From the NCBI RefSeq assembly GCF_947502395.1, contig NZ_CANMZM010000002.1:186001-250000 (forward strand): 64,000 nt of DNA. The letters are read 5' to 3'. Under the pieces are notes generated by a model. That model was not told where the DNA came from. It was given only the letters and a program-made list of their open reading frames with translations, and did no database searches. Shown here one piece after another: positions 1-64,000 of this stretch. The DNA is from an uncultured Erythrobacter sp. GTDB taxonomy: Bacteria; Pseudomonadota; Alphaproteobacteria; Sphingomonadales; Sphingomonadaceae. Position numbers and translations under genes: made by a program. Within the stretch, counting starts at the first letter, position 1; each line of letters opens with the position of its first letter.

Positions 1-1980
1 CGCGGTGAGCTCTACAGTATAAAGCGGCTCAGCATTCGCGCCAGCTTCTGGCTCCAGGTCCAGCTCAAAATGCTCACCTAACTGGGGGATCAGTGCATCG
101 AGCCATGTGTGGAACTGCGTATCGACATCGGCCCGCGCATCAAGTTCTTCGCTGGCGACGATACGCTTTGCGCCAAGCGCTTCGAGGCGAACATCGATCT
201 TTCGCGGCACTTCCTGAAACGTCGCAGCCCAATCGCTATTGCCACAACCAACCAGGAAGTACGACACTTCATCGAGACGGGCCTTGGTCGCCTCCAGCCA
301 ATCGACAAACTTCGCCGCATTATCCGGTGGCATGCCATTATAAGACGCACAGGCGATCGCGACCGCACCTTCGGCTGGCAATTTGCCCACGAAAGCATCG
401 AGCGGTGCCATCGTCACATCAAAACCGCTGAACTCGGCCTTTTGCGCGAGCTCGCGAGCAAAGCTCTCGCTCGATCCCAAATTCGATCCGAAAAGTACCG
501 TCAGCGACGTGCCATGCTTTGCCACACGCGATGTCATTTGCGCCTCGTCGTTGGGTTGCACCTTAGCGGTCGCCGCCCCCAACCGCTCCACATCATTGCG
601 AAGCTGAGCCTTGATCGTGAATTCGTTCGGCTTGATCGAAAGCGTTTCCTTAATGTCGAGCTCATAATTCGAATAATCGAACAGCTCAAAGCGTTGAAGG
701 ATCATGCCCAAGACTAGGATCGATTCCTGAATTGCGAACTGCCGTCCAATGCAGGCACGCTGGCCATTTCCGAAAGGCTTGTACGCTGCCGGATCGCGAG
801 CCGCCTCGGCTTCGGCGGAGAAGTTGTCAGGATTAAATGCGTCAGGGTTGTCGCCCCACACATTGGTATCGCGGTGGAGCGAGGGGATGACGACCGTTGT
901 GAATGTCCCTTTGGGGAGAGCGTATTTGCCGCCCAGCACTTCGTCCTTGAAAGGTGCCAGTCCAAATGCCGGCGCGGTTGGCCAGAGCCGCAGCGCCTCA
1001 AGCAGGATCGAGCGGACATAAGGCAATTGTCCAATCTGCTGAAGCGTTGGTGATTGATCAATATTACGGCCCAGAACTGCGTCCACCTCAGCATAGGCGC
1101 GGCGAAGCACATCGCGATCTTTAAGCAGGTAATAGAGCGCAAAAGATAGCAAGCCGGAGGTCGTTTCATGCCCAGCGATCAGAAAAGTGTTGATCTGGAA
1201 ACGGATATTCTCATCGGAAAGCCGCTCACCGGTTCGCGCGTCGCGTCCAGAAAGCATGAAGTCGAGCAAGTCTTCCGGCCCGTCACTACCCTTATTGCGT
1301 CTTTCACGGATGATCTCATCCACGAGGCGGTTCATGTAGGCTGCGTCGCGATGCAATTGCTTGATTTGCTCGCCCTTCAACAATTTCTCGCCGGGGAGGC
1401 CGCGCATCTTCTGTGTGGTGCTTAGTGTTCGATTGAGCGCCTCAATGAATGGGTGAAAATCATCACGGTAGAAGGAATTGAAGCGGTAACCAAAGCCGCA
1501 GACGCCAATTGTGTCGAGCGTCAGCCGGATCATGTCCTTGGGGACATCAATCACATCATCCGAATTCATCCGCTCCCATTTGAGCATCAATTGGCTGGCG
1601 ATGTCCTGCATCATGGGAAGATAGCTGCCCATCGCCTTCTGACTGAAGGATGGCAGGAGAATGTGGTGCGCTTTGGACCAATTCGGATCGTCGGTATCGC
1701 CCGTAAAAAGTCCGTCACCCGCGATCGAGCGCAAACGTTTGAGCGGCCCACGGACGGTCTTGTCAAAACGCTTTTCGTCGCAAACCTCGGCGACCAAATC
1801 AGCCCCGGAAACAAACACAAGAGTGTTGCCCATAACCTCAAGCTTGAAGATCGGGCCGTACTCTTCTGCCAACCTCATCAACTCTTGAATCAGCTTCGAA
1901 GCATCAACGGTAAAGGCATTGCCAAGTAGCGGTACGCCCGGAGGCTTCGGTATCTCAAGGAGTTGGCTCGCATCTGTCAT
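1..1980 (-). CDS. CYP102-type (BM3-like) cytochrome P450 fused to flavodoxin/NADPH reductase, C-terminus truncated at window edge
   Basis: Reverse-strand translation from ATG at 1980 is open to base 1 (MTDASQLLEIPKPPGVPLLGNAF...). It has the P450 I-helix AGHETTSG, heme motif PFGNGQRACIG, then the flavodoxin-like SLTVLFGSNLGSSESFARELA. Missing from the ORF track because it leaves the window. Confidence 0.93.
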   Translation of the reverse strand, partial: MTDASQLLEIPKPPGVPLLGNAFTVDASKLIQELMRLAEEYGPIFKLEVMGNTLVFVSGADLVAEVCDEKRFDKTVRGPLKRLRSIAGDGLFTGDTDDPNWSKAHHILLPSFSQKAMGSYLPMMQDIASQLMLKWERMNSDDVIDVPKDMIRLTLDTIGVCGFGYRFNSFYRDDFHPFIEALNRTLSTTQKMRGLPGEKLLKGEQIKQLHRDAAYMNRLVDEIIRERRNKGSDGPEDLLDFMLSGRDARTGERLSDENIRFQINTFLIAGHETTSGLLSFALYYLLKDRDVLRRAYAEVDAVLGRNIDQSPTLQQIGQLPYVRSILLEALRLWPTAPAFGLAPFKDEVLGGKYALPKGTFTTVVIPSLHRDTNVWGDNPDAFNPDNFSAEAEAARDPAAYKPFGNGQRACIGRQFAIQESILVLGMILQRFELFDYSNYELDIKETLSIKPNEFTIKAQLRNDVERLGAATAKVQPNDEAQMTSRVAKHGTSLTVLFGSNLGSSESFARELAQKAEFSGFDVTMAPLDAFVGKLPAEGAVAIACASYNGMPPDNAAKFVDWLEATKARLDEVSYFLVGCGNSDWAATFQEVPRKIDVRLEALGAKRIVASEELDARADVDTQFHTWLDALIPQLGEHFELDLEPEAGANAEPLYTVELTA

Positions 1981-2525
1981 GGCGTCCGTTCATGCCAGAC
2001 GAGAATTCGTACCGGAAGGGGGCTCATGAATTTACGATTCGACAGATACGAACACCTTCTTGCCGTCACGCTCACCGATATGAGAGGACAGTTTCCGCAA
2101 CCTTGCACCATTTGTCACGCACATGGCTACGCTTGCGCCCAGTGACCGGGCCGACCGCAATGCCGCACGGCAAGAGATCAAGTGCATATAGGGGCTGTGG
2201 TCTGGCGGTGGAGGCGGATTTGGTCGGATTGGCGTTAGCACACTACAGGGGCTTCTCGGCCAAGGGGCGCTCGACCAGATCGATCCGTTTGACCAAATCC
2301 AGCTCGACTATTCGATAAGCATTTGCCGCAAGAGTCGGAGCTATTCGGAAGTAGGTTGCGTCCTGTTCGAAAAATCGCAGATCTCCCGAAAGTCGACCAC
2401 CGACGCGGATCGGCTATGCGAACATCTCGATCTTGCCTGTCCCAACCCATGGCGCACAGAAAAGCCGTTTGCCTTCTTTGGCTTAGCCTCACTCACCGCC
2501 AACACACTTGACATAAGCATCATTA

Positions 2526-2552
2526 TGACAGATATTTCTGTCATGACAGAAA
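2526..2552. promoter_or_regulatory. Operator-like overlapping palindromes TGACAGATATTTCTGTCA / TTTCTGTCATGACAGAAA
   Basis: Perfect 18-bp palindrome TTTCTGTCATGACAGAAA (2535-2552), overlapped by near-perfect TGACAGATATTTCTGTCA (2526-2543), at the start of the regulator gene. Confidence 0.7.
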
Positions 2553-3124
2553 CAACTATCGATTCGGATAAACTCCCTGCAGCTGTCGAGGCTTTTGTGC
2601 TTCGCTGGGGAGACCTTGGTGGGCAGTGGGGTGTTAATCGCTCGGTTGCTCAGATCCAGGCGCTGTTGCTTTTGTCCGATCGTCCGCTGACTGCCGAAGA
2701 GATTTCTGAAAAGCTCGGCATGGCACGCTCGAACGTTTCGAACAGCATCAAGGAACTTCTTAACTGGAAGCTGGTGATGCGCGTGCCTGTTCTGGGGGAC
2801 AGGCGCGATCACTACGTCGCTGAAACCGATATGTGGCAGATGGCGAGCAAGGTTGCTCAAGGGCGCAAAGAACGCGAGATTGACCCCATGGTCGCCGCGA
2901 TCCGGACCGCGATGGAAGGGATCGACGACCCCAAAATTAGTCCAGAAGTGCGCCAGCGTCTCCACGGTATGCACGATTTCATCAACACCGTTGAGAGCTG
3001 GTACAATCAGATGATCCATGTGCCCCCGCAACAGCTTATGCGACTGATTGGGCTGGGCGGCAAAGTGGTGGGCCTTCTCAAGTTCGTCAGCCGCAAGGAC
3101 AAGGCGGAAACCGAAGACGGGTAA
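2543..3124 (+). CDS. GbsR/MarR-family transcriptional regulator
   Basis: ORF 2525..3124; winged-helix region LTAEEISEKLGMARSNVSNSIKELLNWKLV is GbsR-like. In-frame ATG at 2543 preferred because ATG 2525 lies upstream of/within the palindromes. Confidence 0.8.
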   Translation: MTETTIDSDKLPAAVEAFVLRWGDLGGQWGVNRSVAQIQALLLLSDRPLTAEEISEKLGMARSNVSNSIKELLNWKLVMRVPVLGDRRDHYVAETDMWQMASKVAQGRKEREIDPMVAAIRTAMEGIDDPKISPEVRQRLHGMHDFINTVESWYNQMIHVPPQQLMRLIGLGGKVVGLLKFVSRKDKAETEDG

Positions 3125-3140
3125 AAAATTTGATACTGAA

Positions 3141-3158
3141 TTTCTCTCAATACAGAAA
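3141..3158. promoter_or_regulatory. Second copy of the operator-like motif, TTTCTCTCAATACAGAAA
   Basis: Matches 2535-2552 at 15/18 positions with the same TTTCT-ST-4nt-ACAGAAA layout; just upstream of the DUF4166 gene. Confidence 0.6.
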
Positions 3159-3185
3159 TAACTAATTGTTCAGGAGGTGGGCAAG

Positions 3186-3875
3186 ATGCAGATGATGGCT
3201 AAGGAAGAGCGGCAGATCTTGGGGCACGAGGGTGCGCCAGCCCAGCTGGCTGACATTCGCTTCAGACAGCTCTTGGGAAATGCCAGCTGGGATGCCCTGC
3301 CTGCCCGTGTCCGTGCGCGCTTTGGCAAGCGGCTCAATGCGGGCGATAGCGCGAGCTATGTCGGCCAGGTGGCAGCATGCCAGATGAGCCTGAGCGGACG
3401 CATTCTCGCACAATGCTGCCGCCTGATCGGTGCGCCTCTGCCGTTGGAACGCAAAGGCGGAGGCGCCGCAATGGTCAGCGTGACAGAGGATGGGGCGAGC
3501 GGAGGTCAAGTATGGACTCGGATGTACGCAAGGCGGCGCGGCTTTCCGCAGGTCATCCATTCAGCCAAGCGGTTTGCCGGGCCCACTGGCCTTGAGGAAT
3601 ACCTAGGGCGCGGTTTCGGCATCGCCTTGCGGGTGAGGGCGATTGAAGGCGGCATTCGCTTCTCCAGCGATCACTATTTTCTTGAAATTGGCGGCAAACG
3701 CTTTCGCCTTCCCCAATGGCTCGCACCGGGTGAGCTTACCATCGATCACGTAGATCAGGGCGAAGGCGAATTCACCTTCTCCCTTGCCCTCAACCACGCC
3801 CTTCTGGGCGAGGTCATGCACCAGCATTGCCGCTTCTGCGACCAATCCGACAAAAGAGAAGGACAAATCCAATGA
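3186..3875 (+). CDS. DUF4166 domain-containing protein
   Basis: ORF 3177..3875; ATG 3186 preferred, with AGGAGG 8 nt upstream. Sequence resembles DUF4166. Confidence 0.7.
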   Translation: MQMMAKEERQILGHEGAPAQLADIRFRQLLGNASWDALPARVRARFGKRLNAGDSASYVGQVAACQMSLSGRILAQCCRLIGAPLPLERKGGGAAMVSVTEDGASGGQVWTRMYARRRGFPQVIHSAKRFAGPTGLEEYLGRGFGIALRVRAIEGGIRFSSDHYFLEIGGKRFRLPQWLAPGELTIDHVDQGEGEFTFSLALNHALLGEVMHQHCRFCDQSDKREGQIQ

Positions 3876-5422
3876 CCGATATCCTATGGTTCTTCGTCTT
3901 CGCCCAGATGATGATGGGCGCGTTTGATACGCTCTACCATCATGAGGGGACAGAACGTCTCGCGTGGCGTCCTTCGCAACGGTTGGAGCTGACCCTGCAC
4001 GGCATCCGCAATCTCGCTTATGCCGTCATGTTCATGGCACTTGGATGGTTTGAACCGCGGGGCGGCTGGGCCATTGCGCTCGTGCTTCTCCTGTTGGGCG
4101 AGCTCTTCATCACCTTGTGGGATTTTGTCGAGGAAGATCGCACCCGGCTGCTTCCGGCGAGCGAAAGAGTAACCCACACTTTACTCACCCTCAACTACGG
4201 GGTCATTCTCGCCATGCTTATTCCGTGGCTAATCGGCTTGGCGCAGCAACCCAGCGCTCTGGCAAGCAGCTACCACGGGCTTATGAGCTGGTTCTGCATC
4301 CTTGCGAGCATTGGCGTAGTCATCTCTGGTCTGCGCGATCTCGCCGCGGCTAAGCGGACCGAGCGCTTGACCGAGCGCGAACCGAGCGAGCTGGCGGCCA
4401 TCCTACCCGCGCGACAATCGGTACTGGTTACTGGGGGAACCGGCTTTATCGGCAGTCGCCTTGTGCAAGGCCTCCTCGCAGCAAGGCATGAGGTAACCGT
4501 CCTTACTCGCAACAAATCCAGTGTCATGCCGCTCGCTGCGCATGGACCACTCCGCAATATTCAATCACTCGAGGAAATTGCCGATAACGCGCATTTTGAC
4601 GCGGTCGTAAACCTTGCCGGGGAACCCATCTCCGATACTCCCTGGACCAAAGCGAAACGGGTCAAGATCGTGCAATCTCGCCTGCGCACCACTTATGACA
4701 TTATCCGCCTGATAAAGCGCCTTGAGCATAAGCCTGAGGTGCTGATCAACGGATCAGCCATTGGTTGGTATGGCCTTCGTGGTGATGAAATCCTGGATGA
4801 GCAAGCCCAAGGAACCAACTGCTTCTCACGTCGAGTGTGCCGTTCCTGGGAACGGGCGGCGGCGCCTGCTGAAAGCCTAGGTGTGCGGACCGTGTATCTT
4901 CGCACCGGGCTCGTCCTTGATCGCAGCGGCGGCATGCTCGCAAAGCTTCTGACCCCGTTCGAGTTTGGACTTGGCGGGAAGTTTGGCCATGGCAAGCAAT
5001 GGATGAGCTGGATCCACCGCGACGATCTCGTCAGGCTTATCTGCCACACCATTGCGCGCCGTGAGATAAGCGGTCCACTCAATGGTACTGCGCCAGAACC
5101 TGTCACCAATGCAGAATTCACTGCCGCGCTTGGCAAGGCGCTTAAACGGCCTGCCATTCTGCCAGTTCCAGCATGGCCCCTTCGCAAGGGTCTTGGGGCG
5201 TTCGCAGAGGAATTGCTGCTCAGTGGACAGTTGGTCATTCCCGAAGTTGCTCGGCGCAGCGGCTTCATCTTCGAATACCCATCAATCGATCTGGCGTTTG
5301 CGCAGATCGTAGGCTCCCCGCCTAATTCCACTGCGCAGGATCGAGCGCAAGCAGTTCTGACAGCTGAGCGTAGAGCGCTGGCTCCTCAGCCCGCATTGCA
5401 CGGGGTTTCTCGAAGAAGGTGA
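3872..5422 (+). CDS. N-terminal multi-TM domain fused to TIGR01777-family NAD(P)-binding epimerase
   Basis: ATG 3872 overlaps the upstream TGA (ATGA). N-terminal hydrophobic helices, then SVLVTGGTGFIGSRLV and NGSAIGWYG, typical of TIGR01777. Confidence 0.82.
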   Translation: MTDILWFFVFAQMMMGAFDTLYHHEGTERLAWRPSQRLELTLHGIRNLAYAVMFMALGWFEPRGGWAIALVLLLLGELFITLWDFVEEDRTRLLPASERVTHTLLTLNYGVILAMLIPWLIGLAQQPSALASSYHGLMSWFCILASIGVVISGLRDLAAAKRTERLTEREPSELAAILPARQSVLVTGGTGFIGSRLVQGLLAARHEVTVLTRNKSSVMPLAAHGPLRNIQSLEEIADNAHFDAVVNLAGEPISDTPWTKAKRVKIVQSRLRTTYDIIRLIKRLEHKPEVLINGSAIGWYGLRGDEILDEQAQGTNCFSRRVCRSWERAAAPAESLGVRTVYLRTGLVLDRSGGMLAKLLTPFEFGLGGKFGHGKQWMSWIHRDDLVRLICHTIARREISGPLNGTAPEPVTNAEFTAALGKALKRPAILPVPAWPLRKGLGAFAEELLLSGQLVIPEVARRSGFIFEYPSIDLAFAQIVGSPPNSTAQDRAQAVLTAERRALAPQPALHGVSRRR

Positions 5423-6137
5423 CTATCGCTTCGGCGAAGAATTCTTCGTGATTGGAGGCACCATAGGGGTCGATTAGAGTATCGGCCCCGCCTTCAACCC
5501 GCGCCACATGGCCCTGATACGCCTCCAACATTGCTTTCTCCCAGCCTGCATAGGCCTGACCCTTGCGCAGGATCGGAATGCCGTTGGTGTGGCCCGTCAA
5601 AGCGTCCAATTGATGGGCAAATTCGTGAATGACGACGTTGTGGCCATCGTCCGGGTCAAAGCCACCATGCAGAGCATGATCCCATGACAGAACGACCGGT
5701 CCCCTTGCCCAGCTTTCGCCCAGCAAGGTCAATCTGTCCTCATGCACGATATAGCCATCATGCGCATTACGATGCGGACGGAAGGCCGAGGGGTATAGCA
5801 GCACATTGCGGATCGTATCGTACCAGGCCGGGCTGTTGACGATCAGAAGGCACGCCTGTGCCGCGATCGAAAGCCGCATGCTTTCGGTCACCTCAAGACC
5901 ATTTTTCCCGCGAAAGGTTACCTGATCGAGGAACAGATTGATCTTGCCCTCCAGCTTGGGGCGCAGTTCATCCGGAATCCGTCGGAAAAGCGGAAAAAGC
6001 TCCGCAACCACCGCCCGTTGTTGCGCTGTGAGAGGGGTTGCTAAAAGCTGCGTACGCCTCTGCTGCCGAGACCAGCGACGATACCAAAAGACACCGATAA
6101 TTAGCGCGGCACCAATCAAGAAAGGCAGGAAGGTCAT
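5322..6137 (-). CDS. mtfA: MtfA-family zinc-dependent peptidase
   Basis: VVIHEFAHQLDALTGHTNGIP zinc motif and NHEEFFAEAIVTFFEKP, typical of MtfA. Confidence 0.88.
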   Translation of the reverse strand: MTFLPFLIGAALIIGVFWYRRWSRQQRRTQLLATPLTAQQRAVVAELFPLFRRIPDELRPKLEGKINLFLDQVTFRGKNGLEVTESMRLSIAAQACLLIVNSPAWYDTIRNVLLYPSAFRPHRNAHDGYIVHEDRLTLLGESWARGPVVLSWDHALHGGFDPDDGHNVVIHEFAHQLDALTGHTNGIPILRKGQAYAGWEKAMLEAYQGHVARVEGGADTLIDPYGASNHEEFFAEAIVTFFEKPRAMRAEEPALYAQLSELLALDPAQWN

Positions 6138-6995
6138 TACGAAGGGATCAAAACACTCATGCTAACAACGCCGACATCATTACCGATTTAGGGTGTCAGG
6201 GCTGTATTGCCAGACGCAGACTATTCGCTTGGACCCAATGCTCTTGTGAACTTCTGATGTTTAGCCCTTCACGACAATTGTAATCGTGATTACGTCTTGC
6301 AAAGCAATGAGGTGCAGCCTTCATGGCTGAGCCTGTTCTTGGGCTCTCAATTTCGCTTTCACTGCAAAAATTGAGTGTTTGGGCCCGACCAAGCTTCTCT
6401 GACGGCTGCAAAGGAGCTTTTGAAACCAGCAGAAGGGCCGCTCCTGCGAGAGAATGGCGACGGGCTTATCTGGGGAGAGTGCCGGGGCTGTGGCTCAATC
6501 CCTTAACGGCTTGTGGTCTCAGAACTTGACGCTGGCTACAATTGCACCTGCCCCAGCCGCAAATTTCTTTGCAAGCATGCCCTTGCGCTCATGTACATAC
6601 GCGCCTTTCGCTGAGGGCAGTGTCCCGCAATGGGTGCGGGATTGGCTCTCACGCCGTCGCGGAGCGAGTACGGCAACCGCCACCGGGAAAAGGAAGACAA
6701 GAAAGGCCCAAGCCATCGATTGCCGCGACCAAGATCGATATCGAGCCCAAGACAATGACGCCAGAGGCACTCGCCAAGGCAGAAGCGCAACACGAGCGCA
6801 ATCGCAAGAAGCGCGAAGAGATGATCGTGTACGGGATAGCCGCGATGACTGGATCGAGGATCGGCTTGAACGCGGCCTCACCGGTTTTGATCCGCTTCGT
6901 CACCCAGGAATAGCAAGCGCCCACATTTTGCATCTGAGAAGCAAAGGGTGCATCCATGACCGCGAATCTTCATTTGCGTGAAAAGAGCGGATGCC

Positions 6996-8261
6996 ATGTT
7001 TGAGATACCTCAGGATATTCAAGACTACCTCACCGTGCTCGACGAGTTTATCGAGCGGGAGATCAAACCGCTCGAACAACGCGATGACAACATCCGCTTT
7101 TTCGATCACCGACGCGAGCACGCTCGGACCGACTGGGACAATGAAGGCCTGCCGCGAGAGGAATGGGAAGACCTTATGCGGCAAGCAAAAAAGCTCTCCG
7201 ACAAGGCCGGTCATTACCGCTATCAACTACCACATGAATTCGGCGGACAGGACGGCACCAATCTGGGCATGGCGGTCATACGCCATCACCTCGCCAAGAA
7301 GGGGCTTGGGCTCCATAACGATCTTCAGAACGAACACTCGATCGTGGGAAATCTCGTCCAGCCGCTGATGATGCGCGACTTTGGAACGCCGGCACAAAAA
7401 GAAAAGTTTATGGAGGGCATGTTGCGTGATGAGCAACGCTGGGCCTTTGGCCTTACCGAAGAAGCCCACGGTTCCGACGCAACACATATGAACACCACAG
7501 CCACTCGCCACACCAAGGATGGCGTGGAGGGCTGGCTTATCAATGGCGAGAAAATGTGGACCACTGGGCTTCACACAGCTACCCACGTCATGACTTTTGC
7601 TCGGCACTCAGGCGAAGATGGCGATGCGAAGAGCCTGGGGTGCTTTGTGGTTGATGCGAAGGCTGAAGGCTTTGAAATCGGGGAGTATCTTTGGACGTTC
7701 AATATGCCCACCGATCACCCAAAATGCTCCTTCAGTGACGTGTTCGTGCCCGATGAAATGGTGCTGGGAGACCTCGATTGGGGCCTGGCTGCAGCGCAAC
7801 ACTTCGTCCATGAAAACCGTATCCGGCAAGCTGCCAGCTCTCTTGGAGCTGCTGAATACTGCGTTGCTGAGTCGATCCAATACGCCAAGGAACGCAAACC
7901 TTTCGGCAAGCCCCTCTGGCTCAATCAGGCGATCCAGTTTCCTATCGTGGAGCTTGCCACACAATGCGAAATGCTGCGCCTGCTGATTTTCAAAACTGCG
8001 TGGGAAATGGATCAGATGCCTAAGCCAGAAGTCGCGAAAAAACTCTCGCACAAGGTCTCCATGTGCAATTATTGGGCAAACAGGCTGGTATGCGATGCCG
8101 CAGATCGTGCGATGCAGGTCCACGGCGGCATTGGCTATTCGCGGCATAAGCCGTTCGAACACATCTACCGCCACCATCGTCGCTATCGCATCACCGAAGG
8201 CTCAGAAGAGATCCAGATGCGCAAAGTCGCAGGCGTTCTCTTCGGCAAAATCGCGAACTAA
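6996..8261 (+). CDS. Acyl-CoA dehydrogenase family protein
   Basis: FGLTEEAHGSDATHM, VHGGIGYSRHKPFEHIYRHHRRYRITEGSEEIQ; acyl-CoA dehydrogenase fold motifs. Confidence 0.9.
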   Translation: MFEIPQDIQDYLTVLDEFIEREIKPLEQRDDNIRFFDHRREHARTDWDNEGLPREEWEDLMRQAKKLSDKAGHYRYQLPHEFGGQDGTNLGMAVIRHHLAKKGLGLHNDLQNEHSIVGNLVQPLMMRDFGTPAQKEKFMEGMLRDEQRWAFGLTEEAHGSDATHMNTTATRHTKDGVEGWLINGEKMWTTGLHTATHVMTFARHSGEDGDAKSLGCFVVDAKAEGFEIGEYLWTFNMPTDHPKCSFSDVFVPDEMVLGDLDWGLAAAQHFVHENRIRQAASSLGAAEYCVAESIQYAKERKPFGKPLWLNQAIQFPIVELATQCEMLRLLIFKTAWEMDQMPKPEVAKKLSHKVSMCNYWANRLVCDAADRAMQVHGGIGYSRHKPFEHIYRHHRRYRITEGSEEIQMRKVAGVLFGKIAN

Positions 8262-8273
8262 CGCCGAGCGCGC

Positions 8274-9539
8274 CTACTCGGTTCGAAGAGCCTCAATTGG
8301 TGATAAGCGTGAGGCTCGAATTGCGGGATAGCTCCCAAACACCAAACCCAAAAAGGCTGAAAACGCCAGCGAACCTAATGCGACGCCGATCCCAATCGGA
8401 ACCGGAAAGTCAGCATAGGCCGTCAACGCCGCTCCTGCGAGCCACGCCAAGGTCAGACCTACAGCCCCACCCAAAACGCACAGCACAGCGGCTTCGACAA
8501 GAAACTGGTTGCGGATATCGCTTCCCTTCGCGCCCAGCGCCATGCGCAGACCAATCTCACGAGTGCGTTCGGTGACGCTAACCAGCATGATATTCATGAT
8601 CCCGATCCCGCCAACCAGCAGTGAGATAGATGCAATAGCCACCAGCACCGCTTGCAGGATGCCAGTGATGAACTGGCTTTCTTCCATGAACTCTTGCGTG
8701 GTGCGCACACGGAAGGGGTTTATCTCTCCGTCGCGGACCCGGTAGCGGTCCTTCAACACATTGGTGATGTCGATTTTGCCTTGGACGAGCGAAGCCCCCT
8801 CCTCAAAACCTGCGAAAGCCAGTTGCAAATCGTCTGGACCCGGCAGTGTGTCACCGACAAATCGTTGACGAATTGTGGAGATTGGCATCACCACCGTATC
8901 ATCATTGTCGGTGCCAAAGGTTGAACCTTTCTCTTCAAGCAGGCCAATGACCTGAAACGGCACCCCATCGACGCGTACCGTTTCGCCAACTGGGTCAAAC
9001 TCTCCAAAAAGTGTCTCTGCCGTGGTGCGGCCCAAGACCAACACCCGTGCCGCCGAACGGACATCGGCTTCGCTGATATAGCGGCCACGATCAGCCGGGT
9101 GATTGGTGATCTGGCCGTAGCCCGGCGTAGTGCCCACCGCGCTGGTCGATGTGCTGGCTCCCGCCGTCACAAGATCGAGCGTAGAACGCAGTTGCGGTGC
9201 TGTTGCGATTATGCCGGGGACCTCACGCTCAATCGCTCGCAAATCACGGCTCGTAAGCCGTCCACGATCAAAGGAGCGGCGACCACCCTCATTATCGGGC
9301 TCCGGCACAATGATCGCCATGTTGGAGCCAAAGCTGTTGATCGACTGCATCACCGATTCTTGCGCGCCATTGCCTACAGCAACCGCCAATGTGACTGCGA
9401 ACACGCCGATCAAAACACCCAGCATTGTGAGGATCGAACGCATCAAATTTGTGTGCAAAGCCGTTAGGGCGATGGCGATATTGACGCCCCAACTTGCCAA
9501 GAAATTGGACCTTCTAGGCCTTACCGGAACGCTTGCCAT
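8274..9539 (-). CDS. MacB/FtsX-type ABC transporter permease
   Basis: MRSILTMLGVLIGVFAVTLAVAVGNGAQ and GIGIMNIMLVSVTERTREIGLRMALGAK. Confidence 0.92.
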   Translation of the reverse strand: MASVPVRPRRSNFLASWGVNIAIALTALHTNLMRSILTMLGVLIGVFAVTLAVAVGNGAQESVMQSINSFGSNMAIIVPEPDNEGGRRSFDRGRLTSRDLRAIEREVPGIIATAPQLRSTLDLVTAGASTSTSAVGTTPGYGQITNHPADRGRYISEADVRSAARVLVLGRTTAETLFGEFDPVGETVRVDGVPFQVIGLLEEKGSTFGTDNDDTVVMPISTIRQRFVGDTLPGPDDLQLAFAGFEEGASLVQGKIDITNVLKDRYRVRDGEINPFRVRTTQEFMEESQFITGILQAVLVAIASISLLVGGIGIMNIMLVSVTERTREIGLRMALGAKGSDIRNQFLVEAAVLCVLGGAVGLTLAWLAGAALTAYADFPVPIGIGVALGSLAFSAFLGLVFGSYPAIRASRLSPIEALRTE

Positions 9540-10282
9540 TAGACGTCCTCCGCAAGCGAGGCACCGACTGCGACAGTTCGATTTCCGACCGGCCGGTCCT
9601 CGATCACTTTGCCATCGCGAAATTCTATTCGGCGCTTGGCATGCTCGGCAATTTCATCCTCGTGAGTGACCACAATGACAGTTATACCACTGGCGTTGAG
9701 GCTTTCAAAGATTGCCATGATCTCCTCGCTGGTCCGCGTGTCGAGCGCACCAGTGGGTTCATCGGCGAGAAGCATGAGCGGCTCGGTCACGAGAGCTCGA
9801 GCAATGGCAACGCGTTGTTGCTGACCGCCTGAAAGCTTCGCGGGCGTGTTAAGCAATCGGTCGCCCAGCCCCATGTCGATTAACTTCTCGGTAGCACGCG
9901 TTCGTCTTTCCGGCTTATCAAGCCCAGCGTAGATGAGCGGTACAGCAACATTGTCGATCGACGAGGTCCGAGCGAGCAGATTGAACTGCTGAAAAACAAA
10001 ACCGATCTTCTCATTGCGCAAGACTGCCAATTCATCGCTCGACATGTCTGCGGTTGGCGTTCCATCGATCAGCACTTGCCCGGAGGTGGGCACATCGAGG
10101 CAGCCGATCATGTTCATGAAGGTCGATTTGCCTGACCCGCTGGTGCCCATAATCGCAACATATTCGCCATGTTCGATTAAGAGAGAAACCCCGTTCACGG
10201 CGTGGATGATCTCCCCGCCAAGATTGTACGATTTAACAAGATCGCGGGTCTCGATCAAAGGTTTGCCTGAGTGCTGCTCCAT
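9539..10282 (-). CDS. ABC transporter ATP-binding protein (MacB/LolD type)
   Basis: Walker [10 protein letters not shown], signature [15 protein letters not shown], Walker [12 protein letters not shown]. Confidence 0.95.
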
Positions 10283-10290
10283 GCCCGGCC

Positions 10291-11526
10291 CTATGAACCC
10301 ACATCCGAGCCATCACCGCGCAGGCTCTTGGAGCGGACAAGTACCGATTGGCCAGCCTCAAGCCCACCTGAGATTTCAACATAATCTTCACCTTCAAGGC
10401 CCGTCTCTACAGGCACACGCGAAGGCGCATAGGGCTCTTCACCCGGCACCCATACATAAGCCTGCTTGCCGTCTTGAGCATCATCACCCTCAGGCTGCTC
10501 ACCGCGATCCTCTTCGCGCGGGAGGAAACGTGTCGACGCCACAGGCACACGAAGCACATCTTTCTTCGCCCCGGTGATAATTTCCACATTGGCTGTCATG
10601 CCGGTGAGGAGTCTCCCGTCTGAATTGTCGACATCAAGGATGACCAGATAGCTCACGGCATTGCCATTCTGTGTTGCGGATTGGCGGATCTGCTGGACTG
10701 ATGCTTCGAACTCAGAGTCGGGATAGGAATCGACCGTGAAACGCACCTGCTGAGCTTCGCGCACCTGGCCGATATCAGCTTCGTCAACCGAAGCTTCGAC
10801 CTGCATTCGACTCGTATCAGCGGCGATGGTGAACAGGTTGGGTGTTTGGAAGTTGGCGGCGACCGTCGTCCCGGGCTCAACCAGCTTGTCGATCACGACA
10901 CCGCTCGTGGGCGCGATGATGCGCGTGCGCGACAGATCGAGCCGCGCTGACTCCAGTTCCGCCATGCTCTGCGCAATTTGTGCTCTCGCGCTTTGAGCCT
11001 GTGCCTGCGCTGTGCTCAGGGCAGCTTTGGCAGCAACAAGAGCATTTTCAGCCTGATCCAAGCCCGCAGTCGACACAAATCCCTTATCAGAAAGCTCCTT
11101 GCGGCGCGCAAACTCACGGGTTTGAACGTCAACATCGGTTGTTGACCGAGAAATCGACGCCTCTGCTTGAGCAAGGCTCGCACGTGCCAAGTCCACTTGC
11201 GCACGAGCTTGTGTCACTCGCGCGCGCGGCCGTGTCGCATCAATCTCGGCAAGCAATTGTCCGGCAGCCACCGGCGAATTGAAATCAACATAGACCGCAG
11301 TGATTTGCCCGGAGACTTCCGCCCCAACATTGATCGTGTTTAAGGCGCGAAGCGTCCCGCTTGCGGAAACGACACGGGCGACATCGCCTGTGCTCGCATC
11401 TTCTGAAACATATTCATAATCACGCCCACCAGATGATAGGAGCCCCCACAGGATGAGAATTGTGACAAGCGCAATTATGCCGGTAATGATTGGGTGTCGT
11501 TTGATCCAATCTAGCAATCGTTTCAC
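10291..11526 (-). CDS. Efflux RND/MacA-type periplasmic adaptor subunit
   Basis: N-terminal TM helix, NVGAEVSGQITAVYVDFNSPVAAGQLLAEID lipoyl-like motif, coiled coil; adjacent to the MacB-type genes. Confidence 0.92.
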   Translation of the reverse strand: MKRLLDWIKRHPIITGIIALVTILILWGLLSSGGRDYEYVSEDASTGDVARVVSASGTLRALNTINVGAEVSGQITAVYVDFNSPVAAGQLLAEIDATRPRARVTQARAQVDLARASLAQAEASISRSTTDVDVQTREFARRKELSDKGFVSTAGLDQAENALVAAKAALSTAQAQAQSARAQIAQSMAELESARLDLSRTRIIAPTSGVVIDKLVEPGTTVAANFQTPNLFTIAADTSRMQVEASVDEADIGQVREAQQVRFTVDSYPDSEFEASVQQIRQSATQNGNAVSYLVILDVDNSDGRLLTGMTANVEIITGAKKDVLRVPVASTRFLPREEDRGEQPEGDDAQDGKQAYVWVPGEEPYAPSRVPVETGLEGEDYVEISGGLEAGQSVLVRSKSLRGDGSDVGS

Positions 11527-11731
11527 TTTATCTCAGCCCCGTTTTGCAAATCCGCAATCGCCATACAACGAATCGAACGCCAATCGAGGCCAAATCACGT
11601 TGTCGGCCGGTTGAGGCTCGACGACGGGCGAGATATTAGCCGCGCGAGTCCATCCAATTTGCCAGCGCTGCCCACAACGATGGTTGAACAACATCCGCTG
11701 ACGGCACAGCATTCATTCGCACAATTTGAGC

Positions 11732-14700
11732 TCAACCTGGCTCAATCAGATTGTCGTCAGAATTGCGATCGACATATTTGTTGTAGGGATCAACACCCAC
11801 CCAACTCGGACGCTCACTGGTGACAAGCTTGATGGTTTGCGAACCTGATTGGATCGGGCGACGCTCCATCAAAAGTACGTTCGACTTTGCGAATTCGCCT
11901 GCCCCAGGACGCTCTGTGAAGACACCGATTTCAATCTGGTCACTTAGGTCTGCTTCGGTCTCCACGCCTTCGCCATCTGCATAGTATTTGGCGGCAGCAA
12001 CGCTTAGCGTGGTTTCAAAAGTACCATCGTCAAGCTCGCGCACCTCAGCCTCTTCGGCTTTGAGGTCATAGACCGTAATCCGCTGCAACAGATCACGCAC
12101 AAGATCGCGTTCTTCGTCATTGCGAGTGAGCGAATAGAAGCCTTCGACCAAGTCCTTAGAACTCGCATAGGGTTGGCTCTTGAAGCGGAAGCGGTTGAGG
12201 AGCTCGGCAAGCATCGTGTTCACCCGGTCTTCACCCAGACGGTCCTGGAGCAGATACATCACGACCGAACCCTTACGGTAGTGGATATAGCCCTGATTCT
12301 CGACCCGCTCCAGCGGAAGCTCTTCGATTGCCTCGCTTCCTCTTGAGGTAAGATAGTTATCGAGCTCAAACTTGAGGAAGCGGCGCATAGCGTCTTCGCC
12401 GTAAAGTTCTTTCATCACCATCAGCGCCGAATATTGCGCCAAGGTCTCGACCAGCATGGTGCCACCCTGTTGGTTAGCGGAGATCAACTGGTGCGCCCAA
12501 TATTGGTGAGCGGCCTCGTGCGCGGTGATATAGGTGACGTAATCAATCTCACCCGGGTCAGCCAGATTGGCGAGGAAACCGATGTCTTCTGAATAGGGCA
12601 TCGTCCCAGCAAAGGCCTGAGCAAAGCTCGCATAGCCCGGGAATTCGATGATCCGCGCATAGTCGAATTGATACGGTCCAAAGTTGGCACGGTAATATTT
12701 GAATGAGGCCTCCATCGCATCGATCATCCGCTCCGCATTGTAGGGGTGCTGTGCGTCGTAATAGACTTGCAGGTTCACCCCGTCGGCATCGCGGTCCATG
12801 ATTTCATAGCGCGCCGATTGGATTGAGAAGAAAGCCAAGATGGGATTGGAGGATTGGAACCGAGCGATCCTGCGATCTCCCTGGACCACATCTGAAACCC
12901 GCTTACCCGGTGCAATTGGCACCTGATCAGCTGAGGTGGTCAGCGTAATGTCCGAATTCACCCAATCGACATTACCGACGTAGTTCTCTTCAAGAGCGCT
13001 ATCGTCCTCCAGATCAGGTAGGCGCAACTCGTCATCCAACCCATAACTACGACGCGTCGCACGATCGGTAAGCAGGCCCTGCTCATTCATGCCGATTTGC
13101 GGAGCGAACTCAGCATTGTTGAGGAATGTACCGTTTTCGACCAGCCGCGTGCCATATCCGGTCGCGGTGAAAGCCTTATGCCAACGCTGACTTTTGAACG
13201 TCAGGCTCGCGCTTTCCCCAGGTGCAAGTGGCGTGTCAAAGCGATAGATCCGGTGCTGATAGGTCTCGTCATTCTTCTCCAGCGTGGCCCCCGGAACATC
13301 GACTTCAAGCAGTTTAGTATCGGCGTCAAACAGCCGGACATGCAGCATTTCAACGGGTGCACCAGTGTCGTTGACCATAGAATATGTACCCGATGCCTCC
13401 ATCCGGCGTTCTTCCGGATAAAGATCGACCGCAAGCGTTACATCGGTGAGCGAAGGCTGTTTGAGATCAGCGTATTGGAGGTATTCCTTCTCATAATCAG
13501 CGAGCAGCTTTTCCTGCGCATCATTGTTGAAATAGGTGTTCTCAACATTCATCTGATTGTAGAGAAACGCGCCTGTTCCAAACGATGTAAGGACACCGAC
13601 GAGGCCGAGTGCGCCAGCAACTGACATCGCACGGCGTGGCAGAGCTTTGAGGCGCGGCATCAACCGTGTTTCTGTACCGCGTCGCCACATCAGGTGAGCG
13701 AGAACCGCCATGACCAGAGCCATGCCGCCGAAGTAGAGCCTCATCCACCAGCCGAGTGCTCCGGCAACAGCATCACCATTCATATCCGAAACCGGATTGG
13801 CGATCCCACCACCATAAAGAAGAAGCGGGTGATCAAGCCCAATCCCCGCGAAGGTGATTGTGGCCACAATGTAGAGAACCATGATCCCCCAGCCCACATA
13901 TTTGTTGGGGCTCAAGGCCTGCACAAAGACGGATAGGATCGCGAGCTGCAAGAGGTCGATTGTCAATGGCAGAACATACCACATCAGGTATTTGCCAAAC
14001 TCAAAATCAAAATATCCGCGGCTCGCCTGCACAGCCATTGCCGCAAGGACTGAAATGATAAGTGTTGCAAAAAGCACTAACGTCACAGCTATGGTCTTTG
14101 GAACCATATAGGCCCAGCCCGGCAATGAGGTGCTGTCGACAATCTCGTGAAACTTGCGATCGCGGTCACGCCAAACAAGCTCGCCACCATAGTAAATCGC
14201 GATAATCAGTGGGATGATCGTGAACGTGCCCGCTACAACCCCAATGAGCGAGAAGGTCGCGGGGATGCGCGGGGTCCCATAGGTATCTGTTCCAAAGATC
14301 AGGGCGGCGAGGCAGTTGACCAGACCGAGCGCGAGCAAAACAGCAAACGCAGGGCTGCGCACGACTTGAGATATTTCGAACCGGGTTGTTGCTATGAGCC
14401 TTGCGAGACCCGCCTTTTCGGGCTGCGTTGTCGGCAAGGTCGCAACGGTCTGTGGCTTAGTCCGAGCCACCTTCTCAGCCTTCTTCGCGAGCTTCTGCGC
14501 CTTCCTGGCCGAAACCCCGCGCTCAGCAAAGCTGAACTGCCAAAGTGCAATCACAAGTGCACCCAACGCAATCACAAGCGCCATCATACGGTTGAAAAGT
14601 ATGGTACCTGAGAGCGAGGGCAGTTGTGTGTTGAGCTCTGCCACAGTCCAATAGCGCGTCTCATTCGCGACTGCGGCAAGACCCAGAGGTTCCACCAACG

Positions 14701-15316
14701 CGGCAAAATCGCGATATTCCGGCTCCCCACCAACGATCCCGGTAAACACGAAATAGAGCACCAAGAAGCCGACAACCGCGACATATGTATACATCATCGA
14801 ACGGGTGGTGGTCGCGACCGCAAAGAAGATCGCGCTCAGCATGATCACACTTGGCGCGGAAAAGAATGCGAAGCTCGCCAAGTAATAGCTCGCCTGGTTT
14901 GGACCAACAGTCTCTTGATCGAGCCAAGGGGCCAAGGACCCCAGAAATACAGCAAGTGGAATGACTGCAAAAGCGAGCAATGCCACGATCACCGCGCCTG
15001 TGAACCGTCCCATCAAATAGGAGAACTTGGTCACTTGCGTCGAACGCACCATGGGGCCAAAGCCGCTCTCATCATCGCGAACCACGACGTTCGCAACAAA
15101 AGCAGTGGTCACGAACATGAAAAAGATGCTTAGAATCTGCTGAACCTGAAGGATGGCAGAAGGGCTGTTGATATTGACGTTGCCCCCGCCTCCAATCTGG
15201 ATTTGATCCCAAACCGTGGCTCCAAACGTCAGCAGGAAAAAGATCGCTACCGAAACCCAGAACACTGGATTGCGCAATTGGTAACGCAGCTCAAAAAGTG
15301 CGATTGAACCGAACAT
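11732..15316 (-). CDS. ABC-2 permease / M1-family metallopeptidase fusion
   Basis: 1194 aa; multi-TM ABC-2 N-terminal half, then HEAAHQYWAHQL (HExxH) M1-like domain. Confidence 0.92.
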   Translation of the reverse strand: MFGSIALFELRYQLRNPVFWVSVAIFFLLTFGATVWDQIQIGGGGNVNINSPSAILQVQQILSIFFMFVTTAFVANVVVRDDESGFGPMVRSTQVTKFSYLMGRFTGAVIVALLAFAVIPLAVFLGSLAPWLDQETVGPNQASYYLASFAFFSAPSVIMLSAIFFAVATTTRSMMYTYVAVVGFLVLYFVFTGIVGGEPEYRDFAALVEPLGLAAVANETRYWTVAELNTQLPSLSGTILFNRMMALVIALGALVIALWQFSFAERGVSARKAQKLAKKAEKVARTKPQTVATLPTTQPEKAGLARLIATTRFEISQVVRSPAFAVLLALGLVNCLAALIFGTDTYGTPRIPATFSLIGVVAGTFTIIPLIIAIYYGGELVWRDRDRKFHEIVDSTSLPGWAYMVPKTIAVTLVLFATLIISVLAAMAVQASRGYFDFEFGKYLMWYVLPLTIDLLQLAILSVFVQALSPNKYVGWGIMVLYIVATITFAGIGLDHPLLLYGGGIANPVSDMNGDAVAGALGWWMRLYFGGMALVMAVLAHLMWRRGTETRLMPRLKALPRRAMSVAGALGLVGVLTSFGTGAFLYNQMNVENTYFNNDAQEKLLADYEKEYLQYADLKQPSLTDVTLAVDLYPEERRMEASGTYSMVNDTGAPVEMLHVRLFDADTKLLEVDVPGATLEKNDETYQHRIYRFDTPLAPGESASLTFKSQRWHKAFTATGYGTRLVENGTFLNNAEFAPQIGMNEQGLLTDRATRRSYGLDDELRLPDLEDDSALEENYVGNVDWVNSDITLTTSADQVPIAPGKRVSDVVQGDRRIARFQSSNPILAFFSIQSARYEIMDRDADGVNLQVYYDAQHPYNAERMIDAMEASFKYYRANFGPYQFDYARIIEFPGYASFAQAFAGTMPYSEDIGFLANLADPGEIDYVTYITAHEAAHQYWAHQLISANQQGGTMLVETLAQYSALMVMKELYGEDAMRRFLKFELDNYLTSRGSEAIEELPLERVENQGYIHYRKGSVVMYLLQDRLGEDRVNTMLAELLNRFRFKSQPYASSKDLVEGFYSLTRNDEERDLVRDLLQRITVYDLKAEEAEVRELDDGTFETTLSVAAAKYYADGEGVETEADLSDQIEIGVFTERPGAGEFAKSNVLLMERRPIQSGSQTIKLVTSERPSWVGVDPYNKYVDRNSDDNLIEPG

Positions 15317-15331
15317 GGCGAAGTCTCCCGC

Positions 15332-16228
15332 TTAAGCTGCGTCAGCTTCAGGCACAGCACGGCGCGATGCAGCAAGGGTCGAGAAATAAACATCCTCGAG
15401 CCCGCCATCGACAGAGACGAAGCCATCGCCCGGATCATGGTCACAAAGAATGTGAATGATGGTCTCACCCGCAAACAGCCGGGTCGAGATCACCTCATAC
15501 ATTGAGCGATAGCCATCCAGCTCTCCGCGCTCGATAGTCTTGGCCCAGATGGTCCCTTTGGACCTGCTCATCAGTTCCTTGGGTGCACCCTCAAGTTTGA
15601 TCGAACCGTTGACCAGAACCGCCATTGAAGGGCACAGGTCGGCCACATCCTCAACGATATGGGTTGAAAGGATCACCACCACATTCTCACCGATTTCAGC
15701 GAGCAGGTTGAGGAAACGATTGCGTTCTTCAGGGTCGAGGCCCGCGGTGGGCTCATCCACGATGATAAGGTCAGGATTGCCGATCAAAGCTTGAGCAATG
15801 CCAAACCGCTGGCGCATGCCGCCCGAAAAACCAGCAATCGCCTTCTTGCGCACACCCCACAAGTTAACCTGATTGAGCAGCGTCTCAACAGTGGCCTTAC
15901 GCTCACCCCTAGCCCCAATGCCTTTGAGTACGGCCATATGGTCAAGCATGTCATAGGCAGAGACACGCGGATAAACACCAAAGTCTTGGGGCAAATAACC
16001 CAGCCGTTTCCGCAAAGCCTCGGGCTCCGCGAGAATGTCGAGCCCACCAAAGGTGATCTGGCCAGCGGTTGGTGTCTGAAGAGTCGCCACAGTGCGCATA
16101 AGCGTCGATTTGCCCGCGCCGTTCGGCCCCAAAAGCCCGAACATGCCCTTTGGGATCGTCAGACTAACGTCATCAAGCGCCTTCACACCATTCGCATAGA
16201 TATGGCTGACATTCTTCAACTCGAGCAT
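15332..16228 (-). CDS. ABC transporter ATP-binding protein
   Basis: GLLGPNGAGKSTLMR, FSGGMRQRFGIAQAL, LIIVDEPTAGLDPEERNRF; ATG at 16228 preferred over 16261. Confidence 0.94.
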   Translation of the reverse strand: MLELKNVSHIYANGVKALDDVSLTIPKGMFGLLGPNGAGKSTLMRTVATLQTPTAGQITFGGLDILAEPEALRKRLGYLPQDFGVYPRVSAYDMLDHMAVLKGIGARGERKATVETLLNQVNLWGVRKKAIAGFSGGMRQRFGIAQALIGNPDLIIVDEPTAGLDPEERNRFLNLLAEIGENVVVILSTHIVEDVADLCPSMAVLVNGSIKLEGAPKELMSRSKGTIWAKTIERGELDGYRSMYEVISTRLFAGETIIHILCDHDPGDGFVSVDGGLEDVYFSTLAASRRAVPEADAA

Positions 16229-16283
16229 ATGGACCGAACCCCTTTTTTGCCTTGTGCTCAAGGCTAGTCGGGTGTGTTGCTTA

Positions 16284-16305
16284 TGTAAAGCACCATATGT
16301 TTACA
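16284..16305. promoter_or_regulatory. Inverted repeat TGTAAA-N10-TTTACA upstream of the ABC/M1 operon
   Basis: Direct reading; on the minus strand TTTACA could act as a -35 element. Confidence 0.45.
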
Positions 16306-16349
16306 AATTTCACCGTCCACGGCGTAAGATCGACCAGCCTCAAATCATC

Positions 16350-18983
16350 TCAGCGCACCCGTGAGGGCGCGATCAGAACTGCATTGGCGATGAGAAGGTC
16401 AAGGCCATCGAGGAATGCCCTGGTTGACGGATCATGAGCAAACCCGATGGTGAGGCCACGGCCAGTGCCTTGCGCCATCATGAAAGGCTTGAAAGCCATC
16501 TGACGCCGGTTTTCGTCCCACACATAACCGCTCTCGATCAGCGCATCAGGCGCCGCAAACCGCATGACATTGCTGCCATTTTCCTTATCGAGAGGCGTAA
16601 ACACTGTCGATCCGCTTGCCAGCACAACAGCACCGTCATCATAGCCAGCGGAGAGGAAATGCTCCGTATCCGCGACCGTATTGAGAAGCGCTCCAGGTAG
16701 ATTATCCGGGAGCGCCTCCTGATCCGCAATCGCCTCACGATACTCATCTTCGGACGTGATCTCGCTTGCTCTGGATAGTGAACCATCTCCGTCTGGGTCA
16801 TTCTTCGCAGAAAGCCCAAGTGCAGCTTCGCGTTGAACCGAAAGAAGTGGATTGTCGCCCGACGCGAATGTGCCGAGTGAATTGCCCACTGCGACTAGAA
16901 CACCGCCGCGTGCCACAAAGCCGCGCAGATTTCGGAGACCACCAGTTCCCATCGCACCGCGCGGCGAACCATTAGGAACTAGGACCACATCGTAGTCAGA
17001 CAAATCAGCGCGGCCAAAGCGGTTGGTGCGGATCGGCACTACAGGAAGGCCGAGGCGCTGTTCAACTACAAAACGAAAAGCCCCGGCGCTTAGCTGTGAA
17101 ATGCCTTCGTCCCACGCGATCGCGACCTTGGGCACGGTCAGGCGTACAAAGGCCGAACTTCCAAGGTTGGGACCATCTTCAACCCAGCTGTCAGCGATAG
17201 GCACGGTTTCCGCCCCGATCTCACGCGCAAGTTCTCCTAGCCGTGCCATCTTTTCTGGCGCGTTCACCGCAACTGGGAATAGCACCGTGCCGCGCGGGAA
17301 AGTGCGCCCATTCTTAGTAAAGGCTTCGTCGGTTGAGCGGGCCTCAATCCCTTCGCGAAGGGCCATTGTTACAAGACGAGCCTGACCGCTGTCGCTCCAC
17401 GGAACCGCAACTGCGTAGGCACCCGTCGCATCACCAAGCGGAGCGATAGGCTCCTCTCCAGTCAGGGCTTGGCCTCCAACCGCCCGATTGCAAACATCCA
17501 CTTTGACGCCGGACATTGCCCCTACGGACCAGGCAGTTACATCATAAAGCTCATGATCCAGATCGATTGAGCGGCGCTTTTCCTGCTCAAGGATAAACTC
17601 GCGCGGAAGTTCGGTGTCTTTGTCGAGTAGACTACGGACCAATTTTCCCGCTGGCTGTGCCTGAGGAACAGCGATGTAGCCTTGAGCATAGGAACGGCCG
17701 CACACGGTCACCGGACCAGAGCGGCGGACCACCTGGATGCCTTGTGCAGCCAACCTCCTTCCGAGATGCTCGGCATTCCAACGACGGCTTGCAAGGTCGA
17801 TGACGTAAGCCCCAGTGCCCGATGCTCCGTTGGCATTGGCGAGGCGATAATCGGCGTAGTCGCGAAGGAACCGATCCGCATTCATAGCCACAGCTTCCGC
17901 TGTGGAAAGGCTCGCCATGAAGTGGTTGCGCACGCCAGTCGCATAAGGAAGCACCGTGCCATCGCGTCGGTCCCAAACGAGACCTCTTGAAGAGCCTTGT
18001 TCGTATGTCATCCCGACCGCGCCTTGGTGCGCGTTCCAAGTGTCGCCGTAGCCAGGATAAAACAGATCAAATATCTCTCGGGTGAAATAGGGTTCACCCA
18101 TGGCATCAAAATTGCGCGCATTGTTGCGCCCGATCAGCTCATAAAGGTTAAGCTGTTCGGGCGTGATATTCGGATTCACCGGGTCGGCTGCAGGCGCGAA
18201 GAAATAAGTCTGATCGCCGCCCATTTCATGGATATCGGCAACCACAACCGGATTCCATTGGCGCAAGGCCGCAACCTTGCCCCGGGTTTCCGGTTGGCTC
18301 AGCGTGAACCAATCGCGGTTGAGGTCGAACATGTAGTGATTGACGCGGCCACTGGGCCAGGTTTCGTCATGTTCAGCTGCTTGCCGGTCGCCAATTGGTG
18401 TCATCCCGAGTGCATTGCGGAAATGACTCACAAATCGTGCCCGCCCATCCGGATTTTGCACCGGGTCAAGAACAACGATCGTGTTTGACATGATTTGGCG
18501 AACGCGTGGATCGTTCGGCGCAGCAAGCAGATGATAGGCCATCATGATCGCTGCGTCGGTCGATGCGATTTCGTTGCCATGCACCGAGTAGGCGAGCCAG
18601 GTTACCGCCAGTGCAGCGCCGTTGCTTTGGCGACCTGCGGCGATATTAGCCATATCCGCCTGGATGGCATCGATCCGTGCCATGTTTTCGGGCGCAGTGA
18701 GCACGAGGTAGTTAAGCGGCCGCCCCTGCCAGCTTGTCGCATATTCGACCATCCGGACTCGATCTGGTGCGGCGGCGACCAATGCCTGAAGATACTTTAC
18801 TGTCTCTTCAGGACTGGTGATCCGCTCACCGGGTTGATGACCAATCACCTGGGTCAATGTGGGTATGGCTGGATCAAACTCGGCTTCAGCAAATGACTGC
18901 GCGATCGCTGGGGCCTGTAATGAAAACAGGGCAAGGACTGCGGCAACCGATGCAACGCAGCGCTGAAGTACTTTTACCATCAT
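16350..18983 (-). CDS. M14-family zinc carboxypeptidase, secreted
   Basis: Signal peptide MMVKVLQRCVASVAAVLALFSLQAPAIAQ; YSVHGNEIASTDAA (HxxE) and FDLNRDWFTLSQPETR. Confidence 0.88.
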   Translation of the reverse strand: MMVKVLQRCVASVAAVLALFSLQAPAIAQSFAEAEFDPAIPTLTQVIGHQPGERITSPEETVKYLQALVAAAPDRVRMVEYATSWQGRPLNYLVLTAPENMARIDAIQADMANIAAGRQSNGAALAVTWLAYSVHGNEIASTDAAIMMAYHLLAAPNDPRVRQIMSNTIVVLDPVQNPDGRARFVSHFRNALGMTPIGDRQAAEHDETWPSGRVNHYMFDLNRDWFTLSQPETRGKVAALRQWNPVVVADIHEMGGDQTYFFAPAADPVNPNITPEQLNLYELIGRNNARNFDAMGEPYFTREIFDLFYPGYGDTWNAHQGAVGMTYEQGSSRGLVWDRRDGTVLPYATGVRNHFMASLSTAEAVAMNADRFLRDYADYRLANANGASGTGAYVIDLASRRWNAEHLGRRLAAQGIQVVRRSGPVTVCGRSYAQGYIAVPQAQPAGKLVRSLLDKDTELPREFILEQEKRRSIDLDHELYDVTAWSVGAMSGVKVDVCNRAVGGQALTGEEPIAPLGDATGAYAVAVPWSDSGQARLVTMALREGIEARSTDEAFTKNGRTFPRGTVLFPVAVNAPEKMARLGELAREIGAETVPIADSWVEDGPNLGSSAFVRLTVPKVAIAWDEGISQLSAGAFRFVVEQRLGLPVVPIRTNRFGRADLSDYDVVLVPNGSPRGAMGTGGLRNLRGFVARGGVLVAVGNSLGTFASGDNPLLSVQREAALGLSAKNDPDGDGSLSRASEITSEDEYREAIADQEALPDNLPGALLNTVADTEHFLSAGYDDGAVVLASGSTVFTPLDKENGSNVMRFAAPDALIESGYVWDENRRQMAFKPFMMAQGTGRGLTIGFAHDPSTRAFLDGLDLLIANAVLIAPSRVR

Positions 18984-19207
18984 TCTTTTGGTCTTACTCG
19001 TAAAGAAAACAATCGCAAGAGCCCCGGTTGACCGATTGCTGGCACGCACTGAAACGGTTGTCCGACTGCGCATTCAGAGCCAAGACTGTGCCCATATGGC
19101 AACAATATTACGATTTTTGCCAGCCCCCTGATGGATTCGAATACCACTTTCTTGACACACTGTAGTCAGCAATCGACCATAGAGGCAGAACAAAGAAGGG
19201 ACTGTTC

Positions 19208-22200
19208 ATGAAACCTCTCAGAATTTCGGTGCAAGCGCTTTTGCTTGCGGCCACAAGTGCTGTGCCATTCGCAGCATTCGCCCAGGATGTGACTAGCAAT
19301 GGGGCAAATCAGGAACAACCTGAAGAAAACCAAATTGTGGTTACAGGCTCGCGCATCGCCACTGACTCTACAACCTCGTTGCCGAGCCCAGTTCAGGTTA
19401 TTTCAGTTGAGCAACTCCGAAACGCAGGTGAGATTGATATCTCTCAGACGCTGCGTGAAATTCCGGCGTTGCAGGGGTCTGATCCAGCAACACTGTCAGA
19501 TGCCCAAGGCCTTGCCTTGACGGGCGCAAGTACACTTAATCTGCGGCAATTGGGCACAAACAGAACGCTCGTTCTGCAAGACGGTCGTCGTCATGTCCCA
19601 GGGATCGAAGGCACGGCCACTGTTGATGTCGGCTCAATCCCGACAGCTCTGATCTCGGATGTCGAGGTGCTCACGGGTGGTGCATCGGGTGTCTACGGTG
19701 CGGATGCTGTGTCAGGCGTGGTAAACTACAAGTTGCGCACTGGCCGCGATTTTGATGGGATCGAGTATCGCGTCCAAGGCGGTGTTAGCGATGAAGGCGA
19801 CGCGGAAGAGGTCTTTGCCTCCGTCGCAGGCGGCGGCACATTCAGCGACGGACGCGGTAGCGCAGTTCTCGCTTTTGAGTATTCGCACTCGACCTCGATC
19901 CTAAACGGCGATCGCCCTAACTTTGCCGGCCCAGGCTTTTCTTCATTCAATCCCAGCAGCCCGTTCTTGAACGGCATTTTGGGCCTTGATCCAAACGCTG
20001 AGAACGCTTTTGTACCGGATCGCAGGCTGCCTGTTTCAAGCGAAGGCTCTACGATCGCGCTTGACCCAACGCCGTTTGCTTTCCCATTTGGGCAGCTTCT
20101 GTCCTTCGTAACCGACTTTAATCCTGCCTCGGATACGGTTCCGAATATCCCAGGCACCACCATCCCGGTTCTTCAGATCATTGATGCGAGCGGAAACCTT
20201 CGCGCGTTCAATCCGGGCTTCTCAACTGGTGCGTTTAACGCCAGCGGAGGCGACGGGATCTTCATTGGTGAGACGGCACCAGGCCTCACGCTTATCCCTG
20301 AGTTGACTCGCTTTAACGCAGCGGGCGGCGTGGATTACCAGATCACCGACAATCTCACGTTCTTTGCAGATGCGAAGTTCTCATATGTTGAAACAAGCAA
20401 TATCGCGGGTATTCCGTTCTCCGACGATATTCCTATTGCACTCGACAACCCATTTCTCCCTCAAGCGCTGGTGGATCAGATCGCCGTAGTGGACGCGCTC
20501 GGTCCAGATACGCCAAGTATCTTTGTGGCAAGAGACAATGTCGGCTCGGAAATCAACGCTGGGACTGATATTGAACGCACAACCATCCGCGCATCGGGTG
20601 GCCTCCGCTGGGAGTCGCCTGACAACAACATCGCGTTTGAGGCCTCATACACATATGGCCGCACCGATGTGGACGACACAGCGCGCAGTGCACGTTTGAA
20701 TGATCGCTATTTTGCTGCGATTGATGCCTTCGCGCTTACGGCGGCTGAACTTGATGGGACCAACTCGATTGCCGCATTTGGTGCGGGTGGCCCCGGAACG
20801 CTCAACGCCATTCGCAATGGTGAAGACCTCGTAATCGATGCAGGCACTGCCCAGGTCGGTGATATTGTTTGCCGTTCCGAAGTCACGGGCATTCCTTCCC
20901 CTGCAGCTCAGTTCGTTGGCGGTCCGCCCCTCTTCCCAGCAGGGAGCACCATCAATGGAGTTGATGTCAGCGGGCTGACCCGGGCCGTCACCTACCAAAT
21001 TCTTGATGGCCGCTGCGCGCCAATCAACATTCTGGGACCCAATTCGATTGGAGGAGCAGGCGCGGCCTTTGCGTTCTCTGATCTGCTGGACGTGACGACC
21101 ATTGAGCAGCAACAGTTCCTTGCCGTTCTTTCTGGTGACACTGGGCATTTCTTTGAGTTGCCAGGCGGACCGGTCGGCTTTGCCGCCGGTTTTGAGTATC
21201 GTCGCGACGATTCTCAGTTCACGCCGGATTCATTCTTCCAGATCGAAGGCGACGTCGTAACCAACAATTCCGTAATCATCAGTCCTTCGCCCACCGATGG
21301 ACAAGGCATTACTGTCTATGAGGGCTTTGGTGAACTCAGGCTACCACTTCTGGCCGATATGCCATATGTCGAATTGCTCGAATTCTCGGCAACGGGCCGA
21401 TACTCGGATTACAACACGATTGGCAGCACTGAGACCTATTCATTCGGCGCGATCTACAGCCCAGTTGAATGGCTGACGTTCCGCGGAACGTTTTCAAGAG
21501 CAATCCGTGCGCCAAACATTGGTGAGCTTTTTGGTCCGCAACAGGCCGCATTCATTGGAGTGGACGCCGATCCGTGCGATGATGGTAACATCAACAATGG
21601 TAGTGCGAACCGCCCAACTAACTGCGCTGAGTTCGTAGCAGCAGGATTTGACTCCTCGGACTTCCTGACTGCGTTTGTTACCGGCACGACAGGAGGCAAC
21701 CCGAACCTGATCGAAGAAACCTCAGACAGCTTCACAGTTGGCGGTATCTTCCAACCTCAGGGAGTATTTGGGGGTGCACTCGATGGTCTCGTTGTGATTG
21801 CCGACTATTACGACATCGAAATTGACGATGCCGTTGGAAGCCTAACCGGCGCTGAAATCGCCGAGGCATGTGTCGATCTGCCTTCTACGGACAACCAGTT
21901 CTGTGGCGCAATTCAACGCGATCCGAACAATGGTGGGGCCATCTCCGGCTTCACCTCCGGCAACATCAATCTTGCCTTCTTAAGAGCACGCGGCATCGAC
22001 TTCGAAGTCCGCTATGAGTTCGATGCTCCGTTCGGAAACGGTGATTGGGGCGTGTTCCAATTAAACGCAGCTGGGTCGCATTTCATTGAGCGCTTCACCG
22101 AGAGTGATCCGGTGATCGGTGAGACGATCGCGGCTGAAACCGATCCGGTTCAGCAAGAATTGTTGATCAAGGATCAGGCAACGGTTAGCGATCTTCTTGG

Positions 22201-22570
22201 TGTCATTGGCAACCCGGATTGGATCGTCAATTTCGGTCTCAATTGGCAGCACGACAACTGGTCGGTTGGTTGGCGGACTCGCTTCGAAGACAATGCGTTG
22301 CAGCGTTCGAACGCTGACAGCACCGACGTTGAGATCGTGAATGGTGCGGTTGTCGTTTCGGAGAACACGGGCCTTCTCGATCCATCGCAGTTCCGTACTG
22401 GCGATGCGTTCGAGCATGATTTCAACTTCACCTATGATGTGCTGGACAACGTCCAGGTGTTTGGCGGCATCAACAATGTGTTCGATCGAGAGCCATTCCT
22501 TGGCAGCCTTGCACGTCCGGTAAGCCCACGTGGTCGCTTCTTCTTCCTTGGCGTCTCAGGCGACTTCTAA
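19208..22570 (+). CDS. TonB-dependent receptor
   Basis: Signal peptide, TonB box QIVVTGSRI, plug and beta-barrel motifs, terminal SPRGRFFFLGVSGDF. Confidence 0.95.
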   Translation: MKPLRISVQALLLAATSAVPFAAFAQDVTSNGANQEQPEENQIVVTGSRIATDSTTSLPSPVQVISVEQLRNAGEIDISQTLREIPALQGSDPATLSDAQGLALTGASTLNLRQLGTNRTLVLQDGRRHVPGIEGTATVDVGSIPTALISDVEVLTGGASGVYGADAVSGVVNYKLRTGRDFDGIEYRVQGGVSDEGDAEEVFASVAGGGTFSDGRGSAVLAFEYSHSTSILNGDRPNFAGPGFSSFNPSSPFLNGILGLDPNAENAFVPDRRLPVSSEGSTIALDPTPFAFPFGQLLSFVTDFNPASDTVPNIPGTTIPVLQIIDASGNLRAFNPGFSTGAFNASGGDGIFIGETAPGLTLIPELTRFNAAGGVDYQITDNLTFFADAKFSYVETSNIAGIPFSDDIPIALDNPFLPQALVDQIAVVDALGPDTPSIFVARDNVGSEINAGTDIERTTIRASGGLRWESPDNNIAFEASYTYGRTDVDDTARSARLNDRYFAAIDAFALTAAELDGTNSIAAFGAGGPGTLNAIRNGEDLVIDAGTAQVGDIVCRSEVTGIPSPAAQFVGGPPLFPAGSTINGVDVSGLTRAVTYQILDGRCAPINILGPNSIGGAGAAFAFSDLLDVTTIEQQQFLAVLSGDTGHFFELPGGPVGFAAGFEYRRDDSQFTPDSFFQIEGDVVTNNSVIISPSPTDGQGITVYEGFGELRLPLLADMPYVELLEFSATGRYSDYNTIGSTETYSFGAIYSPVEWLTFRGTFSRAIRAPNIGELFGPQQAAFIGVDADPCDDGNINNGSANRPTNCAEFVAAGFDSSDFLTAFVTGTTGGNPNLIEETSDSFTVGGIFQPQGVFGGALDGLVVIADYYDIEIDDAVGSLTGAEIAEACVDLPSTDNQFCGAIQRDPNNGGAISGFTSGNINLAFLRARGIDFEVRYEFDAPFGNGDWGVFQLNAAGSHFIERFTESDPVIGETIAAETDPVQQELLIKDQATVSDLLGVIGNPDWIVNFGLNWQHDNWSVGWRTRFEDNALQRSNADSTDVEIVNGAVVVSENTGLLDPSQFRTGDAFEHDFNFTYDVLDNVQVFGGINNVFDREPFLGSLARPVSPRGRFFFLGVSGDF

Positions 22571-22589
22571 GCTCAATATTGAACCAAAC

Positions 22590-22626
22590 AAAAGGGGCGC
22601 GAAGGTCTGACCTTCGCGCCCCTTTT
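22590..22626. terminator. Bidirectional Rho-independent terminator
   Basis: Perfect inverted repeat AAAAGGGGCGCGAAGGTC-T-GACCTTCGCGCCCCTTTT between convergent genes. Confidence 0.9.
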
Positions 22627-22653
22627 ATTCATCTTGTTGAGACTGCAAATCGC

Positions 22654-23226
22654 TTAGGCATTACCGTGCTCCTTGTGGGCAATCTCGTGCAGCCAATCGG
22701 CATGGCGCGGCGCGGTCTTGGTCTCGCTCCATTCGTCCAGCATCACAGGTGCGACGCGCTTGAGCTCGGCGTATTGCTCATCGGTGCCAATGTCTGCGGC
22801 GAGTTCGACGCGGTGACCGTTGGGATCGAAGAAGTAGATCGACTTGAAGATGCCGTGGTGGGTCGGGCCTAACACGTCGATGCCCTCGCCCTCGATATGG
22901 GCTTTGGCGGCGAGAAGTTCTTCCTCAGAGCCGACCTTGAAAGCGAAGTGTTGAACCCATTGAGGGGTGTTCTCATCACGGCCCATTTCGGGCTGGTTGG
23001 GAAGCTCGAAGAAGGCAAGGATATTGCCGTTCCCCGCGTCGAGGAACACATGCATATAGGGATCATACGCGCCGGTCGAAGGCACATGATCCTCCGCAAA
23101 GGCAGTGGTGTAGTCCATGCCAAGCACGCGACCGTACCACTCGACGGTCTCCTTAGCGTCTTTGCAGCGAAGCGCTGTGTGGTGGACACCTGCGAGTTTA
23201 ACGGGGTGGGTCCCAGAAACACTCAC
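22654..23226 (-). CDS. VOC family (glyoxalase/dioxygenase superfamily) protein
   Basis: [26 protein letters not shown] and [17 protein letters not shown]. Confidence 0.88.
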
Positions 23227-24344
23227 TGCGCCGGCTCCTCTTCGACGTTGAGCACACCGCGCGCAACTTGGTCACGCTCGATGCTCTCAAACAGCGCTTT
23301 GAAGTTGCCTTCACCAAAGCCGTCTTTGTAGTCGCCTACGCGCTGGATAAACTCGAAGAACACAGGGCCAATGCGCGGTTCTGCGAAGATTTGGAGAAGG
23401 AGACGTGGTGCGCCGCCTTCAGTGGCGCCATCAAGCAGGATGCCGCGAGACTTGAGCGCTGCTTCATCACGGCCGTGGCCGGGAAGACGCTCTGACAGCA
23501 TCTCGTAATATGTCTCTGGCGGCGCGGTCATGAACGGCACGTCGAGCTTCTTGAGGCGGTCCCATGCGGCAACGATATCGTCGCAGATGAGCGCGATGTG
23601 CTGAATGCCCTCGCCATTGTATTCGCGCAGGTACTCTTCGATCTGACCCTTGCCGTTCTCGCCCTCCTCATTGAGCGGGATGCGGATCTTGCCGTCGGGC
23701 GCGGTCAGCGCTTTTGAGGTGAGGCCGGTGTACTCGCCCTTAATGTCGAAGTAGCGGATTTCCTGGAAGTTGAAGAGCTTCTCATAGAAGTCGGCCCAAT
23801 AGGCCATGCGCCCGCCATAGACGTTGTGGGTGAGGTGATCGATCAGCTGGAAGCCGCAACCTTCTGGGTGCTTGTCGACGCCGGGGAGGTACTCGAAGTC
23901 GATGTCATAGATAGACAGCCCCTCGCCTGCTTCGTCCGCATAACGATCAACGAAGTAAAGGATCGAGCCGCCAATGCCGCGGATCGCCGGAATGCTGAGC
24001 TCCATCGGGCCGGGAGCATTGGCGACAGGCTCTGCGCCTTGTTCGAGGACGTGAGAATAAGCCTTGGCCGCATCGCGGACGCGGAACGCCATGCCGCAGG
24101 CGCCTGGACCATGCTCGCGCGCAAAGTACCATGCAGCGGATTTGGGCTCATAATTCACCACAAGGTTGATCCCGCCCTGACGCCACAAAGCCACGTCTTT
24201 CGAGCGGTGATTGGCGATGTGAGTGAAGCCCATGCTCTCAAAAACCGGCTCCAGCATACCTTTTTCAGAGGCGGAGAATTCGACGAATTCAAAGCCGTCG
24301 AGGCCAGCGGGGTTTTCGAACAAATCACCTGGGTGGAGGGTCAT
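23223..24344 (-). CDS. hppD: 4-hydroxyphenylpyruvate dioxygenase
   Basis: [99 protein letters not shown]. Confidence 0.95.
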
Positions 24345-24492
24345 GAGTTTGTACCTTTGATTGAGAATATAGAGCCGAGGGACCGTGCCCTCAATTTAGT
24401 TTCTTTTGAAACTATCTAACTGGAGAGGGCTCATTTGTCAATTGAACCAAGCAGGCTTTGCGTGCAGGATTGCCGCAAGAGGTGAGAGAGAG

Positions 24493-25026
24493 ATGATCAA
24501 GACCAAAGGAATCAATCACATCGCGCTGGTGTGCCGCGATATGGAGGAGACGGTGAAATTCTACACCGAGGTCCTTCAAATGCCGCTGTTCAAGACGGTC
24601 GAGCTTCCGGACGGCGGTCAACACTTCTTTTTCGATTGCGGCGGCGGCAATGCGGTGGCGTTCTTCTGGTGGGTCGATGGACCGCCTGCGGCTCCCGGTA
24701 TCGCCTCGGTCAAATCTTTCCCTTACGATGCAAAGACGGCGGTGGGCTCGATGAACCATTTGGCGTTCGACATGGAAGAGAGCGAGCTTGAAGCCGCACT
24801 CGACCGGCTTGAGGAAGCAGGCGTTGAGCACACCCATGCGGTGATCAATCACGATGACAGCAAGATGGGCATGACGCAGCAAATGCATGAGGGTGTCTTT
24901 GTGCGCAGCGTTTATTTCACCGATCCCAATGGCATCATGTTGGAATTTGCGGCGACCACCAAAACCTTCGGCCCCGAAGACATCGCGCACAAGCCGGCCA
25001 CTGCCGCCGACCGAGTGGAGGCGTAG
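24493..25026 (+). CDS. VOC family protein
   Basis: MIKTKGINHIALVCRDMEETVKFYTEVLQMPLFKTVELPDGGQHFFFDCGGGNAVAFF; ATG at 24493. Confidence 0.88.
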   Translation: MIKTKGINHIALVCRDMEETVKFYTEVLQMPLFKTVELPDGGQHFFFDCGGGNAVAFFWWVDGPPAAPGIASVKSFPYDAKTAVGSMNHLAFDMEESELEAALDRLEEAGVEHTHAVINHDDSKMGMTQQMHEGVFVRSVYFTDPNGIMLEFAATTKTFGPEDIAHKPATAADRVEA

Positions 25027-25029
25027 AAC

Positions 25030-25674
25030 ATGCCTAGACTGCGCGAAGTCCCCAAGGCTGAAGCCGACGGTAGCATTCTCCCGCTTTATCAGCTCCTATT
25101 CGGAGATCGCGACCCGGTCGCTGAGCCCGGCACCGCCACAGGCACCCCCGGCGATTGGTGGACAGTTTTCGCCAATTCACCTGAGACCTTGGCGCACGCG
25201 GCCCAAGGGTTTGCCTATTACCGCTCACCAAAGCGCAAACTCGACCCAACCTTGCGCGAGCTCGGGCAAACATGGGCTGGTTGGGCCACAGGCAGCCGGT
25301 TTGTCTTCTCGCAGCACTGCAAGTCCCTTCGCGGCCTTGCCTATCCCGAAGAGAAGATCGAGGCCCTCCCCACTTGGCAAACGGCCACATGCTACACCGC
25401 GAAAGAGCGCCTTGTGCTCGCCTATGCCGACCGCCTTGTTGTGCACCAAGGGCGCGTGCCCGATGCGCTTTTCGATGCGCTGAAGGCCGAGTTTTCCGAT
25501 GAGGAGATCATGGAGCTCACCTACACAACGTGCATGTATCTTATGCATGCAGTGATGAGCCGCGCGCTTCGCACAGAGTTCGATGATCGCGATGACCCCA
25601 TCACCGAAGTGCCAGCGCCCGAAGGCTTTGATGCGCTCGATTTCCTAGGCGGGAACCGGGACAAGAAGGACTAG
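25030..25674 (+). CDS. Carboxymuconolactone decarboxylase family protein
   Basis: ELGQTWAGWATGSRFVFSQHCKSLRGLAYPEEKIEAL; CMD-like helical domain. Confidence 0.8.
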   Translation: MPRLREVPKAEADGSILPLYQLLFGDRDPVAEPGTATGTPGDWWTVFANSPETLAHAAQGFAYYRSPKRKLDPTLRELGQTWAGWATGSRFVFSQHCKSLRGLAYPEEKIEALPTWQTATCYTAKERLVLAYADRLVVHQGRVPDALFDALKAEFSDEEIMELTYTTCMYLMHAVMSRALRTEFDDRDDPITEVPAPEGFDALDFLGGNRDKKD

Positions 25675-26070
25675 GCGCTAAGTCCCCTATCTCTGCCCAC
25701 CGAGAAGGGAGGGGGATAGAATTTGCCACCAATCGACCAGCGTCTAATCACGGCCGAGCAGTTCGTAGTTTTGGTCGTTTATTGGCCCGATTGTCGCCTG
25801 TGCGGCCAACCGATCGAAGCCCAAAAGCCTTCATTCCGCTTGCGACCCACCTTCGGACACTAGGCGTCACGCAACCATGACGCATGATTATCGATGCGGT
25901 TATGATGTCGGCGGAGTTGTTCCTCACCTCCTATTCGAGGTATCCAAAGGAACGAACCAGCGTGACTAGAAAGACATTCACCAGAGGCTTGTGTCAATCG
26001 GATCTGCGAAGACCAAGCTTCATTCTCAAAAACCGAAGTTTTCGAAAGAGTGCAAATTAATTCCTTTTAA

Positions 26071-26088
26071 CTATTGATATATACATAG
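26071..26088. promoter_or_regulatory. TetR-locus operator-like motif, site 1 CTATTGATATATACATAG
   Basis: 17/18 identical to site 4; 115 bp upstream of the alcohol dehydrogenase start. Confidence 0.7.
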
Positions 26089-26202
26089 GTGATATCTAGA
26101 TGCTCCGGCGAGACAGCAATTGCTGTCCATTTTAAGATTCGGACGCTCTCAGATTTGGCCTGCAATTCAGGCAAGGGGTCCAAACTGAAGGATTAGAAAG
26201 CG

Positions 26203-27288
26203 ATGTTAGGCACTTATTATCACGATCGCGGCCAAGTCAGAGTTGGCAACATCCCCGAGCCGCAACTGATTCAAGACAATGACGCAATCGTTCGCGTCAC
26301 TCTCGCCGGAATTTGCGGCGCTGACCTGGATTTCGTGAACAACGGCCCAGAAGCGGGCGTTATGCAGGGCATGCGCCTTGGTCACGAATTCGTCGGCGTT
26401 GTCGAAGCGGTCGGCAAGGACGTCACCAATGTGAAGGTCGGTGACCGCGTGGTCGCATCGGCCATGTTCGTTGATGGCGAGTGCCACTTCTGCAAGCGCG
26501 ACTTTAACTCATCCTGCGAACATGGCGGCCTCTTCGGTTCACCAATGTTTGTCGAGCATGGCGGCAACGACATTCAAGGCGGCCAGTCTGAATATGTCCG
26601 CGTCCCTTACGCCAACTCCACTTTGTTCACCCTGCCAGAGGGCCTGGCAACCGGCGCAGAAGATGCCCGCGCACTACCGCTCGCAGACAATTTCGCGACT
26701 GGATATCACGGTGCATTGAACGCCAATATCCAGGAAGGCGGCACAGTTGTCGTGATTGGCGACGGCGCGGTTGGTCAGAGCGCGGTTCTGGCCAGCAGCA
26801 AGCTGTTCAATCCAGAACAAGTCATCCACGTTGGCCGTCACGATGGCCGTCTGGGTTTCAGCCGCAACAAGGCCGGCGCGACCCACACCGTCAACGGCAA
26901 GACCGGCGATCCAGTTGAATTCGTCAAGGAATTGACCGGCGGATATGGCGCGCTCTCGATCATTGATACGGTCGGCAATCAAGCCTCGCTCCAGCAAACA
27001 CTCGATATGGCGCAAGCCGGCGGCAAGATCAGTGTTTTGGGCTTTGGCCACTTGTTTGCACCGGTTGATCAGCCTTACTCAGCCTCGCTGTTTCGCAATC
27101 TCACCATTCACACTGGCGTTGTGAATGTGCCCGCGTACATGCGTACTCTGCTGCCTCTGGTTGAGGCTGGGAAGATTGATCCAAGCATTATCTTCACTGA
27201 CATTCTGCCGCTCGCAGATGCAGCCGAAGGTTACGACCGAATGCTGATGCGCACTGATGGAACGATCAAGGTTGCCTTGAAGAACTAG
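26203..27288 (+). CDS. Zinc-dependent alcohol dehydrogenase (MDR family)
   Basis: LAGICGADLDFV, MRLGHEFVGVVEAVG, ECHFCKRDFNSSCEHG, Rossmann VVVIGDGAVGQSA. Confidence 0.92.
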   Translation: MLGTYYHDRGQVRVGNIPEPQLIQDNDAIVRVTLAGICGADLDFVNNGPEAGVMQGMRLGHEFVGVVEAVGKDVTNVKVGDRVVASAMFVDGECHFCKRDFNSSCEHGGLFGSPMFVEHGGNDIQGGQSEYVRVPYANSTLFTLPEGLATGAEDARALPLADNFATGYHGALNANIQEGGTVVVIGDGAVGQSAVLASSKLFNPEQVIHVGRHDGRLGFSRNKAGATHTVNGKTGDPVEFVKELTGGYGALSIIDTVGNQASLQQTLDMAQAGGKISVLGFGHLFAPVDQPYSASLFRNLTIHTGVVNVPAYMRTLLPLVEAGKIDPSIIFTDILPLADAAEGYDRMLMRTDGTIKVALKN

Positions 27289-27373
27289 GCCACCGCTGTC
27301 GATCCGGCATTGTGGAATTGGGGCGGCTTAGCGGCCACCTTAGCTGCCGCCGCTTGAGGTCGCCCTGAAATAC

Positions 27374-27391
27374 CTATTTATATATAGATAC
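27374..27391. promoter_or_regulatory. TetR-locus operator-like motif, site 2 CTATTTATATATAGATAC
   Basis: 16/18 identical to site 4; 84 bp upstream of the OYE gene. Confidence 0.7.
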
Positions 27392-27474
27392 TTTGCAATC
27401 CTACGACCACCTCAAGCTTCCCCCTCCTCCCGAAGAAGACTTCCCCAAAACCTAGCAAAGAAAGCACCCCTCTT

Positions 27475-28581
27475 ATGACCACTCTTTTCGAACACGGAAC
27501 CCTTGGAGACATTCATGTCAAGAACCGCATCTTCATGGCCCCTCTGACCCGCAACCGCGCGCACGGCGATGGCACGCCGCATGAAATGGCGATCAAGTAT
27601 TATACGCAGCGCGCGGGCGCTGGATTGATCATCACCGAAGGCGCGCAAATCAGCTCAATGGGCCAAGGCTATATCAACACGCCGGGCATCTATAACGAAA
27701 AGCAACGCGATGCTTGGACCAAGATCACGCGTTCGGTTCAAGCAAATGGCGGCAAGATGGTTGTGCAGCTTTGGCATGTTGGCCGGATCAGCCACACCTC
27801 GCTGCTACCCGGCGGCGCGCAGCCGGTTGCACCATCAGCAATTCAGGCGACGGCTGATACCTTCACCGAAAACGGCGTTGAAAATGCATCGCTGCCAAAG
27901 GCTCTGGATATCCAAGGGATCAAAGAGGTGATTGCCGACTATGTTCATGCAGCACGCACTGCGATCGACGCAGGCTTTGACGGTGTCGAAGTGCACGCCG
28001 CCAATGGTTATCTGCTGAACCAGTTTATCTCTGCCCACACCAATCAACGCGAAGACGAATATGGCGGCAGCCCCGAAAATCGCGCCCGCCTGTTCCTCGA
28101 GGTGGTCGATGCTGTGTCGGCAGAGATCGGCGCTGGCCGCGTAGGTGCGCGCGTCTCGCCAACCGGCAAGTTCAACGACTTTGCCGATCCGGATGCGGCA
28201 GAGAACTATGGTTACATCTATGATGAGCTAGAGCGCCGCAATCTCGCTTACCTGCACGTGGTCGAAAGCTTTCCAGGCCATCCTGTTTCGAAAAGCGAAG
28301 AGAAACTGCTGAGCAACCTACGCGGTAATTTCAGCGGCAATTATATCGCCAATGGCAATTACGACAGCGCGGCCGCTTCGCAAGCGATTGCGGACGGCGC
28401 CTTCGCTGTCTCTTTCGGCCGGCCGTACATTGCCAACCCTGACCTCACTGACAGGCTTAGAGACAATTCGAAACTAAACGAGGTCGATGAGGCAACGCTC
28501 TATGGCGGTGATGAAAAGGGGTATTCCGATTATCCAACGCAGGATGAAACATATCTGCGCGCTCTTGCAGAGGTCCTCTAG
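27475..28581 (+). CDS. nemA: Alkene reductase, old yellow enzyme family (NemA-like)
   Basis: RIFMAPLTRNRAHGDGTPHEMAIKYYTQRAGAGLIITEGAQIS, QLWHVGRISH, FDGVEVHAANGYLLNQF. Confidence 0.93.
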   Translation: MTTLFEHGTLGDIHVKNRIFMAPLTRNRAHGDGTPHEMAIKYYTQRAGAGLIITEGAQISSMGQGYINTPGIYNEKQRDAWTKITRSVQANGGKMVVQLWHVGRISHTSLLPGGAQPVAPSAIQATADTFTENGVENASLPKALDIQGIKEVIADYVHAARTAIDAGFDGVEVHAANGYLLNQFISAHTNQREDEYGGSPENRARLFLEVVDAVSAEIGAGRVGARVSPTGKFNDFADPDAAENYGYIYDELERRNLAYLHVVESFPGHPVSKSEEKLLSNLRGNFSGNYIANGNYDSAAASQAIADGAFAVSFGRPYIANPDLTDRLRDNSKLNEVDEATLYGGDEKGYSDYPTQDETYLRALAEVL

Positions 28582-28700
28582 CGCAGCAACGCCGGAGAAC
28601 CCCCATCTGGTTCAGGGTAAGGCGGGTGAGCGGACGGCTTTTGAGAAAAGAACCCGTTCACCCAGCCGAGCCACTTTGCCGAACAATTAGGAAAATTCAC

Positions 28701-28871
28701 ATGTCAAATCACCGCGAAGTTCTGGTTTCCACATTCCTTGGGTTTGCAATCACAATGACGCTGTTCGCCCCGCCAATTATCATCGCAAAGATCGAGAAGG
28801 CGGAACGGATCGAAGCATACGATCGCTCCCAGTCTGCCCCAGCCAATGCGACGCCAACACTGACTGGCTGA
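28701..28871 (+). CDS. 56-aa predicted single-TM peptide, unknown function
   Basis: MSNHREVLVSTFLGFAITMTLFAPPIIIAKIEKAERIEAYDRSQSAPANATPTLTG; AGGA 8 nt before the ATG. Confidence 0.55.
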   Translation: MSNHREVLVSTFLGFAITMTLFAPPIIIAKIEKAERIEAYDRSQSAPANATPTLTG

Positions 28872-28959
28872 TGCTGGCGAGTCATCAAAGCCTGTTTCTT
28901 GACCTGAAAACTAAGGCTCTATTCCCATTCGATGGCTTGACTTTTGATGTCGCAATCTT

Positions 28960-28979
28960 ATCTATATGCATATAGATTT
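28960..28979. promoter_or_regulatory. TetR-locus operator-like motif, site 3, with perfect palindrome ATCTATATGCATATAGAT
   Basis: Perfect 18-bp palindrome at 28960-28977; 28962-28979 (CTATATGCATATAGATTT) aligns with the other sites through CTAT-N4-ATATAGAT. Just upstream of the TetR start. Confidence 0.75.
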
Positions 28980-28990
28980 ATGTGGATGTT

Positions 28991-29524
28991 ATGACCGATA
29001 CAAAGACAAAAATTCTTGATCTTGCTGAATCCTTGACCCAGACGCGCGGGTTCAACGGCTTCAGCTATATCGATTTGGCAAATGAGATTGGCATCAAAAC
29101 GGCCAGCATCCATTACCATTTCAAGCTGAAGGACGATCTCGCTGCGGCCTTGGTTGAGCGCCTTCGCGAGCAGCACGCCTTGGGTTTTGCTGCGATGGAG
29201 GCCGCGAATGAGACGCCGGAAGGGCGCCTTCAGGCTGCTATCGATTACTTCAAAGGCTATCTCGCCAAAGAAGAGTTTTGCATGTGCGGCATGATGGCGG
29301 CTGAGTTGCAATCGGTCAGCCCGCGCGTTGCCAGCCTGGTCAAGGCCTATTTCCGCGATTTCGAGGCTTGGCTGTACAAACAGTTTGAACTCGCAGGTCG
29401 AGAAAATGCTGACGAGCTCGCTATCGGCTTTCTCAGCACACTGGAAGGATCGCTCCTCATCGCCCGCCTTACCGGTGATGCCGACGTAATTTCGAAGGCC
29501 CTCAAAGGGTATCTCAAAGAATAA
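28991..29524 (+). CDS. TetR/AcrR-family transcriptional regulator
   Basis: N-terminal HTH ...TRGFNGFSYIDLANEIGIKTASIHYHFKLKDDLAAALVERL; C-terminal domain with FCMCGMMAAELQ. ATG 28991 or GTG 28982. Confidence 0.92.
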   Translation: MTDTKTKILDLAESLTQTRGFNGFSYIDLANEIGIKTASIHYHFKLKDDLAAALVERLREQHALGFAAMEAANETPEGRLQAAIDYFKGYLAKEEFCMCGMMAAELQSVSPRVASLVKAYFRDFEAWLYKQFELAGRENADELAIGFLSTLEGSLLIARLTGDADVISKALKGYLKE

Positions 29525-29545
29525 GAGCCTTTTTCTTCGTCTTGC

Positions 29546-29563
29546 CTATTGATATATAGATAG
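29546..29563. promoter_or_regulatory. TetR-locus operator-like motif, site 4 CTATTGATATATAGATAG
   Basis: Upstream of the NTF2-like/AhpD-like genes; near-palindromic. Confidence 0.7.
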
Positions 29564-29665
29564 TCATCTTTAACTAAGCTCCATGGAGTTTCTCGGCGTC
29601 TCAGGCTCCGGTGGCTCACTATCCCCCAGAGGCCTCAACGCCTCGCTATTGAAAGACCCCAAATC

Positions 29666-30076
29666 ATGTCCAACGCCCCAGCACCCAAAGTCACCAACCC
29701 AGAAGAAATCGCCAGCTTCGCGGAATATGAGGCCGTCGCCAAAGCGCTGCTTCCCTATATCGAAGCGGCTAAGACCGGTGATGGTGAACTCAGCCGTTCG
29801 GCCTTCTACGACCACGCCAATATCGTCGGCTCTATTGGCGGAGAGTTTTCGACACCAGATGCCAATGCATTCGCCGCAGAAGTATCCGAAATCGGCGCAT
29901 CGCCAGACGTGCAGAGCCGGATCGCATGGATCGATATCTCTGGCCCTGCAGCCGCTGCGAAGGTTGAATTCATCAACTGGGCTGGCCTGCGCTTCACCGA
30001 CTTTTTCGTCCTCTACAAACGTGACGATCAGTGGAAGATCAGCGGCAAAGTCTACGATTCCCACTCCAACAATTAA
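29666..30076 (+). CDS. NTF2-like / nuclear transport factor 2 family protein
   Basis: MSNAPAPKVTNPEEIASFAEYEAVAKALLPYIEAAKTGDGELSRSAFYDHANIVGSIGG...FTDFFVLYKRDDQWKISGKVYDSH; lumazine-binding-like NTF2 fold. Confidence 0.78.
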   Translation: MSNAPAPKVTNPEEIASFAEYEAVAKALLPYIEAAKTGDGELSRSAFYDHANIVGSIGGEFSTPDANAFAAEVSEIGASPDVQSRIAWIDISGPAAAAKVEFINWAGLRFTDFFVLYKRDDQWKISGKVYDSHSNN

Positions 30077-30122
30077 GCTTCAATACCCCCGAAGAAATAC
30101 CCTCAAAAAGAAAGTGAATACA

Positions 30123-30689
30123 ATGACTAACTTTACAGTCCACACTCAAGAAACCGCTCCGGAAGGCAGCAAAGAATTGCTCGCCGGCGCTCAGAAAACT
30201 TACGGCTTTGTGCCCAATCTGATGGCCACCTTGGCCGAGGCTCCCATCGCCGCTGAGGCCTACATCACGCTGGGCGGACTTTTCGACAAGAGCGATCTCA
30301 CGCCAACTGAGCAGCAGGTCATCCTGATGACCAACAACCGCCTCAACGGCTGCGAATATTGCATGGCGGCGCACACCACCATTTCCGGTATGCAAGGTGT
30401 TGATGCCGATGTGATCACCGCACTACGCGATGGCACCCAGCTGGCTGATCCCAAGCTTGAGGCTCTGCGTGTATTCGCAGCGCAAGTGAACACTCAGCGC
30501 GGTTATCTTGAAGATGCGCAGATCGATGCGTTCCTCGCCGCGGGTTACACCAAGGGCAACCTGCTGGAAGTGATTGTCGGCACCAGCCTCAAGGTGATTT
30601 CGAACTACACCAACCATGTGGCTCACACCCCGGTTGATGCGGCCTTCCAAGCCAACGCCTGGACCGCTGAACAACGCGCGGCTGCATAA
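30123..30689 (+). CDS. AhpD-like / carboxymuconolactone decarboxylase family protein
   Basis: ATG 30123; VILMTNNRLNGCEYCMAAHTTIS (CxxC...H AhpD motif). Confidence 0.87.
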   Translation: MTNFTVHTQETAPEGSKELLAGAQKTYGFVPNLMATLAEAPIAAEAYITLGGLFDKSDLTPTEQQVILMTNNRLNGCEYCMAAHTTISGMQGVDADVITALRDGTQLADPKLEALRVFAAQVNTQRGYLEDAQIDAFLAAGYTKGNLLEVIVGTSLKVISNYTNHVAHTPVDAAFQANAWTAEQRAAA

Positions 30690-30698
30690 CGACGATAG

Positions 30699-30728
30699 GC
30701 CCGCCGCTTTCCCCTTAGAGCGGCGGGC
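30699..30728 (+). terminator. Probable Rho-independent terminator
   Basis: GCCCGCCGCT-N10-AGCGGCGGGC followed by TTAGTCTTT. Confidence 0.75.
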
Positions 30729-30790
30729 TTAGTCTTTGGCTACCATCGAGTGGCCGCAAGCCCTCAGGGCAAGATATTGGAATTTTGACC

Positions 30791-31417
30791 ATGATTGATC
30801 TCTACACTTGGGGAACCCCAAACGGTTTCAAAGTCTCGGTTGCCCTTGAAGAAATGGGCTTGGACTACACCGTCAAACCGGTGAATATCGGCGCGGGCGA
30901 GCAGAAATGGCCTGAGTATCTTGCGATCAATCCGAACGGCCGCATCCCGGCGATTGTTGACCGCGACAATGACGATTTCGCCGTGTTCGAATCCGGCGCA
31001 ATCCTGATCTATCTGGCTGAGAAAAGCGGCAAGCTGCTGCCGACAGACATGAAGGGCGGGTCTGAGGTTCTGCAATGGCTGATGTGGCAAATGGCGGGGC
31101 TCGGACCGATGCAGGGTCAAGCCGTCACCTTCCTCAAGTTTTTCCCAGAGCGCGTATAGCCAGCAATCGAGCGCTATCAGGCCGAAACGGTGCGGCTGTT
31201 CGGCGTGCTCGATCAGCACCTTGCAACCCGCGAATTTCAAGCAGGCGACTATTCCATTGCTGACATCGCCAATTGGTGCTGGGTTCGCTATCACGAATAT
31301 GCCGAAGTTGAGCTTGATCAATTCCCCAATCTGATCCGCTGGCGCGACCAGATCGAGGCCCGGCCAGCCTCTGCCAGAGGCCTGGCTGTGCCAACCATGG
31401 CGGAACCGTCTAAATAG
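30791..31417 (+). pseudogene. Glutathione S-transferase interrupted by one in-frame amber codon
   Basis: ORFs 30785..31159 and 31190..31417 share a frame. TAG at 31157-31159 splits ...[30 protein letters not shown]...; both halves are GST-like. Confidence 0.82.
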
Positions 31418-31469
31418 TGATGTATTCGGGTTTTGGTGCCTTTGTTTGAAGCTGATTTGAGACTGACCG

Positions 31470-31955
31470 ATGCCGCCACGGACGTGGAATGTTGAACCCA
31501 TAAGCGATGATGATCTTGCCGAAGTGCTTGAGCTCAATCAGCTGTATCAAAAGCAGCTTTCGTCGCTCACAATGGCGCAGCTGCGCGCGCTTCGAGATAA
31601 CAGTTCGTACCACCGCAGCATCGAGGGCGGCAAAGCCTTCATCATCGCTCTCGACGATCGATCCGCCCACGATGGCGAGAATTTCCGCTGGTTCAAACAG
31701 CGCTTTGACAGTTTCGTCTATATCGACCGCATTGCCATTGGTGAAAGCCTGCAAAGGCGAGGACTAGCGGCTGCTTTGTATCAAGATCTGGAGCAGGAGG
31801 CGCGCAGCACCTGCCGTCAATACCTGTGCGCCGAAGTAGGCTTAGAGCCGCCCAACGAGGCATCGCTCCAGTTCCACGACGGCCTTGGGTTTAGACGCGT
31901 TGGCATCGGCGCAGCTGCTGGAAAAACGGTCCAATACTTTGCGAAAACCATCTAG
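31470..31955 (+). CDS. GNAT family N-acetyltransferase
   Basis: VYIDRIAIGESLQRRGLAAALYQDLEQEAR and PNEASLQFHDGLGFRRVG. Confidence 0.88.
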   Translation: MPPRTWNVEPISDDDLAEVLELNQLYQKQLSSLTMAQLRALRDNSSYHRSIEGGKAFIIALDDRSAHDGENFRWFKQRFDSFVYIDRIAIGESLQRRGLAAALYQDLEQEARSTCRQYLCAEVGLEPPNEASLQFHDGLGFRRVGIGAAAGKTVQYFAKTI

Positions 31956-32134
31956 ACATCGCTCTGAATGAGATATGGATTGAAGTAAGAAGGTTGGATC
32001 GAGTCCGCTCTCACCCCCAATTTCCGGCATAGGCCGCTTACCCAGCCAAACCCAAAGCAGACGGCACATTTTGTCTGCGGTCATTTTTCGTGTTTGCAGC
32101 TATCACCATACCCTACCCGACACGGAGGGGAGAA

Positions 32135-33658
32135 CTAGGCCAATCGCCCAATATTGCGGCCACGCTCATCGCGCGTCACGGTTAGCTTTGCGCCAAAGGG
32201 GCTTCCCCCTTCAAACGCCGTACGCGTTGCCTCGTGCGACAAATCTCCATTGCCAACCACGCGCTGGCCGGCCTCATTGCGGCCAATCCAGACTGCATCT
32301 GCGCCCTTCTTGGTGACGTTGATGGTGTAGCTTTCGATTGTCGCGCTCTCAAACGGTTCGCCGTAGCGCGGCACGGCATCGCTAGACTTTGGCACCTTAG
32401 CCACGCGCACCTCAGACCAATCGGCAGGCTCGGTCGAATAAATACCGGTCGCATATTTACTCATCCAACCGCCATTTGCACCCACCAGAGCGAACTTGCC
32501 CCGCTCACCGCGAACCTTCTGCACCGCTTCAACAATAGCGTGCGCTGAATAGTTGTTTCCCGCTCCTCCAAAGAACGGCAATCCGCCCGTAAGTGTCAGA
32601 CCCCTCGGGTCATCGACGCTCAAACCAAAATGCTCAATCTGGTTGAACACAGGGATCGCAAAGCAGGAGTAGAAGTCGATAAAGGCCATGTCGTCCATGC
32701 CCTTGCCCGCGATTGCCAATGCCTGTTCGACGCTCGCAATCGAGGCTGGGTTTGCGGCAAGGTCAGGCCGCTCGGACAGCTCCAGTTCGGTTGCCGAAGT
32801 AACGCCGTGGATATGCACCCAGTTGTCTTCTGGCACGCCCAGCTCGCGCGCTTTGGCAGCGCTGGCGATAATGATAGCTGCCGACTGGTTCACCTGATCA
32901 CGCGCCACCGTCATGCGGGCATAGGGCTCTGCCACGATCCGGTTGCGCTCGGTAATGGTGGCGAGTTCTTCAGCGCTCCGCTCTTTCGGAGCAGCGGCGT
33001 GGGGGTTGCTTGCTGCAACCTTGGTGAAGGGCTCAAACAGCTCGCCAATCTTGAGGCGGTAATCGTCCAATCCCAACCCCAGCTTCGCGCGCCGTGCATT
33101 CTCGGCAATCGCATAGAGCGGGATTGCACCGGTCGCACCATGCGCAAACAGGCCCATCTCCATCAGCCCATCGCTGCCAAAGCCTCGGTCTTCGAGGCTA
33201 CCCTCAACCCCTTCAGACCAATCGGGTTTCTCACCTTTGGCCGCTAGCGCAAGGACGGTTGAGATGGCTTCAGCGCCCACAATCGCAGCACACCCACTCT
33301 CACCAGCAAGAATGCTCTGCGCGAACTCACCGACCAGATACTGGTTATACTGCCCGCCAGTGGTCGAAAGGATCGCCCGCTCCGGGTTCGCGCCAACCCG
33401 CGCCGCCATAGAGCGCGGCACATTGTTCGAGCCACCAAAGGGAGGCTTTCGATCAGGGCGTGAGATTTCAAACGCGCGGATTGCGGCCACGGTATCAATC
33501 GCGGGAGCAACCGGCTGAGCGGCGGCGCTGTCGGCAATCGCTGCCTTCAGCGCACGCCCACCCATATCCATATAAGACAAGGCTTCATAGCCGGGCTCGC
33601 CGACTTTCTCCGAATACTGCCCGACGCCGATGATGACCGGCGTGTTGTCAGCTACCAT
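32135..33658 (-). CDS. Acetyl-CoA acetyltransferase / thiolase-like protein
   Basis: NTPVIIGVGQYSEKVGEPGYEAL..., FIDFYSCFAIPVFNQIEHFGLSVDDPRGLTLTGGLPFFGGAGNNYSAHAI. Confidence 0.88.
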   Translation of the reverse strand: MVADNTPVIIGVGQYSEKVGEPGYEALSYMDMGGRALKAAIADSAAAQPVAPAIDTVAAIRAFEISRPDRKPPFGGSNNVPRSMAARVGANPERAILSTTGGQYNQYLVGEFAQSILAGESGCAAIVGAEAISTVLALAAKGEKPDWSEGVEGSLEDRGFGSDGLMEMGLFAHGATGAIPLYAIAENARRAKLGLGLDDYRLKIGELFEPFTKVAASNPHAAAPKERSAEELATITERNRIVAEPYARMTVARDQVNQSAAIIIASAAKARELGVPEDNWVHIHGVTSATELELSERPDLAANPASIASVEQALAIAGKGMDDMAFIDFYSCFAIPVFNQIEHFGLSVDDPRGLTLTGGLPFFGGAGNNYSAHAIVEAVQKVRGERGKFALVGANGGWMSKYATGIYSTEPADWSEVRVAKVPKSSDAVPRYGEPFESATIESYTINVTKKGADAVWIGRNEAGQRVVGNGDLSHEATRTAFEGGSPFGAKLTVTRDERGRNIGRLA

Positions 33659-33668
33659 CGGGCAGGCC

Positions 33669-34937
33669 TCAGTCTACGAAGTCTTCGACACGCTCAACGA
33701 TGATGGCGGGGGCCATGCCGCCGGCTGCGCACATGGTGACAAGGCCGGTCTTCTTGTTTTGACGCTCAAGCTCATCGACCATGGTGCCGATCAGGATCGA
33801 GCCAGTCGCACCGATGGGGTGGCCTAGCGCGATAGAGCCGCCATTGACGTTGACCTTGTCCCAATCAAGATCGAGGTCTTTGACGAACTTGGCCGCGACA
33901 ACCGCGAACGCCTCGTTGATCTCATACAGATCAATGTCGTCCTTGGTCATACCGGCTTTCTCGAGAACCTTCTTGGCCGCAGGTACGGGCGCGTTGAGCA
34001 TCAGTGTGGGATCATCGCCCATATTGGCGGTTTGCACGATGCGCGCACGCGGTTTCAGGCCGTGTTTTTGTGCGTACTCTTTGGAAGCGATGAGAACAGC
34101 TGCTGCGCCATCGACCACACCCGAGGAGTTGCCCGCGTGGTGGAAGTGCTGGATCTCAACGTCAGGGTACTTCTGATTGACGAGGCCGCGGAATGTCGTG
34201 CCATTTGCATCAAGCGGCACATCGGCGATCTTGGTGAAAGCAGGCTGGAGTTCGCCCAGCCCTTCGAGTGTGGTTTCAGGGCGCGGGTATTCCTCTTTGT
34301 CGAGAATGACCGTGCCGTCATCGGCGACCACTGGGACGACCGATTTTTCAAAGCGGCCCTCTGCGATGGCGACAGCTGCGCGCTGTTGTGAGCGGTAGCC
34401 AACCTCGTCCAATTCCTCGCGGGTGAAACCTTCGATGGTGGCGATCGCGTCGCCGCAAATGCCCTGGTGCGATTGCGGGTGAACCTGTTGCAGCCGATCA
34501 TTATAGCTGCCCATCATCATCGGCTTGATGCCCGCTTTCATCTTCTCTTGGCTCATCGCGGCGGTGAGGCTCATCATCTCGGTGCCGCCTGCAACGATGC
34601 AGTCTTCCATGCCGCTCATCACTTGCGCAGCGGCCAGATTGACCGAAGTGATGCCGCCGCCACAGAAGCGGTCGAGTGTGGTGCCTGACGAGGTCACATC
34701 ATAGCCTGCATCGAGCGCTGCCATGCGGCCAAGGTCGCCCGCTTGCTTGCCGTCCTGGGTGGAGACCGACCAGATCACATCATCAACCGTAGAGGTGTCG
34801 AGGCTGTTGCGCTCGGCTACCGCTTTGAGGACGGTGGCCGCAAGGTGCTGCGGGTGAGAATCGGCAAGAGCGCCTTTGCCCTGTTTGCCAATCCCGCGCG
34901 GGGTGCGCACTGCGTCGATGATATATGCTTCAGCCAT
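33669..34937 (-). CDS. Acetyl-CoA C-acyltransferase (thiolase)
   Basis: Start MAEAYIIDAVRTPRGIGKQGKG at 34937; DRFCGGGITSVNLAA, NVNGGSIALGHPIGATGS, VTMCAAGGMAPAIIVE. Confidence 0.94.
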   Translation of the reverse strand: MAEAYIIDAVRTPRGIGKQGKGALADSHPQHLAATVLKAVAERNSLDTSTVDDVIWSVSTQDGKQAGDLGRMAALDAGYDVTSSGTTLDRFCGGGITSVNLAAAQVMSGMEDCIVAGGTEMMSLTAAMSQEKMKAGIKPMMMGSYNDRLQQVHPQSHQGICGDAIATIEGFTREELDEVGYRSQQRAAVAIAEGRFEKSVVPVVADDGTVILDKEEYPRPETTLEGLGELQPAFTKIADVPLDANGTTFRGLVNQKYPDVEIQHFHHAGNSSGVVDGAAAVLIASKEYAQKHGLKPRARIVQTANMGDDPTLMLNAPVPAAKKVLEKAGMTKDDIDLYEINEAFAVVAAKFVKDLDLDWDKVNVNGGSIALGHPIGATGSILIGTMVDELERQNKKTGLVTMCAAGGMAPAIIVERVEDFVD

Positions 34938-35079
34938 CTGGTCTCTCTCTTCCTTAGGACTCGTATTTTTCGAAATTGCGGTTGACGTGTGCGTAAAGCG
35001 TCTGCACTCCATACACAAGAATTGAGTTTCAAATTGAAATGCCAAAATCGGCATTCGAGGTTCTGCAAGGAGAGAGCAG

Positions 35080-35841
35080 TTGAGCGAAGAAGTCCTAACG
35101 CAAGTCGATAACGGTGTTCTGATCGTCACGATCAACCGTCCTGAAGCCAAGAACGCCATGACCAAGGCGGCATCCGAGGCGATTGCTGCGGCGATGGACC
35201 GCCTTGACGAAGAAGACGACCTGCGTGTTGGCATTCTGACCGGTGCTGGCGGAACCTTCTGCTCTGGCATGGACCTTAAAGGTTTCCTGCGCGGCGAAAG
35301 CCCAAGCGTACCGGGCCGCGGATTTGGCGGCGTAGTGCAAGCCCCCCCTGCAAAGCCGCTGATCGCTGCGGTTGAGGGCTATGCGCTGGCTGGTGGGCTT
35401 GAGCTTATGATTGCGTGCGACCTTGTGGTGGCCAATGCAGGCGCGAAATTCGGCATTCCAGAGGCGAAGCGCGGCCTAGTCGCGGCTGCTGGCGGTGTAA
35501 TGATGCTGCCTGACCAAATTCCTGAGCGGGTGGCGATGGAGCTGGCTCTCACTGGCGACTTTATAGATGCCCCTCGCGCTTATGAGCTGGGCATGATCAA
35601 TACCGTGACCGAAGGTTCGGCGCTTGACGGTGCCAAGGCTCTGGCGGCCAAGATCGCCGCCAATGGCCCGCTGGCTGTGCGTGTATCGAAGCAGATCATG
35701 AAAGAGTCGCGCGCGTGGCCGATGGAAGAGCGTTATGATCGCCAAGGCAAGCTGATCGCGCCAGTGTTCGTGTCAGAAGACGCGCACGAAGGCGCAGCCG
35801 CTTTCGCCGAGAAACGCGCGCCCAATTGGAAGGGCAAGTAA
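35080..35841 (+). CDS. Crotonase/enoyl-CoA hydratase family protein
   Basis: TTG start; VGILTGAGGTFCSGMDLKGF, AAVEGYALAGGLELMIACDLVVA. Confidence 0.92.
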   Translation: MSEEVLTQVDNGVLIVTINRPEAKNAMTKAASEAIAAAMDRLDEEDDLRVGILTGAGGTFCSGMDLKGFLRGESPSVPGRGFGGVVQAPPAKPLIAAVEGYALAGGLELMIACDLVVANAGAKFGIPEAKRGLVAAAGGVMMLPDQIPERVAMELALTGDFIDAPRAYELGMINTVTEGSALDGAKALAAKIAANGPLAVRVSKQIMKESRAWPMEERYDRQGKLIAPVFVSEDAHEGAAAFAEKRAPNWKGK

Positions 35842-35906
35842 TTTAGCGAGGGGCGTCCAATGCGGGCGCCCCTTCGTACTTAAAGTGGGATTTTTAGGAG
35901 AGAGAC

Positions 35907-37070
35907 ATGCCCGTCATTGACGTGCCACAGCCCGAGTTCATGGAAGACGAAGAGATTTCGATCTTCGCGGACGCTGTGGGCAAATTTTATCAGCAACACG
36001 CCCCTGAAAAGCGCGTCCAGAAATGGCGCGATGAGGGACAAGTGGAACGCGAGTTTTGGAACGAAGCAGGCGCTGCTGGCCTCCTAGGTGTATCGGTCCC
36101 AACCGAATACGGCGGCCACGGCGGCGACTTTCGCCACGACATGGTTGTTATCGATCAACAGTCGAAGAACGATGTCGATGGCTTTGCAGCCTCGCTCCAC
36201 AACACCATCATCCTGCCCTATCTCGTGCGCCACGGCACCGAAGAGCAAAAACAAAAATATTTGCCAAAGCTCGTCACCGGTGAGCTCGTCAGCGCGATTG
36301 CCATGACCGAACCGGGAGTGGGCAGCGACCTTCAGTCGATCACCACAACCGCCCTCAAAGATGGCAATGGCTACCGTATCAACGGGGCCAAAACCTACAT
36401 CTCAAACGGTCAGACAGCCGACTTCATCGTCGTCGTTGCCAAGACCGATCCGAACGAGCGCGCCAAAGGCATCTCGCTCATGCTCCTCGAAACCGAGGGC
36501 GCAGAAGGGTTTGAGCGCGGTAAGAAGCTCGACAAGATCGGGCTCGATGCAGCGGACACGTCTGAGCTGTTCTTCGACAATGTGTTTGTGCCAGCAGAGA
36601 ACGTCCTCGGCGGCGTCGAAGGCAAAGGCTTCTACCAACTCATGGGTGAGCTGGCTCAGGAACGCCTTGTTATCGCAATTGGCGCGGCCACGGGAATCGA
36701 GAAAGCGCTCGAAACGACGATGGAATACGTCAAGAGCCGCAAGGCGTTTGGACAGACGATCTGGGATTTTCAGAACACCCAGTTCGTTCTCGCCGACCTA
36801 AAGGCTCGCGGAACGGCGGCGCGGGTCTTTGTCAACGACTGCATTGGTAAGCTGCTCAAAGGCGAGCTCGACGTCGCGACCGCAGCGATGGCCAAGTATT
36901 GGGTCACCGAGCTGCAAGGCGAAGTCGTCGACAAATGCCTGCAACTGCACGGCGGCGCTGGCTACATCAACGAATACCCCATCGCCAAAATGTACCGCGA
37001 CAGCCGCATCACGCGGATCTTTGGCGGGTCTAACGAGGTTATGAAGATGCTGATCGCGCGTAGCATGTAA
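35907..37070 (+). CDS. Acyl-CoA dehydrogenase
   Basis: AIAMTEPGVGSDLQSI, LQLHGGAGYINEYPIAKMYRDSRITRIFGGSNEVMK. Confidence 0.95.
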   Translation: MPVIDVPQPEFMEDEEISIFADAVGKFYQQHAPEKRVQKWRDEGQVEREFWNEAGAAGLLGVSVPTEYGGHGGDFRHDMVVIDQQSKNDVDGFAASLHNTIILPYLVRHGTEEQKQKYLPKLVTGELVSAIAMTEPGVGSDLQSITTTALKDGNGYRINGAKTYISNGQTADFIVVVAKTDPNERAKGISLMLLETEGAEGFERGKKLDKIGLDAADTSELFFDNVFVPAENVLGGVEGKGFYQLMGELAQERLVIAIGAATGIEKALETTMEYVKSRKAFGQTIWDFQNTQFVLADLKARGTAARVFVNDCIGKLLKGELDVATAAMAKYWVTELQGEVVDKCLQLHGGAGYINEYPIAKMYRDSRITRIFGGSNEVMKMLIARSM

Positions 37071-37092
37071 GCGCCTACGACATAGACATTTC

Positions 37093-37128
37093 AAAAGGGG
37101 CGGCCTGGGTAACCAAGCCGCCCTTTTT
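37093..37128 (+). terminator. Rho-independent terminator after acyl-CoA dehydrogenase
   Basis: AAAAGGGGCGGCCTGGGTAACCAAGCCGCCCTTTTT. Confidence 0.8.
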
Positions 37129-37163
37129 GTCTCAAAATTCCGCACCGCAGCCAAGATAAAACG

Positions 37164-37193
37164 AAAAAGGCCGCCCGGTTTCCCGAGCGGCCT
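37164..37193 (-). terminator. Rho-independent terminator for the minus-strand TonB receptor
   Basis: Minus strand reads AGGCCGCTCGGGAAACCGGGCGGCCTTTTT. Confidence 0.8.
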
Positions 37194-37214
37194 CGTTCAT
37201 GTGCTTAAATCCAC

Positions 37215-39785
37215 TTAGAATTTTGTGCGGATCGTTGCCCCGTACGTACGAGGCTCAAGCGTAAAGCTTGAGCGGGCGTTGATCGCGCCTGTCCCGCGAA
37301 GAACGTTGTTGAAGGTCACGCCCCGTGTGATCTCATTAGTGAGGTTTAGGACGTAAAATTCAAGCGATACGCGTTCATCGAAGGTGCGAATACCGGCGCG
37401 CAGATTGATCTTGATGTTCGAATCCTGAACATCGGCCACGATAAGCGGCGCTGCATCAATCGCAGCCTGCGTTTCTGCAACGGTTGCCCCCTGCGCAGGT
37501 GGGACAATCGCCTGTGTCGACGTGCGTTCATCTGATACGATACGAACTTGCCCTGCTGCGAAGAATTCGAGGCTGTCGGTGATCTCCGTCTCGTACAAGG
37601 CCCCAGCAATCGCAGTGATTTCCGCGGCGTTGGTAAGGTCATTCCCGCATAGCGAAAGCACCGTCACGCTGGTCAGATCGCCTGCACAATCATCGGGATA
37701 ACGCGCATCCAGGATCGTCGCGCCGAGGTTGAAGGTCCAATTGTCACTCGGGCGAATGGCGCTTTCAATCTCGACACCGGTCGTCAGCGCTTCGGGCACG
37801 TTGAACGATTGGAACGCAGCTCCTGTAAATTCGAGGACCTGGAAGTTCGAAAAGTCTTGATGGAAGCCCGCGATGTTCAAGGTCACTGCGTCATCAAGCA
37901 GCAGGGCTTTCAGACCGATCTCGTAAGCATCAACCTCTTCAGAAAGGAAGGTCGGGTCTGCGCCCAACACGCCTGCGGTTGTATCGAGGTTGATACCGCC
38001 TGCCTTAATGCCGTGCGTAAAGCTGGCATAGGTGCTGATATCCGGCGTGATTTCGTAGCCCAATTTGACTGTGTAGATGAGCTCGTCATCATCGAAGTCA
38101 GCCTGGAAAGTTTGCGGGAGCGGGAGAACCGCCGACGCTGGAAGATCGGCCGGAGCCGTGAAACCAAAACAGCCGGTTCCCAATGCGAGCGGTGCAAGTG
38201 CCCCTAATGCTCCTGGAATTGACCCATCAAGAAAGCCAGGAACAAGGGCGTTGCAGACGTCATTGGTGTTCGCGACCTGGTTAAACCCGCCCGATTTGCT
38301 TTCATCGGTATAACGAAAACCGACTGTGAACTCGAGACCATCGGTTATTTCAAAGCTGTTATGCGTAAAGATCGACCAGCTTTCAGCTTCCTGAGTGAAC
38401 CGGTTGGTGCTGAACGAGCCATTTGGGTCAAAGCCGGTAAGCGCGGTAAGAGGGTTGGCCCCCAGCGTTCCGAGCGTTGCACCGCCTGAAAGACCTGCGA
38501 ACAAAGCGCCGATATATTCGCCGTAATCTTCTGCGAGGATAAACGAGTTGTTCGCTTCGATCTGCTCATCGGAATAGTAGCCGCCAACGAGCCAATTCAA
38601 ACGGCCATCAAGCGCCTCACCCTGGAAACGAAGCTCGGCGGTGAAGGTCTCGATTTCGGTCAGCAGCTCAACATTAAAAACATCAACCGCCGAAAAGTCG
38701 GAATCGTAGAATTCTTCTGCGTCAAACTCGCGGTAAGACGCGATGAAGATCGCCTCGGCATTGTCGCCAATCGGATGCTCGAACTCTCCCAGAACGCCCC
38801 AGTTATCGACATCTGCCCTCGGAGCAAAAGTTGCGGCCACTGCACGGTCTTGTGCCGCTTCGTCAAATCCGGCTTGGTCAAAGGGAGTAGTCGCGAAGTT
38901 GCCCAATGGCTGACCACCGTTCCCTGGAAGGCCGACTGCAGCGTAGAACGGGCTAATCGGTGTTTCGAAAACCTGTGTGGCGACCCCCGCGCTTGATTGG
39001 TTTTTTGAATAATCACCGATGATGCGGCCTCTAAATCCGCTATCGGTTTCCCAACCGATTTGGCCGCGCACAAGGTAGCGATCAATATCGTTGGTATCGT
39101 CAAACTGGGTACCGGTCGCATCGACTACCGCAATCGCACCGTCCCGCTCACGATAGGCACCGGTAAGGCGCAGGGCGACTGTATCTTCCACCAGCGGCAC
39201 GTTGACCGCGCCTTGAAGGCTGATCTCATCGAACCGCCCATATGTGGCATTGGCAAAGCCGCCAAAATCATTGAGGTCAGGCCGCACTGTGGTGATATTG
39301 AGCGCTCCTGCCGAGGTATTCCGGCCAAACAGCGTGCCTTGCGGGCCACGCAGGACCTCGACCCGCTCAATGTCGACAAACTCACCAAGGGCAACGCCCG
39401 GACGCGACTGATACGCGCCGTCGATGAAAATGCCGACCGCAGATTCAAACCCGATATTGTTGGATGTCGTGCCAACACCGCGAACGCGCAGCACAACCGA
39501 CCCAGCAGCTGTCTGAGCCGTGGTGCTCGAGAAACTGGGCGCGACCGCCGTCACATCGCGGATCTCGTTCACGCCTTGCCGTTGAAGTTGCTCCGGGCCA
39601 ACCGCCGTCACAGCGAGGGGAATGTCTTGAACATCCTGCGCCCGGCGCGTTGCGGTCACTATGATTACACCGCTATCATCGGGAGCGGTAAGTTCCTCGG
39701 TATCTCCGTCTTGAGCAAGGGCTGGTGTCGTAAATGCGCTGCACGCCATTAGGCCAGCAGCGTAAGTCGCAAACTTACGCGTCAT
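37215..39785 (-). CDS. TonB-dependent receptor
   Basis: Signal peptide MTRKFATYAAGLMACSAFTTPALAQ; VIIVTATRRAQDVQDIPLAVTAV; VEVLRGPQGTLFGRNTSAGALNI. Confidence 0.95.
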   Translation of the reverse strand: MTRKFATYAAGLMACSAFTTPALAQDGDTEELTAPDDSGVIIVTATRRAQDVQDIPLAVTAVGPEQLQRQGVNEIRDVTAVAPSFSSTTAQTAAGSVVLRVRGVGTTSNNIGFESAVGIFIDGAYQSRPGVALGEFVDIERVEVLRGPQGTLFGRNTSAGALNITTVRPDLNDFGGFANATYGRFDEISLQGAVNVPLVEDTVALRLTGAYRERDGAIAVVDATGTQFDDTNDIDRYLVRGQIGWETDSGFRGRIIGDYSKNQSSAGVATQVFETPISPFYAAVGLPGNGGQPLGNFATTPFDQAGFDEAAQDRAVAATFAPRADVDNWGVLGEFEHPIGDNAEAIFIASYREFDAEEFYDSDFSAVDVFNVELLTEIETFTAELRFQGEALDGRLNWLVGGYYSDEQIEANNSFILAEDYGEYIGALFAGLSGGATLGTLGANPLTALTGFDPNGSFSTNRFTQEAESWSIFTHNSFEITDGLEFTVGFRYTDESKSGGFNQVANTNDVCNALVPGFLDGSIPGALGALAPLALGTGCFGFTAPADLPASAVLPLPQTFQADFDDDELIYTVKLGYEITPDISTYASFTHGIKAGGINLDTTAGVLGADPTFLSEEVDAYEIGLKALLLDDAVTLNIAGFHQDFSNFQVLEFTGAAFQSFNVPEALTTGVEIESAIRPSDNWTFNLGATILDARYPDDCAGDLTSVTVLSLCGNDLTNAAEITAIAGALYETEITDSLEFFAAGQVRIVSDERTSTQAIVPPAQGATVAETQAAIDAAPLIVADVQDSNIKINLRAGIRTFDERVSLEFYVLNLTNEITRGVTFNNVLRGTGAINARSSFTLEPRTYGATIRTKF

Positions 39786-39996
39786 ACTTTCTCTCTCCAC
39801 AATCCATCCGAGCTTTTGCCGGTATGGTTTCCTAACGAGAGACTATCAGCGCATTTCCGCGTGCCAAGTCACTGCGACGGGTTGTCGCACTCCTGATGCA
39901 AAAATGCCACATTTCGTGGTGCAACGCAGCATTTATACTTGAATGCGCGAAAGCGAGGAATTTTGTTTCGGAAGAGTCCTTGCCGAGGGGCGAAGA

Positions 39997-42012
39997 TCAC
40001 AATCCGACGCGAACCCCCAGCCAGACTGTGCGCGGCACCCCAAGGTCGATCACGCCGCCCGCATTGCGGGTCACAATCGTCTCGTCAAACACATTTTCTG
40101 CCCTTGCGACCACTGAGATCGCATCGGTCACTGGCACCTGCGCAAAGAGGTTGAGTGTGGTCGCTGCGGGCAGAACGTCGCTTTCCTGATCGTCTTCGAA
40201 CTGTGCGCTGACATGGCGAAGAGTGCTTGCGAGCCGCACACCCTCGGTCGGCTCCCAGGCCAGAGTGGCTGAAGCGGAAAAGTCAGGCGTTTGGGGCGGA
40301 CGATTGCCATCAAGCGCAATCGAAGGGCCTTCTCCATCGATGGTCGCATCGGTGTAAACAACCGAGGCATCGAGGCTAACCTCGCCAAACCTCAGCGTTG
40401 CAGCGCCTTCGATTCCCTGCGCATCAATCGCAGGCAGGTTTTGGCGCTGGCGCAGATTGGGCGCCAGGGTGACATTGGCGATCGCGTCTTCGACCCGGTT
40501 GTCAAAGGCTGTGATCGACACAAAAGCGTCGCGCGAAGGCTGCCAGTCGAGGCCCACTTCAAACCCTTCGAGCCGCTCGTTCTCAAGCGCCGCATTCGCC
40601 TGTGTGACGACAGGGAAGACCACAAAGGGGCGGTAAAGCTCGTTAAGTGTGGGCAAACGAAGGCCGGTGTACGCTGCTGCGCGAAGACTTACGCCTCGCG
40701 ACGCATTGAACGATCCGCCTGCACGCCAGCTTACCGTCCAGTCAGAGCGGTCGGGTGTGACCGTCTCACTCACCAAGGTGCCACTCGCATCCAGTGCGCG
40801 GAAGAACCCGTCTTCGATCCGGGTGTGATCAGCGCGCAGGCCTCCGGTAAGCACAATCGGACCGATCGACCAGTCGTCTTCCAAGAAGAAACCCAGATTA
40901 CTGTTCACTCCGCCACCGCGGCGGGTTTCGCGCAGGGCTCCAGTGAAGGCGCTGAACGCATCCTCCTGCAACTCGCCATCAGAACGGCGGTAATCAGCCC
41001 CAATCCGCACATCGTGGCCTTCAGCAATTGGGGGACGCAACTCAAACTTGCCTCCGATCCCGGTTGATGGCGTATTGCGTTGGTCAAGCACCTTAACAAA
41101 GCGAGTGGAGCTGATGATGATATTGTTGAAGTTGCGCGCCTGGACATAGGCGAGCGCATCAAACTGCCAATCGCCCCGGCCGACAATGCGTAAAGAGGCA
41201 TCCTGCCCCTCGTGGTTTGAGTCCGCGCCTTCAAAGCGCAATGTGCGGCTGTCGTCAAAAGCGCTGATCCGCGCCTGCAACTCGACATCGGGCGAAAGCG
41301 GGGCAACCGCGCGAAGGCCCACTTGCCAGCTGTCGAACGCAGCCCGCGCAGTCGCAGGCACACGCTGATCATCAGGCGTGGTGAAGAAGCCCTGCCCTCT
41401 GTCCCAGCGACCGCTCACCACCGCAAAGCCACCACCCAATTCCTGGGCGACGATCCCGCTCGCCTCTGTTTCTGCGCGGTCATTGACGAGCGCACTCGCG
41501 GTCAGAGTATCGAGGCCCAGTGCTCCTGCACTTTCAAGTTCAATCGTGCCCGCCAATGCGCCCGCGCCAAATGGCCCGGAGCCGCCGCCGCGTGTAACTC
41601 GGATGCTCGACAACGTGTCGGGCGAAATTGATGAAAGCGGGATAAAGCCAAAAAACGGATCGGCAATCGGCACTCCATCCAGAAGGACCAGCGCCCGGCT
41701 CGTCGCGTTGCCGCCAAGCGCTCGCAGCGTCACCCCTTGCGCAGTCGGGTTAGAAGAGCGGCTGTCGGAACGACGAAACTGTTGAAAGCCCGCGACGTTG
41801 GAAAGCACATCCTCAATCCGACCTGAGCTGCTCGAAATGATTACCTCGCGTTCAATCGTCGTGGTCGAAAAAACTAGGTTTGAAAGAGCGGGCTCTAGCC
41901 CCTCTCCGGTCACCACAATTTCACTATCGCCCGCGTCATCTTGGGCGATAGCGGGCCAGGAAACACAAAGAGCAAGAAGCGACGAGACCGTCAGCCAATG
42001 AGGGGATTTCAT
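39997..42012 (-). CDS. TonB-dependent receptor (smaller, vitamin/siderophore-like)
   Basis: MKSPHWLTVSSLLALCVSWPAIAQ; SEIVVTGEGLEPALSNLVFSTTTIEREVI; plug LLDGVPIADPFFGFI; barrel VARAENVFDETIVTRNAGGVIDLGVPRTVWLGVRVGL. Confidence 0.92.
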   Translation of the reverse strand: MKSPHWLTVSSLLALCVSWPAIAQDDAGDSEIVVTGEGLEPALSNLVFSTTTIEREVIISSSSGRIEDVLSNVAGFQQFRRSDSRSSNPTAQGVTLRALGGNATSRALVLLDGVPIADPFFGFIPLSSISPDTLSSIRVTRGGGSGPFGAGALAGTIELESAGALGLDTLTASALVNDRAETEASGIVAQELGGGFAVVSGRWDRGQGFFTTPDDQRVPATARAAFDSWQVGLRAVAPLSPDVELQARISAFDDSRTLRFEGADSNHEGQDASLRIVGRGDWQFDALAYVQARNFNNIIISSTRFVKVLDQRNTPSTGIGGKFELRPPIAEGHDVRIGADYRRSDGELQEDAFSAFTGALRETRRGGGVNSNLGFFLEDDWSIGPIVLTGGLRADHTRIEDGFFRALDASGTLVSETVTPDRSDWTVSWRAGGSFNASRGVSLRAAAYTGLRLPTLNELYRPFVVFPVVTQANAALENERLEGFEVGLDWQPSRDAFVSITAFDNRVEDAIANVTLAPNLRQRQNLPAIDAQGIEGAATLRFGEVSLDASVVYTDATIDGEGPSIALDGNRPPQTPDFSASATLAWEPTEGVRLASTLRHVSAQFEDDQESDVLPAATTLNLFAQVPVTDAISVVARAENVFDETIVTRNAGGVIDLGVPRTVWLGVRVGL

Positions 42013-42134
42013 GGGGGCACCGCCTAGCGGCATGACAAGTCCTTCGACAAGCCCAAATCAGTTGCTTTTTGCAATCATGACTCGCTTTTACGCCCCCCTT
42101 GTGCTTACCTTCCTGTAACTTGGAGTGAACGAAG

Positions 42135-43646
42135 ATGTTAGCGACACCCCCTGACTTTGATGTTCTGATCGTTGGCGCAGGCATTTCCGGCATTGGTATG
42201 GCCGCCCACATGCAGATGAAGGCTCCAGAGCATTCCTACGCTATCGTTGAGCGTCGTGAGGATTTGGGTGGCACTTGGGACCTGTTCCGCTACCCAGGCA
42301 TCCGCTCAGACAGCGATATGCACACGCTGGGTTTTGATTTCGAACCTTGGCGACATGAAAAGAGCATCGCTGATGCGCCTGCCATTCTCGAATATCTCAA
42401 CAAGATCGTAGATGATCGCGGCATCCGCGAGCGCATCCGTTTTGGCCACAAGGTCATAAGCGCGAACTTCCGCGAGGACGAAGCGCGCTGGCATGTCGAG
42501 ATGGAGCTTAGCGACGGATCGCGCACGCATCTCACGGCCAATTTCGTCTATTTGGGCAGCGGCTATTACGATTATGATGAGCCGCATGACGCAGGCTTTG
42601 AATTAGGCGAATTTGAAGGCCAAGTGATCCACCCGCAATTTTGGCCCGATGACCTCGACTACACCGGCAAGAAGGTGGTGGTGATCGGATCCGGCGCGAC
42701 CGCCGTGACCATCGTTCCATCGATGGCGGACAAGGCCGAGAAGGTGACCATGCTCCAACGCACGCCAACTTGGATGTTTGCGCGGCCAGCAAAAGACGGC
42801 GTCGCCAATTTCCTGCGCAAAGTGCTGCCCGAGAAAGTCGCCTATGCGATAACACGCTTCAAGAATATCCGCTTCCAGGATTTCGCCTTCAAACGTGCTC
42901 GCGAAAAGCCTGAGAAGGTCAAAGAGGCGCTCTACAAGGGTATCGAGAAGGCACTTGGCCCTGACTATGACAAGACAGCTTTCACACCGCCTTACAATCC
43001 GTGGGAGCAGCGCTTGTGTCTCGTCCCCGACGACGACCTTTTTGAAGCAATGAAAGCGGGCAAGGCCGAAGTCGTCACCGACCATATTGCTGGTTTTGAG
43101 AGGAACGGCATCCGCCTCAAATCGGGCAAGCTGCTTGAAGCGGATATTATCGTCACAGCGACCGGCCTAAAGCTCGCCATCGCAGGCAAGATCGATGTCA
43201 GTGTGAACGGTGAACCCGTCGATTTTTCGCAGCGCTATTATTACAAAGGCTGCATGTATTCGAACCTACCCAATCTGGCGGTGGTGTTTGGCTATATCAA
43301 CGCCAGCTGGACGCTGCGCGCGGATATCAATTCTGACTATGTCTGTCGCGTCCTGCGCGAGATGCGCGCCAAGGGTTCTGATATTGTAAACCCGGTGATG
43401 ACACCTGCTATGGAAGCGAATATTGAGGAAGAAGATATCTTCGGCGACTTCTCAAGCGGATATCTCAACCGCGCAAAAGACATCAACCCGAAGAACGCGA
43501 CCGAGTATCCGTGGCGGCTTAATCAAGAGTATGTACTTGACAAGAAGCGTATGGCCAATGACCCGGTTGATGATGGTGTCCTAATCTTCAGCCGCGCAGG
43601 TTCCAATGCGCAGACCTCTGAAGAACAACTCGAGGCCGCCGAATAA
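42135..43646 (+). CDS. Flavin-containing monooxygenase, probable Baeyer-Villiger type
   Basis: GAGISGIGMAAHM FAD motif; FEGQVIHPQFWP fits FxGxxxHxxxW(P/D); GSGATAVTI NADP motif. Confidence 0.9.
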   Translation: MLATPPDFDVLIVGAGISGIGMAAHMQMKAPEHSYAIVERREDLGGTWDLFRYPGIRSDSDMHTLGFDFEPWRHEKSIADAPAILEYLNKIVDDRGIRERIRFGHKVISANFREDEARWHVEMELSDGSRTHLTANFVYLGSGYYDYDEPHDAGFELGEFEGQVIHPQFWPDDLDYTGKKVVVIGSGATAVTIVPSMADKAEKVTMLQRTPTWMFARPAKDGVANFLRKVLPEKVAYAITRFKNIRFQDFAFKRAREKPEKVKEALYKGIEKALGPDYDKTAFTPPYNPWEQRLCLVPDDDLFEAMKAGKAEVVTDHIAGFERNGIRLKSGKLLEADIIVTATGLKLAIAGKIDVSVNGEPVDFSQRYYYKGCMYSNLPNLAVVFGYINASWTLRADINSDYVCRVLREMRAKGSDIVNPVMTPAMEANIEEEDIFGDFSSGYLNRAKDINPKNATEYPWRLNQEYVLDKKRMANDPVDDGVLIFSRAGSNAQTSEEQLEAAE

Positions 43647-43698
43647 AGTCGTGATCTAAGATTGGCATTCATAAGGCACTTGGCTTAAGCGGTGTCCC

Positions 43699-44472
43699 AT
43701 GAGTTCCTCCGTTACCAACAACGTGAAAATCTGGACCGCAGGCCTGATCATCATCGGTGATGAGATCCTTTCTGGCCGCACCCACGACAAGAATATCGGG
43801 CAGATTGCCAGCTGGCTTCAGGTCCAAGGCATCCGCCTTGCCGAAGTGCGCGTGGTGGCCGACGATGAGGATAAGATCGTCGCAGCGGTCAACGCTTTGC
43901 GGGCGGAGAATGACTACCTCTTCACCACCGGCGGCATTGGCCCGACGCATGATGACATCACTGTCGATGCGGTGGCCAAGGCCTTGGGTGTCGAGGTCGT
44001 GATCCACCCTGAAGCACGTTCTATGCTCGAAGGCTATTACGAAGGACGCGGCGGTCTGAACGAAGGCCGTCTTCGCATGGCTCGGGTGCCCGATGGGGCA
44101 GAGCTAATCCGCAACAAAAGATCGGGAGCGCCCGGCATTCGTCACGGCAATATCTTCGTTATGGCGGGTGTGCCACATATCGCGGCGGGAATGCTCGACG
44201 CGCTCACGGGCGAACTTGAAGGCGGCGCTCCATTGCTGTCTGAAACCATCGGCTGCTGGACCGCGGAAAGCGAGATCGCAAATCTCCTGCGCGAAGTTGA
44301 AGAGGCGCATGAGGACTGCCAGATTGGTTCCTATCCTTTCTTCCGTGAAGGCCGTGTGGGCGCAAACTTTGTGATCCGCTCAACCGACGCAGACAGCCTC
44401 AAATCCTGCGTCGATAGCCTAACCGATGGACTTGCAACGAACGGCTTGGACTTCACGCCAGGCGGGATTTGA
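43699..44472 (+). CDS. Molybdopterin-binding / CinA N-terminal-like protein
   Basis: AGLIIIGDEILSGRTHDKNIGQIASWLQVQGIRLAEVRVVADD; YLFTTGGIGPTHDDIT. Confidence 0.93.
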   Translation: MSSSVTNNVKIWTAGLIIIGDEILSGRTHDKNIGQIASWLQVQGIRLAEVRVVADDEDKIVAAVNALRAENDYLFTTGGIGPTHDDITVDAVAKALGVEVVIHPEARSMLEGYYEGRGGLNEGRLRMARVPDGAELIRNKRSGAPGIRHGNIFVMAGVPHIAAGMLDALTGELEGGAPLLSETIGCWTAESEIANLLREVEEAHEDCQIGSYPFFREGRVGANFVIRSTDADSLKSCVDSLTDGLATNGLDFTPGGI

Positions 44473-44474
44473 TT

Positions 44475-44786
44475 GTGAGCGACGGAAAGTGCCCAAAATG
44501 CGGAACACGTATCACCGCATTCCAGGCCGGTTTCAAAGGCAGAAAGAAGCCGTTTGAGTGCCGAGGCTGTGGCCAGAAAATCCAGAAAGCAAACTCTGAA
44601 TTGTGGCTTGCCATGGGCGCATTCGCCGCGTTTTGGGGGATCAAGTCCCAAACCGATGACATCGCTGTGCTCGCGGCAGTGTTTTTCGCGATGTGCGCGG
44701 TGATCGTGCTCAAATCCATGTACCGTGCGCAGATCGAACTCGCTGACGCAGTTGAAGGCATGGCTCAGGAACCGTCGAGCAGTTGA
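44475..44786 (+). CDS. Small zinc-ribbon membrane protein, unknown function
   Basis: CPKCGTRIT...FECRGCGQKIQ (two CxxC) followed by two TM helices; GTG start. Confidence 0.65.
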   Translation: MSDGKCPKCGTRITAFQAGFKGRKKPFECRGCGQKIQKANSELWLAMGAFAAFWGIKSQTDDIAVLAAVFFAMCAVIVLKSMYRAQIELADAVEGMAQEPSSS

Positions 44787-44813
44787 CCGGCAAGGGAAAG
44801 CAAGGGGGATCAA

Positions 44814-45239
44814 ATGTCGATTAATCATGGGGCCGTCGCGCTCTTCACCGATTTACCGCAAGTCCTGCTCAAATACCGCGTCGCGGTAGGCGTGCTGGCG
44901 ATCCTGATCTGCGCTGGCACATGGGCGATTGATCTGATGGAGTTGGTCTACAACTGCCCATTTTGCCGGGCTCAGCGCACGGTGATTGGTCTTCTCGGCT
45001 TCCTCTTACTGATGCCAAACCTGCGATTTTGGCTGGTGCGTTACCTTTCCGTGGTGTTCGGCATTTTTGGACTGGTTGTGGGCGCAACGCAGCACTTTCG
45101 CGGATGGGCGCGCATGAATGCGGGCGAGTTTGAATGGGGCGATCAGTGGTACATTAATCCATGGCTCCTCTCAGGCTGCGCCATCTTCATCATCACCGCA
45201 TTGCTGCTGCTCATCTGGACGGAACGCAAGGGCGACTGA
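44814..45239 (+). CDS. Four-TM membrane protein with a CPFC motif, unknown function
   Basis: MELVYNCPFCRAQRTVIGLLGFLLLMPN and further TM helices. Confidence 0.7.
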   Translation: MSINHGAVALFTDLPQVLLKYRVAVGVLAILICAGTWAIDLMELVYNCPFCRAQRTVIGLLGFLLLMPNLRFWLVRYLSVVFGIFGLVVGATQHFRGWARMNAGEFEWGDQWYINPWLLSGCAIFIITALLLLIWTERKGD

Positions 45240-45318
45240 TCCGCGACCATCATTGCGGGGCGAAACAATGAAGGCTCTCACCGCTCCTTAACCCCTTTAC
45301 GCTATCGTCACGCGTGTG

Positions 45319-46293
45319 ATGACCAGCGTTTTTGTCACCATCGACACTGAGTATTCCTCAGGACTTGTCACGGATCTGTCCGACGCCGGTCGGAGAGACA
45401 ATTTTGCGCGCTCGATCTCTTGCGATACGCCCGAGGGGCCTGCTGGCATTTCCTACAAGCTCAAGATGTTTGAGCGGTACGGCATAAAGGCGGTGTTCTT
45501 TGTCGATCCCATGCCCGCTCTTGTGTGGGGCGTGGCAGCGGTTGAGGATGTCATCGCCCCCATTCTGGAGGCGGGTCAGGACGTTCAGCTTCACTGCCAT
45601 ACCGAATGGCTTGGACTGGCAGGAGATGCAAACCCCCTCGCGTCCAAACGAACCGGTCAGAACCTCTATGATTTCCCGGTGGAAGAGCAATTCGAGATCC
45701 TTCAATTTGCCCGCGACACATTGGTTGCGGCAGGCGCGCCCTCTCCCGTTGCCTTTCGTGCCGGGAATTACGGCGCAAATGACGATAGCTTGCGCGCACT
45801 TGCTCAGCTTGGTCTGCGTTACGACAGCAGCTTTTGCCCCGCGCTCCCCGAAGCCAGCCGTATCAGCCTAACACCAGAGCACCGCTGCCCCACCTTGCAT
45901 GAGGGCATGATCGAAGTGCCCGTAGGCTGCATCGGCACCCATTCAGGCGGGTTGCGCCATGCTCAGATCACCGCGCTTTCGCTGGACGAGATGTCTTCCG
46001 CTATCCGTCATGCGAGCGATTTGGGCTGCCCAAGCTTCACCTTGGTCACGCATTCCTTCGAACTGATCAATCGTCGCAAATTAACGGTGAACCCAATCGT
46101 GCGCCGACGGTTTGCCGGCTTGTACCGCTTGCTTGGCACTACGGGCGGGGTGGCAACCGCCAGTTATCGCGACAATCCACCGCTGCCAGCAGGAACTGGC
46201 CCATCCCCCGCCCCGCTCCAGGCGAACCCATTGCGAACCGGCTACCGCTATGCCGAGCAACTTGTCTCCAACACGCTCTACGGTGCGCTGTGA
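45319..46293 (+). CDS. Polysaccharide deacetylase family protein
   Basis: VFVTIDTEYSSG, VQLHCHTEWLG, VAFRAGNYGANDDSLRAL; NodB-like. Confidence 0.87.
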   Translation: MTSVFVTIDTEYSSGLVTDLSDAGRRDNFARSISCDTPEGPAGISYKLKMFERYGIKAVFFVDPMPALVWGVAAVEDVIAPILEAGQDVQLHCHTEWLGLAGDANPLASKRTGQNLYDFPVEEQFEILQFARDTLVAAGAPSPVAFRAGNYGANDDSLRALAQLGLRYDSSFCPALPEASRISLTPEHRCPTLHEGMIEVPVGCIGTHSGGLRHAQITALSLDEMSSAIRHASDLGCPSFTLVTHSFELINRRKLTVNPIVRRRFAGLYRLLGTTGGVATASYRDNPPLPAGTGPSPAPLQANPLRTGYRYAEQLVSNTLYGAL

Positions 46294-47198
46294 GTAGCGG
46301 CGCTTCCATCGACTTCACCCTCGGCTCGCGGCGATTGGCTTCGGTTGACCGCGCGCTTGCCACATGGGCTTTCAGTCTTGAAGACGCTCTCGACGGTTCA
46401 TCTCCTCTGACACCTCCCCCACTGGGTGCGGACGGTCTGCGCGTACTCTCAGCCCCGCAATCACGCATCGCAGAGATTGAAGAGCGTTTCCCTAATCACC
46501 TCCTTGGTTCGCGCCAAAGTTACGGGCGGCATTACATCGCCATGGAAGGCAACTCCTTTGAAAATTACCTCGCTGGCTTCTCAAGCAAGACCCGTTCTAC
46601 CCTCCGGCGCAAGGCACGCAAACTTGCCAAGGAAGCCGGAGAATACACTCTAACCGAACACATCACCCGCGCCGAAGTTGAAGCCTTTCTCGAAGCCGCG
46701 CTTCCCTTGTCCGCCAAAACCTATCAGGCGCGTTTACTCGATGCGGGTCTTCCCGATAGTCCAGAGGCGCGCGCCGAAATGCTCAATAAAGCTCAGAACG
46801 GCCAAATGCGGTGCTTCCTCCTTTGGGTCGGCAAGAGGCCCATCGCCTATCTCAGCCTCCCGCTTGTAGGAAATACCCTCGTCTATACGCATCTGGGCTA
46901 TGACCCCGAGTTTGCGCGGCTCTCACCTGGCACCGTCTTACAACTTATCGCGCTTGAGCGGCTATTCGCTGAGAATGCCTACGCCTATTTCGACTTCACC
47001 GAGGGTGAAGGTGCGCATAAGGCCATGTTCGGCACGGATAGCATCGAATGCTCAAGCTTCGTGCTCCTCAGCCCAACCATCGCCAATCGCGCACTGCTCG
47101 GGGCAAGGGCATCGTTCGACGGCGCGGTCGAAGCTGCTCGCAGTGTGGCAGACCGCACAGGCGTGCTCACCAAAATCCGTTCCGCTTTACGAGCCTAA
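46290..47198 (+). CDS. GNAT/FemAB-like acyltransferase
   Basis: FSSKTRSTLRRKARKLAKEAGEYTLTEH; PGTVLQLIALERLFAENAYAYFDFTEGEGAHKAMFG; GTG overlaps the upstream stop. Confidence 0.82.
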   Translation: MSSGASIDFTLGSRRLASVDRALATWAFSLEDALDGSSPLTPPPLGADGLRVLSAPQSRIAEIEERFPNHLLGSRQSYGRHYIAMEGNSFENYLAGFSSKTRSTLRRKARKLAKEAGEYTLTEHITRAEVEAFLEAALPLSAKTYQARLLDAGLPDSPEARAEMLNKAQNGQMRCFLLWVGKRPIAYLSLPLVGNTLVYTHLGYDPEFARLSPGTVLQLIALERLFAENAYAYFDFTEGEGAHKAMFGTDSIECSSFVLLSPTIANRALLGARASFDGAVEAARSVADRTGVLTKIRSALRA

Positions 47199-47201
47199 AC
47201 G

Positions 47202-47240
47202 AAAAAGGGGTTGGAAGCTCTAAGCTCCCAGCCCCTTTTT
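47202..47240. terminator. Bidirectional terminator between the GNAT gene and rplA
   Basis: AAAAAGGGGTTGGAAGCTCTAAGCTCCCAGCCCCTTTTT. Confidence 0.85.
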
Positions 47241-47305
47241 CATGTTCTTCCGAAGTAGGAAAGCAGAGCTCTTAGCTTGCTACCGCCTCGCGAATTGAAC
47301 GCGCT

Positions 47306-47998
47306 TTACGCGCCTTCGACCTGTGATGCGTCAATCTTGAGGCCTGGACCCATGGTCGAGGTCAGAGAGATCTTCTTCACATATTTGCCTTTGGCACCTG
47401 ATGGCTTGGCTTTCACAACCGCTTGGGTAAGCGCTTCGAAGTTTGCCTTCAAAGCCGCATCGTCAAACGACAGCTTGCCGATGCCGGTGTGAATGATGCC
47501 CATTTTCTCAACGCGGAACTCAACCTGGCCGCCCTTTGCGTCCTTCACGGCTTGCTCTACGTTAGGAGTGACAGTGCCAAGCTTCGGGTTAGGCATAAGG
47601 CCTTTAGGGCCGAGCACTTTACCCAGACGACCAACAACACCCATCATGTCAGGGGTTGCGATCACGCGGTCAAAATCGAGGTTGCCGTTCTGCATCTCTT
47701 CCATGAGATCTTCTGCGCCAACTTTGTCAGCACCAGCAGCCGTGGCTTTGTCCGCATTATCGCCGCGTGCAAACACAGCAACTTTCACGTCTTTACCGGT
47801 GCCCGATGGTAGCGAGACCATGCCGCGAACCATCTGGTCAGCGTGACGCGGATCAACGCCAAGGTTCATCGCCAGCTCAACGGTTTCGTCAAACTTCGCT
47901 TTGTGCGCGCGCAGTGTCGCGATGGCTTCGTCCACGGTGTAGAGCTTGTCATTGTCGAGCTCAGCAACGGTTTTTTGCTTTTTCGTCAGTTTCGCCAT
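47306..47998 (-). CDS. rplA: 50S ribosomal protein L1
   Basis: [14 protein letters not shown]...; [25 protein letters not shown]; start 47998. Confidence 0.97.
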
Positions 47999-48002
47999 GA
48001 TC

Positions 48003-48431
48003 TTAGCCCTCCACCTCGAGGCCCATCGCGCGAGCGGAGCCTTCAATGATCTTCATCGCGGCTTCGATATCGTTCGCGTTGAGATCTTTCATTTTCGTCT
48101 CAGCGATCTCTTTAACCTGAGCTGAGGTGATTTTGCCGACCTTCGTCTTGTTCGGCTCGCCAGAACCCGATTTGATCTTAGCGGCTTTCTTAAGCAGATA
48201 AGATGCAGGCGGGGTTTTGGTGGTGAAGGTGAACGAGCGGTCAGCGTAAACCGTGATCGTGGTGGGGATCGGGGCGTTCTTCTCAAGGTCCTGTGTCGCG
48301 GCGTTAAACGCCTTACAGAATTCCATGATGTTGACGCCGCGCTGACCCAGCGCCGGGCCGATTGGCGGGCTGGGATTAGCAGTACCAGCTGGCACTTGCA
48401 GCTTGATATAGCCTTCGATTTTCTTGGCCAT
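48003..48431 (-). CDS. rplK: 50S ribosomal protein L11
   Basis: [43 protein letters not shown]. Confidence 0.98.
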
Positions 48432-48854
48432 GAATGGCCTCCTTTCGCACTGTCTCCGCCCTCTTTTGAAAAGCAGATCATGTTAAGCGGTCAAACAGTC
48501 GATCTGGCGATCAACCTCCCGCACTGGTTCCCAATTGGGATTCGCGTGTGAAACGCGAGGGCGCTCCATTAGCGTTTTGTGACCCTTTCGCAAGAAAAAA
48601 AGCCCGCGCACGCCTTTCCGTTTGAGACACTTGAGACACTGTCCAAGGGCAAAAAACCGTTGCCTGACGAAACGCGCTGAAATCAGGCGGAAAAGACCCG
48701 TGAAAAAGCGTGCGAAGAGGGGGATTGCTGTGAAGGCATTCCACGGCTTCTAGCGCAGACTACGTAGTGTAGGAAAATTCGGCGAGTGCGGCCCGGAGTC
48801 GGCTTGGCGCGCCCCTGATGCGCCATATTCACGCAAATATGCTATGATCACGTC

Positions 48855-49931
48855 ATGAGGCCGTTCGGAAACTTACTAGCCTGTGCAATTGCGATCAGCG
48901 CCGCAACGCTAATCGCCGCGCCTGGCACCGCCCTGCCAGCTCATGCACAGAACGGCGATGCTGAAACTTCGGACCAAGACCAAGCACCACAGATGCCCGA
49001 GTTGCCTCCCGCCGAGTTTGACGAAACACTCTCGGTTGGCGGTGACGAGATCGAGGCGCGGCAGTTGCGCAGCCGCATGACGGTTGAGGTCAACATCAAC
49101 GGCACTGGTCCGCACAGGTTCGTGGTTGATAGCGGCGCAGACACTTCGGTGATCGGGCGGAAGCTGGCAGCGGAGCTGGAACTACCCGGTGCTGACCCGG
49201 TCCTGCTTCACTCGATGACTGAAAGCACGATGGTGGACCGCGCTCAGGTCGATACTCTTGAGTTGGGGCCTTCGATGGTCACCAACCTTGAGCTCCCCGT
49301 GCTCAAAGAGGCCTTTATTGGCGGGGATGGCATGATTGGTCTCGATGCGCTGGTAGAGCAGCGGCTGATGCTCGACTTCGATGAAAGGATCATCACGGTA
49401 GAGGATCGCTACGATGAACCAGTCGACTTTGGCCGAAACGAAATCATCGTGACCGGGCGGCTTCAACGTGGCCAATTGATCCTTACCGAGGTGAAGGCGC
49501 AAGGACACGAGGTCGATGCGATCATCGACACTGGAACAGAAGTGACGATCGGCAATTTGGCGCTCAAGGAAGAGTTGATCCGTCGCAGCAACCGTGACGA
49601 TCAAACATTCGAGATTTTTGGCGTAACTGGAGCCAGCGCTGAGATTGAATTTGCCATTGTCCACCGGCTGCAAATGGGACCCGTCACGTTCAGCAATGTG
49701 CCCATTGCGTTTGCGGATGTCCCGCCCTTTGAAGTCTTCGGAATCAACGACAAACCTTCCTTGCTGCTCGGCACCGACTTGATGGAGACCTTCCGCCGTG
49801 TATCCCTTGATTTTGCCGAACGGAAAGTACGCTTCCAGCTCAAGAAATGCGGTTCGCAGCTCGCAAGGGTACGCACCATCAAGCACGCAACTCGGCTAAG
49901 GGCTCAAGCTGCAAGCGCGTGCGAACGCTAG
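48855..49931 (+). CDS. Retropepsin-like aspartic protease family protein
   Basis: Signal peptide; RFVVDSGADTSVIG (DSGA) and VDAIIDTGTEVTIG (DTG), two aspartyl-protease motifs. Confidence 0.85.
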   Translation: MRPFGNLLACAIAISAATLIAAPGTALPAHAQNGDAETSDQDQAPQMPELPPAEFDETLSVGGDEIEARQLRSRMTVEVNINGTGPHRFVVDSGADTSVIGRKLAAELELPGADPVLLHSMTESTMVDRAQVDTLELGPSMVTNLELPVLKEAFIGGDGMIGLDALVEQRLMLDFDERIITVEDRYDEPVDFGRNEIIVTGRLQRGQLILTEVKAQGHEVDAIIDTGTEVTIGNLALKEELIRRSNRDDQTFEIFGVTGASAEIEFAIVHRLQMGPVTFSNVPIAFADVPPFEVFGINDKPSLLLGTDLMETFRRVSLDFAERKVRFQLKKCGSQLARVRTIKHATRLRAQAASACER

Positions 49932-50035
49932 AGCGCTTGACCGACGGAAGGTGTGTTGCCAGCACTAGACACCTCGAATGACCCGATCTAGACCTGCATA
50001 GGCAGGAGGATAGGGCCATACTCTCACCAGATCAG

Positions 50036-50476
50036 ATGTTCGGTTACGCAGGACAGACCGCCATGTTGGGCTGGCTGATCCTGATTTTTCTACCTCGCCA
50101 TTGGGGCTGGCTGGTCGCCATTCCTCGCTATGTGGTCCCATTCGGATTGTCGCTGCTCTATGCTGGCCTTGCCATGACGCGTTTCTTCCAGATTGAGGGC
50201 GGCGGTTATGGTTCCTTGGATCAGGTCGCAGTGTTTTTGGGCGACCGTGAGATGTTGCTCGCAGGCTGGGTGCACTATCTCGCTTTTGACCTGTTCATCG
50301 GCGGTTGGATCGCGGTCCAATGCGACAAGCTCGGGATCAACCGGCTCTTGCAGGCACCTATTCTTATGCTGACCTTTATGTTTGGCCCCGTCGGGCTCGC
50401 TCTCTTTATGGTGATGCGAGCCGGCTATTTCCGAAAGAGCGAAGGCAGTATTCCGGTGCGGGAGACGGCGGCATGA
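50036..50476 (+). CDS. ABA4-like (DUF4281) membrane protein
   Basis: HYLAFDLFIGGWIAVQCDKLGINRLLQAPILMLTFMFGPVGLALFM is ABA4-like. Confidence 0.8.
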   Translation: MFGYAGQTAMLGWLILIFLPRHWGWLVAIPRYVVPFGLSLLYAGLAMTRFFQIEGGGYGSLDQVAVFLGDREMLLAGWVHYLAFDLFIGGWIAVQCDKLGINRLLQAPILMLTFMFGPVGLALFMVMRAGYFRKSEGSIPVRETAA

Positions 50477-51309
50477 ACCTGTTTCGATCCAATAGCGCAC
50501 GCGCGCCTGTTGTTCCGCTATCCAGCAGGTTTGACAACGATCTTGTCACCCGCCTCAACCTTGCATTGGCACTGTTCATGGCGGCGTGTTTTGTGGTGTT
50601 CATTCCCGCTTGGTTGATCGACACACGCCTGCTCGACAGCGCCAATGTCTGGACAAAGCCACAGAAGTTCCATGTCTCACTTTCACTGCATTTCTTGACG
50701 CTAGCCGTCCTGATGCAGCTCGTGCCGCGTGAGGTGCGGAAGGGGCCGGTCCTCGTGATCTTCTCATACCTTGCGGCGGCCGCACTGGTGTTCGAGTTTG
50801 TCTGGGTGGGCCTGCAAGCAGGGCGCGCATCCCGCTCACATTTCAACTTCGACTCCGCGTTCGAGGGGATCATGTACGCTTTGATGGGTCTCGGTGCGTT
50901 CCTGCTGATGACGATCTGCATGGCGCTCGCGGTACAGATATGGCGCAAGGGAGACCGGGCGCGCAAAGGGCTTTGGCTGGGCGCGGTTGTTGGGCTAACC
51001 TTGGCGTTTGTGAGCACGCTCTACTTTGGGTTCACTATGTCGAGCTCGGGCCGATATGTCGGTGCGCCGCTCACGGGTGGAGGCGCGACGGTGCCCTTCT
51101 TCGGCTGGTCGAGGGAATATGGTGACTTGCGTCCGGCCCATTTTGTGAGCCTTCACCTGATGCAAACCGTGCCGTTAGCCGGGTGGCTGGCGGATCGCTA
51201 CGGCTGGAACGCGGTGTTAACTGTCGCAGGCGTTGCAATCGTCCAATTGGGCGTTGCAGCTGCCCTTTTCTTCCAGGCTCAAAGCGGCGCACCCTTTTGG
51301 CCGGTTTAA
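50473..51309 (+). CDS. Multi-TM membrane protein of unknown function, coupled to the ABA4-like gene
   Basis: ATG overlaps the upstream TGA; 278 aa with about seven hydrophobic helices. Confidence 0.75.
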   Translation: MNLFRSNSARAPVVPLSSRFDNDLVTRLNLALALFMAACFVVFIPAWLIDTRLLDSANVWTKPQKFHVSLSLHFLTLAVLMQLVPREVRKGPVLVIFSYLAAAALVFEFVWVGLQAGRASRSHFNFDSAFEGIMYALMGLGAFLLMTICMALAVQIWRKGDRARKGLWLGAVVGLTLAFVSTLYFGFTMSSSGRYVGAPLTGGGATVPFFGWSREYGDLRPAHFVSLHLMQTVPLAGWLADRYGWNAVLTVAGVAIVQLGVAAALFFQAQSGAPFWPV

Positions 51310-51491
51310 GCCAGAGACCTAAGAAATTGCTCCATCACTTACGGAGCCTGGAGACTTGGCTTTGAGTGGCGAAGCAGAGCCTAATCGAAAAGCTAAATCC
51401 CAGGTAAAGGCACTTACAATTACTCCTTAACTTGTCGCATCTATCAGCAATCCCAGGGATTTACATCGTAATCAGACAAAGGGAGAAACTC

Positions 51492-52163
51492 GTGCTGCGC
51501 GCTGCAATTCAACTCAAAGATATCGTTTCCAGCAATGTGACAGCGCTGGTAGAATCGGCCGCCAATCCTTCAAAGCTGTTGCACAACTTGCAGCGCGAAA
51601 TTGAGGCTTCGATCATCGCTCTCGAAAGTGATAAGCGCAAAGCTGAGCAGCGCTTGGCTGATCTTGAAGCCCGGCGATACCAGACCCAGTTCCGCGAGGC
51701 GGATTGGGGAGATCAGGCAAAGGTGGCTATGGATGCCGGTGACGAAGCGCTGGCTCGCCAGGCGCTCTTGGCACGCGAAGACTGCCGCCAGCTTTTGGAC
51801 AACACCGAACAAAACCTCAAAACTGCAAAGTCCGAACTCGAATCGATTTCGAAAGCGGTTGAGGAACTCAACATCAAGCGGGAGGATGTGCGCCAACGCA
51901 GCGCCGATCAGCTTGCAGCCGATGGCAGCGACGGAATCTGCGGTTCGTCCGCTCACTCGAAAACCGACAAGCGTCTCGATAAGATCTCAAAACTTCAACG
52001 CCGCGCTGAATTTGCGACCGACGATGTTTCGCCCAGCATCAGTGAGGTGGCCGTCAGCCGTGACATCGAAGAAATGCGCCGCGAACGGGCAGTACAGGAA
52101 GAGCTCGATGCACTTCGAGGCGGCCCCGCACCTAAGAAAAGCGCGCGCCGCAAATCCAAGTAG
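51492..52163 (+). CDS. PspA/IM30-like protein
   Basis: IQLKDIVSSNVTALVESAANPSKLLHNLQREIEASIIALESDKRKAEQRL and coiled coil; GTG with upstream GGGAGA. Confidence 0.78.
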   Translation: MLRAAIQLKDIVSSNVTALVESAANPSKLLHNLQREIEASIIALESDKRKAEQRLADLEARRYQTQFREADWGDQAKVAMDAGDEALARQALLAREDCRQLLDNTEQNLKTAKSELESISKAVEELNIKREDVRQRSADQLAADGSDGICGSSAHSKTDKRLDKISKLQRRAEFATDDVSPSISEVAVSRDIEEMRRERAVQEELDALRGGPAPKKSARRKSK

Positions 52164-52166
52164 GCC

Positions 52167-52367
52167 TTAGGTCAGGTCATTCAGTCTGCCAGCCAGCTCA
52201 TGGACCGGGGTCTTCATGCCCTTGGTCCGGCTGGTGAGGTGGTATTGATGGCACAGCTCGCATTTATAGGCGCGCAAAGTGACATCCGCGCGCGCCGCGA
52301 CTTCCTCCGCCGCCTCGCGGGTGGCGAAGCGTTTTTTGCGAGTGCAGATGCGCGGGGTGGTTTTCAT
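52167..52367 (-). CDS. Small zinc-finger-like protein
   Basis: 66 aa, AYKCELCHQYHLTS motif. Confidence 0.6.
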   Translation of the reverse strand: MKTTPRICTRKKRFATREAAEEVAARADVTLRAYKCELCHQYHLTSRTKGMKTPVHELAGRLNDLT

Positions 52368-52377
52368 CTTGGCAATT

Positions 52378-53157
52378 CTAACCGAGCGGAGGGAGACCGA
52401 CCAGAGCGCGCCCTTCCTCGGTCTTGATCGAGAAGTCGGTTCCGGCGAATTGGCGACCGCCGTCGCCGCACAGGAACACCACAGCGCGCGCAGCCCATTC
52501 GGGCGGAATATGCACGCTTGGATCCAGCTGGCTCACCGGGTTCATGCCGGATTCGCGGATCTGGTCCATCATCGGCGTTGCAACGGTCCCGGGGCTAAGG
52601 CCGACAATCGTGATCCCGCGCGATCCATATTCCTTGTGCCCAACTTCTGTGAGTTTCCGAGCCGCCGCCTTGCTTGCGCAATAATGGCTCCACCCTTCAA
52701 GAGCGCTGTTTACCGCGCCTGAGCTCATATTGATGATCGTGCCCGCGCCCTGTTCGAGCATAGGCGGGAGCCCAGCGCGCATAGCGTTGAACACGCCCTT
52801 CACATTGATGTCGATTGCGTCGGCCCAAAGGTCCGGGTCGACCTCGCCTAGGTGCCCGATTGGCGTCATGGTACCCGCATTGTTGACGAGAATATCGACG
52901 CGCCCAAAGTGCCCAATCGCCTTTTCAAACGCGGCATCGACTTGAGCGCGCACCGCCACGTCGCAAACCGAAGTTTCAACCCGTGCACCTACCTCTCGAA
53001 GACGCTTGGCGATGGTCTCTAGCCGCTCTGCGCGCCGGGCAAGGAGCATGAGATTTGCGCCAAGCTCGGCCATCAGGTCAGCACAAGCTTCGCCAATTCC
53101 GCTGCTCGCGCCGGTGATGATTACGGTTTTTCCGGTAAGGTCATTCATTGGGGTCAC
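52378..53157 (-). CDS. SDR family oxidoreductase
   Basis: KTVIITGASSGIGEACADL, ILVNNAGTM, Y-x3-K active site (HYCASKAA). Confidence 0.94.
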   Translation of the reverse strand: MTPMNDLTGKTVIITGASSGIGEACADLMAELGANLMLLARRAERLETIAKRLREVGARVETSVCDVAVRAQVDAAFEKAIGHFGRVDILVNNAGTMTPIGHLGEVDPDLWADAIDINVKGVFNAMRAGLPPMLEQGAGTIINMSSGAVNSALEGWSHYCASKAAARKLTEVGHKEYGSRGITIVGLSPGTVATPMMDQIRESGMNPVSQLDPSVHIPPEWAARAVVFLCGDGGRQFAGTDFSIKTEEGRALVGLPPLG

Positions 53158-53250
53158 CTGTTCACTTTAACTTTGCGCAGCCCATTTCTCATCACTATCT
53201 GACGCAATAAAGCCTGTTCACGACAATTCATTTATGCAATTTTCGCATTA

Positions 53251-54150
53251 ATGGATAGTCATCAGCTTCAGGCATTCCTCACCGTTTGGCGGCTCAAGAG
53301 CTTCTCGGCGGCGGCAGAAGAGCTTGGCACAGCGCCTTCATCGATCTCTCGCACAATCGCGGGCCTTGAAGCAGAGTTAGGCGCACGGCTCTTCCAACGA
53401 ACCACCCGCGCGATGCAACCGACCGATGCGGGACTTCGTCTCTACGAGAAAGCTGCACCTCTGATCGAAGATTGGGAGGACTTGCGTGCTTCAATCAGCG
53501 GAGAAGACCGTGAGCCGCGTGGATTGCTGCGCGTAACCGCCTCGATCGCTTTCGCTCGCATAATCATTGCACCAATGCTTGCGCGTTTTACCGAGGCCTA
53601 TCCCGAAGTGAGGGTCGAATTGGCCCTGTCGGATCAGCGGGTCAATCTGATCGAGAACCAAATCGATGTGGCAATCCGACATGGCGCAATGGAGGACAGC
53701 TCGCTGATCGCGCGGCGATTGCTGAGCGCGTCTTACCGGTTAGTGGCGAGTCCCAGTTTGCTCGAAAACCAGCCTCGGCTTGAAAACCCAGCGCAGCTCT
53801 CGCAGCGTCCGCTTGTATCCTTCTCTTTCGGAGAGTTTCGCAGCAATTGGACCTTCGCCCGAGGCGACGAGACTGTGCACGTCCCTGTCGAACCTGCGAT
53901 TACCGCCAGCAACGCCTTGGTCGTGCGCGAAGCCGCAATCGCTGGAGCTGGCTACAGCCTGCTCGCCGACTGGATGATTGCAGAAGACCTCGCCGCTGGT
54001 CGCCTGGTCGAAGTCCTGCCCGAGTGGCGTGTCACAGGGACGCTTGAGACAAGCGATCTATGGCTCGTCTATCCGAGCAGCCGCCTAGTCCCGCGCAAAA
54101 CACGTGCTTTTGCTGACTTTCTGACCGAAGCTGTGAGCAGTCTTACTTAA
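53251..54150 (+). CDS. LysR-family transcriptional regulator
   Basis: MDSHQLQAFLTVWRLKSFSAAAEELGTAPSSISRTIAGLEAELGARLFQRTTR. Confidence 0.95.
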   Translation: MDSHQLQAFLTVWRLKSFSAAAEELGTAPSSISRTIAGLEAELGARLFQRTTRAMQPTDAGLRLYEKAAPLIEDWEDLRASISGEDREPRGLLRVTASIAFARIIIAPMLARFTEAYPEVRVELALSDQRVNLIENQIDVAIRHGAMEDSSLIARRLLSASYRLVASPSLLENQPRLENPAQLSQRPLVSFSFGEFRSNWTFARGDETVHVPVEPAITASNALVVREAAIAGAGYSLLADWMIAEDLAAGRLVEVLPEWRVTGTLETSDLWLVYPSSRLVPRKTRAFADFLTEAVSSLT

Positions 54151-54679
54151 CCAGCTCAACCTGTTCAAAGTCGAGCTCAACCGGCGTCGCACGGCCAAAG
54201 ATCGAGACCGAAACCTTGACCTTCGCCTTGTCGAAGTCGAGCTCTTCAACCACGCCGTTGAAGCTCGCGAATGGCCCATCGAGCACTTTCACCTGATCGC
54301 CAATTTCGTAATCGACGTGGATGTCTTGCTTCGGAGCAGCCTTTGCTTCTTCCACACCGCCGAAATAGCGCGCTGCTTCGCGTTCGCTGATCGGTTGGGG
54401 CTTGTTGTTGTTGCCAAGGAAGCCCGTCACCTTCGGCGTGTTTTTGACAAGGTGATAAATGTCATCGTTCATGCGCAGCTTGGCGAGCACATAGCCCGGC
54501 ATAAACTTACGCTCGACCTGCACCTTTTTGCCGCGTTTAACCTCGGTCACAGTCTCAGTTGGAACTTCGATTTCCTCAACGCCCTCTGTCAGACCAAGAC
54601 GGTCGGCTTCGGCGAGGATCGCTTCTTTGACCTTGTTTTCAAACCCGGAATAAGCGTGGATGATGTACCAGCGAGACAT
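54143..54679 (-). CDS. nusG: Transcription termination/antitermination protein NusG
   Basis: MSRWYIIHAYSGFENKVKEAI; FMPGYVLAKLRMND; VKVLDGPFASFNGVVEELD. Confidence 0.97.
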   Translation of the reverse strand: MSRWYIIHAYSGFENKVKEAILAEADRLGLTEGVEEIEVPTETVTEVKRGKKVQVERKFMPGYVLAKLRMNDDIYHLVKNTPKVTGFLGNNNKPQPISEREAARYFGGVEEAKAAPKQDIHVDYEIGDQVKVLDGPFASFNGVVEELDFDKAKVKVSVSIFGRATPVELDFEQVELVK

Positions 54680-54745
54680 GTGTGATTGTCCTTGAAAAAG
54701 CGCTTGAGCGCCAAACTTAGGCGAGCGTCAGCAGAAAGTTTACGG

Positions 54746-54970
54746 CTATGCGAGGGTCAACAAGAAGTTGACGACGGCATTGAACAGACTGTCGACACCG
54801 AAGAAAAACAGCGCGAGCACCACCATGAAAATGAAGACGAAGATCGCAGTGCGAACCGTCTCTTCGCGGGTGGGCCAAACCACCTTGCTGGTTTCGGTGC
54901 GCACCTGATTCACAAATTCTGGAATCGAGGTTTTGCGCTTTTTGTCCTGAGCCTTGGGTGCCTCAGCCAT
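54746..54970 (-). CDS. secE: Preprotein translocase subunit SecE
   Basis: TSIPEFVNQVRTETSKVVWPTREETVRTAIFVFIFMVVLALFFFGVDSLF. Confidence 0.95.
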   Translation of the reverse strand: MAEAPKAQDKKRKTSIPEFVNQVRTETSKVVWPTREETVRTAIFVFIFMVVLALFFFGVDSLFNAVVNFLLTLA

Positions 54971-55284
54971 ATGCCTAATCTTTCCGCTACGCGTGAATTA
55001 CGATTTTTCCGTCTTTCAGGTAGGGCTCATCGCCGTCTGGAACAAGGTCCAGAGGGGCTATGCTTGCTACCGATTTCGGAAGTGACCCGGCAAATAGGGC
55101 GATTCAACACCAATGGCAAGAGTGCCGATCGCCCACGAGCAGCTATTTCACGCCTCCGCAACATTATTCCCTAGCCAGCCGCGCATCACGACGATAGCGT
55201 GTCACCAATTCAACTGCGTCCGAAAGCTTACTGGAAGAAAGCGAACGCGGCGCTCACGGGAAGCAAAACGGGGATTTCTTACAG

Positions 55285-56814
55285 ATGGCAGCACCTGAAA
55301 CTGCGCTGGCGACACTTGGCGTCAGCTTTGCTGATCGCGTCGTCAATGTCTCGGACTTTATCTGGGGCGGCACTTGGAATGGGGCGGAGATCATTCCGTT
55401 CCCGCCCATGGTCATCATCCTTTTGGGCATTGGCCTCTACATCATGGTCGGCCTCAAATTTTACCCGCTGCGCAATCTGGGCAGTGCTTTTGCCGGCTTG
55501 TTCAAGAGCCGCAAGAGCGAAGGTGACGGCGAGATTTCTCCCTTCGCCGCGCTTTCAACCGCACTCTCGGGACAAGTCGGCACAGGTAACCTTGCAGGGG
55601 TTGCCACCGCACTTGCCCTTGGCGGGCCGGGCGCGATTTTCTGGATGTGGATTACGGCGCTGATTGGAATGGCCTTGGCCTTTGCTGAGGGTTCGCTTGC
55701 AATCCGATACCGCGAAAGAACGACAGAAGGCGCATGGCGCGGCGGTCCGATGACCTATATCATGATGGGTCTTGGACCGAAGTGGACCTGGCTTGCGATC
55801 CTGTTCTGCCTCGGCACGCTGTTCTCAGCGGTCATCACTGGCAATTCAATCCAGGCAAACGCTGTGGCCGATGGCCTCAACGAACTGTTTGGCATTGAAG
55901 AAGCCATTGGCGGCGCGATTGTCGCTGTGGCGGTATTCATCGTCATTATCGGTGGGATTAAGTCGATCGGCTCAGTCGCGGAGAAGGTCATACCCTTCAT
56001 GGCGGGCGCTTACATCCTGATGGCTTTGCTGGCACTGATCCTTAACATCGCGGACATTCCGGCGACCTTCCAACTGATCTTCTACCATGCGTTTAACCCG
56101 GCAGCAGCCACCGGCGGTTTTACAGGTGCAATGATCATCATCGCCATTCGCGCAGGTGTTGCCCGCGGTCTGTTCTCAAACGAAAGCGGCCAAGGTTCGA
56201 CCCCAATCGCGCACGCGGTGGCTCAAACCAATGACCCAGAGCAGCAAGGCCGCATGGCGATGCTGGGCTGTTTCATCGACACCATCGTGATCTGTACGAT
56301 GACGGCTTTGGTAATCCTGACCGTTCAAGGGGATTTCACCGGAGGCGGACAGGCTGTGAAGCACGCTTGGGAGAGCGACCTTCAAGGCTTTGCTATGACA
56401 TCAGGCGCCTTTGCGGCCGCCTTCCCGCTTCAAGTGGGCGGCATCGCAATCGGTACTCTGATCGCCAGTATTGCGCTTATCGTTTTCGTGTTCACCACGC
56501 TCCTTACCTGGAGTTACTATGGCGAGCGTGCGATCACATTCATCTACGACCGTATCCCGGGCGCAACTGAGGGCGGTGAGAAGATCATCCACCTCATCTG
56601 GCGCGTCCTGTGGTGCGTTGTGATCTACATCGGCGCAAGCGCAGACCTCACCACCGTATGGCGCATGGGCGATATCTCCAATGCAGCGATGGCTTTGCCA
56701 AACCTTATTGCGCTGCTGCTGCTCTCAGGCGTGGTGTTCAAGCTGGCCCAAGGCATCCGTGATGCAGGCCCAACGCATAAGGCAGAGACGCCTGAGCCGC
56801 CTGAAGAATATTAA
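55285..56814 (+). CDS. Alanine/sodium symporter family protein (AGCS)
   Basis: ALSGQVGTGNLAGVATALALGGPGAIFWMW, RGLFSNESGQGSTPIAHAVAQT. Confidence 0.95.
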   Translation: MAAPETALATLGVSFADRVVNVSDFIWGGTWNGAEIIPFPPMVIILLGIGLYIMVGLKFYPLRNLGSAFAGLFKSRKSEGDGEISPFAALSTALSGQVGTGNLAGVATALALGGPGAIFWMWITALIGMALAFAEGSLAIRYRERTTEGAWRGGPMTYIMMGLGPKWTWLAILFCLGTLFSAVITGNSIQANAVADGLNELFGIEEAIGGAIVAVAVFIVIIGGIKSIGSVAEKVIPFMAGAYILMALLALILNIADIPATFQLIFYHAFNPAAATGGFTGAMIIIAIRAGVARGLFSNESGQGSTPIAHAVAQTNDPEQQGRMAMLGCFIDTIVICTMTALVILTVQGDFTGGGQAVKHAWESDLQGFAMTSGAFAAAFPLQVGGIAIGTLIASIALIVFVFTTLLTWSYYGERAITFIYDRIPGATEGGEKIIHLIWRVLWCVVIYIGASADLTTVWRMGDISNAAMALPNLIALLLLSGVVFKLAQGIRDAGPTHKAETPEPPEEY

Positions 56815-56832
56815 CTCTAGGTAGCTCTAAAA

Positions 56833-56990
56833 ACGGAAATGGGAGCGTTCTACTCGCAAGAACGCTCCCAACACCCGGATACGGGTCCCCCCAATGAATT
56901 GCGGCCCAGCAGCTGTCGAGCCACGGAAGGCTCGTGCACCATTGTGAAGGCTCTGCCATAGGCCATTGCTCCTGTGGCAGAGCCTCACAC
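56833..56990 (-). ncRNA. Candidate structured RNA with terminator-like 3' hairpin, family unknown
   Basis: Minus strand has consecutive stems: GTGAGGCTCTGCCA/TGGCAGAGCC-T-TCAC, CGAGCC/GGCTCG, ACCCG/CGGGT, then GGGAGCGTTC/GAACGCTCCC followed by ATTTCCGTTTTT. Confidence 0.4.
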
Positions 56991-57222
56991 GCGGGACGCT
57001 GTTAGACTGCTCCAAGCGTCGGGCCGCGAGCAGCGACGCAAAGACATTGAGATATGATCTTACCCCCCAGTACGATCATCATCAGGCCAGAAGAGATATC
57101 TTTGCCCAATGCCATTGTCCTCAAGCCGCTTGGCTCGAAGAGGAGGATGACTCAGGAACAGCTTGCACGATGTGCAAATTGCCACATTCGGAAAATTGCG
57201 TAGGTATTGAGAGGTGCGGGCG

Positions 57223-57669
57223 TTAGAGCGCTTTCGATACTGCCTCGCGGGTCCCCAGCACTTTCGCAAAAATCCATCCACCAATGCCACCTGCAACTAC
57301 CTGCGAGGCAAATCCTAATCCCGAACGTGCACCGCTGATCGGGACAGTCTGAAACTGTATATACATGAGGCCCAAAATCAGGCCGAGGGCCGCAGCACCC
57401 GCTATTGGATAGGCAACGCTGGAGAGGCTCGGCAGAAAGCGTTTCATCAAAGCGGCAACCGCAAACCCAAGAATCAAAGCCACCAGAATGATCGCCAGAT
57501 AGAGATACATATTGGAAACATCGAAGGCGGTCATGCTGAGCCGGTCAGAGAAACTCACCGGCACATTGTGCGCACCAATGACGAATTGCGAATTCGCAAT
57601 CACCGCGATCACATAAGTACCAAGGGCTGCGACGATCAGTGCACCAATCCAACGGGCAAAACGCTTCAT
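57223..57669 (-). CDS. Four-TM hypothetical membrane protein
   Basis: MKRFARWIGALIVAALGTYVIAVIANSQFV... hydrophobic segments. Confidence 0.75.
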   Translation of the reverse strand: MKRFARWIGALIVAALGTYVIAVIANSQFVIGAHNVPVSFSDRLSMTAFDVSNMYLYLAIILVALILGFAVAALMKRFLPSLSSVAYPIAGAAALGLILGLMYIQFQTVPISGARSGLGFASQVVAGGIGGWIFAKVLGTREAVSKAL

Positions 57670-57800
57670 CTTTCTCTCCGACTTGTCGCAGCAAACTAGA
57701 AGGTTCGTGCTTGCAATCAAGCCCCGCGCACCGCGGTGGACAAATCGCGCCGAGAGCCTGATAAGCGCACCCAAGAATGATGCTCCTCGGGGAAACTAGA

Positions 57801-59042
57801 ATGCGTGCATTTACCACCACTCTCGCTTTGGCAGCAGCAGCGCTTGCTCTCGCATCGTGCGCGGATCAGGGCGCTTCGCCGACTGGCGACAAAACCAGCG
57901 TGCTTGCTGGACGCGTTGATGCAGGCCCAATCAATTACGAGGTGGAGACACTCGCCGCGGGGCTCGACCACCCATGGTCGCTCGCCTTCCTTTCCGATGG
58001 CGACATGCTGGTGACTGAGCGTACGGGGGCACTGCTCTTGGTCAGCGCAGACGGGTCAGAGAAGACCATATATGACTTCAACCAAAACGGTGATTTCCCT
58101 CCTGTACACCACGGTGACGGGATGCAGGCGGGGCTGTTCGACGTGGCGCTCCACCCTGATTTTGCAGAGAATAGCCAAATCTACATCTCCTATGCGGGAA
58201 AGGTGGAGAACGGCGAGAACACGCATTTTCTGATGCGTTTCACCTATGCCGACGGCGAACTCACCAATGGCGAGCAACTGTTCCAAGCAACGCCTTCGCG
58301 CGTTCAAGGAAATCATTACGGCGCGCGGATTGCCTTCTTGCCCGATGGCTCACTGCTGATGCCGACCGGCGATGCGTTCCACTTCCGCGAGGAAGCGCAG
58401 AAGCTCGACAACCACTTCGGCAAGATCATTCGCCTCAATGCCGATGGCTCGGTTCCAGCGGACAACCCGTTTGTGAACCAAGAAGGCGCACTCCCTGAAA
58501 TCTGGTCCTACGGCCATCGCAATCCGCAAGGGATCATCCTAGCAGCAGACGGCCGCGTGCTTGAAAATGAGCATGGCCCCGCAGGCGGAGATGAGGTCAA
58601 TGAGATCAAACGCGGCGCCAATTACGGCTGGCCCACAGTGACCTATGCGCTCGATTATTCGGGTGGACGGGTTTCTCCGTTTGAAGCGCTGGAGGGAACC
58701 GAGCAATCGCTGGTTCACTTCACCCCTTCCATCGCGCCTTCCGGCTTTGCTCAGTATGCTGGTGAAGCCTTCCCCGATTGGCAGGACGACCTGTTTATCT
58801 CGGCCCTGGCACTCCAGCATGTGCGGCATATTGATATGAACGCAGATGGCTCGTTGGGCACGCAGCAAGAGCTGTTCGGAGAGCTCGGCGTGCGCTTTAG
58901 GGACGTGCGCACTGGACCCGATGGAATGCTCTATCTGTTGACCGAAGAAGGAAGCGACACCAGCCGCATACTGCGGATCAAACCGCAAGGCTGGGAACAG
59001 CCCGCAACAGATGAAGCGGAAGAGACGGAACCGCCGGAATAA
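57801..59042 (+). CDS. PQQ-dependent sugar dehydrogenase (soluble aldose dehydrogenase-like), lipoprotein
   Basis: Lipobox LALASCADQ; AAGLDHPWSLAFLSDGDMLVTERTGAL; LFDVALHPDFAENSQIYISYAG; SYGHRNPQGI. Confidence 0.92.
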   Translation: MRAFTTTLALAAAALALASCADQGASPTGDKTSVLAGRVDAGPINYEVETLAAGLDHPWSLAFLSDGDMLVTERTGALLLVSADGSEKTIYDFNQNGDFPPVHHGDGMQAGLFDVALHPDFAENSQIYISYAGKVENGENTHFLMRFTYADGELTNGEQLFQATPSRVQGNHYGARIAFLPDGSLLMPTGDAFHFREEAQKLDNHFGKIIRLNADGSVPADNPFVNQEGALPEIWSYGHRNPQGIILAADGRVLENEHGPAGGDEVNEIKRGANYGWPTVTYALDYSGGRVSPFEALEGTEQSLVHFTPSIAPSGFAQYAGEAFPDWQDDLFISALALQHVRHIDMNADGSLGTQQELFGELGVRFRDVRTGPDGMLYLLTEEGSDTSRILRIKPQGWEQPATDEAEETEPPE

Positions 59043-59058
59043 TCAACATCTGGGAAAA

Positions 59059-59134
59059 TGGCAGGGGCACAGAGACTCGAACTCTGGACCTTCGGTTTTG
59101 GAGACCGACGCTCTACCAACTGAGCTACGCCCCT
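59059..59134 (-). tRNA. tRNA-Trp (anticodon CCA), CCA end encoded
   Basis: Minus strand AGGGGCGTAGCTCAGTTGGTAGAGCGTCGGTCTCCAAAACCGAAGGTCCAGAGTTCGAGTCTCTGTGCCCCTGCCA folds as a 76-nt cloverleaf. Confidence 0.96.
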
Positions 59135-59270
59135 ACGCGAGAGAGGGGCCTTTATAACGCCCTTTGGTATTAGGCAAGCGCCCTCTTGCGCAATCTCGGG
59201 CCGCGTTTCTCGCTCCGATTGTCGAATCCGTACTGACGCACGGACTTCACACTGATAGTGGCCGACCATT

Positions 59271-60002
59271 ATGCATTCGCCCATGCGAACACCTGTTCCA
59301 GTTGAAACATTGCTGCTGGCCTATCGCAGCGGGATTTTCCCGATGGCGGACAATCGCGAGGACGAGGAGATTTTCTGGGTCGAACCGCGCGAAAGGGCGA
59401 TCATTCCTCTCGAAAGCCTGCACGTCTCCAAATCCTTGCGCAAAGTGCTGCGCAGCGACCGGTTCACGATCACACTCAATCGGGATTTTGAAGCGGTGAT
59501 GCGTGCCTGCGCCGCGCCGCGTCCGGGCCATCCCGAAAGCTGGATCAGCGGGCGCATCGTCGAAAGCTACAAGGCACTGCACGCAGCGGGTCATGCCCAT
59601 TCGATCGAATGCTGGGAGCACGATGGTGAGAACGGCCTGCGACTAGTGGGCGGGCTGTACGGCGTTTCGTTCGATTCGGTGTTCTGCGGGGAGAGTATGT
59701 TCAGCCTTGCCGACAATGCCAGCAAGGTGGCCCTGTGCTGGCTGGTCGCATGCTTGAATGAGGCCGGTTTCAAACTACTCGACTGTCAGTTTATGACCGA
59801 TCACCTGGCGAGCATGGGTGCGGTCGAGATGCAGCAAAGGGCCTATCTGGAGCTGGTCGGAAGAGCACGCGGGAAGCCCGATCTAAACTTGGCAGATGCG
59901 TTTTCGCACTTTGCGGATCAGCAGACCGAGCCTGACGCCCACTCTTCGCGTCATTCTTCTCCGGGAAAGCGCATCGCGCAATCCTTGACCCAAACATCGT
60001 AG
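59271..60002 (+). CDS. aat: Leucyl/phenylalanyl-tRNA--protein transferase
   Basis: LLAYRSGIFPMADNREDEEIFWVEPRERAIIPL; ESWISGRIVESYKALHAAGHAHSIECWE; LVGGLYGVSFDSVFCGESMFS. Confidence 0.96.
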   Translation: MHSPMRTPVPVETLLLAYRSGIFPMADNREDEEIFWVEPRERAIIPLESLHVSKSLRKVLRSDRFTITLNRDFEAVMRACAAPRPGHPESWISGRIVESYKALHAAGHAHSIECWEHDGENGLRLVGGLYGVSFDSVFCGESMFSLADNASKVALCWLVACLNEAGFKLLDCQFMTDHLASMGAVEMQQRAYLELVGRARGKPDLNLADAFSHFADQQTEPDAHSSRHSSPGKRIAQSLTQTS

Positions 60003-60478
60003 ATGGGATGCTCGACTACGTTTAGACTGGGGTTTTCCTTGAACAGCCAGCCTGAAAAGACGCGCGTGTGCTCGCTTTGCCCGCGTTCCAGCACGTCGAC
60101 TTGCACGAAAGCACCGATTTCCTGAGGGAATTCAAAAGGCGCGGTGCGCTCGCATGCATCAAGGCGGACGATGACGGGGCCCTCTTCGACGCTTTCACCG
60201 GGGCGAAGCTCAAAGTCCTGGCTCACATTGTTGCGCTTGTTGAGGAGGCCAACAGTGGCAACACGTTCTGCCATGGGCGTGACGCCGTCTAACGCTTGCG
60301 CTTCGGCCAAAGCAGCATCGGTGGATTGCGACGGGGTGTTGGTCTCAGCCGCACTCTGCTCATCCGCATCCCCTTCATCGTCCGATCCCATAAGCGAACT
60401 CGCCGCATCGCATCCGCCCAGCGCAAAAGCAGCCAGCAGCGGAAGGACGAGAGTGTGCTTGCGGATCATGAAACGCAT
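59951..60478 (-). CDS. DUF2155 domain-containing lipoprotein
   Basis: Lipobox ALGGCDAA; LLNKRNNVSQDFELRPGESVEEGPVIVRLDACERTAPFEFPQEIGAFVQVD. Confidence 0.85.
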   Translation of the reverse strand: MRFMIRKHTLVLPLLAAFALGGCDAASSLMGSDDEGDADEQSAAETNTPSQSTDAALAEAQALDGVTPMAERVATVGLLNKRNNVSQDFELRPGESVEEGPVIVRLDACERTAPFEFPQEIGAFVQVDVLERGQSEHTRVFSGWLFKENPSLNVVEHPIYDVWVKDCAMRFPGEE

Positions 60479-60497
60479 GGAATGCTTGTCCTGAAGC

Positions 60498-60917
60498 TCA
60501 GCCCTCGGGGGACCACGCCTCATAATCGCCATCGGCTTTGGCGCGCTTGCCTCCGCGCTCGATCATGCCTTGAGGCAGATAGGCATTGGGCGTGCCGGTC
60601 GCGTTGGGCGTGTAGTCGACCTCCCACACCTTGGCAGGGGGAAGGTGGCTTTCGGGCACATCCTCAAATGCGCCGTGGAGCCAGCCGTGCCACTCGCTCG
60701 GCACGCGGCTTGCGTCATTGGTGCCGTTATAGATCACCCAGCGCCGCTCTTTTTGCGTGTAGGATCCCGTGTTGGGTCCGCCGGTGCCTTTAGAACGGTA
60801 GTATTTGTTGCCTTCCGCATCGGTGCCAACATGCTCGCCGCCAACGCGGGTGGACCACCAATGCGTGCCAAGCGTCGCGCCGTCCCACCAAGTGAAGATC
60901 TTGCCCAGAAAACTCAT
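60498..60917 (-). CDS. NDUFA12-family NADH:ubiquinone oxidoreductase subunit
   Basis: GEHVGTDAEGNKYYRSKG...RRWVIYNGTNDASRVPSEWHGWLHG. Confidence 0.93.
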   Translation of the reverse strand: MSFLGKIFTWWDGATLGTHWWSTRVGGEHVGTDAEGNKYYRSKGTGGPNTGSYTQKERRWVIYNGTNDASRVPSEWHGWLHGAFEDVPESHLPPAKVWEVDYTPNATGTPNAYLPQGMIERGGKRAKADGDYEAWSPEG

Positions 60918-60996
60918 AGTGTCATTCCCATGAGCGAAGCCGTTAGCGGAATTGTTCTGTTAGGCCAAGATAGAGGTCATGCCTAAGCGCAAGAAA

Positions 60997-61512
60997 CTAT
61001 AAGCTCGCGTCTTCCGGCAGTTCGAAAATGACCTCATCGCCCTCGCCAATGCCAAGCTCAGCTGACAAGCCCCCACGAATCTCAAACACCGCGATCGAAA
61101 AGCCGCGCGATCTCACGCTCTCAAGCGAATAGGGGACCCCCGCCTCGATATTGGTGATACGGTTGTTTGGGCCGATAAAGATAATGTCGAGCGGGAGCGG
61201 CGTGTTCTTCATCCAGAAGCTGCGCACTTGCGGCGAATAGGACGGGAACAACATGCCCTCATCATCGCCCATCTCGGTGCGGAACATCATGCCTTTGGCC
61301 TGTTCTTCCTGAGAGGCCGCAAGCTCCGTCACAAATCTGTGCCGTGTTTCGCCGCTAACAATGGTTACATCGATTAGTTTCAGGCCCGCCTCTGAGACCT
61401 GCGAGGTCTCCATAGGTTGGACCGGAGCAGGAGCGGTTTCCTGCGCCGCTGTGCCATTGGGTGAACACGCGACCAGCGCCATTGCCACCAGTGCTGCTGC
61501 AATTCTCACCAT
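60997..61512 (-). CDS. DUF192 domain-containing protein
   Basis: HRFVTELAASQEEQAKGMMFRTEMGDDEGMLF, RSFWMKNTPLPLDIIFI. Confidence 0.92.
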   Translation of the reverse strand: MVRIAAALVAMALVACSPNGTAAQETAPAPVQPMETSQVSEAGLKLIDVTIVSGETRHRFVTELAASQEEQAKGMMFRTEMGDDEGMLFPSYSPQVRSFWMKNTPLPLDIIFIGPNNRITNIEAGVPYSLESVRSRGFSIAVFEIRGGLSAELGIGEGDEVIFELPEDASL

Positions 61513-61519
61513 GTGCTTT

Positions 61520-62206
61520 TCACCATTTTTTGGGGCCCTCTTCCTCTTCAGCTTCCAAGAGCCATTCCTCTATGTCAGCTTCCTCTCGCGCATCAAGGAT
61601 GAACGCGATGTGATCGAATTTGTGGCCCGCCCGGAGCATTGCGGCAACCTGTTTCTCGCGGCGTTTGTGCGATTGTTCGGGCGGTTCGTCGTCTTCGGGT
61701 GCGATGCCAAAGGGCCCAAACCGGCGCTTCCTGGCAAGCAGGATTGCAGCGCGCCGTATTGCAGCCTCGCTGGGCGCGGTTTCTTCGCGAGTATGCTCGT
61801 CGACGCCAGCAGCCCAGAGCGCTTGCTCGACCCGTCTCGCGCCATAGCCACGAGCGGTCAGATCGCGGGTTTTGGAGCGGGCATAGGCCTCATCATCGAC
61901 ATATCCGAGTTCGATCAAGCGCGTGACCAGCGCCGCAACATCAGGCATCTGCACTCGGCCATCTTCATCTTCGGCAACGCCCCGCTCACGCAGCTTTCTC
62001 GCCAAATAGCCTTCGAGCTTGGCCCCCGTGGTGGCGAAGCGCGCAACATAGGCAAGAGCGAGGTCACGCAAGGTCGTTTCATCGAGCGGACGCGTCTTTT
62101 TTCGTTTACGCACAGCTTTCTTGCGTTCCGAAGTCGGGCTCTCTTCCCCGGGAAGAGACGACATTTCGTTACGTTTTGATGACCTTTTGCTTCCCTCGGG
62201 CTTCAT
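61520..62206 (-). CDS. recX: Regulatory protein RecX
   Basis: AYVARFATTGAKLEGYLARKLRERG, LIELGYVDDEAYARSKTRDLTARGYGARRVEQALWAAGVD. Confidence 0.88.
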   Translation of the reverse strand: MKPEGSKRSSKRNEMSSLPGEESPTSERKKAVRKRKKTRPLDETTLRDLALAYVARFATTGAKLEGYLARKLRERGVAEDEDGRVQMPDVAALVTRLIELGYVDDEAYARSKTRDLTARGYGARRVEQALWAAGVDEHTREETAPSEAAIRRAAILLARKRRFGPFGIAPEDDEPPEQSHKRREKQVAAMLRAGHKFDHIAFILDAREEADIEEWLLEAEEEEGPKKW

Positions 62207-62344
62207 TTCGCCTTATTCGTGCCACAGTCCTTATCAAATGGAAAAGACAAAAGGCCTTCAGAGCATATATCCATGCGATGGAGAAACGGGGATTGAATTG
62301 AGTGCGCTGGACACGCACGCCAACTGACGGGTACCGCAAACACC

Positions 62345-64000
62345 ATGACCGACGCCGCTTTGACGCCGACGCCGAATGATTGTGAATTGCCAAGGATCCG
62401 CGCCAAGTTCGCGACCTTTAATGACGCCATCGACTATGCCGCCCGAAGCAAGAAGGGCATGAACTTCCACGACATGCGTGGGAAGCTCGAACGCGTCTAT
62501 CCTTATTCGGAAATGCGCGAAGATGCGATTGAGATGGCCTATCGCATGATTGCGGCGGGCATCAAGCCACAGGATCGTGTCGCGCTGATCGCGGAGACAG
62601 GGCCGGACTTTGCCGCGCTGTTCTGCGCCTGCGTCTATGTCGGCGCGTGGCCCGTACCGCTGCCTCTGCCGACATCGTTTGGCGGGAAGGAGAGCTATAT
62701 CGATCAGCTTGCGGTTCAATTGCGAAGCGCTGATCCAGTGGTGTTGATCTATCCGGAAGAGATCGGCGAAATGGCTAGCGCGGCTGCGGCAAAGCAGGAG
62801 TGCTCCGGGATAAGCTGGCAAGATTTTGCCAAATATGAAGCGCCCAAGGTCGATCTTAACAAAGCCTCGCCGCAAGACATTTGCTATCTGCAATATTCCT
62901 CGGGCTCGACCCGCTTCCCAACCGGCGTCGCGGTCACCCATGAAGCGCTGCTGCACAATTTGTACGGCCATGCGGAATCGATGAACCTGAGCACGAATGA
63001 CCGCTGTATCAGCTGGTTGCCGTGGTATCACGATATGGGCCTTGTGGGTTGTTTCCTTTCGCTTGTCGCGAACCAGTTTTCTGTCGACCTGCTCAAGCCT
63101 GATGCATTCGCGCGCCGCCCGCTTGCCTGGCTCGATATGATCAGCCGCAATCCCGGCAACACCGCAAGCTACTCGCCAACCTTCGGTTATGATATTTGCG
63201 CCCGCCGCATCTCCAGCCAGACCAATGTGGCCGAACGCTTTGACCTCTCGCGCTGGCGGATTGCTGGCAATGGCGCGGATATGATCCGCCCTGACGTGAT
63301 GCAGAGCTTTGTCAACGCCTTCAGCGATGCCGGGTTCAAAGCCTCTGCCTTCACCCCATCCTATGGCCTTGCTGAGGCAGTCCTTGCTGTCACGGTCATG
63401 CCGCCGGGCGAAGGGATCAAGGTCGAGCTCGTCGAAGAAGAACGCCTATCCGGCACACCACGCGATCTTAGTCGTCCGGCTCGCTACCGTGCGATTGTCA
63501 ATTGCGGCAAGCCGCTTCCCGATATGGAAGTGGAGATCCGCGGTGAAAGCGGCGATTCACGCGGCGACCACCAGATCGGCAAGGTCTGGTGCCGCGGCCC
63601 AAGCGTCATGCATTCCTATTTCCGCAATGTCGAAGCGACTGAGGATTGCCTCGTCGATGGCTGGCTCGACACGGGCGATATGGGTTACACTGCCGATGGC
63701 TATCTGTTCATCGTTGGCCGCGCCAAAGACATGATCATCATCAATGGCAAGAACCATTGGCCCCAGGACATTGAATGGGCTGTCGAACAGCTCCCTGGCT
63801 TCAACCACGGTGATATCGCGGCTTTCGCACTTGAGACCGAAAATGGCGAAGAGGCGCCAGCCGTCCTGGTCCATTGCCGCGTGTCTGACCCGGTCGAACG
63901 CGTAAAACTGCGCGAGCAGATTTCCGACAAGGTTCGCTCGGTCACGGGTATGAGCTGCGTGGTCGAACTCGTCCCGCCGCGCACGCTGCCGCGCACAAGC
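62345..64000 (+). CDS. Fatty acyl-AMP ligase (FAAL/FadD32-like), C-terminus truncated at window edge
   Basis: Open from ATG 62345 to the end: MTDAALTPTPNDCELPRIRAKFATFNDAIDYAARSKKGMNFHD...; YLQYSSGSTRFPTGVAVTHEAL, SWLPWYHDMGLVG, GWLDTGDMGYTADGYLFIVGRAKDMIIINGKNHWPQDIE. Missing from the ORF track. Confidence 0.94.
   Translation, partial: MTDAALTPTPNDCELPRIRAKFATFNDAIDYAARSKKGMNFHDMRGKLERVYPYSEMREDAIEMAYRMIAAGIKPQDRVALIAETGPDFAALFCACVYVGAWPVPLPLPTSFGGKESYIDQLAVQLRSADPVVLIYPEEIGEMASAAAAKQECSGISWQDFAKYEAPKVDLNKASPQDICYLQYSSGSTRFPTGVAVTHEALLHNLYGHAESMNLSTNDRCISWLPWYHDMGLVGCFLSLVANQFSVDLLKPDAFARRPLAWLDMISRNPGNTASYSPTFGYDICARRISSQTNVAERFDLSRWRIAGNGADMIRPDVMQSFVNAFSDAGFKASAFTPSYGLAEAVLAVTVMPPGEGIKVELVEEERLSGTPRDLSRPARYRAIVNCGKPLPDMEVEIRGESGDSRGDHQIGKVWCRGPSVMHSYFRNVEATEDCLVDGWLDTGDMGYTADGYLFIVGRAKDMIIINGKNHWPQDIEWAVEQLPGFNHGDIAAFALETENGEEAPAVLVHCRVSDPVERVKLREQISDKVRSVTGMSCVVELVPPRTLPRTS

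Follow-up and report, generated by a model that had tools for sequence, protein, structure and literature searches.

A four-operator TetR regulon predicted in an uncultured Erythrobacter sp., probably a compact switch for protection from reactive aldehydes or quinones

Which genes does the tetR gene of this Erythrobacter locus control, and what would relieve that control? The question arose from four similar motifs in a 64,000-nt stretch of contig NZ_CANMZM010000002.1 (the window), from which the original prediction drew a local, autoregulated TetR regulon for carbonyl or electrophile stress. The genes concerned all lie on the forward strand. The first encodes a zinc-dependent medium-chain alcohol/aldehyde dehydrogenase (ADH; 26203..27288, 361 aa; Pfam ADH_N, 83.5 bits; ADH_zinc_N, 56.7 bits), which reached no equivalog in NCBIfam. 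Next comes an old yellow enzyme (OYE) of the NemA/GTN-reductase type (27475..28581, 368 aa; PF00724, 275 bits), which scored 376.9 bits against the NemA model, under the cut-off of 403. The TetR-family regulator (28991..29524, 177 aa) carries a helix-turn-helix domain (PF00440, 35.2 bits, cut-off 24) and an LmrA/YxaF-like C-terminal domain (PF21993, 35.5 bits, cut-off 27). It is followed by an NTF2-like protein (Lumazine_bd_2; 29666..30076, 136 aa; PF12893, 74.3 bits), with solved relatives 3duk and 3blz, and by an AhpD-like carboxymuconolactone-decarboxylase-family protein (CMD; 30123..30689, 188 aa; PF02627, 38.3 bits). The CMD and NTF2-like genes probably share a transcript.

All four motif sequences are present at the positions first reported (26071, 27374, 28962 and 29546). 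The 18 bp recognized there form the right part of a larger unit, a 22-bp palindrome that starts 4 bp further left. The copies had also been called near-identical, which holds for the arms but not for the six central bases, ATGCAT in the tetR copy versus TGATAT or TTATAT elsewhere. In this register the predicted operators, all on the forward strand, are O1 (TTAACTATTGATATATACATAG, 26067..26088), 114 bp 5' of the ADH start codon; O2 (ATACCTATTTATATATAGATAC, 27370..27391), 83 bp 5' of the OYE start codon; O3 (TTATCTATATGCATATAGATTT, 28958..28979), whose end lies 11 bp from the tetR ATG; and O4 (TTGCCTATTGATATATAGATAG, 29542..29563), 102 bp 5' of the NTF2-like start codon. O3 contains the perfect palindrome said to lie directly before tetR, the 18-bp sequence ATCTATATGCATATAGAT at 28960-28977. 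A first register, CTAT-N10-ATAG, was dropped for the 22-bp one once the sites of relatives had been aligned. Allowing up to two mismatches, the consensus gave eight strand-matches in the window, all within these four places; the mean in shuffled sequence was 0.01.

Nor is the motif frequent in the rest of the genome. With at most one mismatch, CTATNNNNATATAGATAG matched exactly the four window sites in all 3,416,994 bp, and all four matches fall inside 3.5 kb. Under a first-order Markov model of the window's composition, 0.34 matches of this kind would be expected by chance. A shorter-spaced form of the operator, found in some relatives, is absent from the window's genome. Weak matches to the first pattern (GATATATTCATAG-like) in five other genomes of the family (L032, L035, L036, L040 and L042) were treated as unrelated; those inspected all overlap open reading frames and have no neighbour genes in common.

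Among 251 sampled genomes of the window's family, none except the window's own carried a close TetR relative (best match, 38%), so the comparison was taken further afield. When 85,462 species genomes were scanned, orthologs turned up in another uncultured Erythrobacter (locus L043, TetR 99% identical), in Denitrobaculum (L044, 68%), in a Sphingomonadaceae genome (L045, 72%) and in a Pseudomonadales genome (L046, 60%). Three more came from profile searches: L083 and L084, in the order to which Denitrobaculum belongs, and L096, in the window's order but a different family. Seven other loci thus carry the regulator, one at 99% identity and six at 60–72%; these six come from other genera, families and orders, plus one other class. 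The gene is rare throughout. With the window's own genome counted in each sample, it was present in 3 of 401 genomes sampled from the order (one of the three belonging to a distant clade), in 1 of 308 from the class and in 1 of 399 from the phylum; L046 itself was the single positive among 295 genomes of its own order. This patchy distribution suggests horizontal transfer. Plasmids held no relative of at least 60% identity and none above about 40% among the matches listed, and viral contigs yielded no TetR relative.

Gene order around the regulator is kept in part. The sequence tetR–NTF2–CMD occurs in all eight loci, and the placement of ADH, OYE, quinone reductase (QOR), glyoxalase and aldehyde reductase genes around it varies from locus to locus; OYE is missing from several clusters. 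The NTF2-like orthologs of L044, L045, L046 and L096 have an added hydrophobic N-terminus resembling a signal peptide. DNA homology between the window and L043 starts at exactly 26071, within the ADH operator, with none found leftward. The DNA between ADH and OYE cannot be aligned between these two loci, yet both have an operator before OYE.

The original prediction could have failed if orthologous loci lacked the motif; they have it. Each of the eight loci has one palindrome immediately upstream of tetR and a second in the gap separating tetR from the NTF2-like gene. Eighteen aligned sites define the 22-bp palindrome as TTAYCTAT-N6-ATAGRTAA, with an information content of 31.6 bits. When the 110 bp upstream of tetR were aligned for seven loci, 12 of the 22 motif columns were invariant and the flanking DNA had diverged. 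The distance from the site to the tetR start codon was 11–35 bp in each locus measured, and the core 18-mer of O4 recurs exactly in L043 and L045.

A matrix was then built from the sites of other lineages only, namely those of L044, L045, L046, L083 and L084. The four window sites came out on top (30.5, 28.5, 26.8 and 22.8), led by O2, before OYE. The weakest copy was O1, before ADH, which is symmetric at 12 of 22 positions and scored 22.8 versus 26.8–30.5 for the others. The next independent position in the window reached 6.0, versus a maximum of 12.3 in ten shuffled windows, which agrees with the report that the window holds no further copies. L096, which contributed nothing to the matrix, was retrieved once the motif was settled; there the matrix gave 31.2 for a site upstream of tetR and 27.4 for one upstream of the NTF2-like gene, and nothing else in 19 kb exceeded 6 apart from shifted overlaps of these two sites.

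Where the sites lie bears on what they would do. In the window, a putative –35 hexamer (TTGACT, 28937..28942, forward strand) stands 16 bp before a putative –10 hexamer (TATCTA, 28959-28964, forward strand) inside O3. A TATCTA hexamer 16 bp after TTG(A/C)NN, within the tetR operator, is found in seven of the eight loci; the tetR operator therefore covers a putative –10 element. Such a layout would be expected for autorepression. A generic –35/–10 scan gave no useful signal for the ADH, OYE and NTF2 sites; a conserved arrangement was seen at the tetR promoter only.

Genes that have no site of their own mostly sit behind NTF2–CMD: ADH and OYE in L045, ADH in L083 and L096, and QOR in L044 and L084. 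In the window and L043, ADH and OYE are set apart and each has its own site. Site loss thus mostly tracks operon structure. Two cases depart from the pattern. The separate ADH gene of L044 and L084 has no recognizable site and adjoins a second TetR gene (AcuR/CurR-like, 124 bits, under the cut-off), and the QOR gene of L043 has no site directly upstream.

Since the motif is infrequent in the genome and conserved in orthologous loci, the local autoregulated TetR regulon proposed at the outset is well supported. On the sequence evidence, the regulon is real and has phylogenetic backing, and the window's TetR very probably binds all four sites, presumably as a repressor rather than an activator.

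What the regulon is for must be read from its enzymes. Beyond the OYE and ADH of the window, relatives carry an NADPH-dependent aldehyde reductase, Ahr (495.5, cut-off 470), with two operators upstream; a GloA-like glyoxalase in L046 and L084 (114, just under the glyox_I cut-off of 120); and a PIG3-type quinone reductase in L043, L044 and L084 (222.8, under the cut-off of 296.8). The window's own cluster contains neither glyoxalase nor quinone reductase. Given the three enzymes of the relatives, defence against electrophiles or carbonyls is the best guess, and the enzymes taken together suit protection from reactive carbonyls and quinones. The gene content is in line with the role first proposed; the electrophile function is well founded but unproven. 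On balance, the enzymes favour an electrophile or carbonyl as the signal.

The reading that we consider likely as a whole is a four-operator TetR regulon released by such compounds. In the resting cell, a TetR dimer would sit on the 22-bp palindrome that covers the putative –10 hexamer of the tetR promoter, and likewise on the palindromes at the ADH, OYE and NTF2–CMD promoters, keeping four transcription units repressed. A quinone, enal, methylglyoxal-type aldehyde or similar reactive compound would then release TetR, most likely through modification of Cys97/Cys99. Release would induce the reductases and dehydrogenases, and these would remove the compound.

The regulator itself offers some features to judge this by. 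Its predicted structure is all-helical (pLDDT 89.5), and it has the palindromic operator at its own promoter typical of the TetR family, conserved in eight loci. It contains exactly two cysteines, C97 and C99 (C-x-C), both invariant in nine of nine aligned TetR proteins. The structure prediction places them in a loop between helices 76-92 and 101-104, within the lowest-confidence block (mean 66); such a loop would suit a thiol switch. The C-x-C motif is also present in many TetRs of 31–43% identity that have other neighbours, and is therefore not specific to this regulon. It may have a structural role.

The comparison with NemR–NemA made in the original prediction is a fair analogy up to a point. 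NemR of E. coli (nemRA–gloA) is a TetR-family sensor of electrophiles and HOCl. It represses nemA and gloA and is inactivated by electrophiles through cysteine (PMC3739934). Like NemR, the window's TetR is a repressor candidate, here next to an OYE that resembles NemA but stays under the cut-off of its model, in a small regulon predicted to be autoregulated and with cysteine-based sensing proposed; two relatives have a GloA-like glyoxalase, just under its cut-off, in the cluster. Homology to the NemR structure 4yze is weak (E 0.009), and in an alignment with NemR from NC_000913.3 the Cys106 column is occupied by Gln107; the cysteine of NemR's SGCLTVK aligns with C97. The window cluster also differs in its extra ADH, NTF2-like and CMD genes and its several dispersed operators. 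Judged by the Cys106 column and the weak homology, the window's TetR is not NemR. Its closest full-length solved relatives by profile, 3on4 (143 bits) and 2g7s (128 bits), are named simply as TetR-family regulators and read CLGG and CVCA, respectively, versus CMCG in the window. DitR, the diamide sensor of Stenotrophomonas maltophilia, resembles the model proposed here in that it is a TetR-family repressor that depends on cysteines and acts on a local operon, but that operon encodes an MFS pump, the operator is CATAC-N5-GTATG and the cysteines are 92 and 127 (PMC9342713).

The same operators could instead serve a TetR that is induced reversibly by a specific pocket ligand (an aromatic, enone, nitrate ester or flavonoid), for catabolism or detoxification. 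The PF21993 domain lends this some weight, as the founding members of the LmrA/YxaF (QdoR) family are flavonoid sensors, though their target genes differ from those here. So does the nearest solved structure to the OYE, glycerol trinitrate reductase (5epd). A tautomerase gene adjoins the cluster in L044 and L084, and CMD-family genes are frequent in aromatic catabolism. However, the enzymes are broad reductases and detoxifiers that do not form a pathway, the conserved set has no ring-cleavage or CoA-ligase gene, and the Ahr and glyoxalase of relatives indicate aldehydes. We regard a specific ligand as rather unlikely, while giving it some weight.

Less probable still is an oxidant response of the RcrR type, directed at reactive chlorine, with the electrophile enzymes as secondary defence. 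RcrR, of the rcrARB locus of uropathogenic E. coli, is a small, cysteine-dependent TetR repressor with few local genes, as is proposed for the window's TetR; it is inactivated by HOCl via cysteine oxidation and requires Cys54 and Cys95 (PMC9600549). On Klebsiella plasmids, a TetR of 40% identity has DUF417 and CMD genes as neighbours, which points the same way. But by the published RcrR positions (PMC9600549) the window's TetR lacks Cys54 and has C97/C99 only, and neither the window's cluster nor the orthologous ones showed a DUF417 gene.

A palindrome by itself cannot separate one transcription factor family from another, so another regulator might read the motif, with tetR as a passenger; this is very improbable. 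The sites occur in all eight loci that have the TetR ortholog, at the short distance from the tetR start codon given above, and among the 251 family genomes the ortholog and the site cluster occur together in the window's genome alone. TetRs of the neighbouring clade, too, have related short TAYCTA palindromes alongside. Finally, a chance likeness of AT-rich intergenic DNA, to which the AT-rich core and the many matches at 2–3 mismatches in the AT-rich relative genome G636 might point, was ruled out by the uniqueness of CTATNNNNATATAGATAG in the genome (the window is 56% GC), by the conservation of the motif across a class boundary and by the success in the held-out L096.

The explanation that we favour is the electrophile-released regulon, probably a compact TetR switch protecting against reactive aldehydes or quinones. 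It is apparently undescribed: this regulator type with these genes did not appear in the literature searched, to which subscription papers and regulon databases mostly did not belong. As far as that literature goes, the gene set, which recurs in distant Proteobacteria, is undescribed. The locus offers a complete, testable regulon, with a regulator, a 22-bp predicted operator and four target units. It now links the Lumazine_bd_2 NTF2-like and AhpD-like CMD families to a probable electrophile response, and so small a natural switch is a potential biosensor part once the inducer is identified.

A bolder reading, which we offer tentatively and think doubtful as it stands, is that of a widely scattered module for electrophile defence that moves horizontally and has a TetR sensor class to itself, with a C-x-C thiol switch unlike NemR or RcrR and one half-site used at either of two spacings, TAYCTA-N8-TAGRTA or TAYCTA-N4-TAGRTA, perhaps for one versus two overlapping dimers. 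The use of the same TAYCTA half-site at both spacings might reflect two overlapping dimers on the longer sites. The shorter-spaced operator, TTACCTGTATATAGGTAA or nearly so, lies before the NTF2-like gene in L046 and L096. There the half-sites are 4 bp nearer each other, an arrangement that a simple one-dimer model leaves unexplained. L046 has a second short-spaced copy, before Ahr.

Within the cluster, the zinc alcohol/aldehyde dehydrogenase (ADH) of the window (26203–27288) is 95% identical to that of a Sphingomonadaceae locus (L045, 9831–10913), whereas the TetR is only 72% identical. This disparity suggests that the ADH gene moved by a separate, recent transfer. In a Denitrobaculum locus (L044) and in L084, another ortholog locus, a second TetR gene (AcuR/CurR-like, below the cut-off; L044 5237–5833, L084 5681–6235) lies directly before the ADH gene of the cluster, which in both loci lacks a site for the first TetR. 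It is possible that regulation of ADH there has changed to the second TetR.

The position of a quinone-reductase gene also varies. In L043, an Erythrobacter locus with a 99% identical TetR, this gene (5369–6331) occupies the gap between ADH and the old yellow enzyme gene, with no operator directly upstream; in L044 and L084 it lies behind the gene for the AhpD-like carboxymuconolactone-decarboxylase-family (CMD) protein. The window lacks it. The NTF2-like protein has a hydrophobic N-terminus in L044, L045, L046 and L096, which is missing in the window and L043. In these latter two, the leader of its gene (in the region 29542–29666 of the window) is ∼100 nt rather than 12–16 nt. The protein may have switched compartment in the window and L043.

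Putative operators of two spacings occur in a single genome, that of the Pseudomonadales locus L046. Palindromes of 22 bp (6748–6769) and 18 bp (in the stretch 6850–6880) precede the gene for the aldehyde reductase Ahr, and one of 18 bp precedes the NTF2-like gene, in the gap between it and tetR (8526–8576).

The region upstream of the window cluster (22654–25674) encodes VOC-family proteins and another member of the CMD family, and contains no operator copies. Downstream, an in-frame TAG at 31157 interrupts a glutathione S-transferase gene (30791–31403). Because the L043 copy is unbroken (209 aa, 93% identical), the window gene is either a recent pseudogene or affected by a sequencing error.

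TetR proteins of a neighbouring clade (L086, L097) are 36–44% identical, with a C-L-C-G motif in common. TAYCTA-N4-TAGRTA palindromes lie beside their genes (L086, 2303–2320, adjoining an SDR gene; L097, 169–190 and 859–880), and this clade probably represents a sister regulon. On Klebsiella plasmids (L091, 5001–6389), genes for a DUF417 protein and then a CMD protein lie behind that of a TetR with 40% identity, an order that recalls the reactive-chlorine system of RcrR, a TetR-family HOCl sensor.
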